Assembly: GCA_009797885.1 (NCBI GenBank)
Contig: WNKP01000004.1
Span: forward strand, 124,001-188,000
DNA: 64,000 nucleotides
From: Flavobacteriaceae bacterium GF1
Lineage (GTDB): Bacteria > Bacteroidota > Bacteroidia > Flavobacteriales > Flavobacteriaceae
Direction: 5' to 3'
Shown: positions 1-64,000 of the stretch, piece by piece
Layout of the letters: every line of letters starts with the position of its first letter
Numbering within the stretch: position 1 is the first letter of the stretch
The notes under the pieces: generated by a model
The model's input: the letters and a program-made list of their open reading frames with translations, nothing else
What the model was told of the DNA's origin: nothing
The model's database searches: none
Program-made: the position numbers and the translations under genes

Positions 1-741
1 CGTTCCAACCCAGTAACCTATATCAAGGCCTATGACGATATCCGTGCGCTGTTTGCCGCACAGAAATTAAGCAAACTACGGGGTTATCAAGCCAAACATT
101 TTTCCTTTAACGTGGATGGTGGTCGCTGTGAAAAGTGTAAGGGTGAAGGGAAAATCATTGTAGAAATGCAGTTTATGGCCGATGTACATTTGGTATGTGA
201 TGTCTGTGAGGGCAAGCGTTTTAAAAAGGATGTACTCGAAGTACGGTTTGAGGGAAAAAATATCAATGACATTCTCAATTTAACGATAGACGATGCCATT
301 GTCCATTTCTCCGAACATGGGCAGCACAAAATTGTACAGAAGCTGCAGCCCCTTCAGGATGTAGGTCTTGGTTATGTGACCCTGGGGCAAAGCTCCTCTA
401 CCCTATCCGGTGGGGAAGCACAACGAATTAAGTTGGCCTCCTTTTTGGTAAAGGGAAATACCAAGGAAAAGGCCCTATTCATTTTTGATGAACCCACGAC
501 AGGCCTACATTTTCACGATATTAAAAAGCTATTAAAGTCTTTTGATGAATTGATTTCCAAGGGCCATTCCATCGTAGTGATCGAGCATAATATTGAACTG
601 ATCAAATGCGCGGATTATATTATTGATTTAGGTCCGGAAGGGGGTGAAAATGGCGGAAACCTGTTGGCCGAGGGCACTCCGGAAGAAGTGGCGCAAAGCA
701 AGGAATCGTTTACGGCAAGGTATTTAGGGGAAAAGATATGA
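1..741 (+). CDS. uvrA: UvrA excinuclease ABC subunit A, C-terminal part (truncated by window edge)
   Basis: The reading frame is open from base 1, so only the last 246 codons are visible. UvrA is the damage-recognition ATPase of nucleotide excision repair; it acts in the cytoplasm as a dimer with UvrB. Visible features in order are a four-cysteine zinc module (Cys43, Cys46, Cys66, Cys69 of the visible part), an ABC signature LSGGEAQRIKLA near bases 400-435, and a Walker B segment FIFDEPTTGLHF near 478-513. The end matches the usual UvrA C-terminus (GTPEEVAQ...YLGEKI). An internal GTG at 112 is not the start, because the upstream codons also encode conserved UvrA sequence (RSNPVTY, FSFNV). Confidence in the family is very high. 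Confidence 0.96.
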   Translation, partial: RSNPVTYIKAYDDIRALFAAQKLSKLRGYQAKHFSFNVDGGRCEKCKGEGKIIVEMQFMADVHLVCDVCEGKRFKKDVLEVRFEGKNINDILNLTIDDAIVHFSEHGQHKIVQKLQPLQDVGLGYVTLGQSSSTLSGGEAQRIKLASFLVKGNTKEKALFIFDEPTTGLHFHDIKKLLKSFDELISKGHSIVVIEHNIELIKCADYIIDLGPEGGENGGNLLAEGTPEEVAQSKESFTARYLGEKI

Positions 742-846
742 CCTTCATTGTGCTATTGGGAAATCCATGAATTGTTACGAGTTACCCTCTTCCATGAAAA
801 ATTAGATTTCCCTCCTTCGGTTCGAAATGACAGAACAATAACGGTT

Positions 847-1278
847 GTCATTTCGAGCGAGCGTAGCGACGAGAAATCCCAATAAACAAGGTAGATTCTT
901 CCCCTCACCCCGTTCAGGATTCAGAATGACGATCAGTGTGTGATTGGTAAATCCATAAATTGATACGAGTATCCCGCTATCTAAAAAATGGATTTCTCAC
1001 CTTCGGTTCGAAATGACAGAACAACAACGGTTGTCATTTCGAGCGAGCGTAGCGCCAGGAAATCCCAATAAACAAAATAAGATTCTTCCCCTTGCTCCGT
1101 TCAGGGCTCAGAATGACAACTAACGCCTAAATGTCATTTCGAGTGAGCAAAGCGACGAGAAATCCCGATAAACAAAATAAGATTCTTCCTCCTCGCTCCC
1201 TTCAGGGTTCAGAATGACAATCAATCTACAATTGTCATTTCGAAATGAATCCGCAAATGCGGATGATTGAGAAATCCC
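847..1278. repeat. Block of ~85-bp imperfect inverted repeats (REP/MITE-like)
   Basis: The gap between uvrA and the next gene (742-1311) holds no gene. It contains copies of one element with ends GTCATT...AATGAC. Copies span 847-930, 1033-1117 and 1133-1218, plus a degenerate half copy at 1234-1278. The left arm carries GTCATTTCGAGCGAGCG and the right arm carries the imperfect complement ending in TTCAGAATGAC, so each copy can fold into a hairpin. Between copies lies linker sequence with a related arm, CCTTCGGTTCGAAATGAC. The same element recurs at 1828-2101. Copies diverge slightly from one another, so they are not a recent tandem duplication. Confidence 0.85.
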
Positions 1279-1311
1279 ATAAAATAGTAACTTTAAGCAA
1301 ATCACAATGCT

Positions 1312-1746
1312 GTGAAAACCACCGAACCCCCCGTTATTGTCAAAGAATCCTTTCACGCTCCCGCAGAAAAGGTATGGAATGCCCTGACCCAAGTGGATGA
1401 AATGCGACAATGGTTTTTTCCCAATATTCCGGAATATAAAGCCAAGGTCGGCTTTGAAACCCGGTTTATAGTAAATACCGGGGAACGGAGCTTTCCCCAT
1501 ATATGGAAGGTTCTGGAGATTACCCCTCAACAAAAAATGGTGCAACACTGGCATTATGGGGGTTATGCCGGTCGGTGTACCGTAGCATTTGAACTGGAAG
1601 GAATGGAGGAACGGACCCAACTCACGGTCACGGCAACGGTTTTAGAGGATTTCCCAGATGACATCCCAGAGTTCAAGAGGGAAAGTTGCTTGGCAGGTTG
1701 GCAATACTTTATTCAAGAAGGCTTGAAGCAGTATTTGGATGGCTAA
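1312..1746 (+). CDS. SRPBCC / AHSA1-like domain protein
   Basis: A 144-aa single-domain protein of the START/SRPBCC superfamily, close to the Aha1-C (AHSA1) branch, which binds hydrophobic ligands or acts as a small cytoplasmic co-factor. The pattern is typical: an N-terminal strand with SFHAPAEKVWNALT, the turn MRQWFFP, the core strand RFIVNTGERSFPHIWKVLE, and a C-terminal helix ending WQYFIQEGLKQYL. The start is GTG at 1312: an in-frame stop lies at 1294-1296 and no ATG is in frame before the conserved domain. No partner gene is adjacent; the gene stands alone between two blocks of inverted repeats. The ligand cannot be predicted. Confidence 0.82.
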   Translation: MKTTEPPVIVKESFHAPAEKVWNALTQVDEMRQWFFPNIPEYKAKVGFETRFIVNTGERSFPHIWKVLEITPQQKMVQHWHYGGYAGRCTVAFELEGMEERTQLTVTATVLEDFPDDIPEFKRESCLAGWQYFIQEGLKQYLDG

Positions 1747-1827
1747 ATCTACCTCTTAGTACCCATTTACGGACACATTACAATCGTTATATGCGGTAAG
1801 ACCCCCTACTTGGGCTTCGTTCCAAAT

Positions 1828-2101
1828 GTCATTCCCTCAGCGTATACCGACGAGGCATCCCAATAAACAGAATAGGATGCTTCCCCTTCACTTCGTTCAG
1901 GCCTCAGAATGACAATCAATGTGCTATTGGGAAATCCAGAATTTGATACAAGTATCCTGTTATCTAAAAAAATAGATTTCTCACCTTCGGTTCGAAATGA
2001 CAGAACAACAACGATTGTCATTTCGAGCGAGCAAAGCAACGAGAAATCTCAATTAACAGAGTGAGATTTTCCCCTTTACTTCGTTCAGGGTTCAGAATGA
2101 C
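1828..2101. repeat. Second block of ~85-bp inverted repeats
   Basis: The gap 1747-2175 holds no gene but carries two more copies of the element seen at 847-1278, at 1828-1913 (more diverged left arm) and 2017-2101. They are joined by the same linker type, containing CACCTTCGGTTCGAAATGAC. Together with the first block they flank the SRPBCC gene on both sides in the same orientation. No RAYT (Y1 transposase) gene, which mobilises REP elements in other bacteria, is present in the window. Confidence 0.83.
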
Positions 2102-2175
2102 AATCAAGGAACGAAACCGTGGTACTGCTGTAACAAATTCTGTTCGTATTCATCTTTACAGCAAAACTCCAACCA

Positions 2176-3069
2176 ATGAACACGATCAAAAGCCTTTTGC
2201 CGACCTTTCTCTTTCTTTCCTTAGTAGTTGTTGGCTGCACTACAAAGCAGGAAAACAACACCGCCGATACCGCAACCCCATCAGTTTTGGATACCTTAAA
2301 ATATCCTGGGGACTTTTTCCCGGAAGAACGGGCCAAGGTCCTGGTCGTAGGCACCTTCCATTTTGGCTATCCCGGATTGGATACCCATAAGACTTCCGAG
2401 GAGGACCAGGTAGATGTATTAAAGGAGCCCAAAAAGTCAGAATTGGAAGATTTGATTGCACATATTAAAAAGTTCCAACCCAATAAGGTTGCCATCGAAG
2501 CCCGCCCTACGTGGAACACCATGGAAAAGTTTGCGGCCTATAAAAGTGGGGCGCATTCAGATAAACGGGATGAACGCTATACCCTGGGAATGCGTATTGC
2601 AAAAGACATGGCATTGGATACACTTTATGCCATAGATGCCAAATCATTGTTTTATGATTTAAAAAAGAAGGATTCCGTCCTACTAAATTCCCTCATAGAC
2701 CAAATAGATTGGGATGCCCCGGATCCCTATTGGGATATGGCCAAAGAGTGGTTGAGCTATGACGACAAAATCGTTTCCAAAATGCATCTGTTGGACTACT
2801 TTAAATACCTCAACTCCAGAAAAAACCACTTGGCCAACTACGGCCTTTACCTTACGGGCAATATGGGTAAGGTCGAAAATCAGGCCGCGGATAATCTGTC
2901 CCTATGGTGGTACAACCGAAACCTTCGCATTTTTTCGAAACTGGTCGGGATTTCCGAAGGCCCGGAAGACCGCATTTTGGTCATCATGGGAAATGGCCAC
3001 GCTTCCTTGTTACGTCACTTGTTTGAATCCACTCCGCAATTTGAATTTGTGGAATTCGATAGCCTTTAA
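2176..3069 (+). CDS. Putative lipoprotein, DUF5694-like (Tiki/TraB/ChaN-type fold suspected)
   Basis: A 297-aa protein with a lipoprotein signal peptide: a hydrophobic stretch at residues 6-20 and lipobox VVVGC, so it is probably lipid-anchored in the envelope. The mature part begins with a strand VLVVGTFHFG followed by P.LDTHK, has a helix with PNKVAIEARPTWN, and ends with MGNGHASLLRHLFE. These GTFHFG and GNGH segments match my recollection of the DUF5694 family and resemble the paired motifs of Tiki/TraB/ChaN-like proteins, some of which are metal-dependent hydrolases. The ATG at 2176 gives a normal signal peptide. Function is unknown; the family call is from memory. It stands alone, preceded by the inverted-repeat block. 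Confidence 0.65.
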   Translation: MNTIKSLLPTFLFLSLVVVGCTTKQENNTADTATPSVLDTLKYPGDFFPEERAKVLVVGTFHFGYPGLDTHKTSEEDQVDVLKEPKKSELEDLIAHIKKFQPNKVAIEARPTWNTMEKFAAYKSGAHSDKRDERYTLGMRIAKDMALDTLYAIDAKSLFYDLKKKDSVLLNSLIDQIDWDAPDPYWDMAKEWLSYDDKIVSKMHLLDYFKYLNSRKNHLANYGLYLTGNMGKVENQAADNLSLWWYNRNLRIFSKLVGISEGPEDRILVIMGNGHASLLRHLFESTPQFEFVEFDSL

Positions 3070-3137
3070 GGAATAGTATCGCCCAATATTCATTTTTATT
3101 GCACTAACAATCAATTACTTAAAACATAAATTCTTTT

Positions 3138-3155
3138 TTTGGCACGCTGTTTGAT
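3138..3155 (+). promoter_or_regulatory. Sigma-54-like promoter upstream of the Arg/Ser-rich protein
   Basis: The sequence TTGGCACGCTGTTTGA at 3139-3154 matches the sigma-54 -24/-12 consensus (TGGCACG-N4-TTGC) with correct spacing, except that the final C of the -12 element is A. It follows a T-run, as is common for these promoters. Transcription would begin near 3166, leaving a leader of about 42 nt before the ATG at 3208. No sigma-54 activator gene lies in the window. Confidence 0.5.
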
Positions 3156-3207
3156 TCTTCTAGGGTGGGATGTAAATAGTTGCACCTAAAACTAAAATGA
3201 AACAGTT

Positions 3208-4401
3208 ATGAGAAAGTTTGTATTCTTAATGGCAGCCCTGGTATTTGGAACTTCTGCTACACAAGCTGCGACGGTGAATGGTGAAACAGCAATGACCGCA
3301 TTTCGTTATGGCAACTCGTTTATTTTTGTGGAAAACGGTATTACCTTTTCTGTATATCCCGATGGTGAATTTGATTTTTATATTGATAATCGGGTAAACG
3401 TAGGGGTCGGCGCACGTGTTGGGAATGTGGGTATCACCTTTAATTCCGGTTTTAATTATAACCCATTTGTACAGTATGATGATTTTGGTGCCGTAATCCA
3501 AGTGGAAAATGTACCTATCTTTTATGACTTCTACGGTCGGGTTTCCCAAATCGGTGGAGTGGATATTTGGTACAGAAACGGATTTGTGCGACGTTTGGGG
3601 GGATTGAACGTATTTTGGAATGGCGGTGTATTCAGTCATACTACCGGCTTTATTAACATCTACAACCGTGGCTATGTATTTAGGCCATGGCACAGATGGT
3701 TCGCCAGACCGGCAATAGGATTCTGTAATGTATGGACCACTCCCTATAGAAGGTGGTACAATCCCATCCGATACACATGGCACAGACCTTACAGGAACAA
3801 TGTACGTAGAGCTTATGCACAAATAGGTCGCGAGTACCGATTCAACAGAACGCGAAGGGCAAAGATCTATAGGAATGACAGACGTGTTGCCGTCCGTGAA
3901 AACAATCGCATAAGACGTAATGATATCGGTAGGAGCAATCGAGCTGTTGCTGAAAGAAGATCGGTTAGGCGTTCCAACAATGCCATTGCACAAAGGAACA
4001 ATAGGTCCACTACGATAAATCGGAGTAACAATACGCGACAAAATCAGGATCAGGTTAGGCGTAGCACTAGCAGGAGGAGTACTTCAGATGCTCGTCGATC
4101 CAACCGCAATACTTCGGTAACGCAGCGTTCGGTAAGTCGGACCCCACGGAGTACCACGGTGACCAAAAGGGAGGTAAGCCGTACCCCTAACCAGAGGACG
4201 GTAACGAAAAGGAGCAGTACCTATACGAAACCAAAGCGTACTGTAGCCCAGACCCGAAGTAGGAGTACCAGCGTTAAGCGAAGTACCCCCTCAAAAAGAA
4301 CCGTGACCAGGAGTACGACAACCACAAGAAGGAGTTCTTCTGGAACAAAGAACAAAAACTCAAGAAGCACAAGAAATACAAGAAGTGCTCGAAGATTATA
4401 A
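3208..4401 (+). CDS. Secreted protein with aromatic/Gly-rich domain and Arg/Ser-rich basic tail
   Basis: A 397-aa protein of unknown function. Residues 1-21 form a signal peptide (hydrophobic core FLMAALVFGTSA, then TQAA). Residues about 25-190 are rich in Gly, Asn, Phe, Tyr and Trp in alternating patterns such as GNVGITFNSGFNYNPF, suggesting beta structure. From about residue 195 the protein is a low-complexity, strongly basic tail of RRS, RST and KRS motifs, with imperfect short repeats such as SRTP and VTKR. The composition suggests a periplasmic or surface protein that contacts an anionic polymer, but this is inference. A sigma-54-like promoter precedes it and two hairpins follow it. The gene is monocistronic. 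Confidence 0.75.
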   Translation: MRKFVFLMAALVFGTSATQAATVNGETAMTAFRYGNSFIFVENGITFSVYPDGEFDFYIDNRVNVGVGARVGNVGITFNSGFNYNPFVQYDDFGAVIQVENVPIFYDFYGRVSQIGGVDIWYRNGFVRRLGGLNVFWNGGVFSHTTGFINIYNRGYVFRPWHRWFARPAIGFCNVWTTPYRRWYNPIRYTWHRPYRNNVRRAYAQIGREYRFNRTRRAKIYRNDRRVAVRENNRIRRNDIGRSNRAVAERRSVRRSNNAIAQRNNRSTTINRSNNTRQNQDQVRRSTSRRSTSDARRSNRNTSVTQRSVSRTPRSTTVTKREVSRTPNQRTVTKRSSTYTKPKRTVAQTRSRSTSVKRSTPSKRTVTRSTTTTRRSSSGTKNKNSRSTRNTRSARRL

Positions 4402-4412
4402 TAATTAGGATT

Positions 4413-4447
4413 GCTGGGTGAAGAAAGATGTTTCAACTTCGCCCAGC
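4413..4447 (+). terminator. Hairpin just downstream of the Arg/Ser-rich gene
   Basis: GCTGGGTGAAG at 4413-4423 pairs with CTTCGCCCAGC at 4437-4447, with one G-T wobble. It begins 11 nt after the stop codon but lacks a T-run, so it may protect an mRNA 3' end rather than terminate transcription. Confidence 0.4.
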
Positions 4448-4520
4448 ATTCGTTGGACCAACTGTTTTGTTCAATAACAAAATAGGGGTAGACAAAGTTT
4501 TTAGGTTGGTTAGTTGTTTG

Positions 4521-4557
4521 ACCCCGGGGTAAATGTTCTGTTTACCCCGGGGTTTTT
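4521..4557 (+). terminator. Strong intrinsic terminator
   Basis: A perfect 13-bp stem, ACCCCGGGGTAAA at 4521-4533 with TTTACCCCGGGGT at 4541-4553, has a 7-nt loop and runs into TTTTT. It probably ends the transcript of the Arg/Ser-rich protein gene, 120 nt upstream. The other strand lacks a T-run. Confidence 0.8.
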
Positions 4558-4590
4558 CAATGCGTTAGGAAATCTTTGATTTCCGTAAAC

Positions 4591-4663
4591 GAATTGAACC
4601 CTGAGCTTGTCGAAGGGTCTTCAACCGGAGAGTTTGATGGTTGAATTGAACCCTGAGCTTGTC
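4591..4663. repeat. Two copies of a REP-like palindrome (CCCTGAGCTTGTCGAAGGG type)
   Basis: GAATTGAACCCTGAGCTTGTC occurs at 4591-4611 and again at 4643-4663. The first copy continues as GAAGGGT and so forms an imperfect palindrome (ACCCT...AGGGT); the second is altered (AAAAGGT). This kind of sequence is dispersed in intergenic regions of many bacteria. Apart from this pair and the two hairpins, nothing else was found in the gap 4402-4740. Confidence 0.7.
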
Positions 4664-4740
4664 AAAAGGTACAATAACCTAGTATTTCAGACCAGAATTG
4701 AGCGGCTGGAAAGCGTAATTAGGGCAATTCAAGTCAATAG

Positions 4741-6198
4741 TCAATCCTTCCGATTCAAAAGCTTGGAAATCAATCCCGAAACATCTTCGGAAATATCAAA
4801 GCGGTATAAAATCCCCAAATACATTACTACCATGATGGCCGACTTTAGCCCAATGTTCAGGACAGGATGAAAGGAGAAGTTCAACTTCCAGAACAGAAAC
4901 CCTAAAAGAAACAGGGTTGCCAAAATCTTAAAAGTTCCCCTTCCAAAGGGCAGGAATCCAAATTTTACCTTAACAAAGGCCATTTTAATGCAATTGAACA
5001 AGAAGATGGCAATAAAGCTCGCTATGGCCGCTCCTTCAATTCCAAACAGGGGAATGAACCATAAATTCAATAGAATGGTGGTAATGGCCAACAATACGCC
5101 CAATAGTAGAATGGTCTTATAGTACACGGAGTTGTACAAAATGGAATTCACATTGCCCAAAACGGAATCGAACACCTTGGCCAGGCCAATTAGAAACACG
5201 ATGGCAAAACCTTTTCGGTACGTTTCAGGTAATAATAGGAACAAATCCTCCAAATTCAAGACAATCAGCAAGAATACGATACCCGAAGCGATAAACAGGG
5301 TCAAAGAGGTTTTTTTATAGAGGTTTTCCAGTCCAAACATATTTCCTTCACTCAGCAATTTGGCCGTTAAAGGATACGTGATTTGGTGCATGGCCCTGGA
5401 AGGCACAATGATAACCGTGGCAATGTAAATGGCAACCCCGTAATAGGCCACATTTTCAATGGCTACGTACTGATTGATCATAAACTTGTCGATTTCCAAC
5501 AGCACTACTGCTGCGGAGCCTCCTAAAATGATAAGCGCACTGTACCAAAGGATCGCTTTGGTGTTTCTTGGAAAATCAAGATTGAATTTGGGCCTGTGTA
5601 GGCTATAGGCATATATTTTCATCACTAGGGTCCGTAACAGGTACATCCCTACGAGGGCATTTAAAAAAGATGGAATGGACAGCACCTCATAATAAACCAA
5701 TACCAAAAGGACGGTCACTCCCAATCGGGCAAAAATCTCCTTCAAAAAATTTCCAAAAACCGATTTTAAATGTACCCTACTCCACGCATAAAACACCTCA
5801 AAATAGGCCAATGCCAAGCCAATCAAAAAAATATGCCAGACATAGTTGGACGCAATGACATTCTTTTGGGATAAAAAATCGGCAATGGGTTGAAAGCCCA
5901 AAAAAGTAAGAAGGGCCAAAGGGGCAATAGCCAGCAACGGGCTTAGTACCATAAGGGTCAGAAAACCGTTTTTTTTGTCCTCTTCCTGTTCATGATAGAA
6001 CTTGACCAAAGTATTATGAACACCAAAGGCCATCAATGGCATTAGAATAGCAGCTGTGGCCAAAATAAAAGTGACCAATCCAAAATAGGCATCAGGTACG
6101 ATCCGCGTGTAGAGAAACAAAACATTGATTGCGCCCAGGGCAAAGCCCACATAAGTGACCAAGGTATTTTTCAACGACTGCTTTAGGACGATTCCCAT
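4741..6198 (-). CDS. Polysaccharide flippase (Wzx-like, MATE/MOP superfamily)
   Basis: A 485-aa integral membrane protein with about 14 hydrophobic segments over its whole length, starting with KQSLKNTLVTYVGFALGAIN, a pattern typical of Wzx-type lipid-linked oligosaccharide flippases of the MOP superfamily. It would move an undecaprenyl-linked glycan across the inner membrane. The ATG at 6198 lies inside the 3' end of the upstream glycosyltransferase gene (16-nt overlap), implying coupled translation. It is the last gene of the minus-strand run DUF4834-YfhO-glycosyltransferase-flippase. The transported glycan cannot be deduced. Confidence 0.87.
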   Translation of the reverse strand: MGIVLKQSLKNTLVTYVGFALGAINVLFLYTRIVPDAYFGLVTFILATAAILMPLMAFGVHNTLVKFYHEQEEDKKNGFLTLMVLSPLLAIAPLALLTFLGFQPIADFLSQKNVIASNYVWHIFLIGLALAYFEVFYAWSRVHLKSVFGNFLKEIFARLGVTVLLVLVYYEVLSIPSFLNALVGMYLLRTLVMKIYAYSLHRPKFNLDFPRNTKAILWYSALIILGGSAAVVLLEIDKFMINQYVAIENVAYYGVAIYIATVIIVPSRAMHQITYPLTAKLLSEGNMFGLENLYKKTSLTLFIASGIVFLLIVLNLEDLFLLLPETYRKGFAIVFLIGLAKVFDSVLGNVNSILYNSVYYKTILLLGVLLAITTILLNLWFIPLFGIEGAAIASFIAIFLFNCIKMAFVKVKFGFLPFGRGTFKILATLFLLGFLFWKLNFSFHPVLNIGLKSAIMVVMYLGILYRFDISEDVSGLISKLLNRKD

Positions 6199-7469
6199 GT
6201 AAGGAGATTGGCTAGTTTTTTGGTCAGTTCCCGGCGATGGTACTGTTCAATTCCTTTGGAATTACAGGTTAATTTTCCCTTTTGGAACTGTTGAAATCCT
6301 TCCAAAAGTAAGGTTTTTATGGATTTGGTATCGTTTTGGGTCACGTAATTCCCTGCATTATGGGTTTGCACCATTTGTCCGGCTTCCCAGTTTTTGGGTC
6401 CTATGGCCCATATGGGGCGTTGGCTCTTTAAATATTCAAAAAGTTTGCCCGGGATGATACCCCGGGTTTCTTCGGAATCAATTTCCAACAACAATAATAC
6501 CTGGGATTTGCATTGATACTCCAATACCTTGGAATGGGGAAGGTATCCCAAAATTTCAACATAATCGGTAATTCCATAGGCCTTGATGGATTCCAATACC
6601 CCCTCCCCTACAACACCTATCAATTGAACCTTCAAGCTTTCCTTAAACGCCTCGTTTTCCCGAACCAATTCCCCAATGGCCTCCCAAAGGGTCTTTGGGT
6701 TCCTTTCCGTCAATAAGGAGCCAATATGGGAAAGCGTAAAACCGGTATCCAAGGAAGAGTTCAATGGATTCCCATCATAGCCATTGGTAATAACGGAAAT
6801 CGGTCTTTGCGTCAATTCCTCAAATTCCAATCGGGTGGTTTCACTGGTCACCACAATAGTGTCCGCCATAGTAAGGACCTGCTTTTCCAAAGCCTTGTGC
6901 TTTCGTTGCGAAGCTTTGGTCAATTTCAATTTTTTGTGATAGCCAATACTGGTCCAAGGATCGCGAAAATCGGCCAACCAGTTGATCTTTGAGCTTTCCT
7001 TTATCCTTTTTCCTATTAAGTGAACACTGTGTGGAGGGCCCGTAGTAATTATGGTTCCAATCTGTTCCTCCCGTATCAACCGGCTTATTTTTTGAACAGA
7101 AGGTCCTACCCAATACTTTCGTGCATCGGGGATAAAGAGATTCCCCCTGACCCACAACAGCATTCGCTCCAAAAACGACTGTTTTTTGTACTCTTGGATA
7201 ATACCGGAACTGATCCGTTCGGTTTTCTTTTTGGATAGGAATGAAGCGAATCCATACGGCTCAAAAATCGATTGTTTGATGATGCGAAGTTCCTTGGGGA
7301 CTTCAGTGACCAAAGATTCGTCATATAAGGGGTAATGGGGGTTTTTGGGAATGAATACGATAGGTTCAATATCAAAATTGGATAAGTACTTCACAAATTT
7401 CAACCATCGTTGTACCCCTGGGCCGCCAGCTGGTGGCCAATAATAGGTGATGATGAGCACCTTTTGCAT
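6183..7469 (-). CDS. Glycosyltransferase, family-4-like (GT-B fold)
   Basis: A 428-aa putative GT-B glycosyltransferase. The N-terminus VLIITYYWPPAGGPGVQRW is the signature of a flavobacterial family-4-like branch; the C-terminal half carries the usual donor-binding region around EETRGIIPGKLFEYL (the E-x7-E-type motif area) and GYLPHSKVLEYQ. The start is the ATG at 7469, which overlaps the TGA of the upstream YfhO gene (TGATG); a longer frame from 7508 would use a non-ATG start and add 13 residues before the first beta strand. It probably adds a sugar to a cell-surface glycan at the cytoplasmic face, exported by the downstream flippase. Confidence 0.87.
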   Translation of the reverse strand: MQKVLIITYYWPPAGGPGVQRWLKFVKYLSNFDIEPIVFIPKNPHYPLYDESLVTEVPKELRIIKQSIFEPYGFASFLSKKKTERISSGIIQEYKKQSFLERMLLWVRGNLFIPDARKYWVGPSVQKISRLIREEQIGTIITTGPPHSVHLIGKRIKESSKINWLADFRDPWTSIGYHKKLKLTKASQRKHKALEKQVLTMADTIVVTSETTRLEFEELTQRPISVITNGYDGNPLNSSLDTGFTLSHIGSLLTERNPKTLWEAIGELVRENEAFKESLKVQLIGVVGEGVLESIKAYGITDYVEILGYLPHSKVLEYQCKSQVLLLLEIDSEETRGIIPGKLFEYLKSQRPIWAIGPKNWEAGQMVQTHNAGNYVTQNDTKSIKTLLLEGFQQFQKGKLTCNSKGIEQYHRRELTKKLANLLTWESS

Positions 7470-9904
7470 CAATCCTCGGCTTTTCTTCCAAGTTTTCGGA
7501 ACAACCAAACCATACCCCCCAGGGCAACCACTCCCAAAAGGAGGTTGCTTGCCAGTGCAATGGTGCTGCCCGTCTTCACCACCTCCGGATCGAACTGGAA
7601 AATCACGGTATGTTTTCCTTCGGGGACCTTCATTCCCCGAAGGGCGTAATTCACCCTGTAATGGGTTTCCTCCTTACCATCAATGGATGCATGCCATCCC
7701 TTGGGATAGTGCATTTCTGAAAAGACTACAAATCCTGCATTGGGGTTATCCATTTCATATGTAATGATATCGGGACGATGGTCCATCACTTTTATGGAGG
7801 CCAGTGAGTCCACTACAAACGTTTGTGGCTTTAACACTGTTTGATCGGTTTCATCAAAAACCGCCGATTTTTTGGTGTTTAAACTATCCAGGGCCTTAAT
7901 TTCCTTATCGGCGCTGGAAACCGCAATCAGGTTGTTGATGAACCATGCCGGACCGTTGGCATCCGGATTTATGGTAGGAATTCGCTTTCCATCCTCGTCC
8001 TGTTGAAAAATGTATTTGACGTTCAACATATTCAGGACATCCAAATTAGTACTGTACAAATGGAAGTCAAATAAATCTTCAAGCTTGGCCGGTTTGGCGG
8101 CATGGTAACCGCTCAATGATTTATGGAAATACGATGTCCGTGAGCCGACAACACCTTCCGAAGGGTCAAAAACCCGGTAAATGGATTTATCCGTTTGTAT
8201 TTGTCGATCTGCTTCCGTGGCTTGATAAGGTTGGTCCACCAAACGTTGCCGAACAAAATCATCCTCATTCACATAACGTTGGTTTACCCCTACCAAATCA
8301 AAAACAAGCAATATGCCAATGACGATCAGGGCCATATTCTTTTTTATCGCCCCCCTTACCATTAGAAACACCACTGCCGCAGTTAGCGCAAAATAAATCA
8401 GCGTCCTAAAGGTGTCACTAATGTACACTGCTTCCCGATCACGTTCTATCATAGACATCAATTCCTCCCCAAAATACTGTTGATAGGTGGCATCATTCAA
8501 TCCCTCAAAACCGAACATTCCTTTTAGCACAAAAAGGACGATGACCAAACCCAGGGCGATGATTCCGGAGAATTGTAGGGCCTTTACTTTCTCCTTCTTT
8601 TTAATGGAATCGGCAAACAACTGTTTAAGACCCAAAATTGCCAAAATAGGGACACACAGTTCCAAAATGACCTGTATGGAAGAAACCGCCCGGAATTTAT
8701 TGTACAAGGGAAAATAATCGATCATAAAGTTGGTCAAGGCCGGGAAGTTCTTCCCCCAGGATAGTACGAGTGATAAAAGCACCCCGCCCAACAACCACCA
8801 TTTCTTCTTACCCTTGACCAAAAAAAGGCCCAATAAAAACAGAAAAAACACCACGGCCCCAATATATGCGGGGGCAGCTACCCCAGGTTGATTTCCCCAA
8901 TACAAGGGGAGGCCCTGGGTAAACTCCAATGCCCGTGTAGGGGACAATCCCTGGCCGGTCAAAAATTCATAGGCTTTTGAGTCTTTCCCTAAATTCTCAC
9001 TATTGGAACCGCCGAACAATCGAGGTACAAAAAGATTCAAGGATTCTGCAATTCCATAACTGTACTGGGTGATATATTCCCTGTCCAGTCCATTTTTAAT
9101 TTCCTTTTCGGTACCATCCGGATTAATAGTGAGTTCCGATTTGCCCCTTGTACTCCAATCCGCATATTCCTTGGTTGCCAAAATTCCCGTTGCATTGGTG
9201 GCTATTCCCAGAAGTACGGCCGCAAGCAAAATGCCCACTGAAGCAAAAAAATGCTTTAGCTTCTTTTTTCGAATGGCCTCAATCAAATAGACCAGGCCAA
9301 GAATGAGTACCAACAACATGAAATAATAAGTCATCTGATAGTGATTGGCACTAATTTCAAGGGCCATGGCAATAGCAGTTAAAATAAAGCCAAGGATGTA
9401 TTTCTTCCGAAACACCAAAAGAATTCCCCCTAAAACCATTGGCAGGTAGGCAATGGCATGGGCTTTCGCATTATGGCCCACGCCCAGGATAATGATGTAA
9501 TAGGTTGAGAAACCGAAAGCCAGGCTCCCCAGGATGGCCAATCGCCAATCCATTTTCATGCAGAGCATTAAAATATAAAACCCAATAAAGTACAGGAACA
9601 GATAATCCGCAGGTCTTGGCAAAAACCGAATCAATCGGTCCAATTTCTTTATGTAATCGTGTGGGTAATTGGCCCCCAATTGATAGGTGGGCATGCCGCC
9701 AAAAGCACTATTGGTCCAGTAGGACTCCACTCCTGTATTTTCTTTGTAATCATCACGTTCCTTGGCCATTCCTTTGTAAAGGGCAATATCGGATTGATAG
9801 ATGGCCTTTCCCTGAATCACGGGATAGAAGTACGCCAATGAGGCCACAATGAAAAAAAGAACAACGGCAATATGGGTAAAGATGGCTTTTGCAGAAAGCT
9901 TCAT
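7469..9904 (-). CDS. YfhO family membrane protein
   Basis: An 811-aa multi-pass membrane protein. It starts with the transmembrane segment AIFTHIAVVLFFIVASLAYF followed by YPVIQGKAIYQSD, has about a dozen further membrane segments, and a C-terminal soluble domain with YPKGWHASIDGK and a final membrane helix before LFRKLGRKAED. This layout is that of YfhO proteins (GT-C-like fold), which use lipid-linked sugars to glycosylate surface polymers such as lipoteichoic acid in Firmicutes; the substrate in Bacteroidota is unknown. The ATG at 9904 is preferred over a TTG seven codons upstream. It ends in a TGATG overlap with the glycosyltransferase gene. Confidence 0.88.
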   Translation of the reverse strand: MKLSAKAIFTHIAVVLFFIVASLAYFYPVIQGKAIYQSDIALYKGMAKERDDYKENTGVESYWTNSAFGGMPTYQLGANYPHDYIKKLDRLIRFLPRPADYLFLYFIGFYILMLCMKMDWRLAILGSLAFGFSTYYIIILGVGHNAKAHAIAYLPMVLGGILLVFRKKYILGFILTAIAMALEISANHYQMTYYFMLLVLILGLVYLIEAIRKKKLKHFFASVGILLAAVLLGIATNATGILATKEYADWSTRGKSELTINPDGTEKEIKNGLDREYITQYSYGIAESLNLFVPRLFGGSNSENLGKDSKAYEFLTGQGLSPTRALEFTQGLPLYWGNQPGVAAPAYIGAVVFFLFLLGLFLVKGKKKWWLLGGVLLSLVLSWGKNFPALTNFMIDYFPLYNKFRAVSSIQVILELCVPILAILGLKQLFADSIKKKEKVKALQFSGIIALGLVIVLFVLKGMFGFEGLNDATYQQYFGEELMSMIERDREAVYISDTFRTLIYFALTAAVVFLMVRGAIKKNMALIVIGILLVFDLVGVNQRYVNEDDFVRQRLVDQPYQATEADRQIQTDKSIYRVFDPSEGVVGSRTSYFHKSLSGYHAAKPAKLEDLFDFHLYSTNLDVLNMLNVKYIFQQDEDGKRIPTINPDANGPAWFINNLIAVSSADKEIKALDSLNTKKSAVFDETDQTVLKPQTFVVDSLASIKVMDHRPDIITYEMDNPNAGFVVFSEMHYPKGWHASIDGKEETHYRVNYALRGMKVPEGKHTVIFQFDPEVVKTGSTIALASNLLLGVVALGGMVWLFRKLGRKAED

Positions 9905-9928
9905 AATCTGGCTTTGAATGCCCAAAGA

Positions 9929-10189
9929 TTATTCAATTTCTTCAAAATCTATGTATTCTCCAACTTTTTTTGAAGGATTGGATTTTGGATTGGGTGCTTT
10001 ATGAACTGTAGTCTCCCCTTCCCGTTTTGGGTGCTGACGCGATTGTTGAAATTGTCCAAATTGTTGTCCAAAACGTTCCTCCGTTTTCTGAACGGCATAA
10101 TTCAGCAGTTTTGGTGCCAACCATTTCCAAAGGATTTTAGCGATATAGTATACGATTATAAGAAATAATATCGTTTGTAGTACAACCAT
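9929..10189 (-). CDS. DUF4834 family small membrane protein
   Basis: An 86-aa protein with one N-terminal transmembrane helix (LQTILFLIIVYYIAKILWKW) and a soluble tail containing KTEERFGQQFGQFQQ and a terminal KKVGEYIDFEEIE. This matches the DUF4834 family of Bacteroidetes, of unknown function. It is the first gene of the run leading to YfhO, 24 nt downstream, and a TAnnTTTG box precedes it. Confidence 0.75.
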   Translation of the reverse strand: MVVLQTILFLIIVYYIAKILWKWLAPKLLNYAVQKTEERFGQQFGQFQQSRQHPKREGETTVHKAPNPKSNPSKKVGEYIDFEEIE

Positions 10190-10207
10190 GGTGTATTGCT
10201 ATTGATT

Positions 10208-10215
10208 CAAATTTA
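10208..10215 (-). promoter_or_regulatory. Bacteroidota -7 box for the DUF4834-YfhO operon
   Basis: The minus strand reads TAAATTTG (TAnnTTTG consensus), 19 nt before the ATG at 10189. No clear TTG element was found at the -33 spacing, so the call is tentative. Confidence 0.4.
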
Positions 10216-10272
10216 CCCAACTAGTCCATTAAATTGAATATTCGTTTCATAAAATAGTATTAAAGTCTTACT

Positions 10273-11232
10273 ATGGTGCATTACAGATTTTTCCTTTTGT
10301 TGTTGCTCTTACCCTTTTTGACCAAGGGTCAGTACACGGATGTGATCAACTCAAATCGTCCAGGGATTGGGGTAAGTGCTTATGCTGTTGGAAAAAATGT
10401 GGTCCAGGCAGAGACCGGTTTTTTATACGAAATGCGGGACCATAGCGTAGTGAATACTACTTCCTCCATTTTTGGTGGCGAACTGGCCCTACGTTACGGT
10501 TTTCTTTTTGAGGAATTGGAACTGAAGTATGAAGGTACCTATATAAGCGAGAACATCACCTTTGACAATTTTGGGGTGGATGAGCGGCGCACCGATTTTT
10601 CCCGGAACCGTATCGGACTCAAATATTTGGTCTTTGATCCCTTTAAAAATCCAGAGGCCAACAAACCTAATCTGTACAGTTGGCGTGCCAATAACAAGTT
10701 TCAGCTTAAAAACCTTATTCCAGCGGTTTCGTTGTATGCCGGGGCAACTTTTAATTTGGGCGATAATCCTTTTTATCCGGAGGATGGCACGATTTCTTAC
10801 AGGGGTATGATAGCTACCCAAAGCCGTCTTACCCCAAAATCGGTTTTAATTACCAATGTGGCCTATGACCGCATCACTACGGATTTTCCGGAATTAAGCT
10901 ATGCCATTTCCTATACCCGTGCTTTTAGAAACCCTAAATGGAGCATTTTTGTGGAACATCAGGGCATAGAGAGTGATCGTTTTTCCGATTTGTTGCTAAG
11001 GACGGGTATTGCCCATTTGTTCAATCCCAATTTTCAAGTGGATTTCAGTTTGGGCGCCAGTATCAAGGATACCCCGTTTAGGGCCTTTGGGAGGACTGGG
11101 CTTTCATACCGACTGGATTTTCACAAAGACGAGCTTAAACCCATCAACAAACAGGGCGCAAAAGCCAAGATCAAGCGCAACAGTATCAAGAAAAAGAAAA
11201 AACGACGCAAGAAGGATAAATTGGATTTCTAA
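10273..11232 (+). CDS. Outer-membrane beta-barrel 'transporter' family protein
   Basis: A 319-aa protein with a signal peptide (RFFLLLLLLPFLTKGQ) and a mature start INSNRPGIGVSAYAVGKN, typical of flavobacterial proteins annotated as transporters of the MetA-pathway/phenol-degradation-like barrel family (PF13557-like). The body alternates short strands and turns, as expected of an outer-membrane barrel (YLVFDPF, LRTGIAHLFNPNFQVDFSLGAS). The last 30 residues are a highly basic Lys/Arg tail (KKKKKRRKKDK), unusual after a barrel and possibly periplasmic. It is divergent from DUF4834 and 50 nt upstream of the acyltransferase gene. The substrate is unknown. Confidence 0.72.
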   Translation: MVHYRFFLLLLLLPFLTKGQYTDVINSNRPGIGVSAYAVGKNVVQAETGFLYEMRDHSVVNTTSSIFGGELALRYGFLFEELELKYEGTYISENITFDNFGVDERRTDFSRNRIGLKYLVFDPFKNPEANKPNLYSWRANNKFQLKNLIPAVSLYAGATFNLGDNPFYPEDGTISYRGMIATQSRLTPKSVLITNVAYDRITTDFPELSYAISYTRAFRNPKWSIFVEHQGIESDRFSDLLLRTGIAHLFNPNFQVDFSLGASIKDTPFRAFGRTGLSYRLDFHKDELKPINKQGAKAKIKRNSIKKKKKRRKKDKLDF

Positions 11233-11282
11233 TTTTTTTCTGAGCAGATTATTCCCCATCTTGAGCCTTACAATCCTAACCT

Positions 11283-12401
11283 ATGGTTCAAGTAAAAGAA
11301 GTTGTTTCAAAAGCAGATTTTAAAGCCTTTGTCAAATTTCCCTTCCGGCTGTACAAAGGCAATCCCTATTGGGTTCCCCCAATTATCAAGGATGAACTGG
11401 AAGTTTTTAATCGCCAAAAGAACCCCGCGTTTCAATCCGCCCAGGCCCAGTTTTTCCTGGCCATAAAAAATGGGAAAGTGGTCGGAAGAATTGCCGCCAT
11501 CATCAATCATTTGGAGGTCAACGGACAAGGATTAAAAAAAATGCGCTTTGGATGGTTTGATTTTGTGGATGATCGGGAGGTATCCAAAATACTTTTGGGT
11601 GAGGTTGAGGCCATTGGTAAAGCGAATGGATTGGAATATATGGAAGGGCCCGTAGGATTTTCGAATCTGGACAAGGTTGGTGTTCTCATAGAAGGTTTTG
11701 ATCATATTGGCACCATGATTACCTGGTACAACCATCCCTACTATCCAAAACACTATGAGGAACTCGGTTTTGTAAAGGAAAAAGAGTATTTGGAGAACAA
11801 ATTCAAAGCCGCAGCGGCAGATCCCAAACTCTTTGCCAAGGCCAATATGCTCATTAAAAAACGTTTTGGCCTGCGCGAAATCAATTTTACGAATAGCAGT
11901 GAAATCATGCCCTGGGTGGACCAAATGTTCGATCTGTTCAATGAAAGTTACGCAAAGCTCTCCTCCTTTGTGAAGATCACCGATGTTCAAAAAGCCTATT
12001 TTAAAAAGAAGTACATCAGTTTTATCAATCCGGAGTATATCAAATTTGTTGTGGACGGCAATGATAAATTGGTTGCTTTTGCCATAGTAATGCCCTCCTT
12101 TTCCAAAGCCTTGCAAAAAGCTAATGGAAGGTTGTTCCCTTTTGGGATTTTCCATCTCCTAAAAGCAAAGAGAAGTAGTAAAGACGTGATTTTCTACTTA
12201 ATAGGTATACGACCGGACTTTCAAAACAAAGGGGTTACGGCCGTTATCTTTAATGAATACTACCACACTTTTAAAGCCAAGGGCATTGTAAATTGTATCC
12301 GCACGCCAGAATTGGAAGAGAATACCGCTATACGCCAAATGTGGAAGCATTTTAATCCAATTACACATAAACGTAGGCGTACTTATCGAAAAGCTCTCTA
12401 A
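11283..12401 (+). CDS. YghO-like GNAT-fold N-acyltransferase
   Basis: A 372-aa soluble protein with the start FPFRLYKGNPYWVPPI and the segment FLAIKNGKVVGRIAAIIN characteristic of the E. coli YghO family, which carries tandem GNAT-like folds. The C-terminal half has IGIRPDFQNKGVTAVIF, resembling the acetyl-CoA-binding Q/RxxGxG/A loop, and ends with TPELEENTAIRQMWKHF. The acyl donor and acceptor are unknown. The stop codon TAA at 12399-12401 is followed immediately, in the same frame, by the TTG start of the fructosamine kinase gene, so the two are probably translationally coupled. Confidence 0.75.
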   Translation: MVQVKEVVSKADFKAFVKFPFRLYKGNPYWVPPIIKDELEVFNRQKNPAFQSAQAQFFLAIKNGKVVGRIAAIINHLEVNGQGLKKMRFGWFDFVDDREVSKILLGEVEAIGKANGLEYMEGPVGFSNLDKVGVLIEGFDHIGTMITWYNHPYYPKHYEELGFVKEKEYLENKFKAAAADPKLFAKANMLIKKRFGLREINFTNSSEIMPWVDQMFDLFNESYAKLSSFVKITDVQKAYFKKKYISFINPEYIKFVVDGNDKLVAFAIVMPSFSKALQKANGRLFPFGIFHLLKAKRSSKDVIFYLIGIRPDFQNKGVTAVIFNEYYHTFKAKGIVNCIRTPELEENTAIRQMWKHFNPITHKRRRTYRKAL

Positions 12402-13256
12402 TTGGACGCCTCATTTATACATCACGTTTTAGGGGAAAAGCCAATAGCCATTACGAGCGTTTCCGGAGGTGACATTGCACAGGCCTTTAAAGTGGAGACA
12501 GGAAGCCAGGATTATTTTGTGAAATCGGCCTCTTTCCAAAACGCCCGGGACCTCCTGCAGAAAGAAGCCCTAGGACTCCAAAAATTGGCCAGTACACATA
12601 CCATTGCCATTCCTGAAGTCCTAGGGTTACATCATAACCAGGGAACGGCCTATCTTTTTTTAAGATTTATTATCTCCAAAAATCCCTCAAATCACGATAT
12701 GGAAGTATTCGGTAGGGCCTTGACGGGACTTCATGAAATTCGTTTTGGAACCTTTGGACTGGAAACCGACAATTTCATCGGCAAACTACCCCAAAGCAAC
12801 ACCGTACACCAAAATTGGGTGGATTTCTATGTACAGGAACGATTGCACCCCCAACTGAAAATGGCCTTGGATCTGGGCAAATTGGACCAGGGCAGTTTAC
12901 CATCCATCACTAAAATGGGCACTTGCTGTGAAGCTTTGTTTGGGGAAGTCAATGCATCTTTGTTACACGGCGACCTTTGGAGTGGAAATTACCTTATCTC
13001 AAATGAGGGAATACCTTATCTTATCGACCCAGCAGTCTATTATGGCCATAATGAGGTGGATTTGGCAATGACCAAACTTTTTGGTGGGTTTTCATCAACA
13101 TTTTATGGGGCATATCATGAAGTCATTCCTCCCCATCCGAATCAAAAAGCGCTTGTGGACATCTACCAACTCTATTACCTGTTGGTCCATCTGAACCTTT
13201 TTGGGGTTTCCTATTTAGGTCCGGTGCTACGAATCCTGAAAAGGTATTTCGGCTAA
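12402..13256 (+). CDS. Fructosamine kinase family protein
   Basis: A 284-aa kinase of the fructosamine/ketosamine-3-kinase family (aminoglycoside phosphotransferase fold), which phosphorylates glycated amines to promote deglycation. Motifs in order are SVSGGDIAQAFKV (nucleotide loop), YFVKSA (ATP lysine), LLHGDLWSGNYLI (catalytic loop) and YLIDPAVYYGHNEVDLAM (metal-binding DPA motif). All key residues are present. There is no ATG: an in-frame TAA, the upstream gene's stop, directly precedes TTG GAC at 12402-12407, so TTG is the most likely start and gives the expected length. The gene ends 3 nt from the convergent stop of the oxoamine synthase. Confidence 0.88.
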   Translation: MDASFIHHVLGEKPIAITSVSGGDIAQAFKVETGSQDYFVKSASFQNARDLLQKEALGLQKLASTHTIAIPEVLGLHHNQGTAYLFLRFIISKNPSNHDMEVFGRALTGLHEIRFGTFGLETDNFIGKLPQSNTVHQNWVDFYVQERLHPQLKMALDLGKLDQGSLPSITKMGTCCEALFGEVNASLLHGDLWSGNYLISNEGIPYLIDPAVYYGHNEVDLAMTKLFGGFSSTFYGAYHEVIPPHPNQKALVDIYQLYYLLVHLNLFGVSYLGPVLRILKRYFG

Positions 13257-13259
13257 TTC

Positions 13260-14519
13260 CTACTCGCCCATGGCTGCAGCTACAGCCGCAGAAAGGCGTT
13301 TATAGGTTCCATTTTGAAGTCGTTCACGAATGGCAGAGAACGCATCCAGGGTTTCTGCAATATCTTCCATGGTATGTGTTGCCGTAGGAATCATTCGCAA
13401 TAAGATCAATCCTTTAGGAATCACAGGGTAAACTACTATGGAACAGAAGATTCCATAATTTTCACGAAGGTCCTTTACCAAAGCCATTGCCTCCGGAATA
13501 CTACCGTTCAAATATACCGGGGTTACACAACTTGTAGTGGTTCCTATATTAAATCCGCGTTCCTTAAGGCCGTTCTGTAAGGCATTGACATTTTCCCAAA
13601 GCTTTGCCTTTAATCCAGGCATGGTGCGAAGCATGTTCAACCGCTTCAACGCGCCTTTCACAAAAACCATGGGTAGGGACTTTGCGAACATCTGCGAACG
13701 CATATTGTATTTTAGATAGTCTATGATTTCCTTATCAGCCGCTAAAAAGGCACCTATTCCGGCCAAGGATTTTGCAAATGTGGCAAAATAGACATCGATT
13801 TCGTCTTGAATACCCTGCTCCTCTCCTGCTCCAGCACCTGTGGTACCCAAAGTTCCAAAACCATGGGCATCATCCACCAACAAACGGAACTGAAATTTCT
13901 TCTTAAGCGCTACTATTTCCTTCAGTATCCCCTGTTCTCCACGCATACCGAAGACGCCCTCGGAGATAACCAGGATACCTCCCCCGTTGTCCTGTGCCAT
14001 TTTGGTGGCACGTTCCAGGTTTTTTTCCAGGCTTTCAACATCGTTATGCTTAAAAGTGAAGCGCTTGCCCATATGCAAACGTACCCCGTCTATGATACAG
14101 GCATGACAGTCCACATCATAAACAATAATATCGTCCTTAGCTACCAGAGCGTCTATACAGGACATGATTCCCTGATAACCGAAATTCAATAAATAGGCCG
14201 ACTCTTTATCCACAAAATCGGCCAATTCACGCTCCAATTGCTCGTGATAATCGGTATGGCCACTCATCATACGCGCGCCCATGGGATAGGCAGCACCGTG
14301 TTCCAAAGCGGTATCCGAATCCACTTTTTTAACTTCAGGAAGATTGGCAAGCCCCAAGTAATCATTGATGCTCCAGGTAATTACCTCTTTACCCCTGAAC
14401 TTCATCCTATTGGAAATAGGTCCTTCCAACTTTGGAAAAACAAAATACCCTTCTGCTTGCGAAGCCCATTTGCCCAAAGGCCCTTTGTTTTCAATAATTC
14501 TGTCAAAAATATCCCGCAT
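13260..14519 (-). CDS. Alpha-oxoamine synthase: probable cysteate C-acyltransferase or serine palmitoyltransferase-like
   Basis: A 419-aa PLP-dependent enzyme of the alpha-oxoamine synthase family, which condenses an amino acid with an acyl thioester with loss of CO2. Visible motifs are SINDYLGLAN, GARMMSGHTDYHEQLE, the PLP-contacting DDAHGFGTLG, and the Schiff-base lysine in TFAKSLAGIGAF. Length and motifs fit serine palmitoyltransferase and the flavobacterial cysteate C-fatty-acyltransferase that starts sulfonolipid (capnine) synthesis. The latter is favoured because a cysteine/cysteate synthase-like gene lies just upstream on the same strand. Substrate choice cannot be read from motifs alone. 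It has its own promoter-like sequence at 14543-14572. Confidence 0.8.
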   Translation of the reverse strand: MRDIFDRIIENKGPLGKWASQAEGYFVFPKLEGPISNRMKFRGKEVITWSINDYLGLANLPEVKKVDSDTALEHGAAYPMGARMMSGHTDYHEQLERELADFVDKESAYLLNFGYQGIMSCIDALVAKDDIIVYDVDCHACIIDGVRLHMGKRFTFKHNDVESLEKNLERATKMAQDNGGGILVISEGVFGMRGEQGILKEIVALKKKFQFRLLVDDAHGFGTLGTTGAGAGEEQGIQDEIDVYFATFAKSLAGIGAFLAADKEIIDYLKYNMRSQMFAKSLPMVFVKGALKRLNMLRTMPGLKAKLWENVNALQNGLKERGFNIGTTTSCVTPVYLNGSIPEAMALVKDLRENYGIFCSIVVYPVIPKGLILLRMIPTATHTMEDIAETLDAFSAIRERLQNGTYKRLSAAVAAAMGE

Positions 14520-14542
14520 TTGGCCGTGAATTTAATGAAATG

Positions 14543-14572
14543 CAAAAATAGCCAATTAAAACTTTCTTGCAA
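14543..14572 (-). promoter_or_regulatory. Bacteroidota promoter for the oxoamine synthase gene
   Basis: The minus strand has TTG (14572-14570), a 19-nt spacer and TATTTTTG (14550-14543), matching TTG-N17-23-TAnnTTTG. The predicted start of transcription is about 20 nt upstream of the ATG at 14519. Confidence 0.6.
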
Positions 14573-14587
14573 CGTCATCGTATTAAA

Positions 14588-14617
14588 ACAAAAAAGACGG
14601 CACCTTACCGTGCCGCC
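14588..14617 (-). terminator. Intrinsic terminator after the cysteine/cysteate synthase-like gene
   Basis: On the minus strand an 8-bp stem (GGCGGCAC with GTGCCGTC, one G-U pair) with a 6-nt loop is followed by TTTTTTG. It begins 26 nt after the stop codon of the upstream gene, so the two lipid-related genes are probably not cotranscribed through this point, or only partly. Confidence 0.75.
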
Positions 14618-14642
14618 CCCTATCCTTAAACGTAAACTTTTC

Positions 14643-15683
14643 TTACTTAATGTACTCTATCTCTTTGGATTTCGGCGTTTTATCACCTTCAAAAAAACCT
14701 TGGTTTTCCATCCACTCATCGCTATATATCTTACTCATGTATCGGGAACCATGATCAGGGAAAACAACCACAACCTGACTATCGGCATTAAACTCACCTT
14801 CGGTATGGTATTGCATTACGGCTTGCATGGCCGCACCACTGGTATATCCCAAAAACAAACCTTCTTTGTGTGCAATTTGGCGTGCCATATGTGCGCTTTC
14901 TACATCTGTTACCTTGAGAAATCGGTCAATACTGTTGAAATCCGTTGTTTTAGGAATTAAATTTTTACCAAGACCTTCAATACGGTATGGATATACCTCA
15001 TCGTGGTCAAACTCCCCTGTTTCATGGTATTTTTTTAGCACGGAACCGTAGGCATCCACGGCCAGTATCTTTATCTTGGGGTTCTGCTCCTTTAAGAAAC
15101 GGGCTATTCCCGAAACGGTGCCCCCTGTACCACTACAGGCGACCAAATGCGTGATTTGACCTCCGGTCTGCTCCCAGATTTCGGGACCGGTAGTTTTGTA
15201 GTGGGCCTCAATATTCAAATCGTTGAAATATTGATTGATATAAATGGAACCGGGGGTTTCCTCGTGCAGTCGCTTGGCCACCTCATAATAGGAACGCGGA
15301 TCGTCTGCACTAACATGTGCAGGGCACACATAGACTTTTGCACCCATAGAACGCAACATATCTATCTTATCCGGAGAAGACTTTGAACTCACGGCCAAGA
15401 TGCAGTCGTATCCCTTTACCATGCTTACCATGGAAAGACTAAAACCAGTATTTCCGGAAGTGGTCTCTATAATGGTGCTTCCCGGTTTCAGTATTCCCTT
15501 TCGCTCTGCCTCCTCAATAATATGAACAGCAATCCTATCCTTGGCGGAATGTCCCGGATTGAACGCTTCCACTTTTGCATAGAAGTTACCGGTAAGGTGC
15601 GCTGTGATTTTATTCAACTTTATTAAGGGAGTGTTTCCCACCAAATCCAAGATACTATCGTGGGCCTTGATTGTATTTTCCAT
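14643..15683 (-). CDS. PLP-dependent cysteine synthase family protein (candidate cysteate synthase)
   Basis: A 346-aa fold-type II PLP enzyme. Motifs are [11 protein letters not shown] (Schiff-base lysine), [13 protein letters not shown] (substrate loop), [12 protein letters not shown] (phosphate loop) and [10 protein letters not shown]. Ordinary cysteine synthases and CBS have GGSVKDR at the first motif; here it is GHSAKDR, a substitution next to the catalytic lysine. The C-terminus carries an extra tail after [15 protein letters not shown], as in CBS-like proteins. The enzyme may make cysteine, cystathionine, or cysteate from phosphoserine and sulfite; the neighbouring oxoamine synthase favours cysteate for sulfonolipids, but this is inference. 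A TATTTTTG box lies at 15731-15724 on the minus strand. Confidence 0.75.
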
Positions 15684-15743
15684 AATTCAGCTAGGTCAAG
15701 GAAAGTGTTTACAATTCCGCTGGCAAAAATACTACTTTTAATT

Positions 15744-17798
15744 TTATGGGACTTTTCCTTCCAGATCTAAAATAAAGGCATATTCCTTTGCGGTCTCCTT
15801 TAAGGCTTCGAACCTACCGGAAGCACCGCCATGACCTGCTTCCATATTGGTATCCAGAAACAACTGGTTGTCATCGGTCTTCAATTCCCGTAATTTGGCC
15901 ACCCATTTCGCAGGTTCCCAATATTGCACCTGGGAATCATGCAAACCGGTGGAAACATACATATGGGGATAGGCTTTGGCCTCTAAATTATCATAAGGGG
16001 AGTAACTTTTGATATAGCTATAATACTCCTTATTGTTTGGATTTCCCCACTCGTCGTATTCCCCGGTGGTCAACGGAATGGAATCGTCAAGCATTGTGGT
16101 GACGACATCCACAAAGGGAACGGCCGCAATGACCCCGTTGTACAGTTCGGGTGCCATGTTTATTATAGCTCCCATCAACAATCCTCCGGCGGAACCACCC
16201 ATGGCATACAACCGCTCAGGGGAGGTATATCCATTTTCAATCAAATACCTGGAGCAATCAATGAAATCGGTAAATGTATTTTTTTTGTTCAATAACCTTC
16301 CCCCTTCGTACCAGGGCCTACCCAAGTATTCCCCACCTCGCACATGGGATATGGCGTAAATAAAACCCCTCTCCAAAAGACTTAAACGTACGGAAGAGAA
16401 ATAGGGGTCAATGGTGGAACCATAGGAACCATAGGCGTATTGTAGTAATGGACTTGTACCATCCAAGGGGGTATCCTTTCGATACACCAACGAGATAGGA
16501 ACCTTTTTTCCATCTTGTGTATTGGCCCAGACCCTTTTAGATCGGTAATTGTCTTTATTGAACTTCCCTCCCAATACTTCCTGTTCCTTCAAAATTTCCT
16601 GTTCTCCCGTTTCCATATGGTATTCGATAATGGCATAGGGTGACGTCATGGCGTTATAGAAAAAACGAAGCTTGTCCGTATTAAAATCCAAATTGGTAAA
16701 TGGGCCCGCAACGTAGGTCTCACTGGTGAAAGGGAGGTAGTAGGAATTGGTACCGTCCCAACGAACGACCCTCATTTTTGTCAAACCCCTTTCCCGCTCG
16801 GTAATTACGTAGTGGTCCCGAAACATTTCCACATCCTCCAACAACACCTCGGAGCGATGTGCTATGAACTCTTCCCAATATTCGGATGATGTGCTATCCA
16901 CAGCACACCGCATCAATTTGAAGTTTGTGGCCCCATCCTTATTGGTCAAGACATAAAAATGGCCCCCATAGTGATTGATTTCGTATTCCAGGCCCCGTTC
17001 CCTTGCGCAGAAAACGGCAAACGAACCATTGGGGTCATCCGCTTTTAAAATCCGATATTCGGAAGTCATGGTACTGCTTGAACCTATGACAATATATTCC
17101 CTTGATTTTGTTTTGTACACAAAAGTGTTAAACGTCTCATCCTTTTCATGGAATACCTCTTCGTCCTGCGTTACCGGAGTACCCAATCTATGCTTAAAAA
17201 TCCTGTCCGAACGTAAGGTTACCGGATCCTTTTTGGTGTAAAACAACGTTTTGTTATCTGAGGCCCAAACCGCACTTCCGGTGGTATTTTCGATTTTATC
17301 CGGATAAATCTCCCCCGTCTTTAAATTTTTGACCTGGATGGTATACTGTCTTCTGGAAACGGTATCCACCCCAAAAGCGGCCAAGGTATTGTCCGGACTT
17401 ACGGAAATCCCCCTTAAATTGAAAAAATCATGTCCTTCCGCCATCTCATTGCAGTTAAAAAGAATCTCTTCCCGGGCTTCCAGACTTCCCTCCTTACGGG
17501 CATGGATGGGGTATTCTTTCCCTTCTTCATATCGAGTGAGGTAATAATATCCATTTAATTTGTAGGGCACCGAGGCATCGTCCTCCTTAATCCTTGACTT
17601 CATCTCCCGAAAAAGTACCCCCTGAAACTCTTTCGTATGGGCGGTCATTTGCCTGTAATAGCCATTTTCGGCCTCCAGGTAGGCAATAACATCGGAGTTC
17701 TCCCGCTCATTCAGCCAATAATAAGGGTCTATGCGAACATCACCATGTTTTTCAAGTGCTTTTGGTATTTTTTTTGCAATAGGAGGCTTTGGGTTCAT
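15744..17798 (-). CDS. ptrB: Oligopeptidase B-like S9 family serine peptidase
   Basis: A 684-aa enzyme with the prolyl-oligopeptidase layout: an N-terminal KHGDVRIDPYYWLNER segment, a seven-bladed propeller through about residue 400, and a C-terminal alpha/beta-hydrolase domain. The catalytic triad is visible as the serine in MGGSAGGLLMG, the aspartate in STGLHDSQVQ and the histidine in EAGHGGASGR. HVRGGEYLGRPWYEGG is typical of oligopeptidase B, which cleaves short peptides after basic residues. No signal peptide is seen, so it is predicted to be cytoplasmic. The ATG at 17798 is supported by the MNPKPPIAKKIPK start. It is divergent from ybaB. Confidence 0.9.
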   Translation of the reverse strand: MNPKPPIAKKIPKALEKHGDVRIDPYYWLNERENSDVIAYLEAENGYYRQMTAHTKEFQGVLFREMKSRIKEDDASVPYKLNGYYYLTRYEEGKEYPIHARKEGSLEAREEILFNCNEMAEGHDFFNLRGISVSPDNTLAAFGVDTVSRRQYTIQVKNLKTGEIYPDKIENTTGSAVWASDNKTLFYTKKDPVTLRSDRIFKHRLGTPVTQDEEVFHEKDETFNTFVYKTKSREYIVIGSSSTMTSEYRILKADDPNGSFAVFCARERGLEYEINHYGGHFYVLTNKDGATNFKLMRCAVDSTSSEYWEEFIAHRSEVLLEDVEMFRDHYVITERERGLTKMRVVRWDGTNSYYLPFTSETYVAGPFTNLDFNTDKLRFFYNAMTSPYAIIEYHMETGEQEILKEQEVLGGKFNKDNYRSKRVWANTQDGKKVPISLVYRKDTPLDGTSPLLQYAYGSYGSTIDPYFSSVRLSLLERGFIYAISHVRGGEYLGRPWYEGGRLLNKKNTFTDFIDCSRYLIENGYTSPERLYAMGGSAGGLLMGAIINMAPELYNGVIAAVPFVDVVTTMLDDSIPLTTGEYDEWGNPNNKEYYSYIKSYSPYDNLEAKAYPHMYVSTGLHDSQVQYWEPAKWVAKLRELKTDDNQLFLDTNMEAGHGGASGRFEALKETAKEYAFILDLEGKVP

Positions 17799-17867
17799 TG
17801 TGTCTCTAAAGTGTGATTATGGAAAACTGCAAAAATAAGACACAGGACAAAGAGGTGGATATATTTA

Positions 17868-17899
17868 TTTTGAATACTATGTTAATCAATTTACTTTTG
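17868..17899 (+). promoter_or_regulatory. Bacteroidota promoter for ybaB
   Basis: TTTTG at 17868-17872, a 19-nt spacer and TACTTTTG at 17892-17899 match the TTTG/TAnnTTTG consensus. Transcription would start near 17905, about 15 nt before the ATG at 17920. Confidence 0.65.
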
Positions 17900-17919
17900 G
17901 AAGTATAAAAACAAATGAT

Positions 17920-18246
17920 ATGTTCGGCGACTTAATGGGTATGATGGGGAAACTAAAGGAAACCCAAAAGAAAGTGGAAGAAACCAAAAAACGATTGGAT
18001 ACGGTACTGGTCGACGAAGCTTCAACCGATGGAAAACTAAAGGTTTCCATAACGGCCAATAGGGAGTTAAAATCCATTGCCATTGACGAATCCTTATTGA
18101 CCGATAGGGAGGAGTTGGAGGATTATCTTATTTTAACCCTGAACAAAGCCATCCAAAAAGCATCCAAAGTACAGGAAGCGGAACTCGGAGCGGTTGCCAA
18201 AGAAGGTATGCCCAATATTCCGGGAATGGATTCCCTGTTCAAATAG
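17920..18246 (+). CDS. ybaB: YbaB/EbfC family nucleoid-associated protein
   Basis: A 108-aa DNA-binding protein. The start [27 protein letters not shown], a helix that packs in the dimer, and the following strand [19 protein letters not shown], are diagnostic of the YbaB/EbfC family, small dimers that bind DNA and help organise the nucleoid. The length is standard. It has its own promoter-like sequence and is followed after 29 nt by the YegP-like gene. In many bacteria the family lies next to recR or dnaX; neither is here. Confidence 0.92.
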
Positions 18247-18275
18247 TTATTGGCAGGAATTTCCTAATTTTAGGA

Positions 18276-18575
18276 ATGGTCGAAATTCTAAAAATTGCTG
18301 AGGGAAAATTCCAACTTCGTATTGATTCTGAATCGGGGAGTCCACTATTGCACAGCATACCCTTCAAAAGCGAATCCGATGCCAAGGAAGTTTTGGACAA
18401 GGTGATTGCAAAACCCATTTTTGAACGAAAGACGGATCATCAGGGTAAATTCGTTATTACCTTAAAGACCGCCAACGGAGAAAATGTAGGGCAAAGCAAT
18501 ACCTATTCATCAGAAGCGGGAATGGAAAATGGCATTAAGAATTTAATGAAAAGCCTTTCCAAAGCCAGCATTTAA
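18276..18575 (+). CDS. DUF1508 / YegP family protein
   Basis: A 99-aa protein with two diverged copies of a small beta-beta-alpha unit, around FQLRIDSESGSPLLHS and FVITLKTANGENVGQSNTYSS, which is the layout of YegP/DUF1508 proteins. The biochemical role of the family is unknown. The ATG at 18276 is 29 nt after the ybaB stop. Its stop overlaps the convergent threonine aldolase stop: the four bases TTAA at 18572-18575 encode both. Confidence 0.83.
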   Translation: MVEILKIAEGKFQLRIDSESGSPLLHSIPFKSESDAKEVLDKVIAKPIFERKTDHQGKFVITLKTANGENVGQSNTYSSEAGMENGIKNLMKSLSKASI

Positions 18576-19597
18576 TGTAAATGGGCCAATACCTCCAAAA
18601 AATGTGCATGCTTTTCTTCCGTATAGTCCAAGTGGGTGACCATTCGGAGCTTTCCTTGCCCCATACCAATAATGGAAATCTTATTTTCAGAGAGTTTTTT
18701 TAAAAAGATTTCTTCTGACAGTATGGATTGGTCCAATTCAAAAATGATGATGTTGGTTTCAATGGGCTCCACTTTCTTTATGAAGTCCAATTTTTTTAAC
18801 ACAGCTCCAATTTCCTGGGCCCTTCCATGGTCTTCCTCCAGACGTTGCACATGGTTGTCCAATGCGTGGATGCCGCATGCCGCCAAATATCCTGCCTGAC
18901 GCATTCCCCCACCTAAAATCTTTCGAACCCGAATGGCATCGTAAATCAACTTTTCGCTTCCTATCAAAACCGACCCTACCGGACATCCCAAACCTTTGCT
19001 TAAACAAACGCTTATGGAATCAAACAATGCTCCGTATTGTTTGGCAGACTCCCCCTTGGCCACCAACGCATTCCAAAGTCGGGCCCCGTCCAAATGATAC
19101 GCCAAATTGTGTTCCGCACAGACCTTTTGTATCCGTTTCAGTTCCCCAAAGTCCCAGCAGGCTCCCCCACCCTTGTTGGTCGTGTTTTCGACGCATACCA
19201 AACTGGTCAAAGGGCTATGGTAAAAATCAGGTGGGTTAATGGCCGCTTCCACTTGCTCGGCGGTCATCATGCCCCTATGGCCATCCACCAACCTACAGGA
19301 TACCCCACTATTGAAACTTGCCCCACCACCCTCGTAATTGTAGACATGGGCATATTTGTCACATATCAATTGTTCTCCAGGATTGGTGTGGAGTTTAATG
19401 GCTGTTTGATTGGTCATACTGCCACTTGGGAAAAAGAGTGCGGCTTCCATGCCAAACATGTCGGCTACTTTCCGTTCCAACGCATTAACGGTTGGGTCGT
19501 TTTTAAATACATCATCACCTACTTCGGCTGCAAGCATAGCCTTTAGCATCCCAGGAGTTGGTTTGGTGACCGTATCGCTTATTAAATTTATTTCCAT
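18572..19597 (-). CDS. Low-specificity L-threonine aldolase
   Basis: A 341-aa PLP enzyme that splits threonine or allo-threonine into glycine and acetaldehyde. Motifs are [15 protein letters not shown] (N-terminal signature), [24 protein letters not shown] (PLP aspartate) and the Schiff-base lysine in [16 protein letters not shown], all as in the family. The ATG at 19597 is preferred to a TTG nine codons upstream, because the family starts only a few residues before ISDT. It lies 45 nt downstream of the metalloprotease gene on the same strand and may be cotranscribed. Confidence 0.92.
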
Positions 19598-19642
19598 GCA
19601 GGTAAAAGAACTGCTATTTGGCAATCAAGTGTAGATGTCCGA

Positions 19643-22072
19643 CTAGTCCATGCTAGTGGACCAATGGTTTTCAAAACAATCCATTCCAATGGGGGAACCA
19701 TCGGGAATCTTTGGTGCTTTGGTTTTCGCCTCATACCCTCTGGGGTTCCCAATGAATTTTTCCACTTCCTTTTTCATTAAAATAGCAAATGGATCGGTTG
19801 CCCTGGGTCCCTCTCCCAAATACGTCTTCAGGCGCATCATCTCAAACAGGACCGTTTCAGTTATCTGGGGATAACTCTCTTTATGACCAGCTACCTGCAT
19901 AAGATGCTGCAAAACCTGCCAGTTCACCAATTTTTGTATTTCCCCCTTATATCCCTTGTTTTTTTTGCCCTTAATGGTTTCCTCCAAAAGTGAGGCAACC
20001 ACATTTTTAAATCCAAGTTGATCTTCATCCATGGCCTTTTGTTGTACCAATCTATTGGCACGTTCGTGGTGCAATAACAGCCCCAACGTTCCAGACGCAG
20101 CAGTTTCAGCTGCCCCATAGGGATCAAAGGCTACGCCGGTCTTGCCCTTAAAGGACTCCCTGGTTCTTGGATATCCAATACTTCTTGGCGGAAACAATTT
20201 CAATTTTTCCGCTGGTATGGCCAAAATGTCCGTTTCCAAGGATTTCAGCATGGCTTTCAAGGCTTTTTCTTGGGAAACTTTGTTTGCGGTGACCACACTG
20301 TTTTGACCATCGTCCTTAACCTTGTAATTATAGTCCAATCCTCCTATTACTTTGGCCGCCGCTTCAATTTGATAGCGGTGAAAAAAGTATAAGGGGACAA
20401 AAACATCCTCCAAAACGGAATACGGTTCCCCAGATTTTATGTTATCCGCGGAAAAGTTTGCAATTGCCCGTTTTCTTATTTCCAGCACGCGTTCCAATTC
20501 CTGGCTTGCACTTGGTCCATTGTCCCAAAGATGGGCAAGGGTATGTGCGCTTCCCAAAGGGCGCGCATCTTGATCGGACAAATAGCGCAACCCGTCTTTT
20601 TGTGCCTGTTCCAAAATCGCATTCAAGGCTTTTTTCTCATCGGTACCCTTGGGAAAATCCGAATAGGCATAGGCTACGGTAACTTTGTCCCATTCACCGA
20701 TTCCCGTATCGTAAGCATTGGAAAAGTCCACGGTATTTCCATCCAACTGGAAATACGGATGTGGATAGTCCATAACGGAGGCCCTATTATTGGTGCTGGC
20801 CGCAAAATTATGGGCAAAACCGAGTGTGTGCCCTATTTCGTGAGCAGATAATTGGCGAATCCTTGCTAGGGCCAATTGCAGCATAGGCTCGTAGTTATCA
20901 TCACGTTCTGAAAAAGGTTTGTCCATTAAGGCTTGGGCAATCAAAAAATCCTGTCGTATCCGTAAACTTCCCAAACTCACATGCCCTTTTATAATTTCAC
21001 CCGTTCTGGGGTCCCGGACACTGGACCCATAACTCCACCCCCTGGTAGAGCGGTGCACCCACTGAATTACATGGTACCTTACATCCATGGGGTCGGCCTC
21101 ATTTGGCAGTATTTTAACTTGAAAAGCATCTTTATAACCAATGGCCTCAAAGGCTTGGTTCCACCAACGCCCGCCTTCCAAAAGCGCCGAACGCACTGGT
21201 TCCGGGGTACCATTATCCAAATAATAAATGATGGGCTTCACTGCTTCACTTACTTCGGCCGTTGGGTTTTTCTTCTCCAATCGATGTCTTGGAATGTACC
21301 TTTTAAGAATAGGTTCCTGTACCGGAGTCGCATAGTCATAGTAACTGAAGGGGTATGTGCCACACCTTGGATCAAAATCCCTCTTTTTAAATCCTTCTTC
21401 CGGAAGTTCGATCAAGGAATGGTGCTGGGCCACGGTAACCAACTTGGGATTGGGGGCAACCGAGCGGATCCATGCCCCCTCGGGAGTGCCGGAAAATGTG
21501 AGTAACATGTCGAACTCCACATTTTTAGGGAAGGCTTTAGTGCGCTCAAAGGACAATGAACTTTTATCCTTGTCCAATTTATAGGAACCTTGCTTGGTCC
21601 TTTTTAACCTATCCGATACCCCGTGGGCATCGCGCATTAAAAAATCAGTGATATCAATAAGATAACTTCCTTTGGATTCTTCTTCAATTTTAAAACCATG
21701 GAGTACCGATTTGGCAAAAGCCTGCTCCACGGATTTGCGCTCCAGTTCATTTTCTGTTAAAGCCCTAAACGTAAGATTGGGCTGAACGAGCAATAGTTTC
21801 TGTCCCGCTTTTTTAAAAAAGACAACCTGTTCATTTCCAAGCTGTCCCCTATCCAATCCTATATCGTTGCTTCCAATCCCACTACTCAATGAATATACAT
21901 AGAGGAATTCCTGTTCCAAATCATCTACCTGGAGGTAAATCCTATCGGAACCGTCATCGTAATAAAAATTAAAATACCCATTGAATTTTTGAAAGTCCCT
22001 GGCCTTTTCAAAGGTTTGGGAACCCAGGGAGAAAAAACTTAAGAAAAGAAAAAAAACACAGCTCGGTCTCAT
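19643..22072 (-). CDS. Secreted zinc-dependent metalloprotease (DUF5117/DUF5118/DUF4953 type)
   Basis: An 809-aa protein with a signal peptide (VFFLFLSFFSLGSQ). The zinc-binding metzincin-type motif is complete: HEIGHTLGFAHNF near residue 410, followed by SVMDYPHPY, which resembles a Met-turn. The N-terminal region (FNGYFNFYYDDGSDRIYLQV) and the C-terminal helical domain match the DUF5117-DUF4953 architecture common in Bacteroidetes. It is probably exported to the periplasm or surface; substrates are unknown. The ATG at 22072 begins the signal peptide. It is divergent from prfB. Confidence 0.85.
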   Translation of the reverse strand: MRPSCVFFLFLSFFSLGSQTFEKARDFQKFNGYFNFYYDDGSDRIYLQVDDLEQEFLYVYSLSSGIGSNDIGLDRGQLGNEQVVFFKKAGQKLLLVQPNLTFRALTENELERKSVEQAFAKSVLHGFKIEEESKGSYLIDITDFLMRDAHGVSDRLKRTKQGSYKLDKDKSSLSFERTKAFPKNVEFDMLLTFSGTPEGAWIRSVAPNPKLVTVAQHHSLIELPEEGFKKRDFDPRCGTYPFSYYDYATPVQEPILKRYIPRHRLEKKNPTAEVSEAVKPIIYYLDNGTPEPVRSALLEGGRWWNQAFEAIGYKDAFQVKILPNEADPMDVRYHVIQWVHRSTRGWSYGSSVRDPRTGEIIKGHVSLGSLRIRQDFLIAQALMDKPFSERDDNYEPMLQLALARIRQLSAHEIGHTLGFAHNFAASTNNRASVMDYPHPYFQLDGNTVDFSNAYDTGIGEWDKVTVAYAYSDFPKGTDEKKALNAILEQAQKDGLRYLSDQDARPLGSAHTLAHLWDNGPSASQELERVLEIRKRAIANFSADNIKSGEPYSVLEDVFVPLYFFHRYQIEAAAKVIGGLDYNYKVKDDGQNSVVTANKVSQEKALKAMLKSLETDILAIPAEKLKLFPPRSIGYPRTRESFKGKTGVAFDPYGAAETAASGTLGLLLHHERANRLVQQKAMDEDQLGFKNVVASLLEETIKGKKNKGYKGEIQKLVNWQVLQHLMQVAGHKESYPQITETVLFEMMRLKTYLGEGPRATDPFAILMKKEVEKFIGNPRGYEAKTKAPKIPDGSPIGMDCFENHWSTSMD

Positions 22073-22117
22073 GCAAGAATATAAAGTTGTTAGACCTCTA
22101 AATTTATTGAAATTTGA

Positions 22118-22147
22118 TTGCCCAGCAATAGTGAATTTCTATTTTTG
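22118..22147 (+). promoter_or_regulatory. Bacteroidota promoter for prfB
   Basis: TTG at 22118-22120, a 19-nt spacer and TATTTTTG at 22140-22147 fit the consensus. The predicted start of transcription is near 22154, about 10 nt before the ATG at 22164. Confidence 0.6.
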
Positions 22148-22163
22148 CCCCAAACATTTTTAG

Positions 22164-23259
22164 ATGGTAACCACAGATCAGCAAAAGGATCTTATTGAAC
22201 GCCTGGGTGCGTTAAGGAGGTATCTTTGACATTGATGCCAAACGAATTGAAATAGAGAATGAGGAGGAGAAAACCTTGGTACCAGGGTTTTGGGACAATC
22301 CACAGCAGGCCCAAAAGCAGATGCAGGCTTTAAAATCCAAAAAGAGATGGGTCACTGATTTTGAAAATGCCAAAACCATGGTCGGTGATCTGGAAGTGCT
22401 CATGGAGTTTTATGAATTGGGCGAGGTTGACGAAGGGGAAGTGCAGGAAAAATACAATACTACCAAGGAAATCATTGAGAACCTTGAGTTCAAAAATATG
22501 CTTTCCGAAGAGGGTGACGAACTCACTGCAGTACTACAAATAACGGCTGGAGCCGGTGGAACGGAAAGTTGTGACTGGGCTTCCATGCTCATGCGTATGT
22601 ATATGATGTGGGCCGAAAAAAATGGGTACAAGGTCAAGGAACTCAACTATCAGGAAGGGGATGTTGCCGGAATTAAAACAGTGACCCTGGAAATTGAGGG
22701 GGAGTTTGCCTTTGGTTGGTTAAAGGGCGAGAACGGGGTACATCGCTTGGTCCGCATCTCGCCATTTGATAGCAACGCCAAACGACATACCAGTTTTGCC
22801 TCGGTCTATGTTTACCCCTTGGTTGACGATTCCATAGAAATCGATATTAACCCTTCGGACATCGAAATTACCACGGCACGAAGTAGTGGTGCGGGCGGGC
22901 AAAATGTCAATAAGGTGGAGACCAAGGTACAACTGGTCCACAAACCCACTGGAATCCAGATCTCCTGCTCGGACTCCCGCTCCCAACATGATAATAGGGC
23001 TACGGCCATGCGTATGCTCAAATCCCAATTGTATGAAATTGAACTGAGAAAACGTCAAGAAGCCAGGGATGAAATTGAGGCATCCAAGATGAAGATTGAA
23101 TGGGGTTCACAAATCCGAAACTACGTAATGCATCCCTACAAATTGGTGAAAGACGTACGCTCAAATGAAGAAACGGGCAATGTCGATGCCGTTATGAATG
23201 GGGAAATTGACTCTTTTTTAAAGGCTTACTTGATGATGATGGGGCAAAGGGAAGCGTAA
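22164..23259 (+). CDS. prfB: Peptide chain release factor 2, with programmed +1 frameshift
   Basis: RF2 recognises UGA and UAA stops. Codons 1-21 (22164-22226) are followed by an in-frame TGA at 22227-22229; reading resumes in the +1 frame at GAC (22228) and continues to 23259, giving 364 residues. The frameshift site is canonical: an internal Shine-Dalgarno-like AGGAGG at 22215-22220 three bases before CTT TGA C. This is the known autoregulation by RF2 level. The UGA-recognising SPF tripeptide ([15 protein letters not shown]) and the catalytic GGQ ([14 protein letters not shown]) are both present. A frame scan alone would report only the part from 22276. An upstream promoter is visible. Confidence 0.96.
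22215..22230 (+). promoter_or_regulatory. RF2 programmed frameshift signal
   Basis: AGGAGGTATCTTTGAC contains the internal Shine-Dalgarno-like AGGAGG, the slippery CTT codon, the TGA stop and the C in the next position. The spacing and bases match the classical prfB recoding site. It is notable that an internal SD is kept in a genome whose genes do not otherwise show SD sequences. Confidence 0.95.
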
Positions 23260-23363
23260 CTTCGCTAAATCCTTCCTAAATTTGTTTAGCTGTATTAGTC
23301 ATTTAACAAAAAATTAACCAAGGCCCTTTAAACCTTCGGTTGGTTTTAAAATCCAATAGAACG

Positions 23364-23819
23364 ATGAGAACCCTTGCAACTTCACTATTTGTACTCACTT
23401 GCTTCCTAATAAGTTCCGATCTCCATTCACAGTTCATCAACAACAACCGTTTTGGAAGACAAAGAAGCGCTATTCCCCAAACGCAAACACCTCCACCAGA
23501 ACCTGAAAAATTGACCGCAGAACAACGTGTAGATCAGGAAATGCCCAAGCTCATTGAGGTTATGGACCTTGACCCTTTTGAACAAGCCATTGTAAGGTCC
23601 GTGCTCGTTAAAAGCGTTCAAAAAAGAATGGAACTCCAAATTCTGGACCTGGAACAGAAAAAGATGATGGAGGAATATGGAAAGATCGTAAAAGAACAGG
23701 ATGAGGAACTAAAAGCCGGCCTTCCGGAAGAAAAATTCCAAATCTATATGGATATGAGGGAGAACCCTTCAAAAACCAAACGAAAACAGAAAAAGAAGAA
23801 GCGGCAATCGAAATCCTGA
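23364..23819 (+). CDS. Secreted small helical protein of unknown function
   Basis: A 151-aa protein with a signal peptide (TLATSLFVLTCFLISSDLHSQ), a proline-rich linker (TQTPPPEPEKLTAEQ), a helical domain from LTAEQRVDQEMPKLIEVMDLDPFEQ onwards, and a very basic Lys/Arg tail (KTKRKQKKKKRQSKS). The LTAEQ start of the helical part is reminiscent of Spy/CpxP-type LTxxQ chaperones, but the match is weak. The ATG at 23364 is chosen over a TTG at 23340 because it gives a normal signal peptide. Its TGA is one nucleotide from the ATG of the TonB-type receptor gene, so the two are very likely cotranscribed and act together. Confidence 0.65.
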   Translation: MRTLATSLFVLTCFLISSDLHSQFINNNRFGRQRSAIPQTQTPPPEPEKLTAEQRVDQEMPKLIEVMDLDPFEQAIVRSVLVKSVQKRMELQILDLEQKKMMEEYGKIVKEQDEELKAGLPEEKFQIYMDMRENPSKTKRKQKKKKRQSKS

Positions 23820-23820
23820 T

Positions 23821-26256
23821 ATGAAGAAACTGTTCCTAGTGTTCGTATGGATGCTACCCATACTGGCACTTGCCCAAAAACCCCAAAACTTTAAACCCAT
23901 ACAGATTACAGGAACAGTTATCGACAAGGATACGGGACTACCCCTCGAATATGCAACTTTAATAGTGCAAAGTATTCGAAATCCGGAAAGAATAACCGGA
24001 GGCATTACCGATGCTGAAGGAAAATTTGAGGTGGAAACACCTCCTGGCGTCTTTAACATTTCCGTGGAATACATTGCCTATACCACCTACGTATCCAAAA
24101 AACAACAACTTCGCTCCAACACCGATTTGGGAATAATTTATTTATCTCCCGATGTTTCCCTATTGGAAGAGGTTGAAGTAGTGGCAGAAAAGACTACGGT
24201 AGAGCTTCGATTGGATAAAAAAATCTACAATGTGGGCAAGGACCTTACGGTTCAAGGGGGAACGGTCAGCGACGTCTTGGACAATGTTCCATCCGTATCC
24301 GTTGATGTGGAGGGCAACGTACAGTTACGTGGTAATGACGATGTCCGCATCCTGATCAATGGGAAACCTTCTGCGATAACCGGATTGAACAGTACTGAGG
24401 CATTGCGCCAGTTACCCGCAGAATCCATAGAAAAGGTAGAAGTAATTACCTCCCCATCCGCTCGATACGATGCCGAGGGGTCCGGAGGAATCATCAATAT
24501 CATTCTTAGAAGAAGTAAACTACAGGGCCTCAACGGTGCCCTTACCGTGAACGGGGGATATCCGAAATCCGCGGGAATCAATGGTAATCTCAACTATAGA
24601 ACCGGCAACATCAATATTTTTACCAACACCGGATATAATTATAGAACACGCCCTGGAAATTCCCTAAATGATACCGATTTTTTCGATGCCGAGGGAAATT
24701 TTACCAATGCCCTACGCGAGGAACGCGATTTTGATAGAATCAGAAGAGGATTGAATGCCAACTTGGGCGTGGAATGGTACATCAATAAAACGGCTTCCGT
24801 TACACAATCCATCTTTGTAAGGGATTCGGACAATGAAAGCGAGACCACCAATAACTTTGTCCAAAGTGATGTTGCGGGAAATACCCGTTCAGGTTTTAGA
24901 TTTGACCCAGAAACGGAGAAAGATGACACTTTTCAATATGCCTTTAATTTTGATAAGCAATTCAATGGGGAATTGGACCATACGCTCACCTTTGCCTTCC
25001 AATATGAAGAGAGTGATGAAGTTGAGGAATCCCTGATCGTCCAAAATGGATTTGATAGCGAAAGTGTGCGAACGGCAGAGGATCAAAGAAGGATCTTTAT
25101 GCAATCCGACTATGTGGTGCCCCTGGGTAAAAACGGACAATTTGAAGTCGGTTACCGAGGGGATTTTAACCGTTTGAATACGGATTATGATGTGGTATTC
25201 ATTGAACCCACCCTGGATGTCCTGGGAATAACCGATCCCAGTAACGTGCTCGACTTTAAGGAAACCATCAATGCGTTCTATACCCAATACGGGAACAAGT
25301 TCAAGGATTTTTCCTTTCTGGCGGGACTACGATATGAGGCCACGCGTTTAATCATCAACCAAATAGAGACCGGTGATTTTAACCGAAACAATTTTGATGG
25401 TCTTTTCCCTACCTTGAATTTGAATTACGAAATCTCCGAAAAAGAGAGTTTCCAACTGGGATACAATCGTAGAATACGCAGGCCACGGTCCAGGTTTCTG
25501 AATCCCTTCCCCTCTAGGTCAAGCCCTACCAACCTTTTTCAGGGAAATCCCAATCTAACCCCAAGCTTTTCCAATCAAATTGAGTTGGGATATCTTAAAC
25601 GATGGGAAAAGTTGACGTTGAACGGATCGATCTATTTCCAACGCTCCACCAATGTCATCACTTTTATTGTGGAGGACACCGGGGAGGATACTTTCTTTGA
25701 CGGGGAACAGCTCAGCATTTTAAGGCGCACCCCTGTAAACTTGGCCCGAAACGACCGATATGGACTGGATTTTACCGCTACCTACCGACCTACCCGAAAA
25801 TGGAATCTGAATACCAATATCAATTTATTTAATTTTATCACCAGAGGCGACTTTAACGACCAAAATTTTGATGCCGAAAACCTAAGTTGGTTCATTCGCC
25901 TAAACAATAAAATTACCCTTCCCTCCAGCGTCGATTGGCAAACCCGAATCTTTTATCGTGGTCCCACGGAAAACGCCCAAACCAGGAATCAGGGCATTTT
26001 TTCCCTGGACTTGGCCTTTAGCAAGGATTTCTTTAAGGAACGGGCCTCCTTGGCCGTAAATGTAAGTGACCTGTTCAATAGCAGACGAAGAATCAGTGAA
26101 ACGGTAACCCCTTTATTCAACAACGACAGTGAGTTCCAATGGAGAGTGCGGAGTTACAACCTGGCATTTACCTATCGTTTTAATCAAAAGAAAAAACGGG
26201 CTGGGGACAGGCAAAGGGATTATGAAGGTGGTGATGAAGAGTTTGGAGCCCCATAA
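23821..26256 (+). CDS. TonB-dependent receptor-type outer membrane beta-barrel protein
   Basis: An 811-aa outer-membrane protein. In order: signal peptide (FLVFVWMLPILALAQ), a carboxypeptidase-regulatory-like domain at about 30-110 (ITGTVIDKDTGLPLEYATL), a plug domain at about 130-230 (VSDVLDNVPSVSVDVEGNVQ, SGGIINIILR), and a barrel of the OMP_b-brl_3 type to the end. Such proteins import siderophores, peptides or other ligands with TonB energy. No SusD partner is adjacent, so this is not a typical SusCD pair. The upstream small secreted protein lies one nucleotide away. A strong bidirectional terminator follows. Confidence 0.88.
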   Translation: MKKLFLVFVWMLPILALAQKPQNFKPIQITGTVIDKDTGLPLEYATLIVQSIRNPERITGGITDAEGKFEVETPPGVFNISVEYIAYTTYVSKKQQLRSNTDLGIIYLSPDVSLLEEVEVVAEKTTVELRLDKKIYNVGKDLTVQGGTVSDVLDNVPSVSVDVEGNVQLRGNDDVRILINGKPSAITGLNSTEALRQLPAESIEKVEVITSPSARYDAEGSGGIINIILRRSKLQGLNGALTVNGGYPKSAGINGNLNYRTGNINIFTNTGYNYRTRPGNSLNDTDFFDAEGNFTNALREERDFDRIRRGLNANLGVEWYINKTASVTQSIFVRDSDNESETTNNFVQSDVAGNTRSGFRFDPETEKDDTFQYAFNFDKQFNGELDHTLTFAFQYEESDEVEESLIVQNGFDSESVRTAEDQRRIFMQSDYVVPLGKNGQFEVGYRGDFNRLNTDYDVVFIEPTLDVLGITDPSNVLDFKETINAFYTQYGNKFKDFSFLAGLRYEATRLIINQIETGDFNRNNFDGLFPTLNLNYEISEKESFQLGYNRRIRRPRSRFLNPFPSRSSPTNLFQGNPNLTPSFSNQIELGYLKRWEKLTLNGSIYFQRSTNVITFIVEDTGEDTFFDGEQLSILRRTPVNLARNDRYGLDFTATYRPTRKWNLNTNINLFNFITRGDFNDQNFDAENLSWFIRLNNKITLPSSVDWQTRIFYRGPTENAQTRNQGIFSLDLAFSKDFFKERASLAVNVSDLFNSRRRISETVTPLFNNDSEFQWRVRSYNLAFTYRFNQKKKRAGDRQRDYEGGDEEFGAP

Positions 26257-26262
26257 AGAAAA

Positions 26263-26286
26263 AGGAGCCGAATGGCTCCTTTTTTT
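26263..26286. terminator. Bidirectional intrinsic terminator
   Basis: AGGAGCC at 26263-26269 pairs with GGCTCCT at 26274-26280 around a GAAT loop, with a T-run on the plus strand (26279-26286) and a T-rich tract on the minus strand. It lies between the convergent TonB-type receptor gene and the small membrane protein gene and can serve both. The minus-strand stop codon at 26285-26287 borders it. Confidence 0.82.
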
Positions 26287-26458
26287 ATTCTTCAAGCTCG
26301 GCCTTTTTGGCCTCGCGTCTTTCTTTCCACATTTCCATGAGGTTACCCGTTAACCAATAGGGCACTACAAAGGTCAATAAGAAAATCATTAGCCAAAAAC
26401 CTATGGTCAAGATGGTCAAAAAGGCTAAAAATCCAAGATATTGGTCAAATTCTACCAT
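26285..26458 (-). CDS. Small single-span membrane protein, 57 aa
   Basis: A 57-codon frame from ATG at 26458 to TAA at 26287-26285. It encodes a short acidic start (MVEFDQYLGF), one long hydrophobic segment at residues 8-37 (FLTILTIGFWLMIFLLTFVV), and a charged helical tail (WKERREAKKAELEE). The reality of the gene is supported by a good promoter upstream (TTG-N21-TATCTTTG), the coding-like amino acid composition, and the terminator just after it. No family was recognised; the function is unknown. Confidence 0.7.
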   Translation of the reverse strand: MVEFDQYLGFLAFLTILTIGFWLMIFLLTFVVPYWLTGNLMEMWKERREAKKAELEE

Positions 26459-26476
26459 GAGTTCTTATTTATATCA

Positions 26477-26508
26477 CAAAGATACTTTGAAATAATTCAA
26501 AATTGCAA
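26477..26508 (-). promoter_or_regulatory. Promoter for the 57-aa membrane protein
   Basis: On the minus strand TTG (26508-26506), a 21-nt spacer and TATCTTTG (26484-26477) match the Bacteroidota consensus. Transcription would begin near 26470, about 12 nt before the ATG at 26458. Confidence 0.6.
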
Positions 26509-26568
26509 GGACAATAAAAAAAATATGATTCCAAACATTTATCAGGAACAAATACCTTTTTCATGGAT

Positions 26569-26576
26569 TACCTTTG
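26569..26576 (+). promoter_or_regulatory. -7 box upstream of fumC
   Basis: TACCTTTG fits TAnnTTTG and lies 20 nt before the ATG at 26596. No clear -33 TTG was found, so the assignment is moderate. Confidence 0.5.
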
Positions 26577-26595
26577 TACGGTAAAATTTTTCACA

Positions 26596-27993
26596 ATGGA
26601 ATTTAGGATTGAAAAAGACACTATGGGCGAGGTAAGGGTGCCTGCCGATAAGTATTGGGGTGCGCAAACGGAACGCTCCCGAAACAATTTTAAAATTGGA
26701 CCTACGGCTTCCATGCCTTTGGAAGTGGTATATGGATTTGCCTACCTAAAAAAGGCCGCTGCATACGCCAATCATGAACTGGGCGTACTTACAAAGGAAA
26801 AAAGGGACTTGATCGCCACGGTTTGTGATGAGATTTTAGAGGGTAAGCATGACAACCAATTTCCATTGGTCATTTGGCAGACAGGTTCAGGGACCCAAAG
26901 TAATATGAATGTCAATGAGGTGATTGCCAACAGGGCCCACGAATTGGCCGGAAAAACCATTGGAGAGGGCGAGAAGACCATTCAACCCAATGACGATGTG
27001 AACAAATCACAATCCTCCAACGATACCTTCCCTACAGGAATGCATATTGCAGCTTACAAGAAAATAGTGGAGGTCACCATCCCCGGTGTTACGCAACTCC
27101 AAAATACCTTGAAAAAGAAGGCTGAAGAATTCAAGGAGGTCGTAAAGATTGGTAGGACCCATTTAATGGATGCCACTCCCCTAACATTGGGACAAGAGTT
27201 TTCAGGTTATGTTTCGCAATTGGACCACGGCCTTAAGGCGTTGAATAATACGTTGCCCCATCTTGCAGAATTAGCATTGGGGGGAACGGCAGTGGGCACA
27301 GGTTTGAATACGCCCAAAGGATATGATGTTCTGGTAGCAAAATATATTGCCGATTTCACTGGAATGCCCTTTGTTACGGCTGAGAATAAGTTTGAGGCCT
27401 TGGCCGCCCATGATGCGATTGTGGAAAGCCACGGTGCACTAAAACAATTGGCGGTCTCCTTAAATAAAATAGCCAATGATATCCGAATGATGGCTTCCGG
27501 GCCGCGCTCCGGGATTGGGGAAATCATCATCCCAGCCAATGAACCCGGCAGTTCCATTATGCCCGGAAAGGTAAATCCTACCCAATGTGAAGCCATGACC
27601 ATGGTATGCGCCCAAGTAATTGGCAATGATGTGGCCATTGCTATTGGAGGAACACAAGGGCATTACGAATTGAACGTTTTTAAACCGGTCATGGCCGCGA
27701 ATATCCTGCAATCGGCCCAATTGATCGGGGATGCTTGTGTGAGCTTTGATGTGAACTGTGCCGTGGGAATTGAACCCAATCATAAGACCATAACCAAGCT
27801 ATTGAACGACTCCTTGATGTTGGTTACGGCACTGAACACTAAAATAGGATATTACAAAGCGGCAGAAATTGCCAATACTGCCCACAAGAATGGGACTACC
27901 CTAAGGGAAGAAGCCGTAAACCTGGGGTACGTTACCCCTGAAGAATATGATGAGTGGGTAAAACCCGAAGATATGGTTGGCAGCTTAAAATAA
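26596..27993 (+). CDS. fumC: Fumarate hydratase class II
   Basis: A 465-aa tetrameric enzyme that interconverts fumarate and malate in the TCA cycle. Motifs are [33 protein letters not shown], the catalytic histidine region [17 protein letters not shown] and the fumarase signature [13 protein letters not shown]. Length and motifs fit class II fumarase rather than aspartase. The ATG at 26596 ([13 protein letters not shown]) is chosen over a frame start 33 nt upstream that would add unconserved residues and overlap the predicted promoter. It is monocistronic, with a terminator downstream. Confidence 0.95.
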
Positions 27994-28011
27994 GTTGCGT
28001 ACACAGGAAAT

Positions 28012-28048
28012 AAAAAAGGGCATCCATTCTAATCTGGATGCCCTTTTT
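28012..28048. terminator. Bidirectional terminator between fumC and the coiled-coil gene
   Basis: GGGCATCCA at 28018-28026 pairs with TGGATGCCC at 28035-28043. Six A residues precede it and five T residues follow, so it works on both strands for the convergent genes fumC and the coiled-coil protein. Confidence 0.85.
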
Positions 28049-28067
28049 GCATATAGTGGATAGTGTG

Positions 28068-28955
28068 TTATTTAAGGGTGAACTTAGAAGTTCCCAATAG
28101 CTTTAAACCATCATCATAAACATTCACCATATAATTCCCTTTTTGGAACTCACTTGCCGGTTTATTGATGTAGTCACATACGTCCAATGAATTGTTCTCA
28201 TAGTAAAAACTGGTTCCCTTGGTGTAGCTCACGGAAGCACCTTCTTCGGTACTGGCGGTCATTCCATCACCAACAACATTGCCTTGGGGGTCAAGAACCT
28301 CAATAAAGAACTCCCTATCACCAGCCTGTGCAATAGCATTGTCCGCCACTGTAAAGCATACCTTAAACTTGTCGGTAGCCTTGGCCCTTTGCGTTGAAAC
28401 CAATCTACCACTGCTTCTTTCTTTGACGGCGTCAATTTTAAAATCGGAAAGATTAAGCGCAGAACCTCTTTCAACAGCATCTGCCAACTGTGTATTCTGA
28501 ACTACCAAGGAGTCATTGAAAACTGTTTGCTTTTCCAACTCTACAAACGTGCTATCACGTTGCATTGCCAATAAGGTATTTGAAGTGGTCAAGGAATCAA
28601 CTTGCTTCAACAACTCTTCACGTTCCGCTTTTAGTTGACTTACTTGCCTTCTATATCTGGAAAGGGAAGCAATATCAGCTTTCATGGTCTGAACGGAATC
28701 AATGTACTTTGCAATTCGATCACGGGCAGCAACCAATTCTTCATTGGTGGCATTACTCTCCAAAATAGCTTTGTCATATTCGGATTTCAAGCTATTTAAA
28801 TCCTCAACAACCAAGTCTTTCTCTTGTTTCAAAGCGGTAGTAGTCTTCTTCTTATCTTGGTAAAGACTAACAGTGTAGATAATTGTTCCCAAAAGGACAA
28901 CACCTAGCAATCCTGCTATTACCTTCAAACTGTTGTTACTTTTTGTTTCTGTCAT
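28068..28955 (-). CDS. Membrane-anchored coiled-coil protein
   Basis: A 295-aa protein of unknown function. Residues 10-30 form a single transmembrane helix (VIAGLLGVVLLGTIIYTVSLY). Residues about 35-165 are a long coiled coil rich in Glu, Lys, Leu and Ser (LKAEREELLKQVDSLTTSN). The last 110 residues form a beta-rich domain with FKVCFTVADNAIAQAGDREF and NYMVNVYDDGLKLLG, presumably periplasmic. The layout resembles envelope spacer or tether proteins, but no specific family was recognised. It has its own transcription unit and shares a terminator with fumC. Confidence 0.7.
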   Translation of the reverse strand: MTETKSNNSLKVIAGLLGVVLLGTIIYTVSLYQDKKKTTTALKQEKDLVVEDLNSLKSEYDKAILESNATNEELVAARDRIAKYIDSVQTMKADIASLSRYRRQVSQLKAEREELLKQVDSLTTSNTLLAMQRDSTFVELEKQTVFNDSLVVQNTQLADAVERGSALNLSDFKIDAVKERSSGRLVSTQRAKATDKFKVCFTVADNAIAQAGDREFFIEVLDPQGNVVGDGMTASTEEGASVSYTKGTSFYYENNSLDVCDYINKPASEFQKGNYMVNVYDDGLKLLGTSKFTLK

Positions 28956-29107
28956 AATCTCGATTTTTTGCTTTCTACAAATGAAAATTTGTTAGTGTCT
29001 GGTTTATATACGTCAATGGATTATGTTTAGACGTTTTTAAGGGGACAAAATGTTAAAGATGTTTGTGAATGCCCATGTTTACTTAGCTTTATACAACTAT
29101 TTTTTTT

Positions 29108-29884
29108 ATGAAAAATTTATATTTTCTCCTTATATCACTGTTTTGTTTAAGTATGGTGGGCTGTGGAAACAGGAAAAAGGAACCGATATCGGTTGAAGGC
29201 CCTACTGAAGAATTTCCAGTTTCCATTTTGGATATCAGACCAATTCAGCATGCTACCATGGTCATGGAATGGAACGGTATAACCATTTATGTTGATCCTG
29301 TTGGTGGCAAAAGTGCCTTTCAGGGACAAAAACAGGCCGATCTGATACTGATTACCGATATCCATGGGGATCACTTTAATTTGGAGACCCTACAGGAACT
29401 AAATACCAAAAAGGCCAAGATCATGGTTCCCCTAGCGGTAGCTGAAAGAATTCCTGATGAATTTACACCACAATTGGACGTATTGCACAATGGCGACACA
29501 AAAGAACGGTACGGAATATGTGTTGAGGCCGTCCCCATGTACAACTTAAGGGAGGAGGCGCTAAAGTACCATAAAAAAGGACGGGGGAATGGGTACGTAC
29601 TGGAAATGAACGGAGAACGTATTTATATTTCCGGTGATACTGAGGATATTCCGGAAATGCGCGCACTGAGAAATATAGACAAAGCCTTTGTTTGTATGAA
29701 CCTGCCGTATACCATGACTGTAGAAAGTGCGGCAGATGCCGTATTGGAGTTTAAGCCCAAGGAAGTATATCCCTATCATTACCGGGGTCCCGACGGATAT
29801 AGTGATGTACAACGGTTTAAATCGCTGGTTGAGGAGGAAAATACCGATATAGGGGTAATTCTATTGAATTGGTACAAATCCTAA
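29108..29884 (+). CDS. MBL-fold metallo-hydrolase lipoprotein
   Basis: A 258-aa protein with a lipoprotein signal peptide (lipobox SMVGC near residue 19), thus probably anchored in the envelope. The mature part is a metallo-beta-lactamase-fold domain of the UlaG-like or L-ascorbate lactonase-like type: RPIQHATMVMEWNGITIYVDP, the metal motif TDIHGDHF, the aspartate in YISGDTEDIPEM and a late histidine in YPYHYRGPDG. Metal ligands appear complete. The first motif is DIHGDH rather than THxHxDH, common in this branch. The substrate is unknown. It is convergent with ettA, stop codons one nucleotide apart. Confidence 0.83.
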   Translation: MKNLYFLLISLFCLSMVGCGNRKKEPISVEGPTEEFPVSILDIRPIQHATMVMEWNGITIYVDPVGGKSAFQGQKQADLILITDIHGDHFNLETLQELNTKKAKIMVPLAVAERIPDEFTPQLDVLHNGDTKERYGICVEAVPMYNLREEALKYHKKGRGNGYVLEMNGERIYISGDTEDIPEMRALRNIDKAFVCMNLPYTMTVESAADAVLEFKPKEVYPYHYRGPDGYSDVQRFKSLVEEENTDIGVILLNWYKS

Positions 29885-29885
29885 A

Positions 29886-31577
29886 TCACCTTACCAGCTT
29901 TTTGTACTTAATACGTTTTGGCATGATATCAGCTCCCAAACGTTTCTTTTTGTTTTCCTCATAATCGGAGAAAGACCCCTCAAAGAAATAGACCTGGGAA
30001 TCCCCTTCAAAGGCCAGGATATGGGTGCAAATCCGGTCCAAAAACCATCGGTCGTGTGAAATAATAACGGCACATCCAGCAAAATTCTCCAAGCCTTCTT
30101 CCAAAGCACGCAAGGTATTAACATCCAAATCATTGGTAGGCTCATCCAACAACAAAACATTGCCTTCCTCCTTTAGTGTCATGGCCAAGTGCAATCGGTT
30201 CCGCTCCCCACCGGAAAGCATGTTTACCTTTTTGTTTTGTTCACTTCCGGAAAAATTGAACCGACTTAAATATGCCCTGGAGTTCACCTGCTTCCCTCCC
30301 ATCATCACCAATTCCTGTCCATCGCTGAAGTTTTCCCAAATGGATTTTTCTGGGTCAATATTTGAATGGGATTGGTCTACATAAGCCAATTTGGCTGTGT
30401 CGCCCACAACGAATTCCCCCTTATCAGGTGATTCTTCGTTCATGATCATTCTAAAAATAGTGGTCTTACCGGCACCATTGGGACCAATAATGCCCACGAT
30501 ACCTGCCTGTGGAAGATTAAAATTAAGATCCTCATAGAGGAGTTTATCCCCATAGACCTTGCTCACGCCTTTGGCCTCTATGACATTGGTCCCTAGCCTG
30601 GGGCCGTTGGGGATATATATTTCCAGTTTGTCTTCCAATTGCTTTTGGTCCTGGCTGGCCAACTTATCATAGTTCTTTAAACGCGCCTTTTGCTTTGCCT
30701 GCCGCCCTTTTGCTCCTTGACGTACCCATTCCAATTCCCGTTCCAGGGTTTTTTGACGTTTGGAGGCCTGTTTGCTTTCTTGGGCCAATCGCTTGGCCTT
30801 TTGATCCAGCCAACCTGAATAATTTCCTTTCCAGGGAATGCCTTCCCCCCGGTCCAGTTCCAGTATCCACCCGGCAACATTGTCCAGGAAATACCTGTCG
30901 TGGGTCACTGCAATCACCGTGCCTTTGTATTGGGCCAAATGGTGTTCCAACCAATGTACCGATTCCGCATCCAAATGGTTGGTAGGCTCATCCAAAAGCA
31001 GGACATCCGGTTCTTGCAATAATAAACGGCATAGGGCAACCCTCCTTCGTTCACCGCCGGAAAGCACTTCAATCTTCTTATCCGCTTCCGGGGTCCTCAG
31101 GGCGTCCATTGCTATTTCCAGTTTCGTGTCCAGTTCCCAGGCATTACTGGCATCAATCTTATCTTGCAGTACCGCCTGCCTGTCCATCAATTTTTGCATT
31201 TTATCCGCATCCTCATATACTTCCGGTAGGGCGAACATATCATTGATCTTATGGTACTCATCCAATGTAGCAACGGTTTCGGCTACCCCTTCTTTCACAA
31301 TCTCAAGGACCGTCTTATCCGCATCCAACTGTGGTTCCTGCTCCAAATAACCAACGGAATAGCCCGGTGAAAAAACCACATCGCCTTGATAATTTTTATC
31401 CACTCCCGCAATTATTTTGAGCAAGGTGGACTTACCCGAGCCGTTTAAACCAAGAATACCAATCTTTGCCCCATAAAAAAAGCTTAAATAAATATTCTTA
31501 AGTACTGGTGTATTGGCATTCTTAAAGGTCTTGGTGACCCCTGCCATGGAAAAAATGACCTTTTTATCGTCAGACAT
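29886..31577 (-). CDS. ettA: Energy-dependent translational throttle protein EttA (ABC-F)
   Basis: A 563-aa cytoplasmic ABC-F ATPase that binds the ribosomal E site and gates translation elongation by ATP/ADP ratio. Two ABC domains are visible: Walker A GLNGSGKST and GPNGAGKTT, signatures LSGGERRRVA and LSGGERNRLH, and Walker B/D-loop DEPTNHLDAES and DEPTNDLDVNT. The linker (P-site tRNA interaction motif) carries basic sequence such as KGRQAKQKARLKNYDKL. Length is close to E. coli EttA (555 aa). The ATG at 31577 lies only 4 nt from a heptameric repeat array (31582-31720), which would form part of its leader RNA. Confidence 0.93.
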   Translation of the reverse strand: MSDDKKVIFSMAGVTKTFKNANTPVLKNIYLSFFYGAKIGILGLNGSGKSTLLKIIAGVDKNYQGDVVFSPGYSVGYLEQEPQLDADKTVLEIVKEGVAETVATLDEYHKINDMFALPEVYEDADKMQKLMDRQAVLQDKIDASNAWELDTKLEIAMDALRTPEADKKIEVLSGGERRRVALCRLLLQEPDVLLLDEPTNHLDAESVHWLEHHLAQYKGTVIAVTHDRYFLDNVAGWILELDRGEGIPWKGNYSGWLDQKAKRLAQESKQASKRQKTLERELEWVRQGAKGRQAKQKARLKNYDKLASQDQKQLEDKLEIYIPNGPRLGTNVIEAKGVSKVYGDKLLYEDLNFNLPQAGIVGIIGPNGAGKTTIFRMIMNEESPDKGEFVVGDTAKLAYVDQSHSNIDPEKSIWENFSDGQELVMMGGKQVNSRAYLSRFNFSGSEQNKKVNMLSGGERNRLHLAMTLKEEGNVLLLDEPTNDLDVNTLRALEEGLENFAGCAVIISHDRWFLDRICTHILAFEGDSQVYFFEGSFSDYEENKKKRLGADIMPKRIKYKKLVR

Positions 31578-31581
31578 GATT

Positions 31582-31720
31582 ATGGTTAATGGTTAATAGT
31601 TGATGTTGATGGTTGATGGTTGATGGTTGATGGTTGATGGTTAATGGTTAATGGTTAATGGTTAATGGTTAATGGTTAATGGTTAATGGTTAATGGTTAA
31701 TGGTTAATGGTTAATAGTTA
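31582..31720 (-). repeat. Heptamer array of 20 units directly upstream of ettA (arm A)
   Basis: On the plus strand the sequence is 19 seven-base units and one six-base unit (31603-31608). The main unit is ATGGTTA; positions 31596-31636 carry the variants ATAGTTG and ATGGTTG, and the last unit is ATAGTTA. Read on the minus strand, the ettA sense strand, the unit is TAACCAT or CAACCAT. The array ends 4 nt before the ettA ATG. The rest of the gap 31578-31821 holds the second arm and nothing else that I can identify. Confidence 0.95.
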
Positions 31721-31733
31721 ATAGAAAGTAGAA

Positions 31734-31768
31734 AACTTTTAACTTTTAACTCTCAACTCTTAACTTTT
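31734..31768. repeat. Opposed heptamer array (arm B) of the ettA element
   Basis: Five exact 7-nt units AACTTTT, AACTTTT, AACTCTC, AACTCTT, AACTTTT. On the complementary strand these read as AAAGTTA/AGAGTTA-type units, that is, the same degenerate heptamer as arm A but in the opposite orientation. A 13-nt spacer (31721-31733) separates the arms. Confidence 0.85.
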
Positions 31769-31821
31769 TATAGGGTTTTCCCGAACAACTGCAATGTCTT
31801 TAAAATTCTACCTGAATCCAA

Positions 31822-32004
31822 TCAAACCCTACCTTTTAGGGCATTGAACACCCAGGCTATTGCAAAAAAGCCAATTCCGACTGCGCCAAAACCGTATCCG
31901 GCTACTTCATCATATTTAAAAGCCCCAAGGGCAATCATTCCCAATCCCACCGCAATCATGATGATTGTGGCATAAGCCAGTACAGTATTTTTATTCATTC
32001 CCAT
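31822..32004 (-). CDS. Small two-span membrane protein, CAL67264 family
   Basis: A 60-aa protein with two hydrophobic segments, TVLAYATIIMIAVGLGMIALGAF and GYGFGAVGIGFFAIAWVFNAL, joined by the short loop KYDEVA, and a basic end KGRV. It matches my memory of the flavobacterial CAL67264 membrane protein family, whose function is unknown. The ATG at 32004 is the first of two close start codons (MGMNKN). It is the gene upstream of the ettA heptamer element and divergent from the carboxylase gene. Confidence 0.75.
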   Translation of the reverse strand: MGMNKNTVLAYATIIMIAVGLGMIALGAFKYDEVAGYGFGAVGIGFFAIAWVFNALKGRV

Positions 32005-32113
32005 TCGTACAAATTAAGTGTAAACTCAAATATCGGAAAAAATGCAAGAACCATCCTTACGGCAATCTCAATTGGCATTGTATCTTTAACAAATAAAGCA
32101 TAAAACCCATAAA

Positions 32114-33742
32114 ATGGATCTAAACTTCAATAAAAATGAAGATCATAATAAATTAATGCTTGCACAACTCCGACGAAAATTGGCCGATTTAAAGCTCGGA
32201 GGGGGTAAAAAACGAATTGAAAAGCACCATGCCAAAGGAAAAATGACCGCCAGGGAACGTATTGCCTATCTACTGGACTCCGATGAAGCGGCCATTGAAG
32301 TCGGCGCCTTTGCCGGCGAAGCCATGTATAAGGAACATGGGGGTTGTCCTTCCGGAGGTGTCGTGATCAAAATTGGCCATATTCAAGGAAAGCAATGTAT
32401 TGTTGTGGCCAATGATGCTACCGTTAAGGCTGGTGCTTGGTTCCCCATAACAGGAAAAAAGAACCTTAGGGCACAGGAAATAGCCATAGAGAATCGACTT
32501 CCCATTATTTATCTCGTGGACAGTGCGGGAGTCTATCTCCCCATGCAGGATGAAATTTTTCCGGACAAGGAACATTTTGGACGCATATTCCGGAACAATG
32601 CCGTAATGAGCAGTATGGGAATCACCCAAATTTCGGCAGTCATGGGAAGTTGTGTCGCCGGGGGCGCCTATTTGCCTATTATGAGTGATGAGGCGCTGAT
32701 CGTGGATAAGACAGGAAGTATTTTCCTAGCGGGAAGTTACCTGGTGAAGGCCGCCATTGGCGAAAGTATTGACAATGAAACCTTGGGAGGAGCCACAACG
32801 CACTGCGAGATTAGTGGTGTTACGGATTACAAGGCCAAAGATGATAAAGATGCCCTGGACACCATCAAAAACATTGTAGACAAAATAGGGACTTTTGAGA
32901 AAGCAGGCTACAATCGTATCGAACCCAAGGCCCCAACCGAAAATCAGGAGGAAATCTTTGGTATTCTACCCAAATCCAGAGCTGACCAATATGATATGTT
33001 GGAGATCATCAAGAGATTGGTGGATGATTCCAAATTTGAGCAATACAAGGAAGATTACGGAAAAACACTTTTGACGGGATATGCACGAATTGATGGCTGG
33101 GCCGTAGGCATTGTGGCCAACCAACGCAAAGTTGTAAAAAGTGGAAAAGGCGAAATGCAATTTGGAGGGGTTATCTATTCCGATTCCGCGGACAAAGCCA
33201 CTCGATTTATAGCGAATTGCAATCAGAAGAAAATCCCTTTGGTGTTTTTGCAGGATGTTACTGGTTTTATGGTAGGCAGTAAAAGCGAACACGGCGGAAT
33301 CATAAAGGATGGGGCCAAAATGGTGAACGCCGTTAGCAATTCAGTGGTTCCCAAATTCACCATAGTTGTTGGAAATAGTTATGGTGCCGGCAATTACGCC
33401 ATGTGTGGTAAAGCTTATGACCCCAGGTTAATTGTAGCATGGCCCAGTGCGGAGCTGGCGGTAATGAGCGGTAATTCGGCAGCCAAAGTGTTGCTACAGA
33501 TTGAAAAAGCCGCTTTGGAGAAAAAGGGAGAGGCCTTTGATACCGAAAAGGAAAAGGCCCTTTTTGAAAAAATAAAAACCCGGTACGATAATCAGGTATC
33601 GCCCTATTACGCTGCTGCACGTTTGTGGACCGACGCCATTATTGACCCTATGGCTACTAGAAGGTGGATCTCCATGGGTATCGAAGCCGCCAATCACGCT
33701 CCCATTGAAAAGCAGTTTAATCTAGGGGTATTGCAAGTATGA
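32114..33742 (+). CDS. Acyl-CoA carboxylase, carboxyltransferase (beta) subunit
   Basis: A 542-aa carboxyltransferase of the methylcrotonyl-/propionyl-CoA carboxylase beta family. It moves the carboxyl group from biotin to an acyl-CoA. Motifs: KGKMTARERIAYLLD at the start, the first oxyanion region GSCVAGGAYLPIMSDE, and the second GNSYGAGNYAMCGKAYDP. The sequence leans toward the methylcrotonyl-CoA type, which would place it in leucine catabolism, but the substrate cannot be fixed. No biotin carboxylase or biotin carrier gene lies next to it. Its TGA and the stop of the convergent gene abut as TGATCA. Confidence 0.87.
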   Translation: MDLNFNKNEDHNKLMLAQLRRKLADLKLGGGKKRIEKHHAKGKMTARERIAYLLDSDEAAIEVGAFAGEAMYKEHGGCPSGGVVIKIGHIQGKQCIVVANDATVKAGAWFPITGKKNLRAQEIAIENRLPIIYLVDSAGVYLPMQDEIFPDKEHFGRIFRNNAVMSSMGITQISAVMGSCVAGGAYLPIMSDEALIVDKTGSIFLAGSYLVKAAIGESIDNETLGGATTHCEISGVTDYKAKDDKDALDTIKNIVDKIGTFEKAGYNRIEPKAPTENQEEIFGILPKSRADQYDMLEIIKRLVDDSKFEQYKEDYGKTLLTGYARIDGWAVGIVANQRKVVKSGKGEMQFGGVIYSDSADKATRFIANCNQKKIPLVFLQDVTGFMVGSKSEHGGIIKDGAKMVNAVSNSVVPKFTIVVGNSYGAGNYAMCGKAYDPRLIVAWPSAELAVMSGNSAAKVLLQIEKAALEKKGEAFDTEKEKALFEKIKTRYDNQVSPYYAAARLWTDAIIDPMATRRWISMGIEAANHAPIEKQFNLGVLQV

Positions 33743-34909
33743 TCACCTTGCACTCTTCATCATAATATTCGCCGTGGGTTTGTCACCTACCTTAAGTACC
33801 ATGACCTGATATCCTTCCTTACGGAAAAATATCTCATCATTCGTATTGGCCGCTATGGTATAGCGTCCTTTGTCATCGGTAACCACGGTCTCTTTGGTTC
33901 GTTTATTGGTAACCTCCACACCTTGTACCATACGACCTCCCATTAAAGTGAAACCCGAAATGGTTCGAATTTTCTTCCTTTTACGTAACTCCCTTTTTTC
34001 AAAACGCTGCGCTACTTTTTCCGGTACCATCAGGGAAGTTTCCAGATAATAGGCCATGTTTTGGTCCGTAATCCGTTCCCATTTACCCTGACTTGCATAT
34101 TTTCTATAGGAACCATACTTATCCGGCGCTCCGGCCAATATCAATCCCAATTCCTCATTCCCATATACCGTCAATAGTTCCAGTGATAGCATAAAGTCAT
34201 TTCTAACGTAAAGATCGTATGGCTTTAAATCTACCCAGACGATCTTATCCGTCTTTTTTACGGTGACCAAAATATTCTCCCCGGATTTGTTCAAATTGGT
34301 CTTTGGCCTGCCCATTGTTCCATCATCCTTATAAATATTGACGCGGAGCAGCAGGCTGTCCGAAGGGTTGTGGAATACTTCGAACTGAAAGCGTTCCAAT
34401 CTACGAAGTCCACTTTTTGCAATTATGCGGGTGGCCAACTCACCTCCCAGGGCAATCTGGTCTTTCCAATAACCAAAAATACGCTGGCCGGAGTTTTTAT
34501 AACCAATGGTATTTTGAATAAACCGTTCGCCCTTGTTGGATACCACCACCTCATCCAATTCCACCCTGGTAGGTGTCATTTTAAAAACCGGATATTCATT
34601 GTAAACCAATGGCATTTCGGCTACCGGTATGTTCAAAGAACCGTAACCCAAGGCGGAAAAGAGTATAATTGCCTCGGATTCCACCTTATTTTTTTGAAAA
34701 TAAAGATGGAAAAGACCTTCTTCGTCACTTACGGTTCCGATACCTTTTTCAACAATACCAATATTTACATAAGGAATGGGCTCCCCTGTTTTTGAATCCA
34801 CCACCTTCCCTTTATAGTCTTTTTGGCCCACACCAAACTTAAAGACAAATAACAAGATGAACGAGGCCAATAAACGGACCTTAAAACTATGGTGTCCCAA
34901 TACTTCCAA
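33743..34909 (-). CDS. Carboxypeptidase-regulatory-like domain protein, secreted
   Basis: A 388-aa envelope protein with a signal-type segment (LLASFILLFVFKFGVGQ) followed by a carboxypeptidase-regulatory-like beta sandwich (YKGKVVDSKTGEPIPYVNIGI). The middle (about 130-300) is unassigned, with WKDQIALGGELATRI and FHNPSDSLLLRVNIY; the end resembles a second regulatory-like domain (VEVTNKRTKETVVTDDKGRY). There is no ATG before the signal segment; the start is probably TTG at 34909 (TTG GAA) or TTG at 34900, overlapping the upstream gene by about 20 nt. Its function is unknown, but overlap with the plug-domain gene implies a joint role. Confidence 0.7.
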   Translation of the reverse strand: MEVLGHHSFKVRLLASFILLFVFKFGVGQKDYKGKVVDSKTGEPIPYVNIGIVEKGIGTVSDEEGLFHLYFQKNKVESEAIILFSALGYGSLNIPVAEMPLVYNEYPVFKMTPTRVELDEVVVSNKGERFIQNTIGYKNSGQRIFGYWKDQIALGGELATRIIAKSGLRRLERFQFEVFHNPSDSLLLRVNIYKDDGTMGRPKTNLNKSGENILVTVKKTDKIVWVDLKPYDLYVRNDFMLSLELLTVYGNEELGLILAGAPDKYGSYRKYASQGKWERITDQNMAYYLETSLMVPEKVAQRFEKRELRKRKKIRTISGFTLMGGRMVQGVEVTNKRTKETVVTDDKGRYTIAANTNDEIFFRKEGYQVMVLKVGDKPTANIMMKSAR

Positions 34910-36680
34910 TGGTCCTTACATTAAAAAGTTCTTGGTTCGTGTCCTTTACGTTCAATTTAAACACCCGTACTTCTTTGCGCTGTTCTTTGGAACCATAGTT
35001 GTGGTAAATGGTTGCCTTTAAATAGGTAGGGGTCAGACTCTTGTTGCCCTGGTATTTTATATTCGCCCTCCATATTCCTGGAATTGAACCATCTATAAGA
35101 TATTCCGAGCAGGCATATCCCAGTTCCTTTTCCCGTAAAATGATTTCAGGATTTTCTTCAAGACTATGCTTCCAGGTGTAGTATTGCCCTTCCGGGTTTA
35201 CAAATTGTAGATCAAATTCCGCTTCGCTATCGTTCCATTCGAATACCAAACGCGTTCCTTTATATTCTTCCCCATCCATACTAACCCGCTTACTTTTTAC
35301 AACCCTGTCGTCAACCTCCAAAGCCAGCAGGTTATTGAACTCCCTTTTAATTATTGTTGAAAAGGTACTTGTATCGGTTTCCATAAATCCTTCATCCAAC
35401 AAATAAAAATATCGCGCATAGACCTTCGCCGCCATGGCAGTTTTTCCCAAATTTCTATTACTATTGGCAAGTTCCAAATACGATTGCGCATAATGGGGCC
35501 TTAAAATGAATACATCTTTGGTCACCTGATGTGAAAGCCCAAACCTTTCCTGTGATTCATAGATGTAGGCCAATGCTTTCAATACTACGGGATTCCCGAC
35601 AAAAGAATCCATGGCACCTTCCACTACGGCATCCGCAAACTGTTGCGCATTCCATTTTTCATAAAAAAACCTATAGGCATCCAAAATAAAGTAGGGATTG
35701 CCAGCATATTTGTCCAAATTGGATTCAAAGATTGCCTGGGCTTCCTCAAATGTTGTTGCGCTTTCCAATTCCCTTAAATACGTGGGTGCATTCTTTAAAG
35801 CTACTGAACTGGATACCACAGGTTCGCGTAAAAAATTATTCCTTAACCTAGCAGTATCCCAGGGCCTACCATTTTTATCCTTGGGTATGACCGTTCCTGT
35901 TTTTGTATTGATGACGATTACACCTCCCCTGGCCATTGTTCCATATTTAACCGTCCCTGCAGAGGAAGATAAAATACCTATCCGTCTTATGTTTTGAACA
36001 TCTATAAAATCAGGAAAATCGGTAAACAATTGTCCGTCAATATCAAAGATGGCCCTTCCTCCCCTTAGCAAAACCGACCGTCCTGCATTGGCCCCGAAGG
36101 CCGCTCCAAACCCCACCGTTGTGGCATTGGGAGTTCCAACAGTTCCCGAACCCATGCCAAGACCATTCAACACCCTAATACCAGCAAATCTGTTTTGTAA
36201 TACCAAGGCTAAATTGTATTCTCCCGGCAGAATGTCATTTCCATCCATTATTCTGACGGAATAGGATACTTTTGTTTTATCCAGATATCCAAAAAGGGTT
36301 TTGAGAATGTTTGGGTTGGTGGCGTATTGTGTCTCCAGTTCTTTCTGGCTGTTGTTCCTATTTTGGGTAACCGTGACATTTTTGAGTTTTACCACTTTGG
36401 GAAACATTTCCACATTTAATGTTTTTGTCACGTCTTCCACCCGTATTTGGATAGGTTCCATACCAGGATAATTGTAGAACAAGGCATCACCGGGCGAAGC
36501 CAAAATCCTATATTTTCCATCTTCGTCCGTATTGGTGGAAACCCCACTGTTAACGATTTGCACATTGGCGTTTGGGAGAAGATTCTCCCCATCCGTAATG
36601 GTACCTTTTATAAAACGTTCTTGTGCGGAGCAGATAAAAACTGAAATCGAAAGGATGAGGACAGTGTAAAATATTTTCAT
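34887..36680 (-). CDS. Carboxypeptidase-regulatory-like plus TonB-plug domain protein without a barrel
   Basis: A 597-aa secreted protein (signal peptide VLILSISVFICSAQ). Residues about 22-95 form a carboxypeptidase-regulatory-like domain (IKGTITDGENLLPNANVQI). Residues about 130-265 look like a TonB-receptor plug (LVLQNRFAGIRVLNGLGMG, VLLRGGRAIFDIDGQ, ARGGVIVINTKTG). Instead of a beta barrel, the plug is followed by a helical TPR-like region (VVLKALAYIYESQERFGLS, YLELANSNRNLGKTAMAAK) and a beta domain. The protein therefore cannot form a channel and may act as a ligand-binding or scaffolding part. It overlaps the next gene by 23 nt. Confidence 0.72.
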   Translation of the reverse strand: MKIFYTVLILSISVFICSAQERFIKGTITDGENLLPNANVQIVNSGVSTNTDEDGKYRILASPGDALFYNYPGMEPIQIRVEDVTKTLNVEMFPKVVKLKNVTVTQNRNNSQKELETQYATNPNILKTLFGYLDKTKVSYSVRIMDGNDILPGEYNLALVLQNRFAGIRVLNGLGMGSGTVGTPNATTVGFGAAFGANAGRSVLLRGGRAIFDIDGQLFTDFPDFIDVQNIRRIGILSSSAGTVKYGTMARGGVIVINTKTGTVIPKDKNGRPWDTARLRNNFLREPVVSSSVALKNAPTYLRELESATTFEEAQAIFESNLDKYAGNPYFILDAYRFFYEKWNAQQFADAVVEGAMDSFVGNPVVLKALAYIYESQERFGLSHQVTKDVFILRPHYAQSYLELANSNRNLGKTAMAAKVYARYFYLLDEGFMETDTSTFSTIIKREFNNLLALEVDDRVVKSKRVSMDGEEYKGTRLVFEWNDSEAEFDLQFVNPEGQYYTWKHSLEENPEIILREKELGYACSEYLIDGSIPGIWRANIKYQGNKSLTPTYLKATIYHNYGSKEQRKEVRVFKLNVKDTNQELFNVRTIGSIGTP

Positions 36681-36752
36681 GGCAATTTTTCCAATAATTT
36701 ATTCATAATCAGTCAAATTAACAACTGATTAAGGTAAACTTTAACGTTACCT

Positions 36753-38114
36753 TCAATTCCCTTGATATGTCCTAACACGAGGTATCACCAACAATTTGGT
36801 CTGGCGACCATTGACATATCGAAACCCCTCTTCCCCAAAAAAACCGGCTTCCTCCAACATGATTCGGATGTCCCTTTTCCATTCCGGAATCGTCACTGTG
36901 GTATTCAATTCAATGGCATACACCGTATTGGTGTTCAGTGGATAATTCTCCCCATCATCTTTCATTACGCCTTCCTGTGCATCCCACATACCAATGGTTG
37001 TTCCTGCAGAATGGCCATACAACCCCAGAGGGTGCGTATAAATAGTCGGTCGTAATCCCACTTTCCTGGCATCGGACAAGGCCTTTGCCAAAATTTGATT
37101 CCCTGTTTTACCCTGGATCATGTTCGTCGTTAAAAAATCCTGGACCCTGTTGCCCTCTTTTAAGGCATCGACCAAAAAACTGGGCGGACTTTTTTCCTTT
37201 GGTTTAAGTACATAGGCCAATTCCTGACAGTCCGTATTTAAGCGTAAATAGGTGATGCCAAAATCACAGTGCACTAAATCCCCCGGTAGGATAACCATAT
37301 CTTCCGGCCTACCTGAAAATGAATACAAATGACTGACCAGTTCTTCACTACTACGTTGTACATCCACTGTTGGGTGAAACCAGGTTTCCAATCCCAAATC
37401 CGTAGCTTTTTGGCGCATCCACCATTCTACTTCCGATGTTGTGGTCACCCCCGGGGTAATTACTTTTTCTGAAAAGGCTTTGGCAATAATATCGTGGGTA
37501 ATATCCACCAATTGGTTATAAATGATCATTTCCCGTTCGGTACGCGTTTCGATCCAGCGTACCGCCAACTGTTCGGCCGACACTATCCTGGAATGATATT
37601 TTTTAGGAAGGTTTTCAAGCAATTCTTCATAATCCGTTTTTACCAGGCCATCGGCAATATTGTGGTCTTTTGAAAAATTCAGGCCTATTTTCCTGGGATT
37701 GCGTTCGTCAATTAACTGCACCAATCTTTTCCACTGATTGGGCTCCTTGTCTTTATCCCATGCCGATTCTATATTCCTTCCTACATTATATCTGGCTACT
37801 GCCAACTTATGGATACTGTCCTTGGCCGCATCCCGATAAAAGAGCAGTATGGTCCTACGACGGGCATTTAACCAGGTTGCGGGCAACATGGTGCGTAAAA
37901 CCGGATCCTCATTATACTCCCGTGAAATGATCAGCCACATGTCAATATCCGTCTTATCCATCAATTCTGGAAGTAGGTTATTGAACCGATCTGCTAAAAT
38001 TTCATCGATTACCCGGGCGCGTTCCTTCTCTGGAAGGATCTGCTGGGTCAACACAAGGCATGGAAAGAGAAGAAAAATGTAGTGTACTAATTTCATGGAG
38101 TTTGATTTTTTCAT
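36753..38114 (-). CDS. Secreted M24 family metallopeptidase (Xaa-Pro aminopeptidase-like)
   Basis: A 453-aa protein with a signal peptide (LVHYIFLLFPCLVLTQ), so probably periplasmic. The N-terminal creatinase-like domain (ADRFNNLLPELMDKTDIDMWLI) precedes a pita-bread catalytic domain whose five metal ligands can be seen: aspartates in VHCDFGITY and LNTDCQEL, histidine in THPLGLYGH, and glutamates in VYAIELN and MLEEAGFF. All appear intact, so it should be an active aminopeptidase or prolidase-like enzyme. The ATG at 38114 (or 38096) gives the signal peptide. Upstream lies the long heptamer-array element. Confidence 0.85.
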   Translation of the reverse strand: MKKSNSMKLVHYIFLLFPCLVLTQQILPEKERARVIDEILADRFNNLLPELMDKTDIDMWLIISREYNEDPVLRTMLPATWLNARRRTILLFYRDAAKDSIHKLAVARYNVGRNIESAWDKDKEPNQWKRLVQLIDERNPRKIGLNFSKDHNIADGLVKTDYEELLENLPKKYHSRIVSAEQLAVRWIETRTEREMIIYNQLVDITHDIIAKAFSEKVITPGVTTTSEVEWWMRQKATDLGLETWFHPTVDVQRSSEELVSHLYSFSGRPEDMVILPGDLVHCDFGITYLRLNTDCQELAYVLKPKEKSPPSFLVDALKEGNRVQDFLTTNMIQGKTGNQILAKALSDARKVGLRPTIYTHPLGLYGHSAGTTIGMWDAQEGVMKDDGENYPLNTNTVYAIELNTTVTIPEWKRDIRIMLEEAGFFGEEGFRYVNGRQTKLLVIPRVRTYQGN

Positions 38115-38163
38115 GAAGATAATGAACTAGCTTGAGGAAGCGCCATCGAGATATCAGAATCAG

Positions 38164-38408
38164 GGGTTAGAGGTTAGGAGTTAGGGGTTAGGGATTAGAG
38201 GTTGGGAATTAGAAGTTGGGTGTTGGGAATTAGAAGTTGGGTGTTGGGTGTTGGGTGTTGGGTGTTGGAAGCTGGGAGTTAGGAATTGGAAGCGGGAAGT
38301 GGGAACTTAGGAGTTAGGAGTCAGAAGTTAGAAGTCAGAAGTGAGAAGTGAGAAGTGAGAAGTGAGAAGTGAGAAGTGAGAAGTGAGAAGTGAGAAGTTA
38401 AGAGTCGG
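38164..38408. repeat. Long heptamer array, 35 units in strict 7-bp register (arm A)
   Basis: From 38164 to 38408 the sequence divides into 35 seven-base units without a single insertion or deletion. Units vary around RRGTTRG: GGGTTAG, GAGTTAG, AAGTTGG, GTGTTGG, then AAGTGAG repeated eight times at 38339-38394. A 21-bp block (three units) is duplicated at 38206-38226 and 38227-38247, and GTGTTGG occurs four times at 38241-38268. These higher-order copies in multiples of seven point to slippage or unequal exchange. Confidence 0.95.
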
Positions 38409-38420
38409 GATAAAGCAATC

Positions 38421-38546
38421 TTGTTTCTTGAATCTTAAATCTTGACTCTTGATTCTTGATTCATGACCCTTGATTCATGACCCTTGATTCATGACCCTTG
38501 ATTCTTGACCCTTGACTCTTGGCTCTTGATTCTTGGCTCTTGATTC
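38421..38546. repeat. Opposed heptamer array, 18 units (arm B)
   Basis: From 38421 to 38546 there are 18 exact seven-base units such as TTGATTC, ATGACCC, TTGACTC and TTGGCTC, including three copies of the 14-bp pair TTGATTC-ATGACCC. On the complementary strand the units read GAATCAA, GAGTCAA and GGGTCAT, so they are the same degenerate family as arm A in reverse orientation. A 12-nt spacer (38409-38420) separates the arms. No gene was found in the gap 38115-38620. Confidence 0.93.
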
Positions 38547-38620
38547 TAGTCCCCGATGTGCTTTGACTACAGGTTTGTTACCCCTGAGGAAGGGTCTTGG
38601 GAGATTCCAATGGTTAAAAC

Positions 38621-39691
38621 TTAGGGCTTTTGCAATTGAAGTACTGTTTCTTCCCGGCGAATCTTACCATTTTTGGTTTCCACAAATTTAGGCGTGCTTA
38701 GAATCCGCTTTGGCTTTTCAAACTTATCAAGGTCTCGCAGGCTATCTATTCTTTTTTGTAGTATTTCCCCATCCACATCCCCCTCAATTACAAGTACCAA
38801 CTCCTCCCCTAGTTGCCCATGGGGAATGCCAAAAGCAAAAAACCTATTTTCAATTAATGGTGCCAATTTTTCCTCGATTCGCTCAGGAATCAATTTGACT
38901 CCTCCGGAATTGATGACATTGTCATACCTGCCCAGCCATTTAAAATGGGTGTCATCCCTAATTTCCACCAAATCATTGGTAATAATCCTTTCTGCAGAAA
39001 CCTTTGGAGCCACAATGACCAGGCAGCCCCTTTCATCCCTTTCAATTTGAATATCGGGCAAGGTCTGGAAATAGGTCTCGTGAGTACCTGACTTGACATT
39101 TCCTATTTCCCTCACTGCAATGTGGGTCACCGTTTCCGTCATGCCATAGGTCTCAAAAATGGTTCCTTGCTGTTTTGCCAAGGCTTCTCGAAGCGATTTT
39201 GATATTGGTGCACCACCAACAATGAGTTTTTCAATATTTTGAAGACCGGCCAAGGAATTTTCCACCTGTAAGGGCACCATGGCACAAAAACCGTATTGCT
39301 TTTGAGGGACCGTCAAAGGTTTTGATGAGGGGGCAACAATATCCAATTCCAAACCTAAAATCAATGCCCTTACCAACATCATTTTCCCAGCAATATGTTG
39401 GGCAGAAAGACATAGAAGCGAAGAACTGCCTGGTCTAAGGTCAAAAAACCTACCTGTGGTCAACGCAGAGTTGACCATGAATTCCTTGTTGATTTCAATA
39501 ATCTTGGGTTGACCTGTAGAACCGGAAGTTTGTACTGGGATACATTCTGACGGTCCAAGCCATTCCAATAGAAAATTACCTGCGGCCTTTTCAAAATCCT
39601 GCCCTTCCTTTACCCAGGAATAGGCCACTTCATATAATCCATCCCCATTAAAGTGGATACCATTGAGCTTAAACGCCGGATGAATTCCCAT
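38621..39691 (-). CDS. menE: o-Succinylbenzoate-CoA ligase, short form
   Basis: A 356-aa AMP-forming ligase that activates o-succinylbenzoate with CoA in menaquinone synthesis. Adenylation motifs are PVQTSGSTGQPK (P-loop), ETYGMTETVTHIA, and the hinge region WLGRYDNVINSGGVKLIPE; the C-terminal lysine motif is ETKNGKIRREE. The protein is about 100 residues shorter than E. coli MenE, as is usual in Bacteroidota, lacking much of the N-terminal subdomain. The ATG at 39691 overlaps the CPBP protease gene by 23 nt. It is the last gene of the menC-protease-menE run. Confidence 0.9.
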   Translation of the reverse strand: MGIHPAFKLNGIHFNGDGLYEVAYSWVKEGQDFEKAAGNFLLEWLGPSECIPVQTSGSTGQPKIIEINKEFMVNSALTTGRFFDLRPGSSSLLCLSAQHIAGKMMLVRALILGLELDIVAPSSKPLTVPQKQYGFCAMVPLQVENSLAGLQNIEKLIVGGAPISKSLREALAKQQGTIFETYGMTETVTHIAVREIGNVKSGTHETYFQTLPDIQIERDERGCLVIVAPKVSAERIITNDLVEIRDDTHFKWLGRYDNVINSGGVKLIPERIEEKLAPLIENRFFAFGIPHGQLGEELVLVIEGDVDGEILQKRIDSLRDLDKFEKPKRILSTPKFVETKNGKIRREETVLQLQKP

Positions 39692-40607
39692 CTTGGATAG
39701 CTATAAACTTTTCTTTGGTCATCACATCACCAATCAATCGTTCCTTCCAATTGGACCATTTATACTTTCGTGAAAAGACAACCAACAAAATAGGGAATAC
39801 CACAAAAACCGGAATAAATGCTTCCAACCCCAGACTGGGTTCGGAAACGTCCCTATAAATGGAATCTGTTTGGAAAGCGGTCCAATCGGCCGTCACCAAC
39901 AATGCCGTTATCAAATTATTGGCGGCATGGAATCCCAGTGCGAGTTCCAAACCTTCGTCCATCAGCGTAATGATGCCCAAAAAGAAACCTGTTCCAATAT
40001 AAAAGACCATAATGCCGAATCCTAGCTTTTCGACCTCTGGATTTGCAATATGCATCAGGCCAAATAGAACTGAAGTGATGACCAAGGGCAGCCAGCGATT
40101 TTTAGCCAAAATTCCCAATCCCTGCATCAAATATCCTCGGAAGAAATATTCTTCAAAACTTGTTTGGCAAGGTATCAGTAGTATAGCGATAACGGCAAGG
40201 GGAAGAAATCTCGATAGATTAAAATTAAAAACATAGTCCTGCGGGGAAAGGTAAATGCCAATTAAGGTAAAACAACAGGTAATAGTTCCCCAAATGAAAA
40301 AAGCAAAAAAGATTCGTTTCCAGTCTATTCGGGGTCTCGAGGTTGTCAAAGAAGTCAGTGTTTGTGGGTGCACCCATTTGACCCAACACAAAAGAATTAA
40401 CAAAAAGGCGGTAAATTGCAACAAGTTTTCGGCAAGAAATCGATTACTCCCTTTTCGTTCAATTTCACTTTGCATTATCGCCTCAACATCCAGGCCCAAA
40501 AGTAAAATGCCTAAATATGCCACTGCCGTCAATCCAAAAAATACTGTTGGGATAATAAAATATTTCCAAATACCTAGTTTTCCTCTGTATCCTTGTTCTA
40601 TGTACAT
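39669..40607 (-). CDS. CPBP family intramembrane metalloprotease
   Basis: A 312-aa protein with about eight hydrophobic segments. The CPBP (CaaX protease and bacteriocin-processing, Abi) signatures are present: EEYFFRGYLMQG (EExxxR), FGLMHIANPE with its metal-binding histidine, and GFHAANNLITA with the HxxxN-type motif. It is a membrane-embedded protease of unknown substrate. The ATG at 40607 overlaps the end of menC by 10 nt; a TTG nine codons upstream is less likely. Its position between menC and menE is recurrent in flavobacteria, but no quinone role is known. Confidence 0.85.
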   Translation of the reverse strand: MYIEQGYRGKLGIWKYFIIPTVFFGLTAVAYLGILLLGLDVEAIMQSEIERKGSNRFLAENLLQFTAFLLILLCWVKWVHPQTLTSLTTSRPRIDWKRIFFAFFIWGTITCCFTLIGIYLSPQDYVFNFNLSRFLPLAVIAILLIPCQTSFEEYFFRGYLMQGLGILAKNRWLPLVITSVLFGLMHIANPEVEKLGFGIMVFYIGTGFFLGIITLMDEGLELALGFHAANNLITALLVTADWTAFQTDSIYRDVSEPSLGLEAFIPVFVVFPILLVVFSRKYKWSNWKERLIGDVMTKEKFIAIQDGNSSGV

Positions 40608-41650
40608 ATTGTTTTGATTATGTCCGCTTGCCAAGATAATCCTTTTCGGTAAAAAAGCTTACCATTCTCCACGATAAGCGGAGAATCGAAGTTATTGGTG
40701 AACAAGCTCCCGGTACCTAGGCCCTGGGGTAGTTTATTGTTTAAAGTGTAGGTCCATTGGGCTATGGCATTTAGGCCTATATTGCTTTCCAGCGCACTGG
40801 TGGCCCACCATCCCACACCATGCTCTTCTGCCAGTGCTATCCAATTTTCACTTTCAACAAATCCGCCCAACAAACTTGGTTTTAAAATGATGTACTGCGG
40901 GTTTACGGTTTGTACCAATTCCCTGCGTTTTGTTACATCGGTTATCCCGATCAACTCTTCATCCAGTGCAATGGGCAACGGGCTCTTTTCACAGAGTAAT
41001 GCCATAGCTTCCCATTGTCCCGGTTTAATGGGTTGTTCTATGGAATGGAGATCCAAACTTGCCAGTATTTCCAATTTACGCATCGCCCCATCAGTAGTAA
41101 ACGCTCCATTGGCATCGACACGAATCTCGATTTCTTCCTTTGGAAATTGTTTTCGGATATATCGCAGCAAGCCCAATTCCGTTTCAAAATCAATGGCCCC
41201 GATCTTCATTTTAATACATGAAAAACCCTCATTCAACTTTTGTTCGATCTGTTCGAACATAAAGTCCCTATCCCCCATCCAGACCAGACCATTTATGGCT
41301 ATTGGGATTTCGGCAGAAAGAAAGTCGGAAGGGAAAAGATGGAACATGTTTTTTGACCGCAGGGACAAAAATGCTTGTTCCAGACCAAATTTTATTGATG
41401 GATAATCATTCAACTCCCTAGACAACTTTTGTTTTCCCAAGGCTATGTTGGTACAGGCCCATTTGAGTTTCTCCTCATAGTCCGGTCTATCGTCAAAGCT
41501 CAACCCCCTTAAAATACCACATTCCCCCAATCCCGATCCATCATCGGATTCCAGAACCAAAAACCAGGTTTCCTTCTCAATTAAAATTCCCCTTGAAGTT
41601 CCACTGGGTCGTTTAAACCGTAAAACATACTTATGGTAACTTGCCTTCAT
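40598..41650 (-). CDS. menC: o-Succinylbenzoate synthase
   Basis: A 350-aa enolase-superfamily enzyme that dehydrates SHCHC to o-succinylbenzoate. Features include the N-terminal capping domain with LRFKRPSGTSRG, the second-sphere lysine motif FSCIKMKIGAIDFE, the metal ligands in RVDANGAF, SIEQPIKPG and IALDEELIG, and the general acid lysine in YIILKPSLLGGF. The members fit MenC rather than dipeptide epimerase because menE is cotranscribed. The ATG at 41650 is used; a TTG 11 codons upstream adds unconserved residues. Confidence 0.9.
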   Translation of the reverse strand: MKASYHKYVLRFKRPSGTSRGILIEKETWFLVLESDDGSGLGECGILRGLSFDDRPDYEEKLKWACTNIALGKQKLSRELNDYPSIKFGLEQAFLSLRSKNMFHLFPSDFLSAEIPIAINGLVWMGDRDFMFEQIEQKLNEGFSCIKMKIGAIDFETELGLLRYIRKQFPKEEIEIRVDANGAFTTDGAMRKLEILASLDLHSIEQPIKPGQWEAMALLCEKSPLPIALDEELIGITDVTKRRELVQTVNPQYIILKPSLLGGFVESENWIALAEEHGVGWWATSALESNIGLNAIAQWTYTLNNKLPQGLGTGSLFTNNFDSPLIVENGKLFYRKGLSWQADIIKTICT

Positions 41651-41711
41651 ACTGTTGGCAAAAATACCTATAATGGAAAGCAAAAATTATAGCAGGTTAC
41701 CTAATTTGAAT

Positions 41712-43235
41712 TTATGGGCGCGAATTGCTTACAAATGCAATATGTTTACTGTCCGGTGACCAAGAATTTACATTAATGGTCCCTTGTCCCCCATACAAAT
41801 GGGCAATTGTTCTAATGGCCCCTCCTTTGGTAGGCATTAAACGCAGCATCACCCGCTTAAAGGATGGATGTGAATTTAAGGGAATATCATTTCCATACGA
41901 TAGAAACGCAATCCATTTCCCATCCGGGGAGATATGGGGGAACCAGTTGTTGTATTGGTCAAAGGTCAATTGCTCCTTTCGGCTCCCATCCGGCCGCATA
42001 CGCCATATTTGCATGCTTCCGCCCTTGGTGGAACCATTGTAATAAATATACTTTCCATCGGGAGAATATTCACTGCCGTCCACATGTTCGTATTTCTTCA
42101 CATCGGTAAGCTGTACTTCCTTGCTCCCTTTTTTAATGCCGATTTTATAAATATTGTAACCGCCGTTACCCCGCTTCGCCACATAGGTCAACTCCCTGTT
42201 GTTGGGTGCCCAACCATGCAGGAATGAGGGCTCTTTCTCTGTGATCAATCGTGGCGTTCCCCCCGATAAGGGCAATGTATAAATCTTGGAGGAAAGGCCT
42301 TCCCCATGACTAATGGCCAACTGTTTTCCATCAAAGGATATGCAGTGGTCATTGTTCAATTTATTGGCAAAACCGGTATTTAGTTTTTTAGGCGCTCCCC
42401 CGGTTATCGGCATGGTATAGGCAAAACCATCCATATTAAAGAGTAAACGCTCACCATCCGGCATCCAATTGGGAGCTTCAAAACGATTGTCCTTTTCAAA
42501 GATTACCTTGCGTTTACCGGTAAAAACATTCATGGTTTCCATACGGCAACCCATCCACCCTTCACTATAAGGGTCATACCCTTCTGCCACAGGTTGATCG
42601 ATACGCACGTTCCATACTTTTGCCGTTTCCTTCGTATTGGCGTCATGGGAACAAATGACAATTCCCGTTAATACTTCTTCTGGCATGAACGGCAACTTTT
42701 TTCTGCTGATTTCCTGCAAAGGCGCACCGGCATGTGCTGCACGTACAATGAATTCACTGCCTTTTCGCTCCAATTGAATGATTTGGTAAAAGCGTTTTGG
42801 CGCCCAAACATCATCTTCGGGGTTTTGCATATCGGCCCCTCTCCTTTCACGCCATTGCCCCGCTGTGAGACCATCACCATGGAGGAACCCGCCGACCATT
42901 ACCGCATTATCGGCCTCACTGGCCCGGGCCATCCATCCCGTCTTCCGATGTACTTCATTATATCCCTCAAATTCAAAATTGGCGGTGGCTATGAAATCCC
43001 CCTTGATTTTTTGGTACAAATACCTGAACTCGTCACGTTGGCCCCAAATGTTTTCTCCGGCCCCGACAATCGTATAGGTTTGTTCATCGTCATCATAAGA
43101 GGCATTACCCGAAATTTTAGGACTGCCGATGTCCCTATTGCCGGTAAAGATCCCCAAGCCCTGGTCTTGGGCAGCAATTACCTGGGTCATGAAAACGAAG
43201 CAAACAAAACAATATTGAAAGAGAAATTTTGACAT
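41712..43235 (-). CDS. Secreted TolB-like beta-propeller protein with N-terminal jelly-roll domain
   Basis: A 507-aa protein with a signal peptide (YCFVCFVFMTQVIAAQ). Residues about 30-200 resemble a DUF1349/concanavalin-like fold (YTIVGAGENIWGQRDEFRYLY, KTGWMARASEADNAVMVGG). Residues about 230-505 are a WD40-like/PD40 propeller with repeated blades such as APNWMPDGERLLFN, DGSEYSPDGKYIYYNG and FPHISPDGKWIAFLS. Proteins of this type are often labelled TolB-like, but there is no Tol-Pal context, and a carbohydrate- or ligand-binding role is possible. It sits between the two-component kinase and menC. Confidence 0.75.
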   Translation of the reverse strand: MSKFLFQYCFVCFVFMTQVIAAQDQGLGIFTGNRDIGSPKISGNASYDDDEQTYTIVGAGENIWGQRDEFRYLYQKIKGDFIATANFEFEGYNEVHRKTGWMARASEADNAVMVGGFLHGDGLTAGQWRERRGADMQNPEDDVWAPKRFYQIIQLERKGSEFIVRAAHAGAPLQEISRKKLPFMPEEVLTGIVICSHDANTKETAKVWNVRIDQPVAEGYDPYSEGWMGCRMETMNVFTGKRKVIFEKDNRFEAPNWMPDGERLLFNMDGFAYTMPITGGAPKKLNTGFANKLNNDHCISFDGKQLAISHGEGLSSKIYTLPLSGGTPRLITEKEPSFLHGWAPNNRELTYVAKRGNGGYNIYKIGIKKGSKEVQLTDVKKYEHVDGSEYSPDGKYIYYNGSTKGGSMQIWRMRPDGSRKEQLTFDQYNNWFPHISPDGKWIAFLSYGNDIPLNSHPSFKRVMLRLMPTKGGAIRTIAHLYGGQGTINVNSWSPDSKHIAFVSNSRP

Positions 43236-43423
43236 GAAGATGCATTTGTTCCCTACAAGATATTCTTCTTGGACGAGAAAAAAGCATCCAATAGTTTCAA
43301 TCTATGATACAAAAATAACGTCGTAAGGGATTTCCTGTGTTATTTATGAAAGTTTCCCATTCAGGAATTGTATCATCTTAGCGGAGCTGAACCCAATCAT
43401 GCAATGCCAAAAAGGTAGTATAA

Positions 43424-45388
43424 TCAATTGAAATTGAACCAGAAACGCACCCCTTCCTTATTACGGTCGATGTTTAGCTTGGATTGCAGTTGATTGACCA
43501 ATCTATTGATAAGTCGTAACCCCATAGAGTTATTGGTACGTTCTTCCGTGTCCTCCGGAAGGCCCACTCCATTGTCCGCATATTCAAAATATCCTTCCTG
43601 GCCATTGTTCCGCAGGTGAATATAAATCTTGCCGTCGTCATCTCCCTCCGGAAAGGCATATTTAAAGGTATTGGATACCAACTCATTTAAAATAAGCCCA
43701 AAAGGTATGGCCCTATCGATATCCAACTCCGTTCCCTCTGCATCAACGGTAATACTAATGTTATGTCCCCCTTTTTTGTAGACGGGCTGTACGCTGTTAA
43801 TGAGGCTTTCGATATAGCCTTGCATTTCAATTACGGACAAATCGTCGTTCTGATATAACTTTTGGTGTATCAAAGCCATCGCCTTTACCCTGCTCTTACC
43901 TTCTTCAAGGGCCACGATCGCCGCCTTGCTTTTGGTATTCCTGGTTTGTAGGCTCAAGAGACTGGAAACCATTTGTAAATTGTTCTTAACCCTATGGTGA
44001 ATCTCTTTTAAGAGGGAATCCTTCTCTTTTAGGGAGTTTTCAATGATATGCTTCTGGTCTGCTATCAGACGCTGGTTTTTAATACTCTTCATGTAAGCAT
44101 ACACCAAGCCAGCAAAACCTAAAAGTGTAAAAATCAATGAAATGAAAACAAGATTGATTCGTTCGTCCTTGGCCTGTATCTCACTTCGGATCTTTTCATT
44201 GGCCAATTTTTGTTCGTTTATGATCCTACGTGAGTTTTCCAAATCCGAGTCCCCGACTATGGCCACCAACTGTTGGTTTAAAATGGAAACTTCATTGGTC
44301 TTTAACGAATCCGTTATTTGTTGGTTTCTTTTTAATAAAGCCGTTGAACTCTTGTAATTTTCGAACTTTTCGTGGTATGTAGCCAGGAGTTTGTTTCGTT
44401 TTATTTCCTGTTGGATGCCCATATCTTCAAACTCTTCATCCAAGAGCCTTTTTGCGGTTCTATTGTTTTCGAGCTTGAGATGCGCCTCGGCCAAAGCCAA
44501 AGTATTGTCCATAATATGCTGCCCATACCTTCCGTGATTGAATTCCTTCAATACCTTAATACCATCGGTCAAAAGGGGAATGGCTTCAATATGTTCCTTT
44601 AGGAGCACATGGCACTTTCCAATATTCCCTTCTATCTCTGCCCGCAATGCCTCACTTTCAAAAATATCATTCTCTGATTTTTGTTTGGAAATATCATTAT
44701 TGTACACTTTCAAATACCCAAGTGCCTTATTGAACTCGTTGATAGCCGTAGCGGCAGATTTGTCCTTAAACAAATAATAGCCCACCTTGTTATGATGTTT
44801 GGCCAGACCTAAATGGTCATTGTCCGGGACAGCGATACCATCCGTTTGGATATACTGGTTCATCGCTTTACGATACAATCCCATACTGGCATAAATATCA
44901 TAAAACCGAACTCCTTCGATCACCCCAAGGTGTTGCATTTTCTCCCGAGTCTCAATTTGTTTGTCAAACATCTGGAGGTTACCATAATTGTCATCCAAAA
45001 GCCTTAGGACCAGCGTAATAGATCGGGTGTCCAGACTGTCCGTAACATCATACAGTTCTTTGGCCAGGGCAATACTTTTATCAAAGTCACCAATATCATT
45101 ATACAATTGGGCCTGCATTAGCCTGTAGGTATAAATCGCGCTGGAATCCTTGATTTTTTCGGCAGTACCCAAATAAACCATAACGGCTTCCAGCCAATCA
45201 TAGGCCGAGCTTTGAACGTATCTGTTGGGAGTTTGGACAAAAAACTTCAATTTGCTGCTCGCACCTTCGGTTTCTTGAAACTCAATCAGTGGATCGTTAT
45301 CCCTTACCTCCTCTTGGGGGTATAACAGCGTGAGTCCCAAAAAAAGGATTGACAGAAGATTTAGCAATTTTTTCCCTTCAAGAAGCAT
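43424..45388 (-). CDS. TPR-containing sensor histidine kinase (HWE/HisKA_2 type)
   Basis: A 654-aa membrane kinase. After a signal-type N-terminus (LLNLLSILFLGLTLLYPQ) residues about 50-370 form tetratricopeptide-like helices, followed by a transmembrane helix near 400-425 (VFISLIFTLLGFAGLVYAYM). The cytoplasmic part has the HisKA_2 phospho-acceptor EIHHRVKNNLQMVSSLLSL and an ATPase domain with LNELVSNTFKYAFPEG and DNGVGLPE. It is the probable partner of the LytTR regulator encoded upstream. A 640-nt gap with hairpins separates the two genes, so they are not a simple operon. ATG start at 45388. Confidence 0.88.
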   Translation of the reverse strand: MLLEGKKLLNLLSILFLGLTLLYPQEEVRDNDPLIEFQETEGASSKLKFFVQTPNRYVQSSAYDWLEAVMVYLGTAEKIKDSSAIYTYRLMQAQLYNDIGDFDKSIALAKELYDVTDSLDTRSITLVLRLLDDNYGNLQMFDKQIETREKMQHLGVIEGVRFYDIYASMGLYRKAMNQYIQTDGIAVPDNDHLGLAKHHNKVGYYLFKDKSAATAINEFNKALGYLKVYNNDISKQKSENDIFESEALRAEIEGNIGKCHVLLKEHIEAIPLLTDGIKVLKEFNHGRYGQHIMDNTLALAEAHLKLENNRTAKRLLDEEFEDMGIQQEIKRNKLLATYHEKFENYKSSTALLKRNQQITDSLKTNEVSILNQQLVAIVGDSDLENSRRIINEQKLANEKIRSEIQAKDERINLVFISLIFTLLGFAGLVYAYMKSIKNQRLIADQKHIIENSLKEKDSLLKEIHHRVKNNLQMVSSLLSLQTRNTKSKAAIVALEEGKSRVKAMALIHQKLYQNDDLSVIEMQGYIESLINSVQPVYKKGGHNISITVDAEGTELDIDRAIPFGLILNELVSNTFKYAFPEGDDDGKIYIHLRNNGQEGYFEYADNGVGLPEDTEERTNNSMGLRLINRLVNQLQSKLNIDRNKEGVRFWFNFN

Positions 45389-45440
45389 TCAATCAATACT
45401 TAATAAAAACCATAGTGTCCATTTGGGGCACTCTCCACCT

Positions 45441-45448
45441 CAAAATTA
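45441..45448 (-). promoter_or_regulatory. -7 box upstream of the histidine kinase gene
   Basis: The minus strand reads TAATTTTG (TAnnTTTG), about 52 nt before the ATG at 45388. No clear -33 element was seen. Confidence 0.4.
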
Positions 45449-45557
45449 GCGTGAATTCACATCACTCCTTCATTTTTGTTGTAAAGCCCGCTCCATAAGT
45501 AGTGAAATCCCTTAAAAGTTGTTAATCCCTGCTTTAAAGGCCATCTTTTTGGATAAT

Positions 45558-45594
45558 AAAAAGGACTGTACAGAAAACGTACAGCCCTTTTTTT
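45558..45594. terminator. Bidirectional terminator-like hairpin in the kinase/regulator gap
   Basis: A stem pairs AAAGGACTGTAC (45560-45571) with GTACAGCCCTTT (45579-45590), with one A-C mismatch that becomes a G-U pair in minus-strand RNA. It is flanked by A- and T-runs. No annotated gene ends here. Confidence 0.6.
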
Positions 45595-45672
45595 GACACT
45601 ATATCAAATTGTAAGATTTGGGGATTCATACAACTACATCAAAAATAGAACGAATGACCTTTAGGGATTTTG

Positions 45673-45706
45673 TTTTGTTGTGAAAGCGGTGTTTTTTGTT
45701 GTGAAA
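45673..45706. promoter_or_regulatory. 13-bp direct repeat with 21-bp period (candidate operator)
   Basis: TTTTGTTGTGAAA occurs exactly at 45673-45685 and 45694-45706, so repeat starts are 21 bp apart, two helical turns. LytTR regulators are known to bind imperfect direct repeats with about this period, and a LytTR gene lies 325 bp away. The core GTT matches the LytTR consensus only partly. A related inverted copy, ACAACAAAAA, is at 45773-45782. Confidence 0.4.
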
Positions 45707-45777
45707 TGGCCAATGGGAAATGTCAACATACTTTTTATCGATGTTTTGTGCATTTTGTGGAATGGGCCAACTACAAC

Positions 45778-45809
45778 AAAAAAAAGATCCCACCTTTTAA
45801 GTGGGACCT
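45778..45809 (-). terminator. Terminator-like hairpin on the minus strand
   Basis: In minus-strand RNA GGTCCCAC pairs with GTGGGATC (45808-45801 with 45793-45786, one G-U pair), followed by eight T residues. It follows a TACATTTG box at 45882-45875 by about 70 nt, which would fit a short non-coding transcript. Confidence 0.6.
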
Positions 45810-45973
45810 TTGCACGAGAACACTATATGAAAATGAAAAAATTACTCTTTTTATGTTGTTAAGTAATTACAGTTCAAATGTAGGATCACCAAGCCGTATT
45901 TGGAAAATATTGTTGTGAACCTCCCTTAAAGTGTGGTGATTTTGGAAACCCGCGTGATTTGTAGGCTTATTCC

Positions 45974-46002
45974 ATAAAAAAGCGGCCCTATAAAAGCCGC
46001 TT
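45974..46002 (-). terminator. Terminator of the LytTR regulator gene
   Basis: On the minus strand AAGCGGC pairs with GCCGCTT around a 9-nt loop and is followed by TTTTTAT. It starts 29 nt after the stop codon. Confidence 0.8.
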
Positions 46003-46030
46003 ACCAGAAGTGTACTGTTCTAAATTATCT

Positions 46031-46786
46031 TTATGAATTCATGGAGGAGATGATGAACTCCTTAAAATCCTTGGAAATAGGAATCAATGTATTGTTGATC
46101 ATAATATCCTTGGAGTTTATGGCATCTATATGATCTACATTCACAATATATGATTTGTGCGCCCTGTAAAACTTATTTTTAGGAAGTTTCTCCAAGTAGT
46201 CTTTAAGTGGGGACCGCACCAAAAACTTTTTGTCCACAGTATTTACCTCCAAGTATACGTTATCCGCTTTTATAAATTGGATATCCCCAAACTGAATCCT
46301 GTAATACAAGTGTTGTTTTTTCACAAATATGGAATCCTTTAAAACGGAATTGGAGGTAAAACTGTCCCCTCCACTTCCTGCAATATCGGTACTGGATTCC
46401 TTTTTGGAATAGTTGAAATTGGAGAGTGCAATCTCTATGGAAGTATATAGATCCTGTTGTTCGAAAGGTTTTACCAAATAACCATCAGGTTTCACCGTTT
46501 TGGCATTTTCCACCGTAGCCTTATCTGAATTGGAGGTCACAAATATGAACGGAATGTTGTAATTCTGACGGATATGTTTTCCTAAATCGATACCGGTTTT
46601 ATCCGAGGCCAAAATTATATCGATCAAAACAAGGTCTACGTGGTTGTTTTTAAGTACCTCAATGGCTTGCTCATAAACTATGACGTTATCCACGACTTCA
46701 TAGCCAATCTCTTCCAACATGGACTGCATATCATCTGCAATGATGACATTATCCTCAACGATGAGAATCTTAATGGGGTGTTCCAA
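46031..46786 (-). CDS. LytTR family response regulator
   Basis: A 251-aa regulator. The receiver domain (residues 1-125) has the acidic pocket in ILIVEDNVI, the phospho-acceptor Asp56 in DLVLIDIIL, and the conserved lysine in GYLVKPFEQ. The C-terminal LytTR DNA-binding domain has IQFIKADNVYLEV, FYRAHKSYIVNVDHI and ends ISKDFKEFI. It should act with the TPR kinase encoded downstream. No ATG precedes ILIVEDN; the start is TTG at 46786 (TTG GAA), since an in-frame stop lies five codons upstream at 46801-46799. A terminator follows, so the kinase gene needs its own promoter. Confidence 0.9.
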   Translation of the reverse strand: MEHPIKILIVEDNVIIADDMQSMLEEIGYEVVDNVIVYEQAIEVLKNNHVDLVLIDIILASDKTGIDLGKHIRQNYNIPFIFVTSNSDKATVENAKTVKPDGYLVKPFEQQDLYTSIEIALSNFNYSKKESSTDIAGSGGDSFTSNSVLKDSIFVKKQHLYYRIQFGDIQFIKADNVYLEVNTVDKKFLVRSPLKDYLEKLPKNKFYRAHKSYIVNVDHIDAINSKDIMINNTLIPISKDFKEFIISSMNS

Positions 46787-46821
46787 CTCAAGTAAGTTTT
46801 AGATAGTTTTAACAATCAAAA

Positions 46822-47730
46822 CTACAAAAAATAATTAACAGTGGCGTAAAACAAAAGGGAGAGCAAAAATGTGGACAGTGCCAATTTCTTGAGCTCGGGA
46901 TCGAGTAAAATCGGTTCCTTGGTTCCCATTACTTTGAACAAATGAACCAAAACAACGAGATAGGGAAGCATAAAGATAGCGTGTATCCCATTGGAAAACT
47001 GTAAAAAAATGTATCCTAAAAACGAAAGAAGGCTAAGACTCAACAGAAGAGCATGGTACACCTTTCCGTTTTGAAAACCCAGCTTGACCACCAGGGTGTT
47101 TTTATGGGATTTCCTATCGGATTCCACATCCCTTAAATTGTTCAGATTTAAAACCCCAACACATAAGAGACCGATTGCGGTTGCCGGCAAAACATCTATC
47201 CAATCCAATTTTAAAGTATATAGAAATTTTGTCCCAAGGACGGCCAAAAGCCCAAAAAACAAAAACACAAAGATATCTCCCAACCCCTTGTATCCATAAG
47301 CAGAATCCCCAACGGTATAGCGTATGGCCGCCCAAATACTTAGGATTCCCAGCAGGGCAAAAAGTAAGAAATACTGAAGTTGTTTTAGTCCAAAGGAATG
47401 AATCAATAAGACCAAGGCGAGCAACAGACTCAAAACAGCGGTTATTCCTATACCCCACTTCAGTTCTTTAGGGGTCAACTTCCCACTTTGCAAAGCACGT
47501 TCCGGTCCAATTCTATCGGCCGAATCCGTTCCTTTTATCCCATCCCCATAATCGTTGGCAAAATTTGAAGTGATTTGAAAACCTACCGTGACCAACAGAC
47601 ATAGGGCAAAAACCAAGCCATCCCTTTCGCCCGAAAAATTGGCCAATGCCGTACCCGTAATAATTCCGCTTAGGGATAAGGGCAGTGTACGAAGCCTAGC
47701 TGCGCTTAGCCAAACCTTAACTTTTTCCAA
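46822..47730 (-). CDS. menA: 1,4-Dihydroxy-2-naphthoate polyprenyltransferase
   Basis: A 302-aa UbiA-family membrane enzyme that joins the naphthoate ring to its polyprenyl chain, giving demethylmenaquinone. Typical features are the start SAARLRTLPLSLSGIITG, the first aspartate-rich motif NFANDYGDGIKGTD, the second motif LNNLRDVESDRKSHKNTL, and about eight membrane helices. The start is TTG at 47730 (TTG GAA AAA): the in-frame TAA of the upstream gene directly precedes it, and family members begin only a few residues before SAARLRTLP. This is one of the best supported TTG starts in the window. Confidence 0.92.
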   Translation of the reverse strand: MEKVKVWLSAARLRTLPLSLSGIITGTALANFSGERDGLVFALCLLVTVGFQITSNFANDYGDGIKGTDSADRIGPERALQSGKLTPKELKWGIGITAVLSLLLALVLLIHSFGLKQLQYFLLFALLGILSIWAAIRYTVGDSAYGYKGLGDIFVFLFFGLLAVLGTKFLYTLKLDWIDVLPATAIGLLCVGVLNLNNLRDVESDRKSHKNTLVVKLGFQNGKVYHALLLSLSLLSFLGYIFLQFSNGIHAIFMLPYLVVLVHLFKVMGTKEPILLDPELKKLALSTFLLSLLFYATVNYFL

Positions 47731-48330
47731 TTAATTTGGGGATTCTATTTTAAGTCTTTGGCCATCTTGGTAGGACGCCACAAAAGCATCCTCAAAACCT
47801 AGGTTGACCAACTGCCTTCTAAATTTTTGGGCCTCTTCCAGAGTTTCAAAAGTACCCAGGGAATACGCATAGAAAGGGTTGGTTTTTACGAACATGGTAT
47901 TTGTCAGTGCCTCCGATGCCAAGGTTACATTGTTCTCCACAAAAGATTTTACCTGAACCGAATAGACTTTCTCCTTTTCCAAGAACTGCTTTGCCAGGTA
48001 AAATTCTTTGACCAGGCTCAACTCTTCATTCTGTTCTTTGAGGTTACCGATACGGGTCTTAATTGCATCCAAGCTATCAATGGAGACCAGCAGGTTTTCC
48101 TGATTGTTCCTTGCCCTGGAGGTAGTGATACCGGAGAAGTAGGACCAAAGTCCAAAAACGGCAAGGAAAATGGCTGCGGCAATACCGGCCGAGATATTTC
48201 GTTGAATTTTTAATTTCCGTAAATCCTTATTTTTAAATTTGATTTGGTCCAGCAATCTTTCATTGATAATTTGGGACTTTTCAATGTCCTTGTGAAGGTC
48301 CAGCAAATCGTTTTCTTCAATAAATGGCAT
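47731..48330 (-). CDS. Single-span protein with SPOR-like C-terminal domain
   Basis: A 199-aa protein. Residues about 20-45 are basic and coiled, followed by a transmembrane helix near 47-68 (ISAGIAAAIFLAVFGLWSYF), a short coiled coil (IKTRIGNLKEQNEELSLVKE), and a C-terminal domain with VYSVQVKSF, NPFYAYSLGTFETLEEAQ and FRRQLVNLGFEDAFVASY. The last part resembles SPOR domains, which bind denuded peptidoglycan, but it is diverged. Its TAA is directly followed in the same frame by the TTG of menA. A structural or cell-envelope role is likely; a link to menaquinone is not implied. Confidence 0.68.
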   Translation of the reverse strand: MPFIEENDLLDLHKDIEKSQIINERLLDQIKFKNKDLRKLKIQRNISAGIAAAIFLAVFGLWSYFSGITTSRARNNQENLLVSIDSLDAIKTRIGNLKEQNEELSLVKEFYLAKQFLEKEKVYSVQVKSFVENNVTLASEALTNTMFVKTNPFYAYSLGTFETLEEAQKFRRQLVNLGFEDAFVASYQDGQRLKIESPN

Positions 48331-48488
48331 TACCTGTGTGCTTGAGGGATGTTCAGTACGTTAATGGTATAACTATCAGCTTGTTAAGCTTTTTACCTAT
48401 TGCAAATGTATAATATTTAACAATAGTAAAAAACAGTAGGGTAAAAACTTCTTTAAAGTGTTGAAATCAAGGGTAAAAACCCATCATA

Positions 48489-49322
48489 CTACTCCTTTAG
48501 CCGTATTCCATTGGGCAACAGTTCGATCTTGCGTTGTTTGTATAATATCCCAACACCTTTTTTAAAGGATTTTTTGCTTAAGTGCAACGTATCCCTTATT
48601 TCTTCCGGATTGGATTTATCATGCAATGGTAAGAACCCACCTTCGGCAACCAATCGATTGTATATTTTATCTGCCGTGGCGTCAAGCATTTGTGCTCCGA
48701 TGGGTTCTAGGGAGACATCCAGCTTACCGTCCTCCCTCACCTTTTTTACAAACCCTTGAAACCTGTCCCCAATGGCCACCGGTCTAAAAACATCACTGAA
48801 AAATAGTAGGCCCTTAAAGCCATCCTCTACAATCACCTCCCACCCCAAATCTGTTTTCCTATTGACCAAAAGGTCCACTTGGGCATTGACCTCAAAATCC
48901 CCTTGGCGGTTTTTTAAAAACCTATCAACCTTAGTCGAGGCCACCAAACGAAAGCTCTTCTCATCCAAAAAGCAATGTACGACATACTTTTTTCCTTTCT
49001 CCAATTTCTTGTTTTGCTCTCTAAATGGCACCAAAAGCTGCTTCTCCAACCCCCAATCCATAAATGCACCGATATTGTTTACTTCGGCCACCTCCAGGAA
49101 AGCAAACCCATCCCTTTTTACCAGGGGTTCCAAAGTTGTCGCTATGGGACGCTCTTCATGGTCCAAATAGCAGAAAACCCTTAACTCTTGATCCAATTGT
49201 ATCCCTTCCGGGACATATTTATTGGGCAATAATATCTCGGTACCTTCATTATCACCCAAAAAGACACCAACACTGGTACTTCTTATTACCCTTAGACTGT
49301 TGTAGTCCCCAATACGTATCAT
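48489..49322 (-). CDS. CvfB-like S1-domain RNA-binding protein
   Basis: A 277-aa cytoplasmic protein with tandem S1-like folds and a C-terminal winged helix, the CvfB architecture. Recognisable segments are YNSLRVIRSTSVGVFLGD, EVNNIGAFMDWGLEKQLLVPF, ATSKVDRFL-like KVDRFLKNRQGDFEVN, and the winged helix KSNPEEIRDTLHLSKKSFKKGVG. CvfB proteins affect virulence gene expression and RNA metabolism in staphylococci. The ATG at 49322 is preferred to a frame start ten codons upstream. The start codon lies only about 10 nt after the terminator tract of the upstream DUF2853 gene. Confidence 0.82.
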   Translation of the reverse strand: MIRIGDYNSLRVIRSTSVGVFLGDNEGTEILLPNKYVPEGIQLDQELRVFCYLDHEERPIATTLEPLVKRDGFAFLEVAEVNNIGAFMDWGLEKQLLVPFREQNKKLEKGKKYVVHCFLDEKSFRLVASTKVDRFLKNRQGDFEVNAQVDLLVNRKTDLGWEVIVEDGFKGLLFFSDVFRPVAIGDRFQGFVKKVREDGKLDVSLEPIGAQMLDATADKIYNRLVAEGGFLPLHDKSNPEEIRDTLHLSKKSFKKGVGILYKQRKIELLPNGIRLKE

Positions 49323-49330
49323 AAATTGTG

Positions 49331-49360
49331 CAAAACAAAAAACCGTGCCCAAAGCACGGT
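49331..49360 (-). terminator. Terminator of the DUF2853 gene
   Basis: On the minus strand ACCGTGC pairs with GCACGGT around a 5-nt loop and runs into TTTTTTG. It lies between the DUF2853 stop (49383) and the CvfB-like start (49322), leaving almost no space for a separate promoter. Confidence 0.8.
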
Positions 49361-49382
49361 TGTTATTTTCAGTGTCAACTTG

Positions 49383-49724
49383 CTAATTGTAGATGGATTC
49401 CTTACCAAAATGTTTGGCCAATTGGTAATAGATCACGGCCCGGTGTTTGTTCTTATCGGATCTACCATAAGTGTCGATTACGGAGGTAATGGCATCCATA
49501 AGTTCCGGACTGTCTGAAAGCCCCAGCTTTTTGATCAGAAAATTGTTTTTTACGGTCTCCAGTTCCTTTTCATCACCACCGGAAACCTTGGAAGCATCCA
49601 AATTGTATATCGCAGGGCCTAGACCTACTGCAACCTTGGTCAACAAATCCATATCTGGATCCTGTCCAAATTTTTCTTTGATGTCCACGGCATATTTTTC
49701 AATCAACTCATCTCTTTTGCTCAT
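49383..49724 (-). CDS. DUF2853 family protein
   Basis: A 113-aa soluble helical protein with the DUF2853 pattern: KRDELIEKYAVDIKEKFG at the start, MDLLTKVAVGLGPAIYN, and a C-terminal HRAVIYYQLAKHFGKESIY. The function of the family is unknown; it is common near menD in flavobacteria. ATG start at 49724, 24 nt after the menD stop, so probably cotranscribed with menD. A terminator follows. Confidence 0.82.
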   Translation of the reverse strand: MSKRDELIEKYAVDIKEKFGQDPDMDLLTKVAVGLGPAIYNLDASKVSGGDEKELETVKNNFLIKKLGLSDSPELMDAITSVIDTYGRSDKNKHRAVIYYQLAKHFGKESIYN

Positions 49725-49748
49725 AATTGTTAGTGTTTTTACAGAGGT

Positions 49749-51497
49749 TTAACTATAATCCGAAGATATAAAATCAAAGTAACCAAGCAAAATTTTGTCA
49801 TTTACTTCCCTCGGGGTAAATATCTCCAGGAGTTTGGGTTTTTCCGAATCCTGAAAGAAGGAAGACAATGCGTTTTTTAATTCCATCATATTCGTTGCCG
49901 AACTGTAATCCAGATCAAATTGTTCACATTGCTGTTTGGCGGTCAGCCGATGCTTGGTCTCAAAAAAAGTTGCAAACTTTTCGGAGCCATCAAAGCCCGG
50001 TAAAATCCTGAAAATACCCCCACCCGAATTATTGATGAGAATAATCCTAAAATCACTTCTCAAATAATCGTTCCAAAGGGCATTACTATCATAAAAAAAG
50101 CTCAGATCCCCTGTAATTAGGATGGTCGGTTCTGTATGGTAGAGCGCGGAACCAATGGCTGTTGAGGTACATCCGTCAATGCCGCTTGTACCCCTATTGC
50201 AGTATACCTTTATGGATGGATTGATTGGGAACAGTTGGGCATATCGTACCGTTGAACTGTTGGATAAATGGACCTGGGCATGGGCCGGGAGTTGTTCCTG
50301 GACAAGGTGAAAAACGGAAAAATCCGAAAAGGGGGCGTTCGCAGCATAAACATTTCGTTTTGATTCATATGCTTTCTTCACCAACCCCCAGGTTTTGAAG
50401 TATGGACTCCCAAAAACTTCATTGTTGGACAACAACTTGGACAAGAAATCATTTGCATCGACCTTAAAGTGCCCTGTCAAGGAAAAGTAGGTATCATACG
50501 CTTTTGTTTCATGTACATGCCAATGATATTTGGGCCTATACTTTCGTAAGAAGGCCTTGACCTTTTTAGAAACCACCAATCCTCCCAAAGTCAACAAAAC
50601 TTCAGGTCGTAAATCGGTAAAACGTTCATCGGTATTTTTCGATTTTTCAATAGGAAAAATAATGCTATCGATACTTGGGAAAAAACTGGGGTGATGCAAA
50701 TTGGAGGTAGTTTCCGTAAACACAAGTATTGATGGGTCCTTACTCAATTCCCCCAACCAATGGGCATCAATGGAACCAGGTGAATTGACCCCTACAAGAA
50801 CCATTTTCCGTTTGGATCCATTCCATATCTTTTTAATCTTGTCAAAATCCAAATCGATTTCCGTACTGGGTTCAATTGCCATATGCACGGTATCCTTGTC
50901 CTTTACCTCCCGAACCCCATAAAGCGGCTCTTCAAAAGGGATATTGATGTGTATGGGGAGCTTTTGCCCAAAGGCCACGGCAAAAGCGGAATTAATTTGC
51001 TTTTTATTATAATCATCTATGGACCCTTGTGTATTTTCCAAGTGTTCCGGAAAATAAACCGATACCCTTTCCCGGGCATGGGATACATCCATCTTTAGAT
51101 TTGCGGAATACCCAATATGGCGATCAAACACATTGTCCTGCCTAATGGTCTGCCCGTCCCCGACATCAATCTTATAAGTTGGCCTATCTGCAGAGATTAC
51201 CACCAGCGGGATATCACTGTAAAATGCCTCTGCTATGGCCGGATAATAGTTTAAAAGTGCACTGCCGGAGGTGCAGACAATAGCTGTGGGCCTCCTTTGG
51301 TTCTGTGCTATGCCCAGTGCGAAAAAAGCGGCACAGCGTTCATCTACAATGCTGAAACAATTGAAAAAGGGGTCAGCCGTAAAACTTACTGTTAAAGGGG
51401 CGTTTCTGGAACCCGGAGATATCACGATATCTTTTATTCCGGCCGCTTTGCATGAAAAGACTAGAAGTTGGGCCGCTGGGATGTTGGAGTACTTCAT
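49749..51497 (-). CDS. menD: SEPHCHC synthase
   Basis: A 582-aa thiamine-diphosphate enzyme that adds succinic semialdehyde (from 2-oxoglutarate) to isochorismate, the first committed step of menaquinone synthesis. Motifs are DIVISPGSRNAPLT at the start, TSGSALLNYYPAIAEAFY, NRGTSGIDGCTSTAIG, and the ThDP motif GDLSFFYDSNALWN with INNSGGGIFRILPG. The protein has the normal length of the family. ATG start at 51497. It lies between menF (45 nt upstream) and DUF2853 on the same strand. Confidence 0.95.
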   Translation of the reverse strand: MKYSNIPAAQLLVFSCKAAGIKDIVISPGSRNAPLTVSFTADPFFNCFSIVDERCAAFFALGIAQNQRRPTAIVCTSGSALLNYYPAIAEAFYSDIPLVVISADRPTYKIDVGDGQTIRQDNVFDRHIGYSANLKMDVSHARERVSVYFPEHLENTQGSIDDYNKKQINSAFAVAFGQKLPIHINIPFEEPLYGVREVKDKDTVHMAIEPSTEIDLDFDKIKKIWNGSKRKMVLVGVNSPGSIDAHWLGELSKDPSILVFTETTSNLHHPSFFPSIDSIIFPIEKSKNTDERFTDLRPEVLLTLGGLVVSKKVKAFLRKYRPKYHWHVHETKAYDTYFSLTGHFKVDANDFLSKLLSNNEVFGSPYFKTWGLVKKAYESKRNVYAANAPFSDFSVFHLVQEQLPAHAQVHLSNSSTVRYAQLFPINPSIKVYCNRGTSGIDGCTSTAIGSALYHTEPTILITGDLSFFYDSNALWNDYLRSDFRIILINNSGGGIFRILPGFDGSEKFATFFETKHRLTAKQQCEQFDLDYSSATNMMELKNALSSFFQDSEKPKLLEIFTPREVNDKILLGYFDFISSDYS

Positions 51498-51542
51498 TGC
51501 CTACAAAAATACGGATGGAGTACCGTATTGTGCAACAGTATA

Positions 51543-52595
51543 TCACAACACATCCAGAATGGTTTTGCTCTTGAATTGGGTCTCTTCCCATTCTTTTTGT
51601 GGAACGGACGCCGATGTAATTCCACCTCCTACAAAGATTTGTGCATTTCCAGCCCCATATTTGAAACACCTGAGATTTACGAATAAATCCATCTCTTCTT
51701 TATCTTCCACATTCAACGTACCCAAAAATCCAGTATAAAACTCCCGATCGTAACCTTCGTAATTCAGGATGAAATCAAATGCCCTTGTTTTTGGGAGTCC
51801 ACAGACTGCAGGGGTCGGATGTAATTCGTTGACTATTCCGTACAAGTCCTTTTTCGATTCCAGACGTCCCTGTATTTCGGATTTCAAATGCCATAACCCT
51901 CCTGCCCTCACATTTTTTTGTTCCGAAACCTGTAGGTTTCCCACCTTGCCCTCCAAACTTTTTAAAATATAGTTGGTCACCATTTGTTGTTCTTCAAGCT
52001 CTTTTGGGGTCCATTTTGGGGCTATCCCTTTTTCCACGGGTAGGGTTCCCGCCAGTGAGGTCGTGAATAGTTCGCCATTCTTGTAGGTCAATAGCCGTTC
52101 CGGTGTGGCACCCAACCACATCCCCACTTTTGGATGGTACCACCAATAACAAAAGGCATTGGGATATTTGGCGAGGAGATCGCAAATAATAGCTACTGGA
52201 TTTTTTTTAGTGGGTCTTTGTATGCGCCGTGATATCACAACTTTCCTTACCTCACTTTCCTGTATTTCTGAAACGGTTTTCTTTACAAGTTCCAGATAGG
52301 TTTCCATCCCATTTTCCGAAAGATCGACCGTTTTTTGATGTGTTTTAGTCTGTGGTGGGACAATTTCCCCCTTATTAACCTTTCCGGGCATCAGGACCAT
52401 GTCACTGGTGGTATCAAAAGGTGCAAACAAGAAGCCTGAAACCTGAAAATCGGCTGCCGTGATAAGGGAGGCATCCTGTTGAAAAATACCCCGTACCCAA
52501 AAATCTCCCGGATAACGATAAATGACAAATGGAAGGCCATTTTTTAGCCATGCACTGGCCTTTTGGATAATTTCATTACTTTTTGGGGAGGGCAA
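51543..52595 (-). CDS. menF: Isochorismate synthase (chorismate-binding protein)
   Basis: A 350-aa enzyme converting chorismate to isochorismate. Conserved elements are RKVVISRRIQRP, MWLGATPERLLTYKNG, FTTSLAGTLPVEKG, ELHPTPAVCGLPKTRAFDFI, and IFVGGGITSASVPQKEWEET. Coupling to menD argues for menaquinone rather than siderophore synthesis. There is no ATG at the right place; the best start is TTG at 52595, which overlaps the thioesterase gene by 20 nt. The start is less certain than that of menA because the N-terminus is poorly conserved. Confidence 0.9.
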   Translation of the reverse strand: MPSPKSNEIIQKASAWLKNGLPFVIYRYPGDFWVRGIFQQDASLITAADFQVSGFLFAPFDTTSDMVLMPGKVNKGEIVPPQTKTHQKTVDLSENGMETYLELVKKTVSEIQESEVRKVVISRRIQRPTKKNPVAIICDLLAKYPNAFCYWWYHPKVGMWLGATPERLLTYKNGELFTTSLAGTLPVEKGIAPKWTPKELEEQQMVTNYILKSLEGKVGNLQVSEQKNVRAGGLWHLKSEIQGRLESKKDLYGIVNELHPTPAVCGLPKTRAFDFILNYEGYDREFYTGFLGTLNVEDKEEMDLFVNLRCFKYGAGNAQIFVGGGITSASVPQKEWEETQFKSKTILDVL

Positions 52596-53007
52596 TGGTC
52601 GTCAATTTACAATTGGAGATAAGTTGTCCTTCCCCATCGGTTATTCGAATCTCCCAGAGTTGGGTCGTACGTCCTTTATGAAGTATACTGGCTTTGGCAT
52701 ATACAAAACCCTCCCTAATGCTCTTAACATGGTTGGCGGCTATCTCAATGCCCCTAATGTAATAATTGTTGCCATCCAAAAAAACATAGGATGCGGCACT
52801 TCCCACACTTTCGGCCAAAGCGACCGAGGCCCCGCCATGTAGCACGCCATCCGGCTGATGTACTTTTGGTGAAACCGGCATCCTGGCAATCAAGAAGTTT
52901 TCACCTACGTCCACATACTCAATATCCAAGGTCTCCATTAAAGTTCCCTTACGGATTTGATTGCAAATTGAAAGGATTTTTTCTTTATGGTCTTCCATAG
53001 TTTTCAT
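52576..53007 (-). CDS. Hotdog-fold thioesterase, probable DHNA-CoA thioesterase
   Basis: A 143-aa PaaI/YdiI-type hotdog protein. The core motif QPDGVLHGGASVALAESVGS contains the HGG turn and the catalytic glutamate (AES), as in 1,4-dihydroxy-2-naphthoyl-CoA hydrolases. The downstream genes menF and menD overlap or follow directly, so a role in releasing DHNA for MenA is likely, though PaaI-type thioesterases are versatile. The ATG at 53007 is well placed. First gene of the thioesterase-menF-menD-DUF2853 run. Confidence 0.82.
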   Translation of the reverse strand: MKTMEDHKEKILSICNQIRKGTLMETLDIEYVDVGENFLIARMPVSPKVHQPDGVLHGGASVALAESVGSAASYVFLDGNNYYIRGIEIAANHVKSIREGFVYAKASILHKGRTTQLWEIRITDGEGQLISNCKLTTIALPKK

Positions 53008-53067
53008 TCAGCGCTAAAGTATGGGTACAAAAATAAGGATCAAATGTCCTTTGGGAGAACGTATCCT

Positions 53068-54003
53068 TTAATCCTTGGGAATTTCCAAATCTGCAACCGC
53101 TTTGGGATAGTAGTCTATTCTCCTTGTGGTAAATGTATTTTCCGGAGTCGTTATTTTTTTTACCCAATTCGGTTCTTCGTTGTCATCAAACTGAAAAATG
53201 TAGTCTTTTTCAGCTATGGCATTCCCTTTTTTAATAATCTCCTTGACCAGGACACCCTTTGGGTCATACTCAAATGAGTGCTTCTCCTGTAGGACAAATT
53301 CCCCTTTGGTCAAATCATGGAAAAAGATTTTTTCGGAAATCAATAAATTCCTGCTATCGGTGATTTGTTCAATGGCTTTATCAGGTTCTCCATCTACATA
53401 GTTTTTTGTCAAAACCACTTTTAAACTTCCCGTTCCCTTACTATTCTTTGCAGACTCCCGAATGGATTTTTGCACTATTCCATTTTCAAAATACGTCTTG
53501 GTCGTTTCATTTTTGTACGCCGTATATTCTATTTTTATCTCGTCCACTGCATTTTGATGGGAAGTAATGATTTTGGACAATCGATTCGCATCGTCGTATT
53601 GATATTCCTGAACCTCTACAAACTCCCTATCATAAGAAATGATCTGTTCGGTTATCGTTTTTGTTTCGGTACTATCTATGGTGTACAGATAGGCCATGGA
53701 GGAGGACAGATCCAATTCATTGTCCTTAAAACTCTCCACCCGTTTTTCCATGAGTTGATCTTTGTCAAATTTATAGGAAGTAACATCCTTGTCCTGATCG
53801 TTGTATTGGGTAGTTACCTGGACAAGTCTACCAAGGACATCAAATTCAAAGATTTCCTGTCCGTAGTCGGTAATGACCTGGCATGTCTTTACATTCCCTC
53901 TCAAGTCAAAGTCCTCCAAACCAAATTGTTTGATTTCCTGGGAAATGGCCATCGCGGACAAAAACAGAAAGGAAACAAGAAAAAAGGAGTAGTGTTTTAT
54001 CAT
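53068..54003 (-). CDS. Secreted protein with YD/MORN-like beta repeats, unknown function
   Basis: A 311-aa protein with a signal peptide (FFLVSFLFLSAMAISQ). The mature part consists of repeated short hairpins of the type EFDVLGRLVQVTTQYND, YQYDDANRLSKIITS and FEYDPKGVLVKEIIKKG, resembling single YD/RHS-like repeats. These repeats probably stack as an extended beta sheet. No toxin or catalytic domain is visible. It lies 60 nt upstream of the thioesterase gene on the same strand, and downstream of the hydroxyproline operon; which unit it belongs to is unclear. Confidence 0.65.
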   Translation of the reverse strand: MIKHYSFFLVSFLFLSAMAISQEIKQFGLEDFDLRGNVKTCQVITDYGQEIFEFDVLGRLVQVTTQYNDQDKDVTSYKFDKDQLMEKRVESFKDNELDLSSSMAYLYTIDSTETKTITEQIISYDREFVEVQEYQYDDANRLSKIITSHQNAVDEIKIEYTAYKNETTKTYFENGIVQKSIRESAKNSKGTGSLKVVLTKNYVDGEPDKAIEQITDSRNLLISEKIFFHDLTKGEFVLQEKHSFEYDPKGVLVKEIIKKGNAIAEKDYIFQFDDNEEPNWVKKITTPENTFTTRRIDYYPKAVADLEIPKD

Positions 54004-54085
54004 GTGGTAAAATTACGTTCTTGTTCCCCAACTGAAAAACAAATTCTGTACCACTTATCGAAATTATTGGGAGAACATGCCTTTT

Positions 54086-55336
54086 TTAAAATCTACGTTC
54101 GGGATGATAGGGTGTGAGGTCCAGGGAAGGGCGATGTCCTGAAATGATTTCGGATACCAATTTTCCGGTTGCCGGGCCCAAACTCCATCCCATCATGGCA
54201 TGGCCCGTGGCAATGGTCAAATTTTGAAGGCTTTCCACCCTTCCAATATAGGGTAGCCCATCCGGACTTACGGGACGCAGTCCACAATCAGCACCTTCCA
54301 AGGCGTCCCTAGGAATTTCCAATCCCTCATAAAATCGCTTGGCACCATCGGCAATCGCTTGCACCCTCTCCCTTCGAATCCTTTTGTTAATCCCAGAAAA
54401 CTCCATGGTTCCCGCAAAGCGGGTAAACCCTTTCATGGGTGTAACCGCAATTTTGGCTTCCAAAAGCAATGCAGGCATGGTTATTCCGGTGGATTTGGCC
54501 ATATCGATCCGATAGCCTTTCCCAGCTTGAAGGAATAGTTGAATTCCCAACTTTTTGGTGAGATGGGAAGACCAGGTCCCAGAGGCCAAAACCACCTCAT
54601 CGGCCTTGTATTGGTCACTTTTGGTCCGAATTGTAGTGATCCGTCCATTGGAAACGGAAAAATCCATCACCGCTTCGTTCTTATGGATCGCAACTCCCGA
54701 TCTTTCCAAAAAGGAAATCATTTTGGACATGAAATCAAGGGGGGTTGTATGCCCATCACATAGGTAATGAACGGCGCCCAGCGCCTTTATTTTTATGTTA
54801 GGTTCCATTTTTCGGACTCCCTCCATATCGAAAATTTCGGATTGAAGCCCCAAACGTTTTGCCCTTAACGCTGTTTCCTTCTCATGATCTCCCTCCTTAT
54901 GGGTTTGGTACAACATCAACAGTCCCTTGCGCTCATAGTGGAAATCCCCTATATCCTTAGAGGCCTTTATTTCATCAAAAAGGTCCCTACTGAAAACATT
55001 GATATTTCCAATATGGGGCATGGCCTTGGCCACCTTTGCCCTTGTTGATGATTTCTTGAAGGCCAAAGCCCATTTTATGAAGTCTTTGTCCCATCTAGGC
55101 TTCATGTAAAAAGGACTGGAAGAATTGAACATATATTTCAGTCCCTTGGAAATCATTCCGGGAGCGGCCAACGGTACAATATGACTAGGGGTGAGATACC
55201 CTGCATTCACATAACTGGCACCACTGTCCATGTTGGACTTATCAATAACGATAACTTGATGGCCTTCTTTTTGAAGGTAATAGGCCGTGCATAGGCCAAT
55301 GATCCCCCCTCCAATGACTACAACGCGTTTATCCAT
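54086..55336 (-). CDS. FAD-dependent D-amino acid dehydrogenase-like, probable cis-4-hydroxy-D-proline oxidase
   Basis: A 416-aa flavoprotein of the DAO family. The dinucleotide-binding start VVVIGGGIIGLCTAYYLQ, a second motif ASYVNAGYLTPSHIVPL (flavin contact) and the C-terminal GLRPVSPDGLPYIGRVE and TGHAMMGWSLGPATGKL are as in DadA-like enzymes. In the operon it would oxidise cis-4-hydroxy-D-proline, made by the epimerase encoded one nucleotide upstream, to 1-pyrroline-4-hydroxy-2-carboxylate. ATG start at 55336. A generic D-amino acid dehydrogenase function cannot be excluded from sequence alone. Confidence 0.83.
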   Translation of the reverse strand: MDKRVVVIGGGIIGLCTAYYLQKEGHQVIVIDKSNMDSGASYVNAGYLTPSHIVPLAAPGMISKGLKYMFNSSSPFYMKPRWDKDFIKWALAFKKSSTRAKVAKAMPHIGNINVFSRDLFDEIKASKDIGDFHYERKGLLMLYQTHKEGDHEKETALRAKRLGLQSEIFDMEGVRKMEPNIKIKALGAVHYLCDGHTTPLDFMSKMISFLERSGVAIHKNEAVMDFSVSNGRITTIRTKSDQYKADEVVLASGTWSSHLTKKLGIQLFLQAGKGYRIDMAKSTGITMPALLLEAKIAVTPMKGFTRFAGTMEFSGINKRIRRERVQAIADGAKRFYEGLEIPRDALEGADCGLRPVSPDGLPYIGRVESLQNLTIATGHAMMGWSLGPATGKLVSEIISGHRPSLDLTPYHPERRF

Positions 55337-55337
55337 C

Positions 55338-56348
55338 CTAAATTACTTGAAAACCATGGGCATAAGGATCATCTTCGTCATCAATGACAATGGTATTATA
55401 GCCATACACCTTGGCCCAGCCCTTAACACTTGGGATGATTGCCTTTTTCCCCGCTAAATCGATTTCCTTTTCAATTTTTCCCGTAAAGGTGGAACCAATA
55501 TAGCTTTCATGGACATATTCCTCCCCAACCTTCAATTCCCCCTTTGCGTATAATTGTGCCAGACGTGCCGAAGTACCTGTCCCACAAGGGGAACGGTCAA
55601 TGGCCTTATCCCCATAAAAAACGGCATTTCGTCCGTTGGAAGCTCCATCCAGGACCTTACCTGTCCAAAGGAGGTGTGACACATTCCGAATCGTCTCATT
55701 TTCGGGATGGACAAAATGGTCAGGATATTTCTGATTGATCAAGGATCGAAGCCTCTTAGATAATGTTATCAGTTTACTTGCCGTGAAATCCTGGATACCC
55801 GAAAAGTTTTGTTGTGGATCGATAATGGCATAGAAATTCCCTCCATAAGCCACATCAAAATGCAACTTCCCAAGCGATGGACAATGAATGGATAGCCCCT
55901 CTGCCGCCAAATAGCTGGTAACATTGGTCAGTTTTACCCATTCCACCTTGCCCTTTACCATTTGGTACTCAATTTCTACGAGGCCGGCAGGTGTTTCCAG
56001 GCGTAGTTCCCCTTCTTTTTTGGGTTGCACCAATCCTTCCTGCAAGGCAATGGTTATGGTCCCAATGGTTCCATGTCCACACATGGGCAAACATCCACTG
56101 GTCTCTATGAACAACACCGCCATATCGTTGGTTGGATCGTGGGGCGGATACAGCATACTGCCGCTCATCATATCATGCCCCCGGGGTTCAAACATCAATC
56201 CCGTACGGATCCAATCGTACTCCTTGATAAAGTGAAGACGCTTTTCATTCATGGTGTTCCCCATCAAGTCGGGACCTCCACTTTTCACCAATCGAACGGG
56301 ATTGCCACAGGTATGGGCATCGATACATTCAAAAATATGCCTGGACAT
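55338..56348 (-). CDS. 4-Hydroxyproline 2-epimerase (proline racemase family)
   Basis: A 336-aa enzyme that interconverts trans-4-hydroxy-L-proline and cis-4-hydroxy-D-proline. Both catalytic cysteines expected for an epimerase are present, Cys90 in LPMCGHGTIG and Cys255 in DRSPCGTGTSARL; dehydratases of the same family replace one with Ser or Thr. The start FECIDAHTCGNPVRLV is typical. It is the second step gene in a five-gene hydroxyproline locus: its TAG is one base from the ATG of the oxidase gene. ATG start at 56348. Confidence 0.9.
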   Translation of the reverse strand: MSRHIFECIDAHTCGNPVRLVKSGGPDLMGNTMNEKRLHFIKEYDWIRTGLMFEPRGHDMMSGSMLYPPHDPTNDMAVLFIETSGCLPMCGHGTIGTITIALQEGLVQPKKEGELRLETPAGLVEIEYQMVKGKVEWVKLTNVTSYLAAEGLSIHCPSLGKLHFDVAYGGNFYAIIDPQQNFSGIQDFTASKLITLSKRLRSLINQKYPDHFVHPENETIRNVSHLLWTGKVLDGASNGRNAVFYGDKAIDRSPCGTGTSARLAQLYAKGELKVGEEYVHESYIGSTFTGKIEKEIDLAGKKAIIPSVKGWAKVYGYNTIVIDDEDDPYAHGFQVI

Positions 56349-56349
56349 A

Positions 56350-57933
56350 TCAGATGGGTTCCGATGTTACTTGATTATTGACCAAACGTGGTATCCCCAA
56401 TGGATTTTCATCCTTTAAGGCATCTGGAAGCGACACATTGGGCCAGTTCTGATAACTTATGGGCCGCACCCATCGTTCAATGGCGTGAATGCCAACGGCT
56501 CCAAAACGACTATCCGTGGAAGCCGGATATGGTCCTCCGTGCTGCATAGCCGGACAAACTTCAACCCCGGTGGGCACTCCATTAAAAATTAATCGACCAA
56601 CCCGATTTTGGAGGGCATTGATAACAGCTTGGTGTTCGACAAGTTCTTTTTGCCCAGCAATTACAGTTCCCGTAAGCTGTCCTTCCAATCCGGCTATGGC
56701 CTGTATCAATTCTTCTTCATGGGCACACTCCACTACCATGGAAAAAGGGCCGAAGACCTCTTGGTGCAATTTTGGGTTTTTGATAAATGAGGCTCCAGCA
56801 ACCTTTACAATTGCCTGTCTTGCATGGTTTTCAGCCACTTCGGTTGTATAATCCGCAACTACATTCACACCTGGTTCACCAACCATACCCTTCTTGTTGT
56901 CCCGGTATTTGGAAATGATATTGGGATGTAACATGCTCGAAGGTTCAATTTGAACAATTTCATCCGACAAGGTTTGCACAAATTCGTTTAACCCATCACT
57001 TTTTATCCCTAAAAGTAAACCCGGATTGGTACAGAATTGTCCTGTACCCAGGGTAATGGAGCCTGCGTAGGTTTTTGCCCACTCGTTTGCCCTGGTACGT
57101 AACGCCCCGGGCAAGAACACTACGGGATTTATACTCCCCATTTCGGCAAAGACCGGAATAGGTTCCTCCCTTCTTGAAGCCATATCAAATAATGCGCGGC
57201 CGCCTTGGATACTACCTGTAAAACCGACACCCTTAATTTTAGGGTGATTGACCAATTGTTGACCTACTTCAATTCCACTACTGTTTAAATTGGAGAAAAC
57301 GCCATTGGGCATTCCAGTTTTTTCCACAGCCTTGATGATTGCCGAAGCAATTAGCTCTCCAGTGCCCGCGTGCATGGGGTGGCTTTTGACCACCACCGGA
57401 CAACCAGAGGCCAATGCGCTGGCCGTATCTCCACCTGCGGTAGAATAGGCCAAAGGAAAATTACTTGCACCAAAAACCGCTATGGGCCCAATGGGAACCG
57501 ACATTTTTCGCAAATCAGGTTTTGGAATGGGATCTCGATTGGGCTCTGCGGTGTCAATAGTGGCGTTTACCCATGAACCTTCCTCCACTAAATTGGCAAA
57601 GGTTCGCAACTGAAAACAGGTCCGTCCCCGTTCCCCTTTAGCACGACCTTGCGGCAATCCGGTTTCCCGACAATACACTTGGATCAAATGGTCGTCAAGC
57701 GCTTCTATCTGATGTGCTATTTCCCTTAAAAATCCAGCTTTTCTTGACCCGGATATCTCCTGGTACTTGGAAAAGGCGTCCCAGGATAAGTCCACCGCTT
57801 GTTTCACCTCAGCTTCCGAAGCTTCATAAAATGTCCATTCCGTTTCCAGGTTTAGAAGGGGATCGAACGTTCTAAATTCCTTACTTCCTTTTGCCGAAAG
57901 CGCATTTCCGATATAGTTTTTACCTGTAATCAT
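56350..57933 (-). CDS. Aldehyde dehydrogenase, probable 2-oxoglutarate semialdehyde dehydrogenase
   Basis: A 527-aa NAD(P)-dependent aldehyde dehydrogenase of the 2,5-dioxovalerate dehydrogenase type. It has FGASNFPLAYSTAGGD, cofactor-region VKSHPMHAGTGELI, the general base in PVFAEMGSINPVV and the catalytic cysteine in TLGTGQFCTNPGLLLG. In this operon it would oxidise 2-oxoglutarate semialdehyde to 2-oxoglutarate, the last step of hydroxyproline breakdown. Its ATG overlaps the TGA of the deaminase gene (ATGA), so translation is coupled. It ends one base before the epimerase start. Confidence 0.89.
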   Translation of the reverse strand: MITGKNYIGNALSAKGSKEFRTFDPLLNLETEWTFYEASEAEVKQAVDLSWDAFSKYQEISGSRKAGFLREIAHQIEALDDHLIQVYCRETGLPQGRAKGERGRTCFQLRTFANLVEEGSWVNATIDTAEPNRDPIPKPDLRKMSVPIGPIAVFGASNFPLAYSTAGGDTASALASGCPVVVKSHPMHAGTGELIASAIIKAVEKTGMPNGVFSNLNSSGIEVGQQLVNHPKIKGVGFTGSIQGGRALFDMASRREEPIPVFAEMGSINPVVFLPGALRTRANEWAKTYAGSITLGTGQFCTNPGLLLGIKSDGLNEFVQTLSDEIVQIEPSSMLHPNIISKYRDNKKGMVGEPGVNVVADYTTEVAENHARQAIVKVAGASFIKNPKLHQEVFGPFSMVVECAHEEELIQAIAGLEGQLTGTVIAGQKELVEHQAVINALQNRVGRLIFNGVPTGVEVCPAMQHGGPYPASTDSRFGAVGIHAIERWVRPISYQNWPNVSLPDALKDENPLGIPRLVNNQVTSEPI

Positions 57934-58838
57934 AACGATTTATACTCCGGCAATTTGGGCCGATTCTCTAAACTTTCCCTTATTATTCGTAAAACCCGTT
58001 CGCGTTCTTTTCCCATCAAAGGAAGTCTAGGCGGACGAACATTCTCCGTTCCTATGCCCGTGGCCACTTCGGCCAGTTTGATGTTTTGGACCAATTGTGG
58101 ATTAATATCCAATTCCAATAATGGGAGGAACCAGCGATAAACAGCAATGGCCTCCTCAATTCTTCCCGCTTTGACCAACTTGTAAATGGCCACTGTCTCA
58201 GCAGGGAAAGCGCAAACCAAACCGGCAACCCATCCGTCGGCACCCATCACCAAACTCTCCAAAGCCAGGGTATCCACCCCACAAAGGATTTTCAATCTAT
58301 CCCCAAAAGTATTCCGTATACGGGTAATATTGGAGATGTCGCGGGTAGATTCCTTAACGGCCAAAATATGGTCCACCTTCAAAAGGTCATCGAACATAGC
58401 CAAAGTTACCTCTATTTTGTAATCCACCGGATTATTGTAAATCATAATAGGTAAATCCGTATTGGAGGCAATGGACTTAAAATAGGTAACCACTTCTTGA
58501 TCCGTGGCTTTATACTGCATGGGCGGAAGCAACATCAACCCCCTGGCGCCCCAATCCTTGGCATTTTTGGCCAAGGCAATGGCAGACCTTGTTGAACGTT
58601 CCGCTATATTCATGACAATAGGAACTTTTCCCTCCACAAAATCTGTGGCATGTTCCACCATCTTCTGCTTTTCTGCGCTGGTCAAAGTACTGGCTTCGCC
58701 TAAACTTCCCCCCAAAATAATAGCGTCAACCCCAGCATCCAACTGCGCTTTTAGGTTGATGGAAAACATTTCCAGATCCAGTTGGTCTTCATTGGTAAAT
58801 TTGGTGGTAACCGCTGGCATAACACCTTTCCATTCCAT
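57930..58838 (-). CDS. DapA-family aldolase/lyase, probable 1-pyrroline-4-hydroxy-2-carboxylate deaminase
   Basis: A 302-aa enzyme of the dihydrodipicolinate synthase superfamily. Segments are GVDAIILGGSLGEASTLT (carboxylate-binding loop), IMIYNNPVDY with Tyr134, and the Schiff-base Lys162 in ILAVKESTRDI. In hydroxyproline-degrading bacteria a DapA-family enzyme removes ammonia from 1-pyrroline-4-hydroxy-2-carboxylate to give 2-oxoglutarate semialdehyde, and all other genes of that pathway are here. It is the first gene of the minus-strand operon. ATG start at 58838, with a TACTTTTG box at 58869-58862 upstream. Confidence 0.87.
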   Translation of the reverse strand: MEWKGVMPAVTTKFTNEDQLDLEMFSINLKAQLDAGVDAIILGGSLGEASTLTSAEKQKMVEHATDFVEGKVPIVMNIAERSTRSAIALAKNAKDWGARGLMLLPPMQYKATDQEVVTYFKSIASNTDLPIMIYNNPVDYKIEVTLAMFDDLLKVDHILAVKESTRDISNITRIRNTFGDRLKILCGVDTLALESLVMGADGWVAGLVCAFPAETVAIYKLVKAGRIEEAIAVYRWFLPLLELDINPQLVQNIKLAEVATGIGTENVRPPRLPLMGKERERVLRIIRESLENRPKLPEYKSL

Positions 58839-58861
58839 AGTACGTTCTTAAAAGTTTCTTT

Positions 58862-58919
58862 CAAAAGTAATGGTGTTCCCTCTTTTATTCTTTCTAAAAA
58901 TTAGTATATTCTACCTTTA
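58862..58919. promoter_or_regulatory. Divergent promoter region of the hydroxyproline locus
   Basis: The 122-nt gap 58839-58960 carries a minus-strand TACTTTTG (58869-58862), 24 nt before the operon start codon, and a plus-strand TACCTTTA (58912-58919) ahead of the AraC gene. The AraC protein most likely binds between them. No obvious operator palindrome was found. Confidence 0.45.
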
Positions 58920-58960
58920 TATTACCCTTTTTTTCAACTCATACTCACAAGAAAGCCTAA

Positions 58961-59818
58961 ATGAAGGTATATCCATTTAAAATTCCCAAAAAACCCAATG
59001 AAAATGTAATCTTTCAGGTAGACCGTGCCAGACGTTTTTATGACAAGCTTCACCAACATCAGGAAATCCAGTTAAGCTATATCATTTCCGGTAGGGGAAA
59101 ACTGGTCGTTGGTAACGAGATTACCACCTTTAGATCGGGTGATTTTATTGGGATTGGTTCCAACCTACCCCATTTGTTCTTAAGCCATCCCGATTCGGAT
59201 AGTTCCCATAGGGCCTCCATATTCTTTACGGAAAACGCTTTTGGCCCAGGCTTTTTTGAGAATCAGGAAATGATTGTCCTACAACCAGTATTTAAGGACC
59301 TACTTTTTGGTTTTATGCTGAAGGACAAAAATGGTTTTATTGCGGACCTGTTCCATCGGTTGAAAAACGAACATAAATTTCAACTCTTTCTAAAGCTTTT
59401 GGAACTTTTACGGTTTGTGTCAAAAGTGGATAAAACCCCCTTGGTCCAAAAACCGTATGCCTTTAGAATTTCCAAAAATCAAGGACAACGCCTACAACTC
59501 ATATTCGACCATGTGATGCAGAACTTTCAAAATGAAATTTTATTGGAAGATGTCGCCCAAAAAATCCACATGAGCAAAAATGCTTTTTGTAGGTTCTTTA
59601 AACAACGTACGAACAAGACTTTCTTTCAATTTTTAACTGAGATACGTATTCAACATGCCTGTGAATTACTGAAAGAAATGCCGGAAACCCCAATTTCCGA
59701 GATTGCCCTACTATCGGGATACCCTTCCATTTCAAATTTTAACAGACAGTTCAAGGAAATTACCCATATCAACCCAAGCACCTATCGTTATCGCATTATT
59801 GAGGATATTGAGGCGTAA
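58961..59818 (+). CDS. AraC family transcriptional regulator of the hydroxyproline locus
   Basis: A 285-aa regulator. The N-terminal half is a cupin ligand-binding domain (FYDKLHQHQEIQLSYIISGRG, ITTFRSGDFIGIGSNLPHLF); the C-terminal 100 residues hold two helix-turn-helix motifs, LLEDVAQKIHMSKNAFCRFF and PISEIALLSGYPSISNFNRQ, followed by the signature INPSTYR. Divergent orientation next to the catabolic operon suggests that it activates these genes in response to hydroxyproline or an intermediate; a similar AraC gene accompanies the Pseudomonas putida cluster. ATG start at 58961. Confidence 0.9.
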   Translation: MKVYPFKIPKKPNENVIFQVDRARRFYDKLHQHQEIQLSYIISGRGKLVVGNEITTFRSGDFIGIGSNLPHLFLSHPDSDSSHRASIFFTENAFGPGFFENQEMIVLQPVFKDLLFGFMLKDKNGFIADLFHRLKNEHKFQLFLKLLELLRFVSKVDKTPLVQKPYAFRISKNQGQRLQLIFDHVMQNFQNEILLEDVAQKIHMSKNAFCRFFKQRTNKTFFQFLTEIRIQHACELLKEMPETPISEIALLSGYPSISNFNRQFKEITHINPSTYRYRIIEDIEA

Positions 59819-59850
59819 TCCCTATTTTTGAACGTTATATAAATGGAAAA

Positions 59851-61410
59851 ATGAAAAAACTGATTGCTGTTTTCGTAGCCATGGCCTTTGCCTGCAATTC
59901 TTCCCAGAAGACCGTAACGGAAACCCAAAAACCCCAAGAAGTAAACATTGATCCAGTGGATTTTGCATCGACCATTACGGAAGAGGAACTAAAAGAGCAC
60001 CTTTTTACCTATGCCTCAGATGACTTTGAAGGGCGTGAAACGGGCCAACCCGGCCAGAAAAAGGCTGTGGAGTATCTCAAAGACTATTACGAAACACTAG
60101 GTATTCCCGCGGCAAAAGCAGATGGGGATTATTTCCAAAAAGTGGCGCTGTCCATAAGTAATGTTCCCGTAGGAACGATGATCATTAACGGTCAGGATTT
60201 CCCGCTGGGAGACGATATCCTCACATTTTCAAAAGCAGAAGGAACATTAAACGAAATACTATATGTTGGCTATGGGATAGAGGAAGGTCCCTACTCGGAT
60301 TACCAGGGTATGGATGTTCAGGATAAAGTAGTGCTCATGAAATTTGGTGAGCCCAAAAACGAGGATGGTACTTATGTGATTTCCGGTACCAATGAGCAGT
60401 CCGTATGGAGCAATATGTCCGAGTCCATAGGAAAGCGTGTAGATCTTGCTACCCAAAAGGGCGCCAAAGGCGTGTTCTATTACGATCCGAATAATTTTGC
60501 GAGGTATAAACGCTATTTTGAATTTATGAAGACCAATAATAGTGGAAGGATGCAATTGAATGCAGAGACCAAGGATGATTTTTTGATCCTCCTTAATGAT
60601 ACGGCTATAGATGCCCTATATCCAAACCTGAAAAAAGATGATGGACAGGCCACCCTTTCTGCTTCCATAGATTTGCAAATTGAAAGTACGGATACCCAGA
60701 TTGATTCTGAAAATGTGGTGGCCCTACTTAAAGGTTCCAAAAAGCCCGATGAGTACCTGGTCATCTCGTCACATTTGGACCATATTGGTATAACGGCAGA
60801 TGGCAAAATCAATAATGGCGCCGATGATGACGGCTCCGGGACCGTTGCCATGTTGGAAATTGCCGAAGCTTTTAAAGATGCCGCCGATAAAGGTATGGGA
60901 CCGGATCGATCCATTGTTTTCCTTCATGTCACCGGTGAAGAAAAAGGGCTTTTGGGCTCCCAATATTATACGGACTATGAACCGATTGTCCCCTTGAAGA
61001 ATACCGTTGCCAATTTAAATATTGATATGATTGGGAGAATCGATCCCAAAAGGGAGGGCGACCGGAATTATGTGTATCTTATTGGTTCCGATAAATTGAG
61101 TACCGAACTCCATGAACTGTCCGAAGCGATCAACACCAAATACACCAACCTAGAATTGGACTACACCTATAATGACGAGAACGATCCCAATCGTTTTTAT
61201 TATAGAAGTGATCACTACAATTTTGCAAAGAACAATATTCCCATCATCTTTTATTTTAACGGGACCCATGAGGATTACCATAGGCCCGGAGATACCCCTG
61301 ATAAAATAAACTATGACCTTTTAAAAAACCGATCACAACTCATCTTCCACACGGCATGGGAAGTGGCCAATAGGGACAATCCCGTTCTTGTGGACAAGGC
61401 TATAAAGTAG
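59851..61410 (+). CDS. M28 family zinc peptidase lipoprotein
   Basis: A 519-aa protein with a lipoprotein-like signal (IAVFVAMAFACNSS; cysteine at residue 15), so probably envelope-anchored. A PA domain lies at about 125-235 (DILTFSKAEGTLNEILYVGYG), inserted in an M28 aminopeptidase domain. Zinc ligands are visible: ISSHLDHIG, GADDDGSGT, VTGEEKGLLGS (catalytic Glu), NIDMIGRID and THEDYHRPGDTPD. All appear intact. It would release N-terminal amino acids from peptides in the periplasm. The gap to the AraC gene is 32 nt, so cotranscription is possible. A terminator hairpin follows. Confidence 0.9.
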   Translation: MKKLIAVFVAMAFACNSSQKTVTETQKPQEVNIDPVDFASTITEEELKEHLFTYASDDFEGRETGQPGQKKAVEYLKDYYETLGIPAAKADGDYFQKVALSISNVPVGTMIINGQDFPLGDDILTFSKAEGTLNEILYVGYGIEEGPYSDYQGMDVQDKVVLMKFGEPKNEDGTYVISGTNEQSVWSNMSESIGKRVDLATQKGAKGVFYYDPNNFARYKRYFEFMKTNNSGRMQLNAETKDDFLILLNDTAIDALYPNLKKDDGQATLSASIDLQIESTDTQIDSENVVALLKGSKKPDEYLVISSHLDHIGITADGKINNGADDDGSGTVAMLEIAEAFKDAADKGMGPDRSIVFLHVTGEEKGLLGSQYYTDYEPIVPLKNTVANLNIDMIGRIDPKREGDRNYVYLIGSDKLSTELHELSEAINTKYTNLELDYTYNDENDPNRFYYRSDHYNFAKNNIPIIFYFNGTHEDYHRPGDTPDKINYDLLKNRSQLIFHTAWEVANRDNPVLVDKAIK

Positions 61411-61420
61411 TCCTATAAAA

Positions 61421-61453
61421 AACAAAAAGTCCCGCCTTTTCAAGGCAGGACTT
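61421..61453. terminator. Bidirectional terminator between the M28 peptidase gene and tRNA-His
   Basis: AAGTCCCGCCTT (61427-61438) pairs with AAGGCAGGACTT (61442-61453) around a 3-nt loop with one mismatch. On the minus strand it is followed by TTTTTGTTTTTT, a strong tract, so it mainly ends the tRNA-His transcript. Confidence 0.8.
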
Positions 61454-61465
61454 CATTTCACTTTT

Positions 61466-61543
61466 TGGGGTGGAAGACCGGGTTCGAACCGGCGACCTCT
61501 GGAACCACAATCCAGCGCTCTAACCAACTGAGCTACAACCACC
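61466..61543 (-). tRNA. tRNA-His (anticodon GTG), CCA encoded
   Basis: The minus strand folds as a tRNA: acceptor strand GTGGTTG, D arm GCTC...GAGC, anticodon arm CTGGA-TTGTGGT-TCCAG with anticodon GTG, a T arm around GTTCGAAC, then discriminator C and an encoded CCA. The extra 5' G (position -1 at 61543) that identifies tRNA-His pairs with C73. In the acceptor stem, positions 5-68 and 6-67 are U opposite U, so two adjacent pairs are not canonical. A good promoter and a terminator frame the gene. Confidence 0.95.
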
Positions 61544-61557
61544 ATTTTGAGCGGTCG

Positions 61558-61590
61558 CAAAGGTACTTTTTTTTGGAATAACCTACCAAA
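61558..61590 (-). promoter_or_regulatory. Promoter of tRNA-His
   Basis: On the minus strand TTTG (61590-61587), a 21-nt spacer and TACCTTTG (61565-61558) give a full match to the Bacteroidota consensus, ending 14 nt before the tRNA 5' end. Confidence 0.75.
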
Positions 61591-61669
61591 TAAAAATAAA
61601 ATAGCGTCATTAAAATTTGAAAAAAGCGTTCCGAGTCGTAAATTACTGGACATAAAATATTTAACTCAT

Positions 61670-63703
61670 TTGGAGTTGCGACCCATCCGCTTACCTCATT
61701 TTGATATCAGTCCGTTCCCCTATCAGCGGTGGTTTGTTTATGCCCTTTTATTGGCACTTCTACAAGGAAATATCTATGCGCAAAAAAAACTGACGGACAG
61801 CTTAATCCAAGAGAAGGACAGGCTTGAAAAACACTATGGATTTCAGCCTACGGATACCAATTACATTAAGGTGTTGTACAACCTGGGAACGAGTTACATC
61901 TATCAAATTCCCGATAGTACGAAATCCATCTCGGAAAGGGTCATACGCCTCAGTAAAGAGAGCGGATTCACCAAGGGATTGGCCGGTGGAAAGTTAGGAC
62001 TCGGCATTTACTGTCTTTTAAGGGGACACCACACAGCTGGATTTAAAAATATTGATGCGGCACTTGAACTGGCAAAAAAGGTAAATGCCGACACCATTTT
62101 TCTTAAAGGGTTGAATGCCAAAGCCCTCGGTCATTTTATGAAAGGGGATTACCCGGAAGCGTATTTGCTCTGTAAGGAAGGTGAACGGTATGCCGAAGAA
62201 AAAGGGGATACGGAAATGCAAGGATTCTTTCTCATGAACCTGGCCACGGCCTTTTCACTTCTAAAAGGTTACGAACAAGCCCTCCCCTATTATAACAAAG
62301 CACTACAACTCGTTGAAGCTTCCGGCGACGACCTACAGAAGGCACAGATCCAGGCCAATTTGGGGTATTTATACCTGCATACCAAAAACTATGAAAAGGC
62401 CAAGGAATATTGTAAAAAGTCCCTTGATGTACTGGGTAAAAAAAAGTATCAAGCTTTTGAGGCATTTGGATGGATTACGTTGGGAGAAGTGGCCATACGG
62501 GAAAAAAAATATGATGATGCGCTTGGATTCTTTTCAAAATCAGAAGCGCTATTGTTGCCCATCCAGGATCAACAACGTAAAGCGGAGACCTTGCAGGGAA
62601 TGGCCGATACCTACTATTTCAAAAAGGATTTCGCAAAGAGTTCTGAATACGCTAAAGCGGCAAAAAAAATAGCTACCAATATCAGTTACCACCAGGGTAT
62701 TGTTAGGGCCTCGGAACTATTGTACAAATTATATTTGGACCAGGACCAGTTAAAGGAAGCCCTGGAATATTTGCAGACCGCCAAGCATCTTTCCGACTCT
62801 ATATTGGAGTCGGAGAACAAAACAAAGTTTTTGATGTTGGAAGCCCAGGCCAAATTTGACAGGGAGCAGGAATTAAAGGAATTTGAGAACGAAAATGAGT
62901 TGGCTAGGCAACGGACCATTACCTACATTTCGGGAATACTGCTGACCACCCTTCTCATTATAATTTTATTGATCAGAAAAAATGCGAGTAACCAGAAAAA
63001 AGCCAATCTGACCTTACGGGAACTGAACAAAACCAAGGACAGATTATTTTCAATCATTGGCCATGACCTTAAAACACCCATTGGTACTTTACAAGAATTG
63101 CTTGAACTGTACGATGCCAATGAAATTTCGGAAAAAGATATGGCCAAATTTGCCCCAAGGCTCAAGCAGAATGTCGACCATAGTTCATTTACACTAAATA
63201 ATCTACTCTACTGGGCAAAGACCCAAATGAATGGAATACGACCCAATACAAAAGAGGTTTTGGTAAAACCCAAGGCCATGGACGTTCACAAGCTTTACAG
63301 CACCAAAATCAGGGCCAAGGAAATAAACATCCAATTTTCCATCGACTCCGATCTCAAAATCATGGTAGACCCCGTTCATCTGGATATTATTTTAAGGAAT
63401 GTCTTCTCCAATGCCATTAAGTTTACCCCAGAAAAGGGTACGATTTACTTTGCGGGCAGTGATACGGGTGACAAGACTGAAATTTCCGTTCGGGATACGG
63501 GTATTGGAATGAATCAGGAAACCGTAAAAGCCATTACCAGCGGCTCAATCATCAATTCAACGCCCGGGACAAAAAAAGAAAAAGGTACCGGAATTGGTTT
63601 GCAAATAGCACAAGAACTGATCAGGGTCAACAAGGGCTCCTTGAAAATTGAGAGTCAACTCAATAAAGGGAGTAGTATCTACCTTTATTTTTCCAATAAC
63701 TAA
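61670..63703 (+). CDS. TPR-containing sensor histidine kinase
   Basis: A protein of about 677 aa. A signal-type segment (RWFVYALLLALLQGNIYAQ) is followed by TPR helices at about 50-400 (ALPYYNKALQLVEASGDDLQ), a transmembrane helix (ITYISGILLTTLLIIILLI), and a kinase core: H-box IIGHDLKTPIGTLQEL, N-box NVFSNAIKFTPEKG, and G-boxes DTGIGM and KGTGIGLQI. All catalytic boxes are intact. No response regulator gene is adjacent, so its partner lies elsewhere. There is no ATG before the signal segment; TTG at 61670 (TTG GAG) is the best start. A frame start at 61547 would overlap the tRNA-His promoter and add unlikely sequence. Confidence 0.85.
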   Translation: MELRPIRLPHFDISPFPYQRWFVYALLLALLQGNIYAQKKLTDSLIQEKDRLEKHYGFQPTDTNYIKVLYNLGTSYIYQIPDSTKSISERVIRLSKESGFTKGLAGGKLGLGIYCLLRGHHTAGFKNIDAALELAKKVNADTIFLKGLNAKALGHFMKGDYPEAYLLCKEGERYAEEKGDTEMQGFFLMNLATAFSLLKGYEQALPYYNKALQLVEASGDDLQKAQIQANLGYLYLHTKNYEKAKEYCKKSLDVLGKKKYQAFEAFGWITLGEVAIREKKYDDALGFFSKSEALLLPIQDQQRKAETLQGMADTYYFKKDFAKSSEYAKAAKKIATNISYHQGIVRASELLYKLYLDQDQLKEALEYLQTAKHLSDSILESENKTKFLMLEAQAKFDREQELKEFENENELARQRTITYISGILLTTLLIIILLIRKNASNQKKANLTLRELNKTKDRLFSIIGHDLKTPIGTLQELLELYDANEISEKDMAKFAPRLKQNVDHSSFTLNNLLYWAKTQMNGIRPNTKEVLVKPKAMDVHKLYSTKIRAKEINIQFSIDSDLKIMVDPVHLDIILRNVFSNAIKFTPEKGTIYFAGSDTGDKTEISVRDTGIGMNQETVKAITSGSIINSTPGTKKEKGTGIGLQIAQELIRVNKGSLKIESQLNKGSSIYLYFSNN

Positions 63704-63922
63704 GAGCCTGTGTTTTCAATACTCCACGTAAAATCAATAATTGTCCACCACAACCGAAAAGTGGTTTGGATTTGTGGAACCACATTAAATTGGTCAAGGC
63801 AGTGTTATTTATCGACATAATACGGTTTTAGTCGCTAAAACACACAAAAAAGGACACTTCACAACATTTATTCGCACAAAATAAGCTGCACACCTAATTT
63901 TATACTATTAGATATTTTAGGT

Positions 63923-64000
63923 ATGCCCAAGCACCTAACCTACGACAACTCCAAATATGGCAATATTAGGGTGGTTTCCCTAACCATACTTGCCATTCTT
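63923..64000 (+). CDS. Start of an unidentified gene, cut by window end
   Basis: An ATG at 63923 opens a frame of 26 codons to the window edge. The visible sequence starts MPKHLTYDNSKYGNIRVV and runs into a hydrophobic stretch (SLTILAIL), suggesting a membrane or exported protein. Too little is seen to name it. The gap 63704-63922 between the kinase and this start shows no other clear feature. Confidence 0.45.
   Translation, partial: MPKHLTYDNSKYGNIRVVSLTILAIL

Follow-up and report, generated by a model that had tools for sequence, protein, structure and literature searches.

Cyanobacterial STRR sequences are tandemly repeated heptanucleotides, and their units have fixed consensus sequences. 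In most genomes of the Mrazek 2007 survey heptanucleotides are the commonest class of long simple repeats (cited via MacGregor 2015, PMC4679880).

Rehm 2015 (PMC4692102) describes the heptamers GGGAATC and GGGGA(C/T)T in intergenic regions of Xanthomonas and Nostoc; a preference for four units is a further trait of this type. The repeats are found near whichever gene adjoins their 5' side, irrespective of how that gene is oriented, and overlap stop codons; 70 and 75 convergent cases are given for two Xanthomonas genomes, and no function could be assigned to heptamers of the GGGAATC type. According to MacGregor 2015 (PMC4679880), five Bacteroidetes have TAACTGA arrays, in some cases next to heptamers of another kind; Gramella forsetii, A. 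sublithincola and E. anophelis have long arrays of different heptamers. Given these five Bacteroidetes and the convergent pairs of Xanthomonas, the statement of an earlier sequence-only reading that no such element is known in Bacteroidota is too strong. No publication on the present arrays was found in the literature searched, which lacked most subscription journals.

Paired arrays in the window

The window, the whole 64 kb stretch of DNA that was analysed, contains two elements made of opposed heptamer arrays. Their parts and neighbouring genes are as follows.

38164..38408, + strand: arm 1 of the main element, 35 heptamers, purine-rich TYRRRRR on +; nearer the M24 peptidase start; HMM arm 38156-38419
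38409..38420, no strand: 12-nt centre GATAAAGCAATC; a similar stretch parts the arms in both sister species (by eye)
38421..38546, - strand: arm 2 of the main element, 18 heptamers, purine-rich on -; nearer the MenE-like stop; HMM arm 38420-38547
38621..39691, - strand: MenE-like AMP-binding enzyme gene, on the transcriptionally upstream side of the main element
36753..38114, - strand: M24 metallopeptidase family gene, downstream of the main element
31584..31734, + strand: one arm of the second element, purine-rich on +, with units of the TTAATGG type; the EttA start codon is 6 nt away
31735..31768, - strand: second element, opposite arm, GTTAAAA-type units on -
29886..31577, - strand: EttA (ABC-F) gene, downstream of the second element

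The main element was described in the sequence-only reading as 35 and 18 consecutive seven-base units with a 12-nt spacer between them. A direct check bears this out: both arrays are in register and free of indels, they fill exactly 38164-38408 and 38421-38546, and the spacer at 38409-38420 is confirmed. That the second array is the same heptamer on the opposite strand holds at the purine/pyrimidine level (T, pyrimidine, mostly five purines); at the level of bases the likeness is weaker, with typical units TTAGAAG, TGAGAAG and TTGGGTG in one arm and TCAAGAG and TCAAGAA in the other. The further claim that unit length is kept far better than unit sequence is supported. Identity at lag 7 is 0.77 in array 1 and 0.71 in array 2; with multiples of 7 set aside, the lags up to 35 give 0.23-0.34 and 0.14-0.30.

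Read in the direction of transcription, the first array is the purine one, 73 nt past the stop of the MenE-like gene; the pyrimidine array follows, with 41 nt between it and the M24 gene. Both lie outside the 20-nt limit used in the orientation tests below. The best NCBIfam scores of the MenE-like enzyme are below the menE cut-offs.

A lag-7 scan of the window (63-base windows, at least 60% identity) marks only two places after merging, 31558-31783 and 38144-38568. The scan picks out this pair again at lag 14 and nothing at lags 3-6 and 8-13. TRF reports nested periods of 14, 21 and 28, and the array HMM has no match in one mono-shuffled copy of the window. The first place holds the second paired element (31584-31768), which this finding of the sequence-only reading leaves out.

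The window also carries a tandem pair of a 100-bp unit at 1031-1243, starting TGTCATTTCGAGCGAGC. A similar string, GTCATGCTGAGC, follows the array of another locus (L255, at 1553); the two look like members of a dispersed repeat family.

Array distribution and turnover

Further arrays were found by BLAST with both elements and with a sequence-only model whose consensus unit is T, pyrimidine, five purines. In the genome under study (G000), 19 of the 20 regions examined around matches hold at least one HMM array, with 22 sites altogether; together with the two in the window this gives at least 24 array sites. The sites lie in spacers or run into gene ends by up to about 20 nt. Period-7 arrays are thus found at other sites of the genome and in relatives, which supports the earlier reading. 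Model matches (up to 56 nt each, several per array) number 42 in G000, 51 and 65 in the sister species G007 and G002, and 0-12 in eight other members of the genus. At E values up to 1e-4 there are matches in 101 of 249 Flavobacteriaceae genomes; matches are also present in 88 of 296 Bacteroidota genomes, a set that includes Flavobacteriaceae members as well. The array sets come from a model built largely on G000 (20 of 21 rows from three sister species) and spanning 8 units; consequently, other heptamers are missed and short arrays are under-counted.

Both sister species have arrays in the same spacers as G000, with very different unit numbers. The MenE-side and M24-side arms hold about 18+38 units (HMM) in G000, 16+11 in G007 and 58+38 in G002. 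The G002 assembly is one contig of 5.69 Mb and also has arrays in the homologous spacer, so the assembly artefact that the earlier reading had considered is excluded for the main locus. Contigs do break within heptamer arrays elsewhere (end of C1 and start of C40 in G007, end of C17 in G000); C1 and C40 are probably adjacent, because they end in two parts of the EttA array.

Eighteen groups of orthologous spacers, built from ORF sizes and flank sequence, bear arrays in two or all three of the sister species. In groups of single orientation, flank lengths are often constant while array lengths vary; in one group, arrays of 83, 132 and 223 nt sit between flanks that measure -20 and 120 nt in each of the three species. 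Wherever both flanks are of identical length (6 within-group pairs, three of them from one group), the array lengths differ by multiples of 7: 7, 21, 28, 49, 91 and 140 nt. Among 28 within-group pairs, flanks agree within 3 nt in 19 cases on the 5' side and 12 on the 3' side.

Within arrays, adjacent units differ less in the middle (mismatch 0.118 vs 0.183 and 0.149 at the ends in 53 arms; 0.054 vs 0.080 and 0.072 in 36 arms), and unit identity declines with the distance between units from 0.81 to 0.74. Register breaks are 5 per 1301 units and 4 per 826 units, or 27-34 and 16-22 at looser settings; comparison with the flanks, where 18 gap events accompany 258 substitutions, is only suggestive, because copied variants inflate the mismatches within arrays.

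Two other modes of change were considered and rejected. Growth by eating into neighbouring sequence should shorten a flank; in the 28 pairs, the 3' flank beside the longer array is the shorter one 10 times and the longer one 6 times, with 12 ties; for the 5' flank these figures are 3, 6 and 19. Large flank shortening is confined to the 265/110 locus and the 531 locus, and gene calls differ at the latter. Directional ageing along the array was also rejected; the 5' third is more varied than the 3' third in one set (p=0.050), and the other set gives p=0.72.

The next relative, G004, has about 3 units at EttA (by eye) and about 4 at leuC-leuD, in unchanged orientation and just before the start; these short arrays may be the beginning of a birth series. 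In the other members of the genus these two spacers have no HMM-called array, and G009 has a trace by eye. Spacers beside what seem to be corresponding genes bear heptamer arrays in different genera (L251/L258 and L272/L273, by eye), a hint of recurrent birth or long persistence.

Several loci have less regular layouts. At L238 of G007 (1971-3324), a purine arm and a pyrimidine arm are roughly 1 kb apart, and two small ORFs (97 and 191 aa) lie between them; at L190 of G000 (1870-2047) the same arms meet directly. By eye, purine, pyrimidine, purine and pyrimidine stretches alternate in a spacer of both species (L193, 1884-2030; L220, 1924-2168). A dispersed core of about 60 nt to the left of some arrays was tried as a separate component and rejected (6 matches in 5 of 11 genomes, two of them in G000 counting itself); it probably consists of decayed units.

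At three unrelated spacers the arms are parted by a common centre, AAAAGTTTYCTACTTT, and for two of these spacers this is so in all three species; some paired elements therefore have a common origin. A MITE- or REP-like mobile element inserted into many spacers would provide such a centre. Nevertheless, this origin is very unlikely: arrays hold orthologous positions in the sister species, often with base-exact flanks; no constant terminal motif is observed; and several arrays start inside a stop codon that is itself part of the unit. Insertion polymorphism was not observed among the sister species, and at the two spacers checked arrays are missing only in more distant members. The shared centres are most simply explained by recombination between arrays.

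Orientation at gene ends

For the position tests, plain ORFs of at least 90 aa were taken as genes. Of the 107 elements in sets A and B, 98 have a single orientation and 9 are mixed. The nearest-end test scored 87 of the 98; the exclusions are 4 ties and 7 elements without a flanking gene or with an internal ORF. Set A double-counts three orthologue groups (L197/L218, L203/L214 and L208/L211), and in set B a genome may contribute several loci, while different genera share at least two of the spacers; because of these orthologues, multiple loci and common spacers, the p-values for orientation are nominal.

When the nearest gene end is a stop within 20 nt, the purine strand is mRNA-sense in 36 of 42 Flavobacteriaceae cases; when it is a start within 20 nt, the array is pyrimidine-sense in 13 of 14. 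With all arm ends within 20 nt counted, the figures are 47/56 purine-sense at stops and 16/21 pyrimidine-sense at starts. Beyond 20 nt no preference is seen (6 purine-sense vs 8 at stops, 8 pyrimidine-sense vs 9 at starts), and the rule without the 20-nt limit is weaker (18/21 in set A, 45/66 in set B). Many purine-sense arrays begin within the last codons of the gene, and in several the unit itself forms the stop codon.

In 20 loci from other Bacteroidota families the stop rule holds at 12 of 14 ends, and just 1 of 5 ends is pyrimidine-sense before a start; the whole rule gives 13/19 (nominal p=0.17). All four start exceptions are arrays whose opposite end abuts a stop in purine sense. None of these 20 loci is mixed.

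The purine arm comes first in all nine mixed elements (6 in set A and 3 in set B), one of which bears a third, purine arm. Together with the position rule, this makes the opposed pair look like two arrays, one toward each end of the spacer. The rule at stops also holds in convergent pairs: 17 of 29 arms there have the 5' end of the purine strand no more than 20 nt from a stop, and 3 of 29 have the 3' end that close; a Rho-type polar effect on a downstream gene is rejected on this ground. A three-frame stop cassette was likewise rejected. Stop triplets per 7 nt are 0.77 in purine sense and 0.65 in pyrimidine sense, against 0.75 and 0.60 after column shuffling; values so near the shuffled ones leave little or no excess for such a cassette.

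Base context, together with selection, is the likely reason for the orientation. In 1567 genes, the last 6 bases including the stop codon are C-poor (C 0.073, purine 0.617; C 0.13-0.15 in the 18 bases before them), and G is 0.111-0.116 at 7-18 nt before starts. C-free arrays would thus fit gene ends and G-free arrays would fit leaders. Composition just outside stops is nearly balanced in the same genes (purine 0.50-0.52); consequently, context may not suffice.

The sequence-only reading suggested a structured RNA as one role. Opposed arms with the purine arm first (9/9 mixed elements) and the short centre of the main element are in keeping with a long transcript hairpin or terminator. Pairing does not follow: own arms pair worse than swapped arms (-284 vs a mean of -372 kcal/mol in 15 pairs including orthologues), and 99.3% of permutations pair at least as well, or 97.8% with 6 independent loci. 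Arms kept for pairing should fit their own partner best; since the fit is worse, pairing is unsupported. Avoidance of long perfect palindromes would explain this. The main element folds worse than 95 of 100 shuffles (z=+1.56) and its G007 orthologue is average (z=-0.45), so the suggested structured RNA finds no support; Rfam gives no match up to E=1 in 30500-40000, a stretch that takes in both elements. These arm-swap, folding and Rfam results refute a conserved hairpin. In addition, the 98 single-orientation elements have no opposed arm, and one array sits within the leuC-leuD spacer, where a strong terminator is unlikely. A folded transcript is accordingly a most improbable explanation.

G-quadruplexes, as proposed for the heptamers of Xanthomonas and Nostoc, are an equally poor prospect. 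Four GGG tracts occur in a single stretch of the main element, from 38239 on; G2-motif arms obey the orientation rule (30/35 ends), and the position rule is the one described in Rehm 2015 (PMC4692102). However, the G3 motif occurs in just 6 of 129 arms, and the rule is kept in arms without even a G2 motif (33/42 ends, nominal p=0.0003); quadruplex formation is therefore rejected as a sufficient cause of orientation.

The earlier reading also suggested a barrier to transcription or replication, and a binding platform. In the latter case pyrimidine arrays before starts, or purine arrays after stops, might be read by a protein or an RNA-binding factor that advances in 7-nt steps, e.g. of cold-shock type; one CspB for each heptamer is mentioned in MacGregor 2015 (PMC4679880). 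Unit length and strand asymmetry persist despite base drift, and orthologous persistence and the position rule are also consistent with a platform. Against this, other members of the genus have no array or few units at EttA and leuC-leuD, and few model matches; the named neighbours (MenE-like, M24, EttA, leuCD) have no common theme; and unit sequences vary widely from locus to locus. A platform role is doubtful.

Origin of the arrays and comparison with known heptamers

The main element is probably two neighbouring non-coding heptanucleotide satellite arrays and not one designed inverted repeat. Array position, orientation at stop codons, unit turnover, orthology and lack of arm pairing are direct observations. 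For the satellite origin, arrays would be born near gene ends, gain or lose whole 7-nt units in place while their bases drift, and eventually be lost by decay; the motor would be slippage during replication, or else unequal recombination in steps of 7 nt. Arrays tend to start close to gene ends; the purine-rich strand usually starts at a gene end and reads away from it, chiefly at stops, and sequence context and selection would set the orientation. With one array at each end, a spacer would then show arms that face each other, the purine arm leading on whichever strand is read. Shared centres call for recombination between sites as well, since slippage alone does not produce them.

Slippage does not account for a unit of 7. 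Lag 7 is not prominent in 1.55 Mb of other Flavobacteriaceae (79 loci), where it marks 4 places and lags 6, 8 and 21 mark 1, 5 and 7. As a control, a 400 kb G002 sample was scanned at lag 7 (66.7% over 42 bases) and gave no place. In 1565 genes scanned without a model, lag 6 is enriched besides lag 7. Near stops in Flavobacteriaceae loci L044-L162 there are 8 exact 6-nt tandem units (1.0 in shuffles) and 5 exact 7-nt units (0.3 in shuffles); an unbiased seed scan has too few cases for a polarity test.

A broader origin is conceivable, though unlikely. One process with an inbuilt 7-nt step and strand polarity would make arrays in Bacteroidota, Gammaproteobacteria and Cyanobacteria, starting from gene ends, chiefly stops, and with any base sequence. 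Acting from the two ends of a spacer, such a process would leave opposed arms as its trace, with no need for quadruplexes, hairpins or any influence on a downstream gene.

At stop codons the arrays are oriented like the heptamers of other phyla that form quadruplexes, but they have neither quadruplexes nor a conserved sequence. The array set weakens both quadruplexes and hairpins as explanations. Three sister genomes with orthologous, length-variable arrays make step size, polarity and turnover measurable.

Unlike cyanobacterial STRR, the present arrays have no fixed consensus. The TAACTGA repeats of Beggiatoaceae are spacer heptamers lying mostly just before starts, according to MacGregor 2015 (PMC4679880). 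The present heptamers are also in spacers, and their pyrimidine-sense units often start with TAAC; none of the arrays listed is built on TAACTGA itself. Unlike the TAACTGA repeats as described there, these arrays have many unit types and a strong link to stop codons in the opposite sense.

The repeats of Rehm 2015 (PMC4692102) share several features with the present arrays: a 7-nt tandem unit, dispersed intergenic sites, convergent pairs, the G/purine strand in sense after stops, overlap with stop codons, and the same gene neighbours in related species with varying array length. The G/purine strand is antisense before starts in that description; here this holds in 13/14 Flavobacteriaceae cases and 1/5 elsewhere. 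The differences are a host in the Flavobacteriaceae, a unit without fixed sequence, rare GGG tracts, and array sizes of about 58 units and more against up to 26; arm pairing, tested here, is unsupported. The orientation rule and convergent pairs are thus already known in quadruplex-forming heptamers; what is new is the rule without quadruplex capacity.
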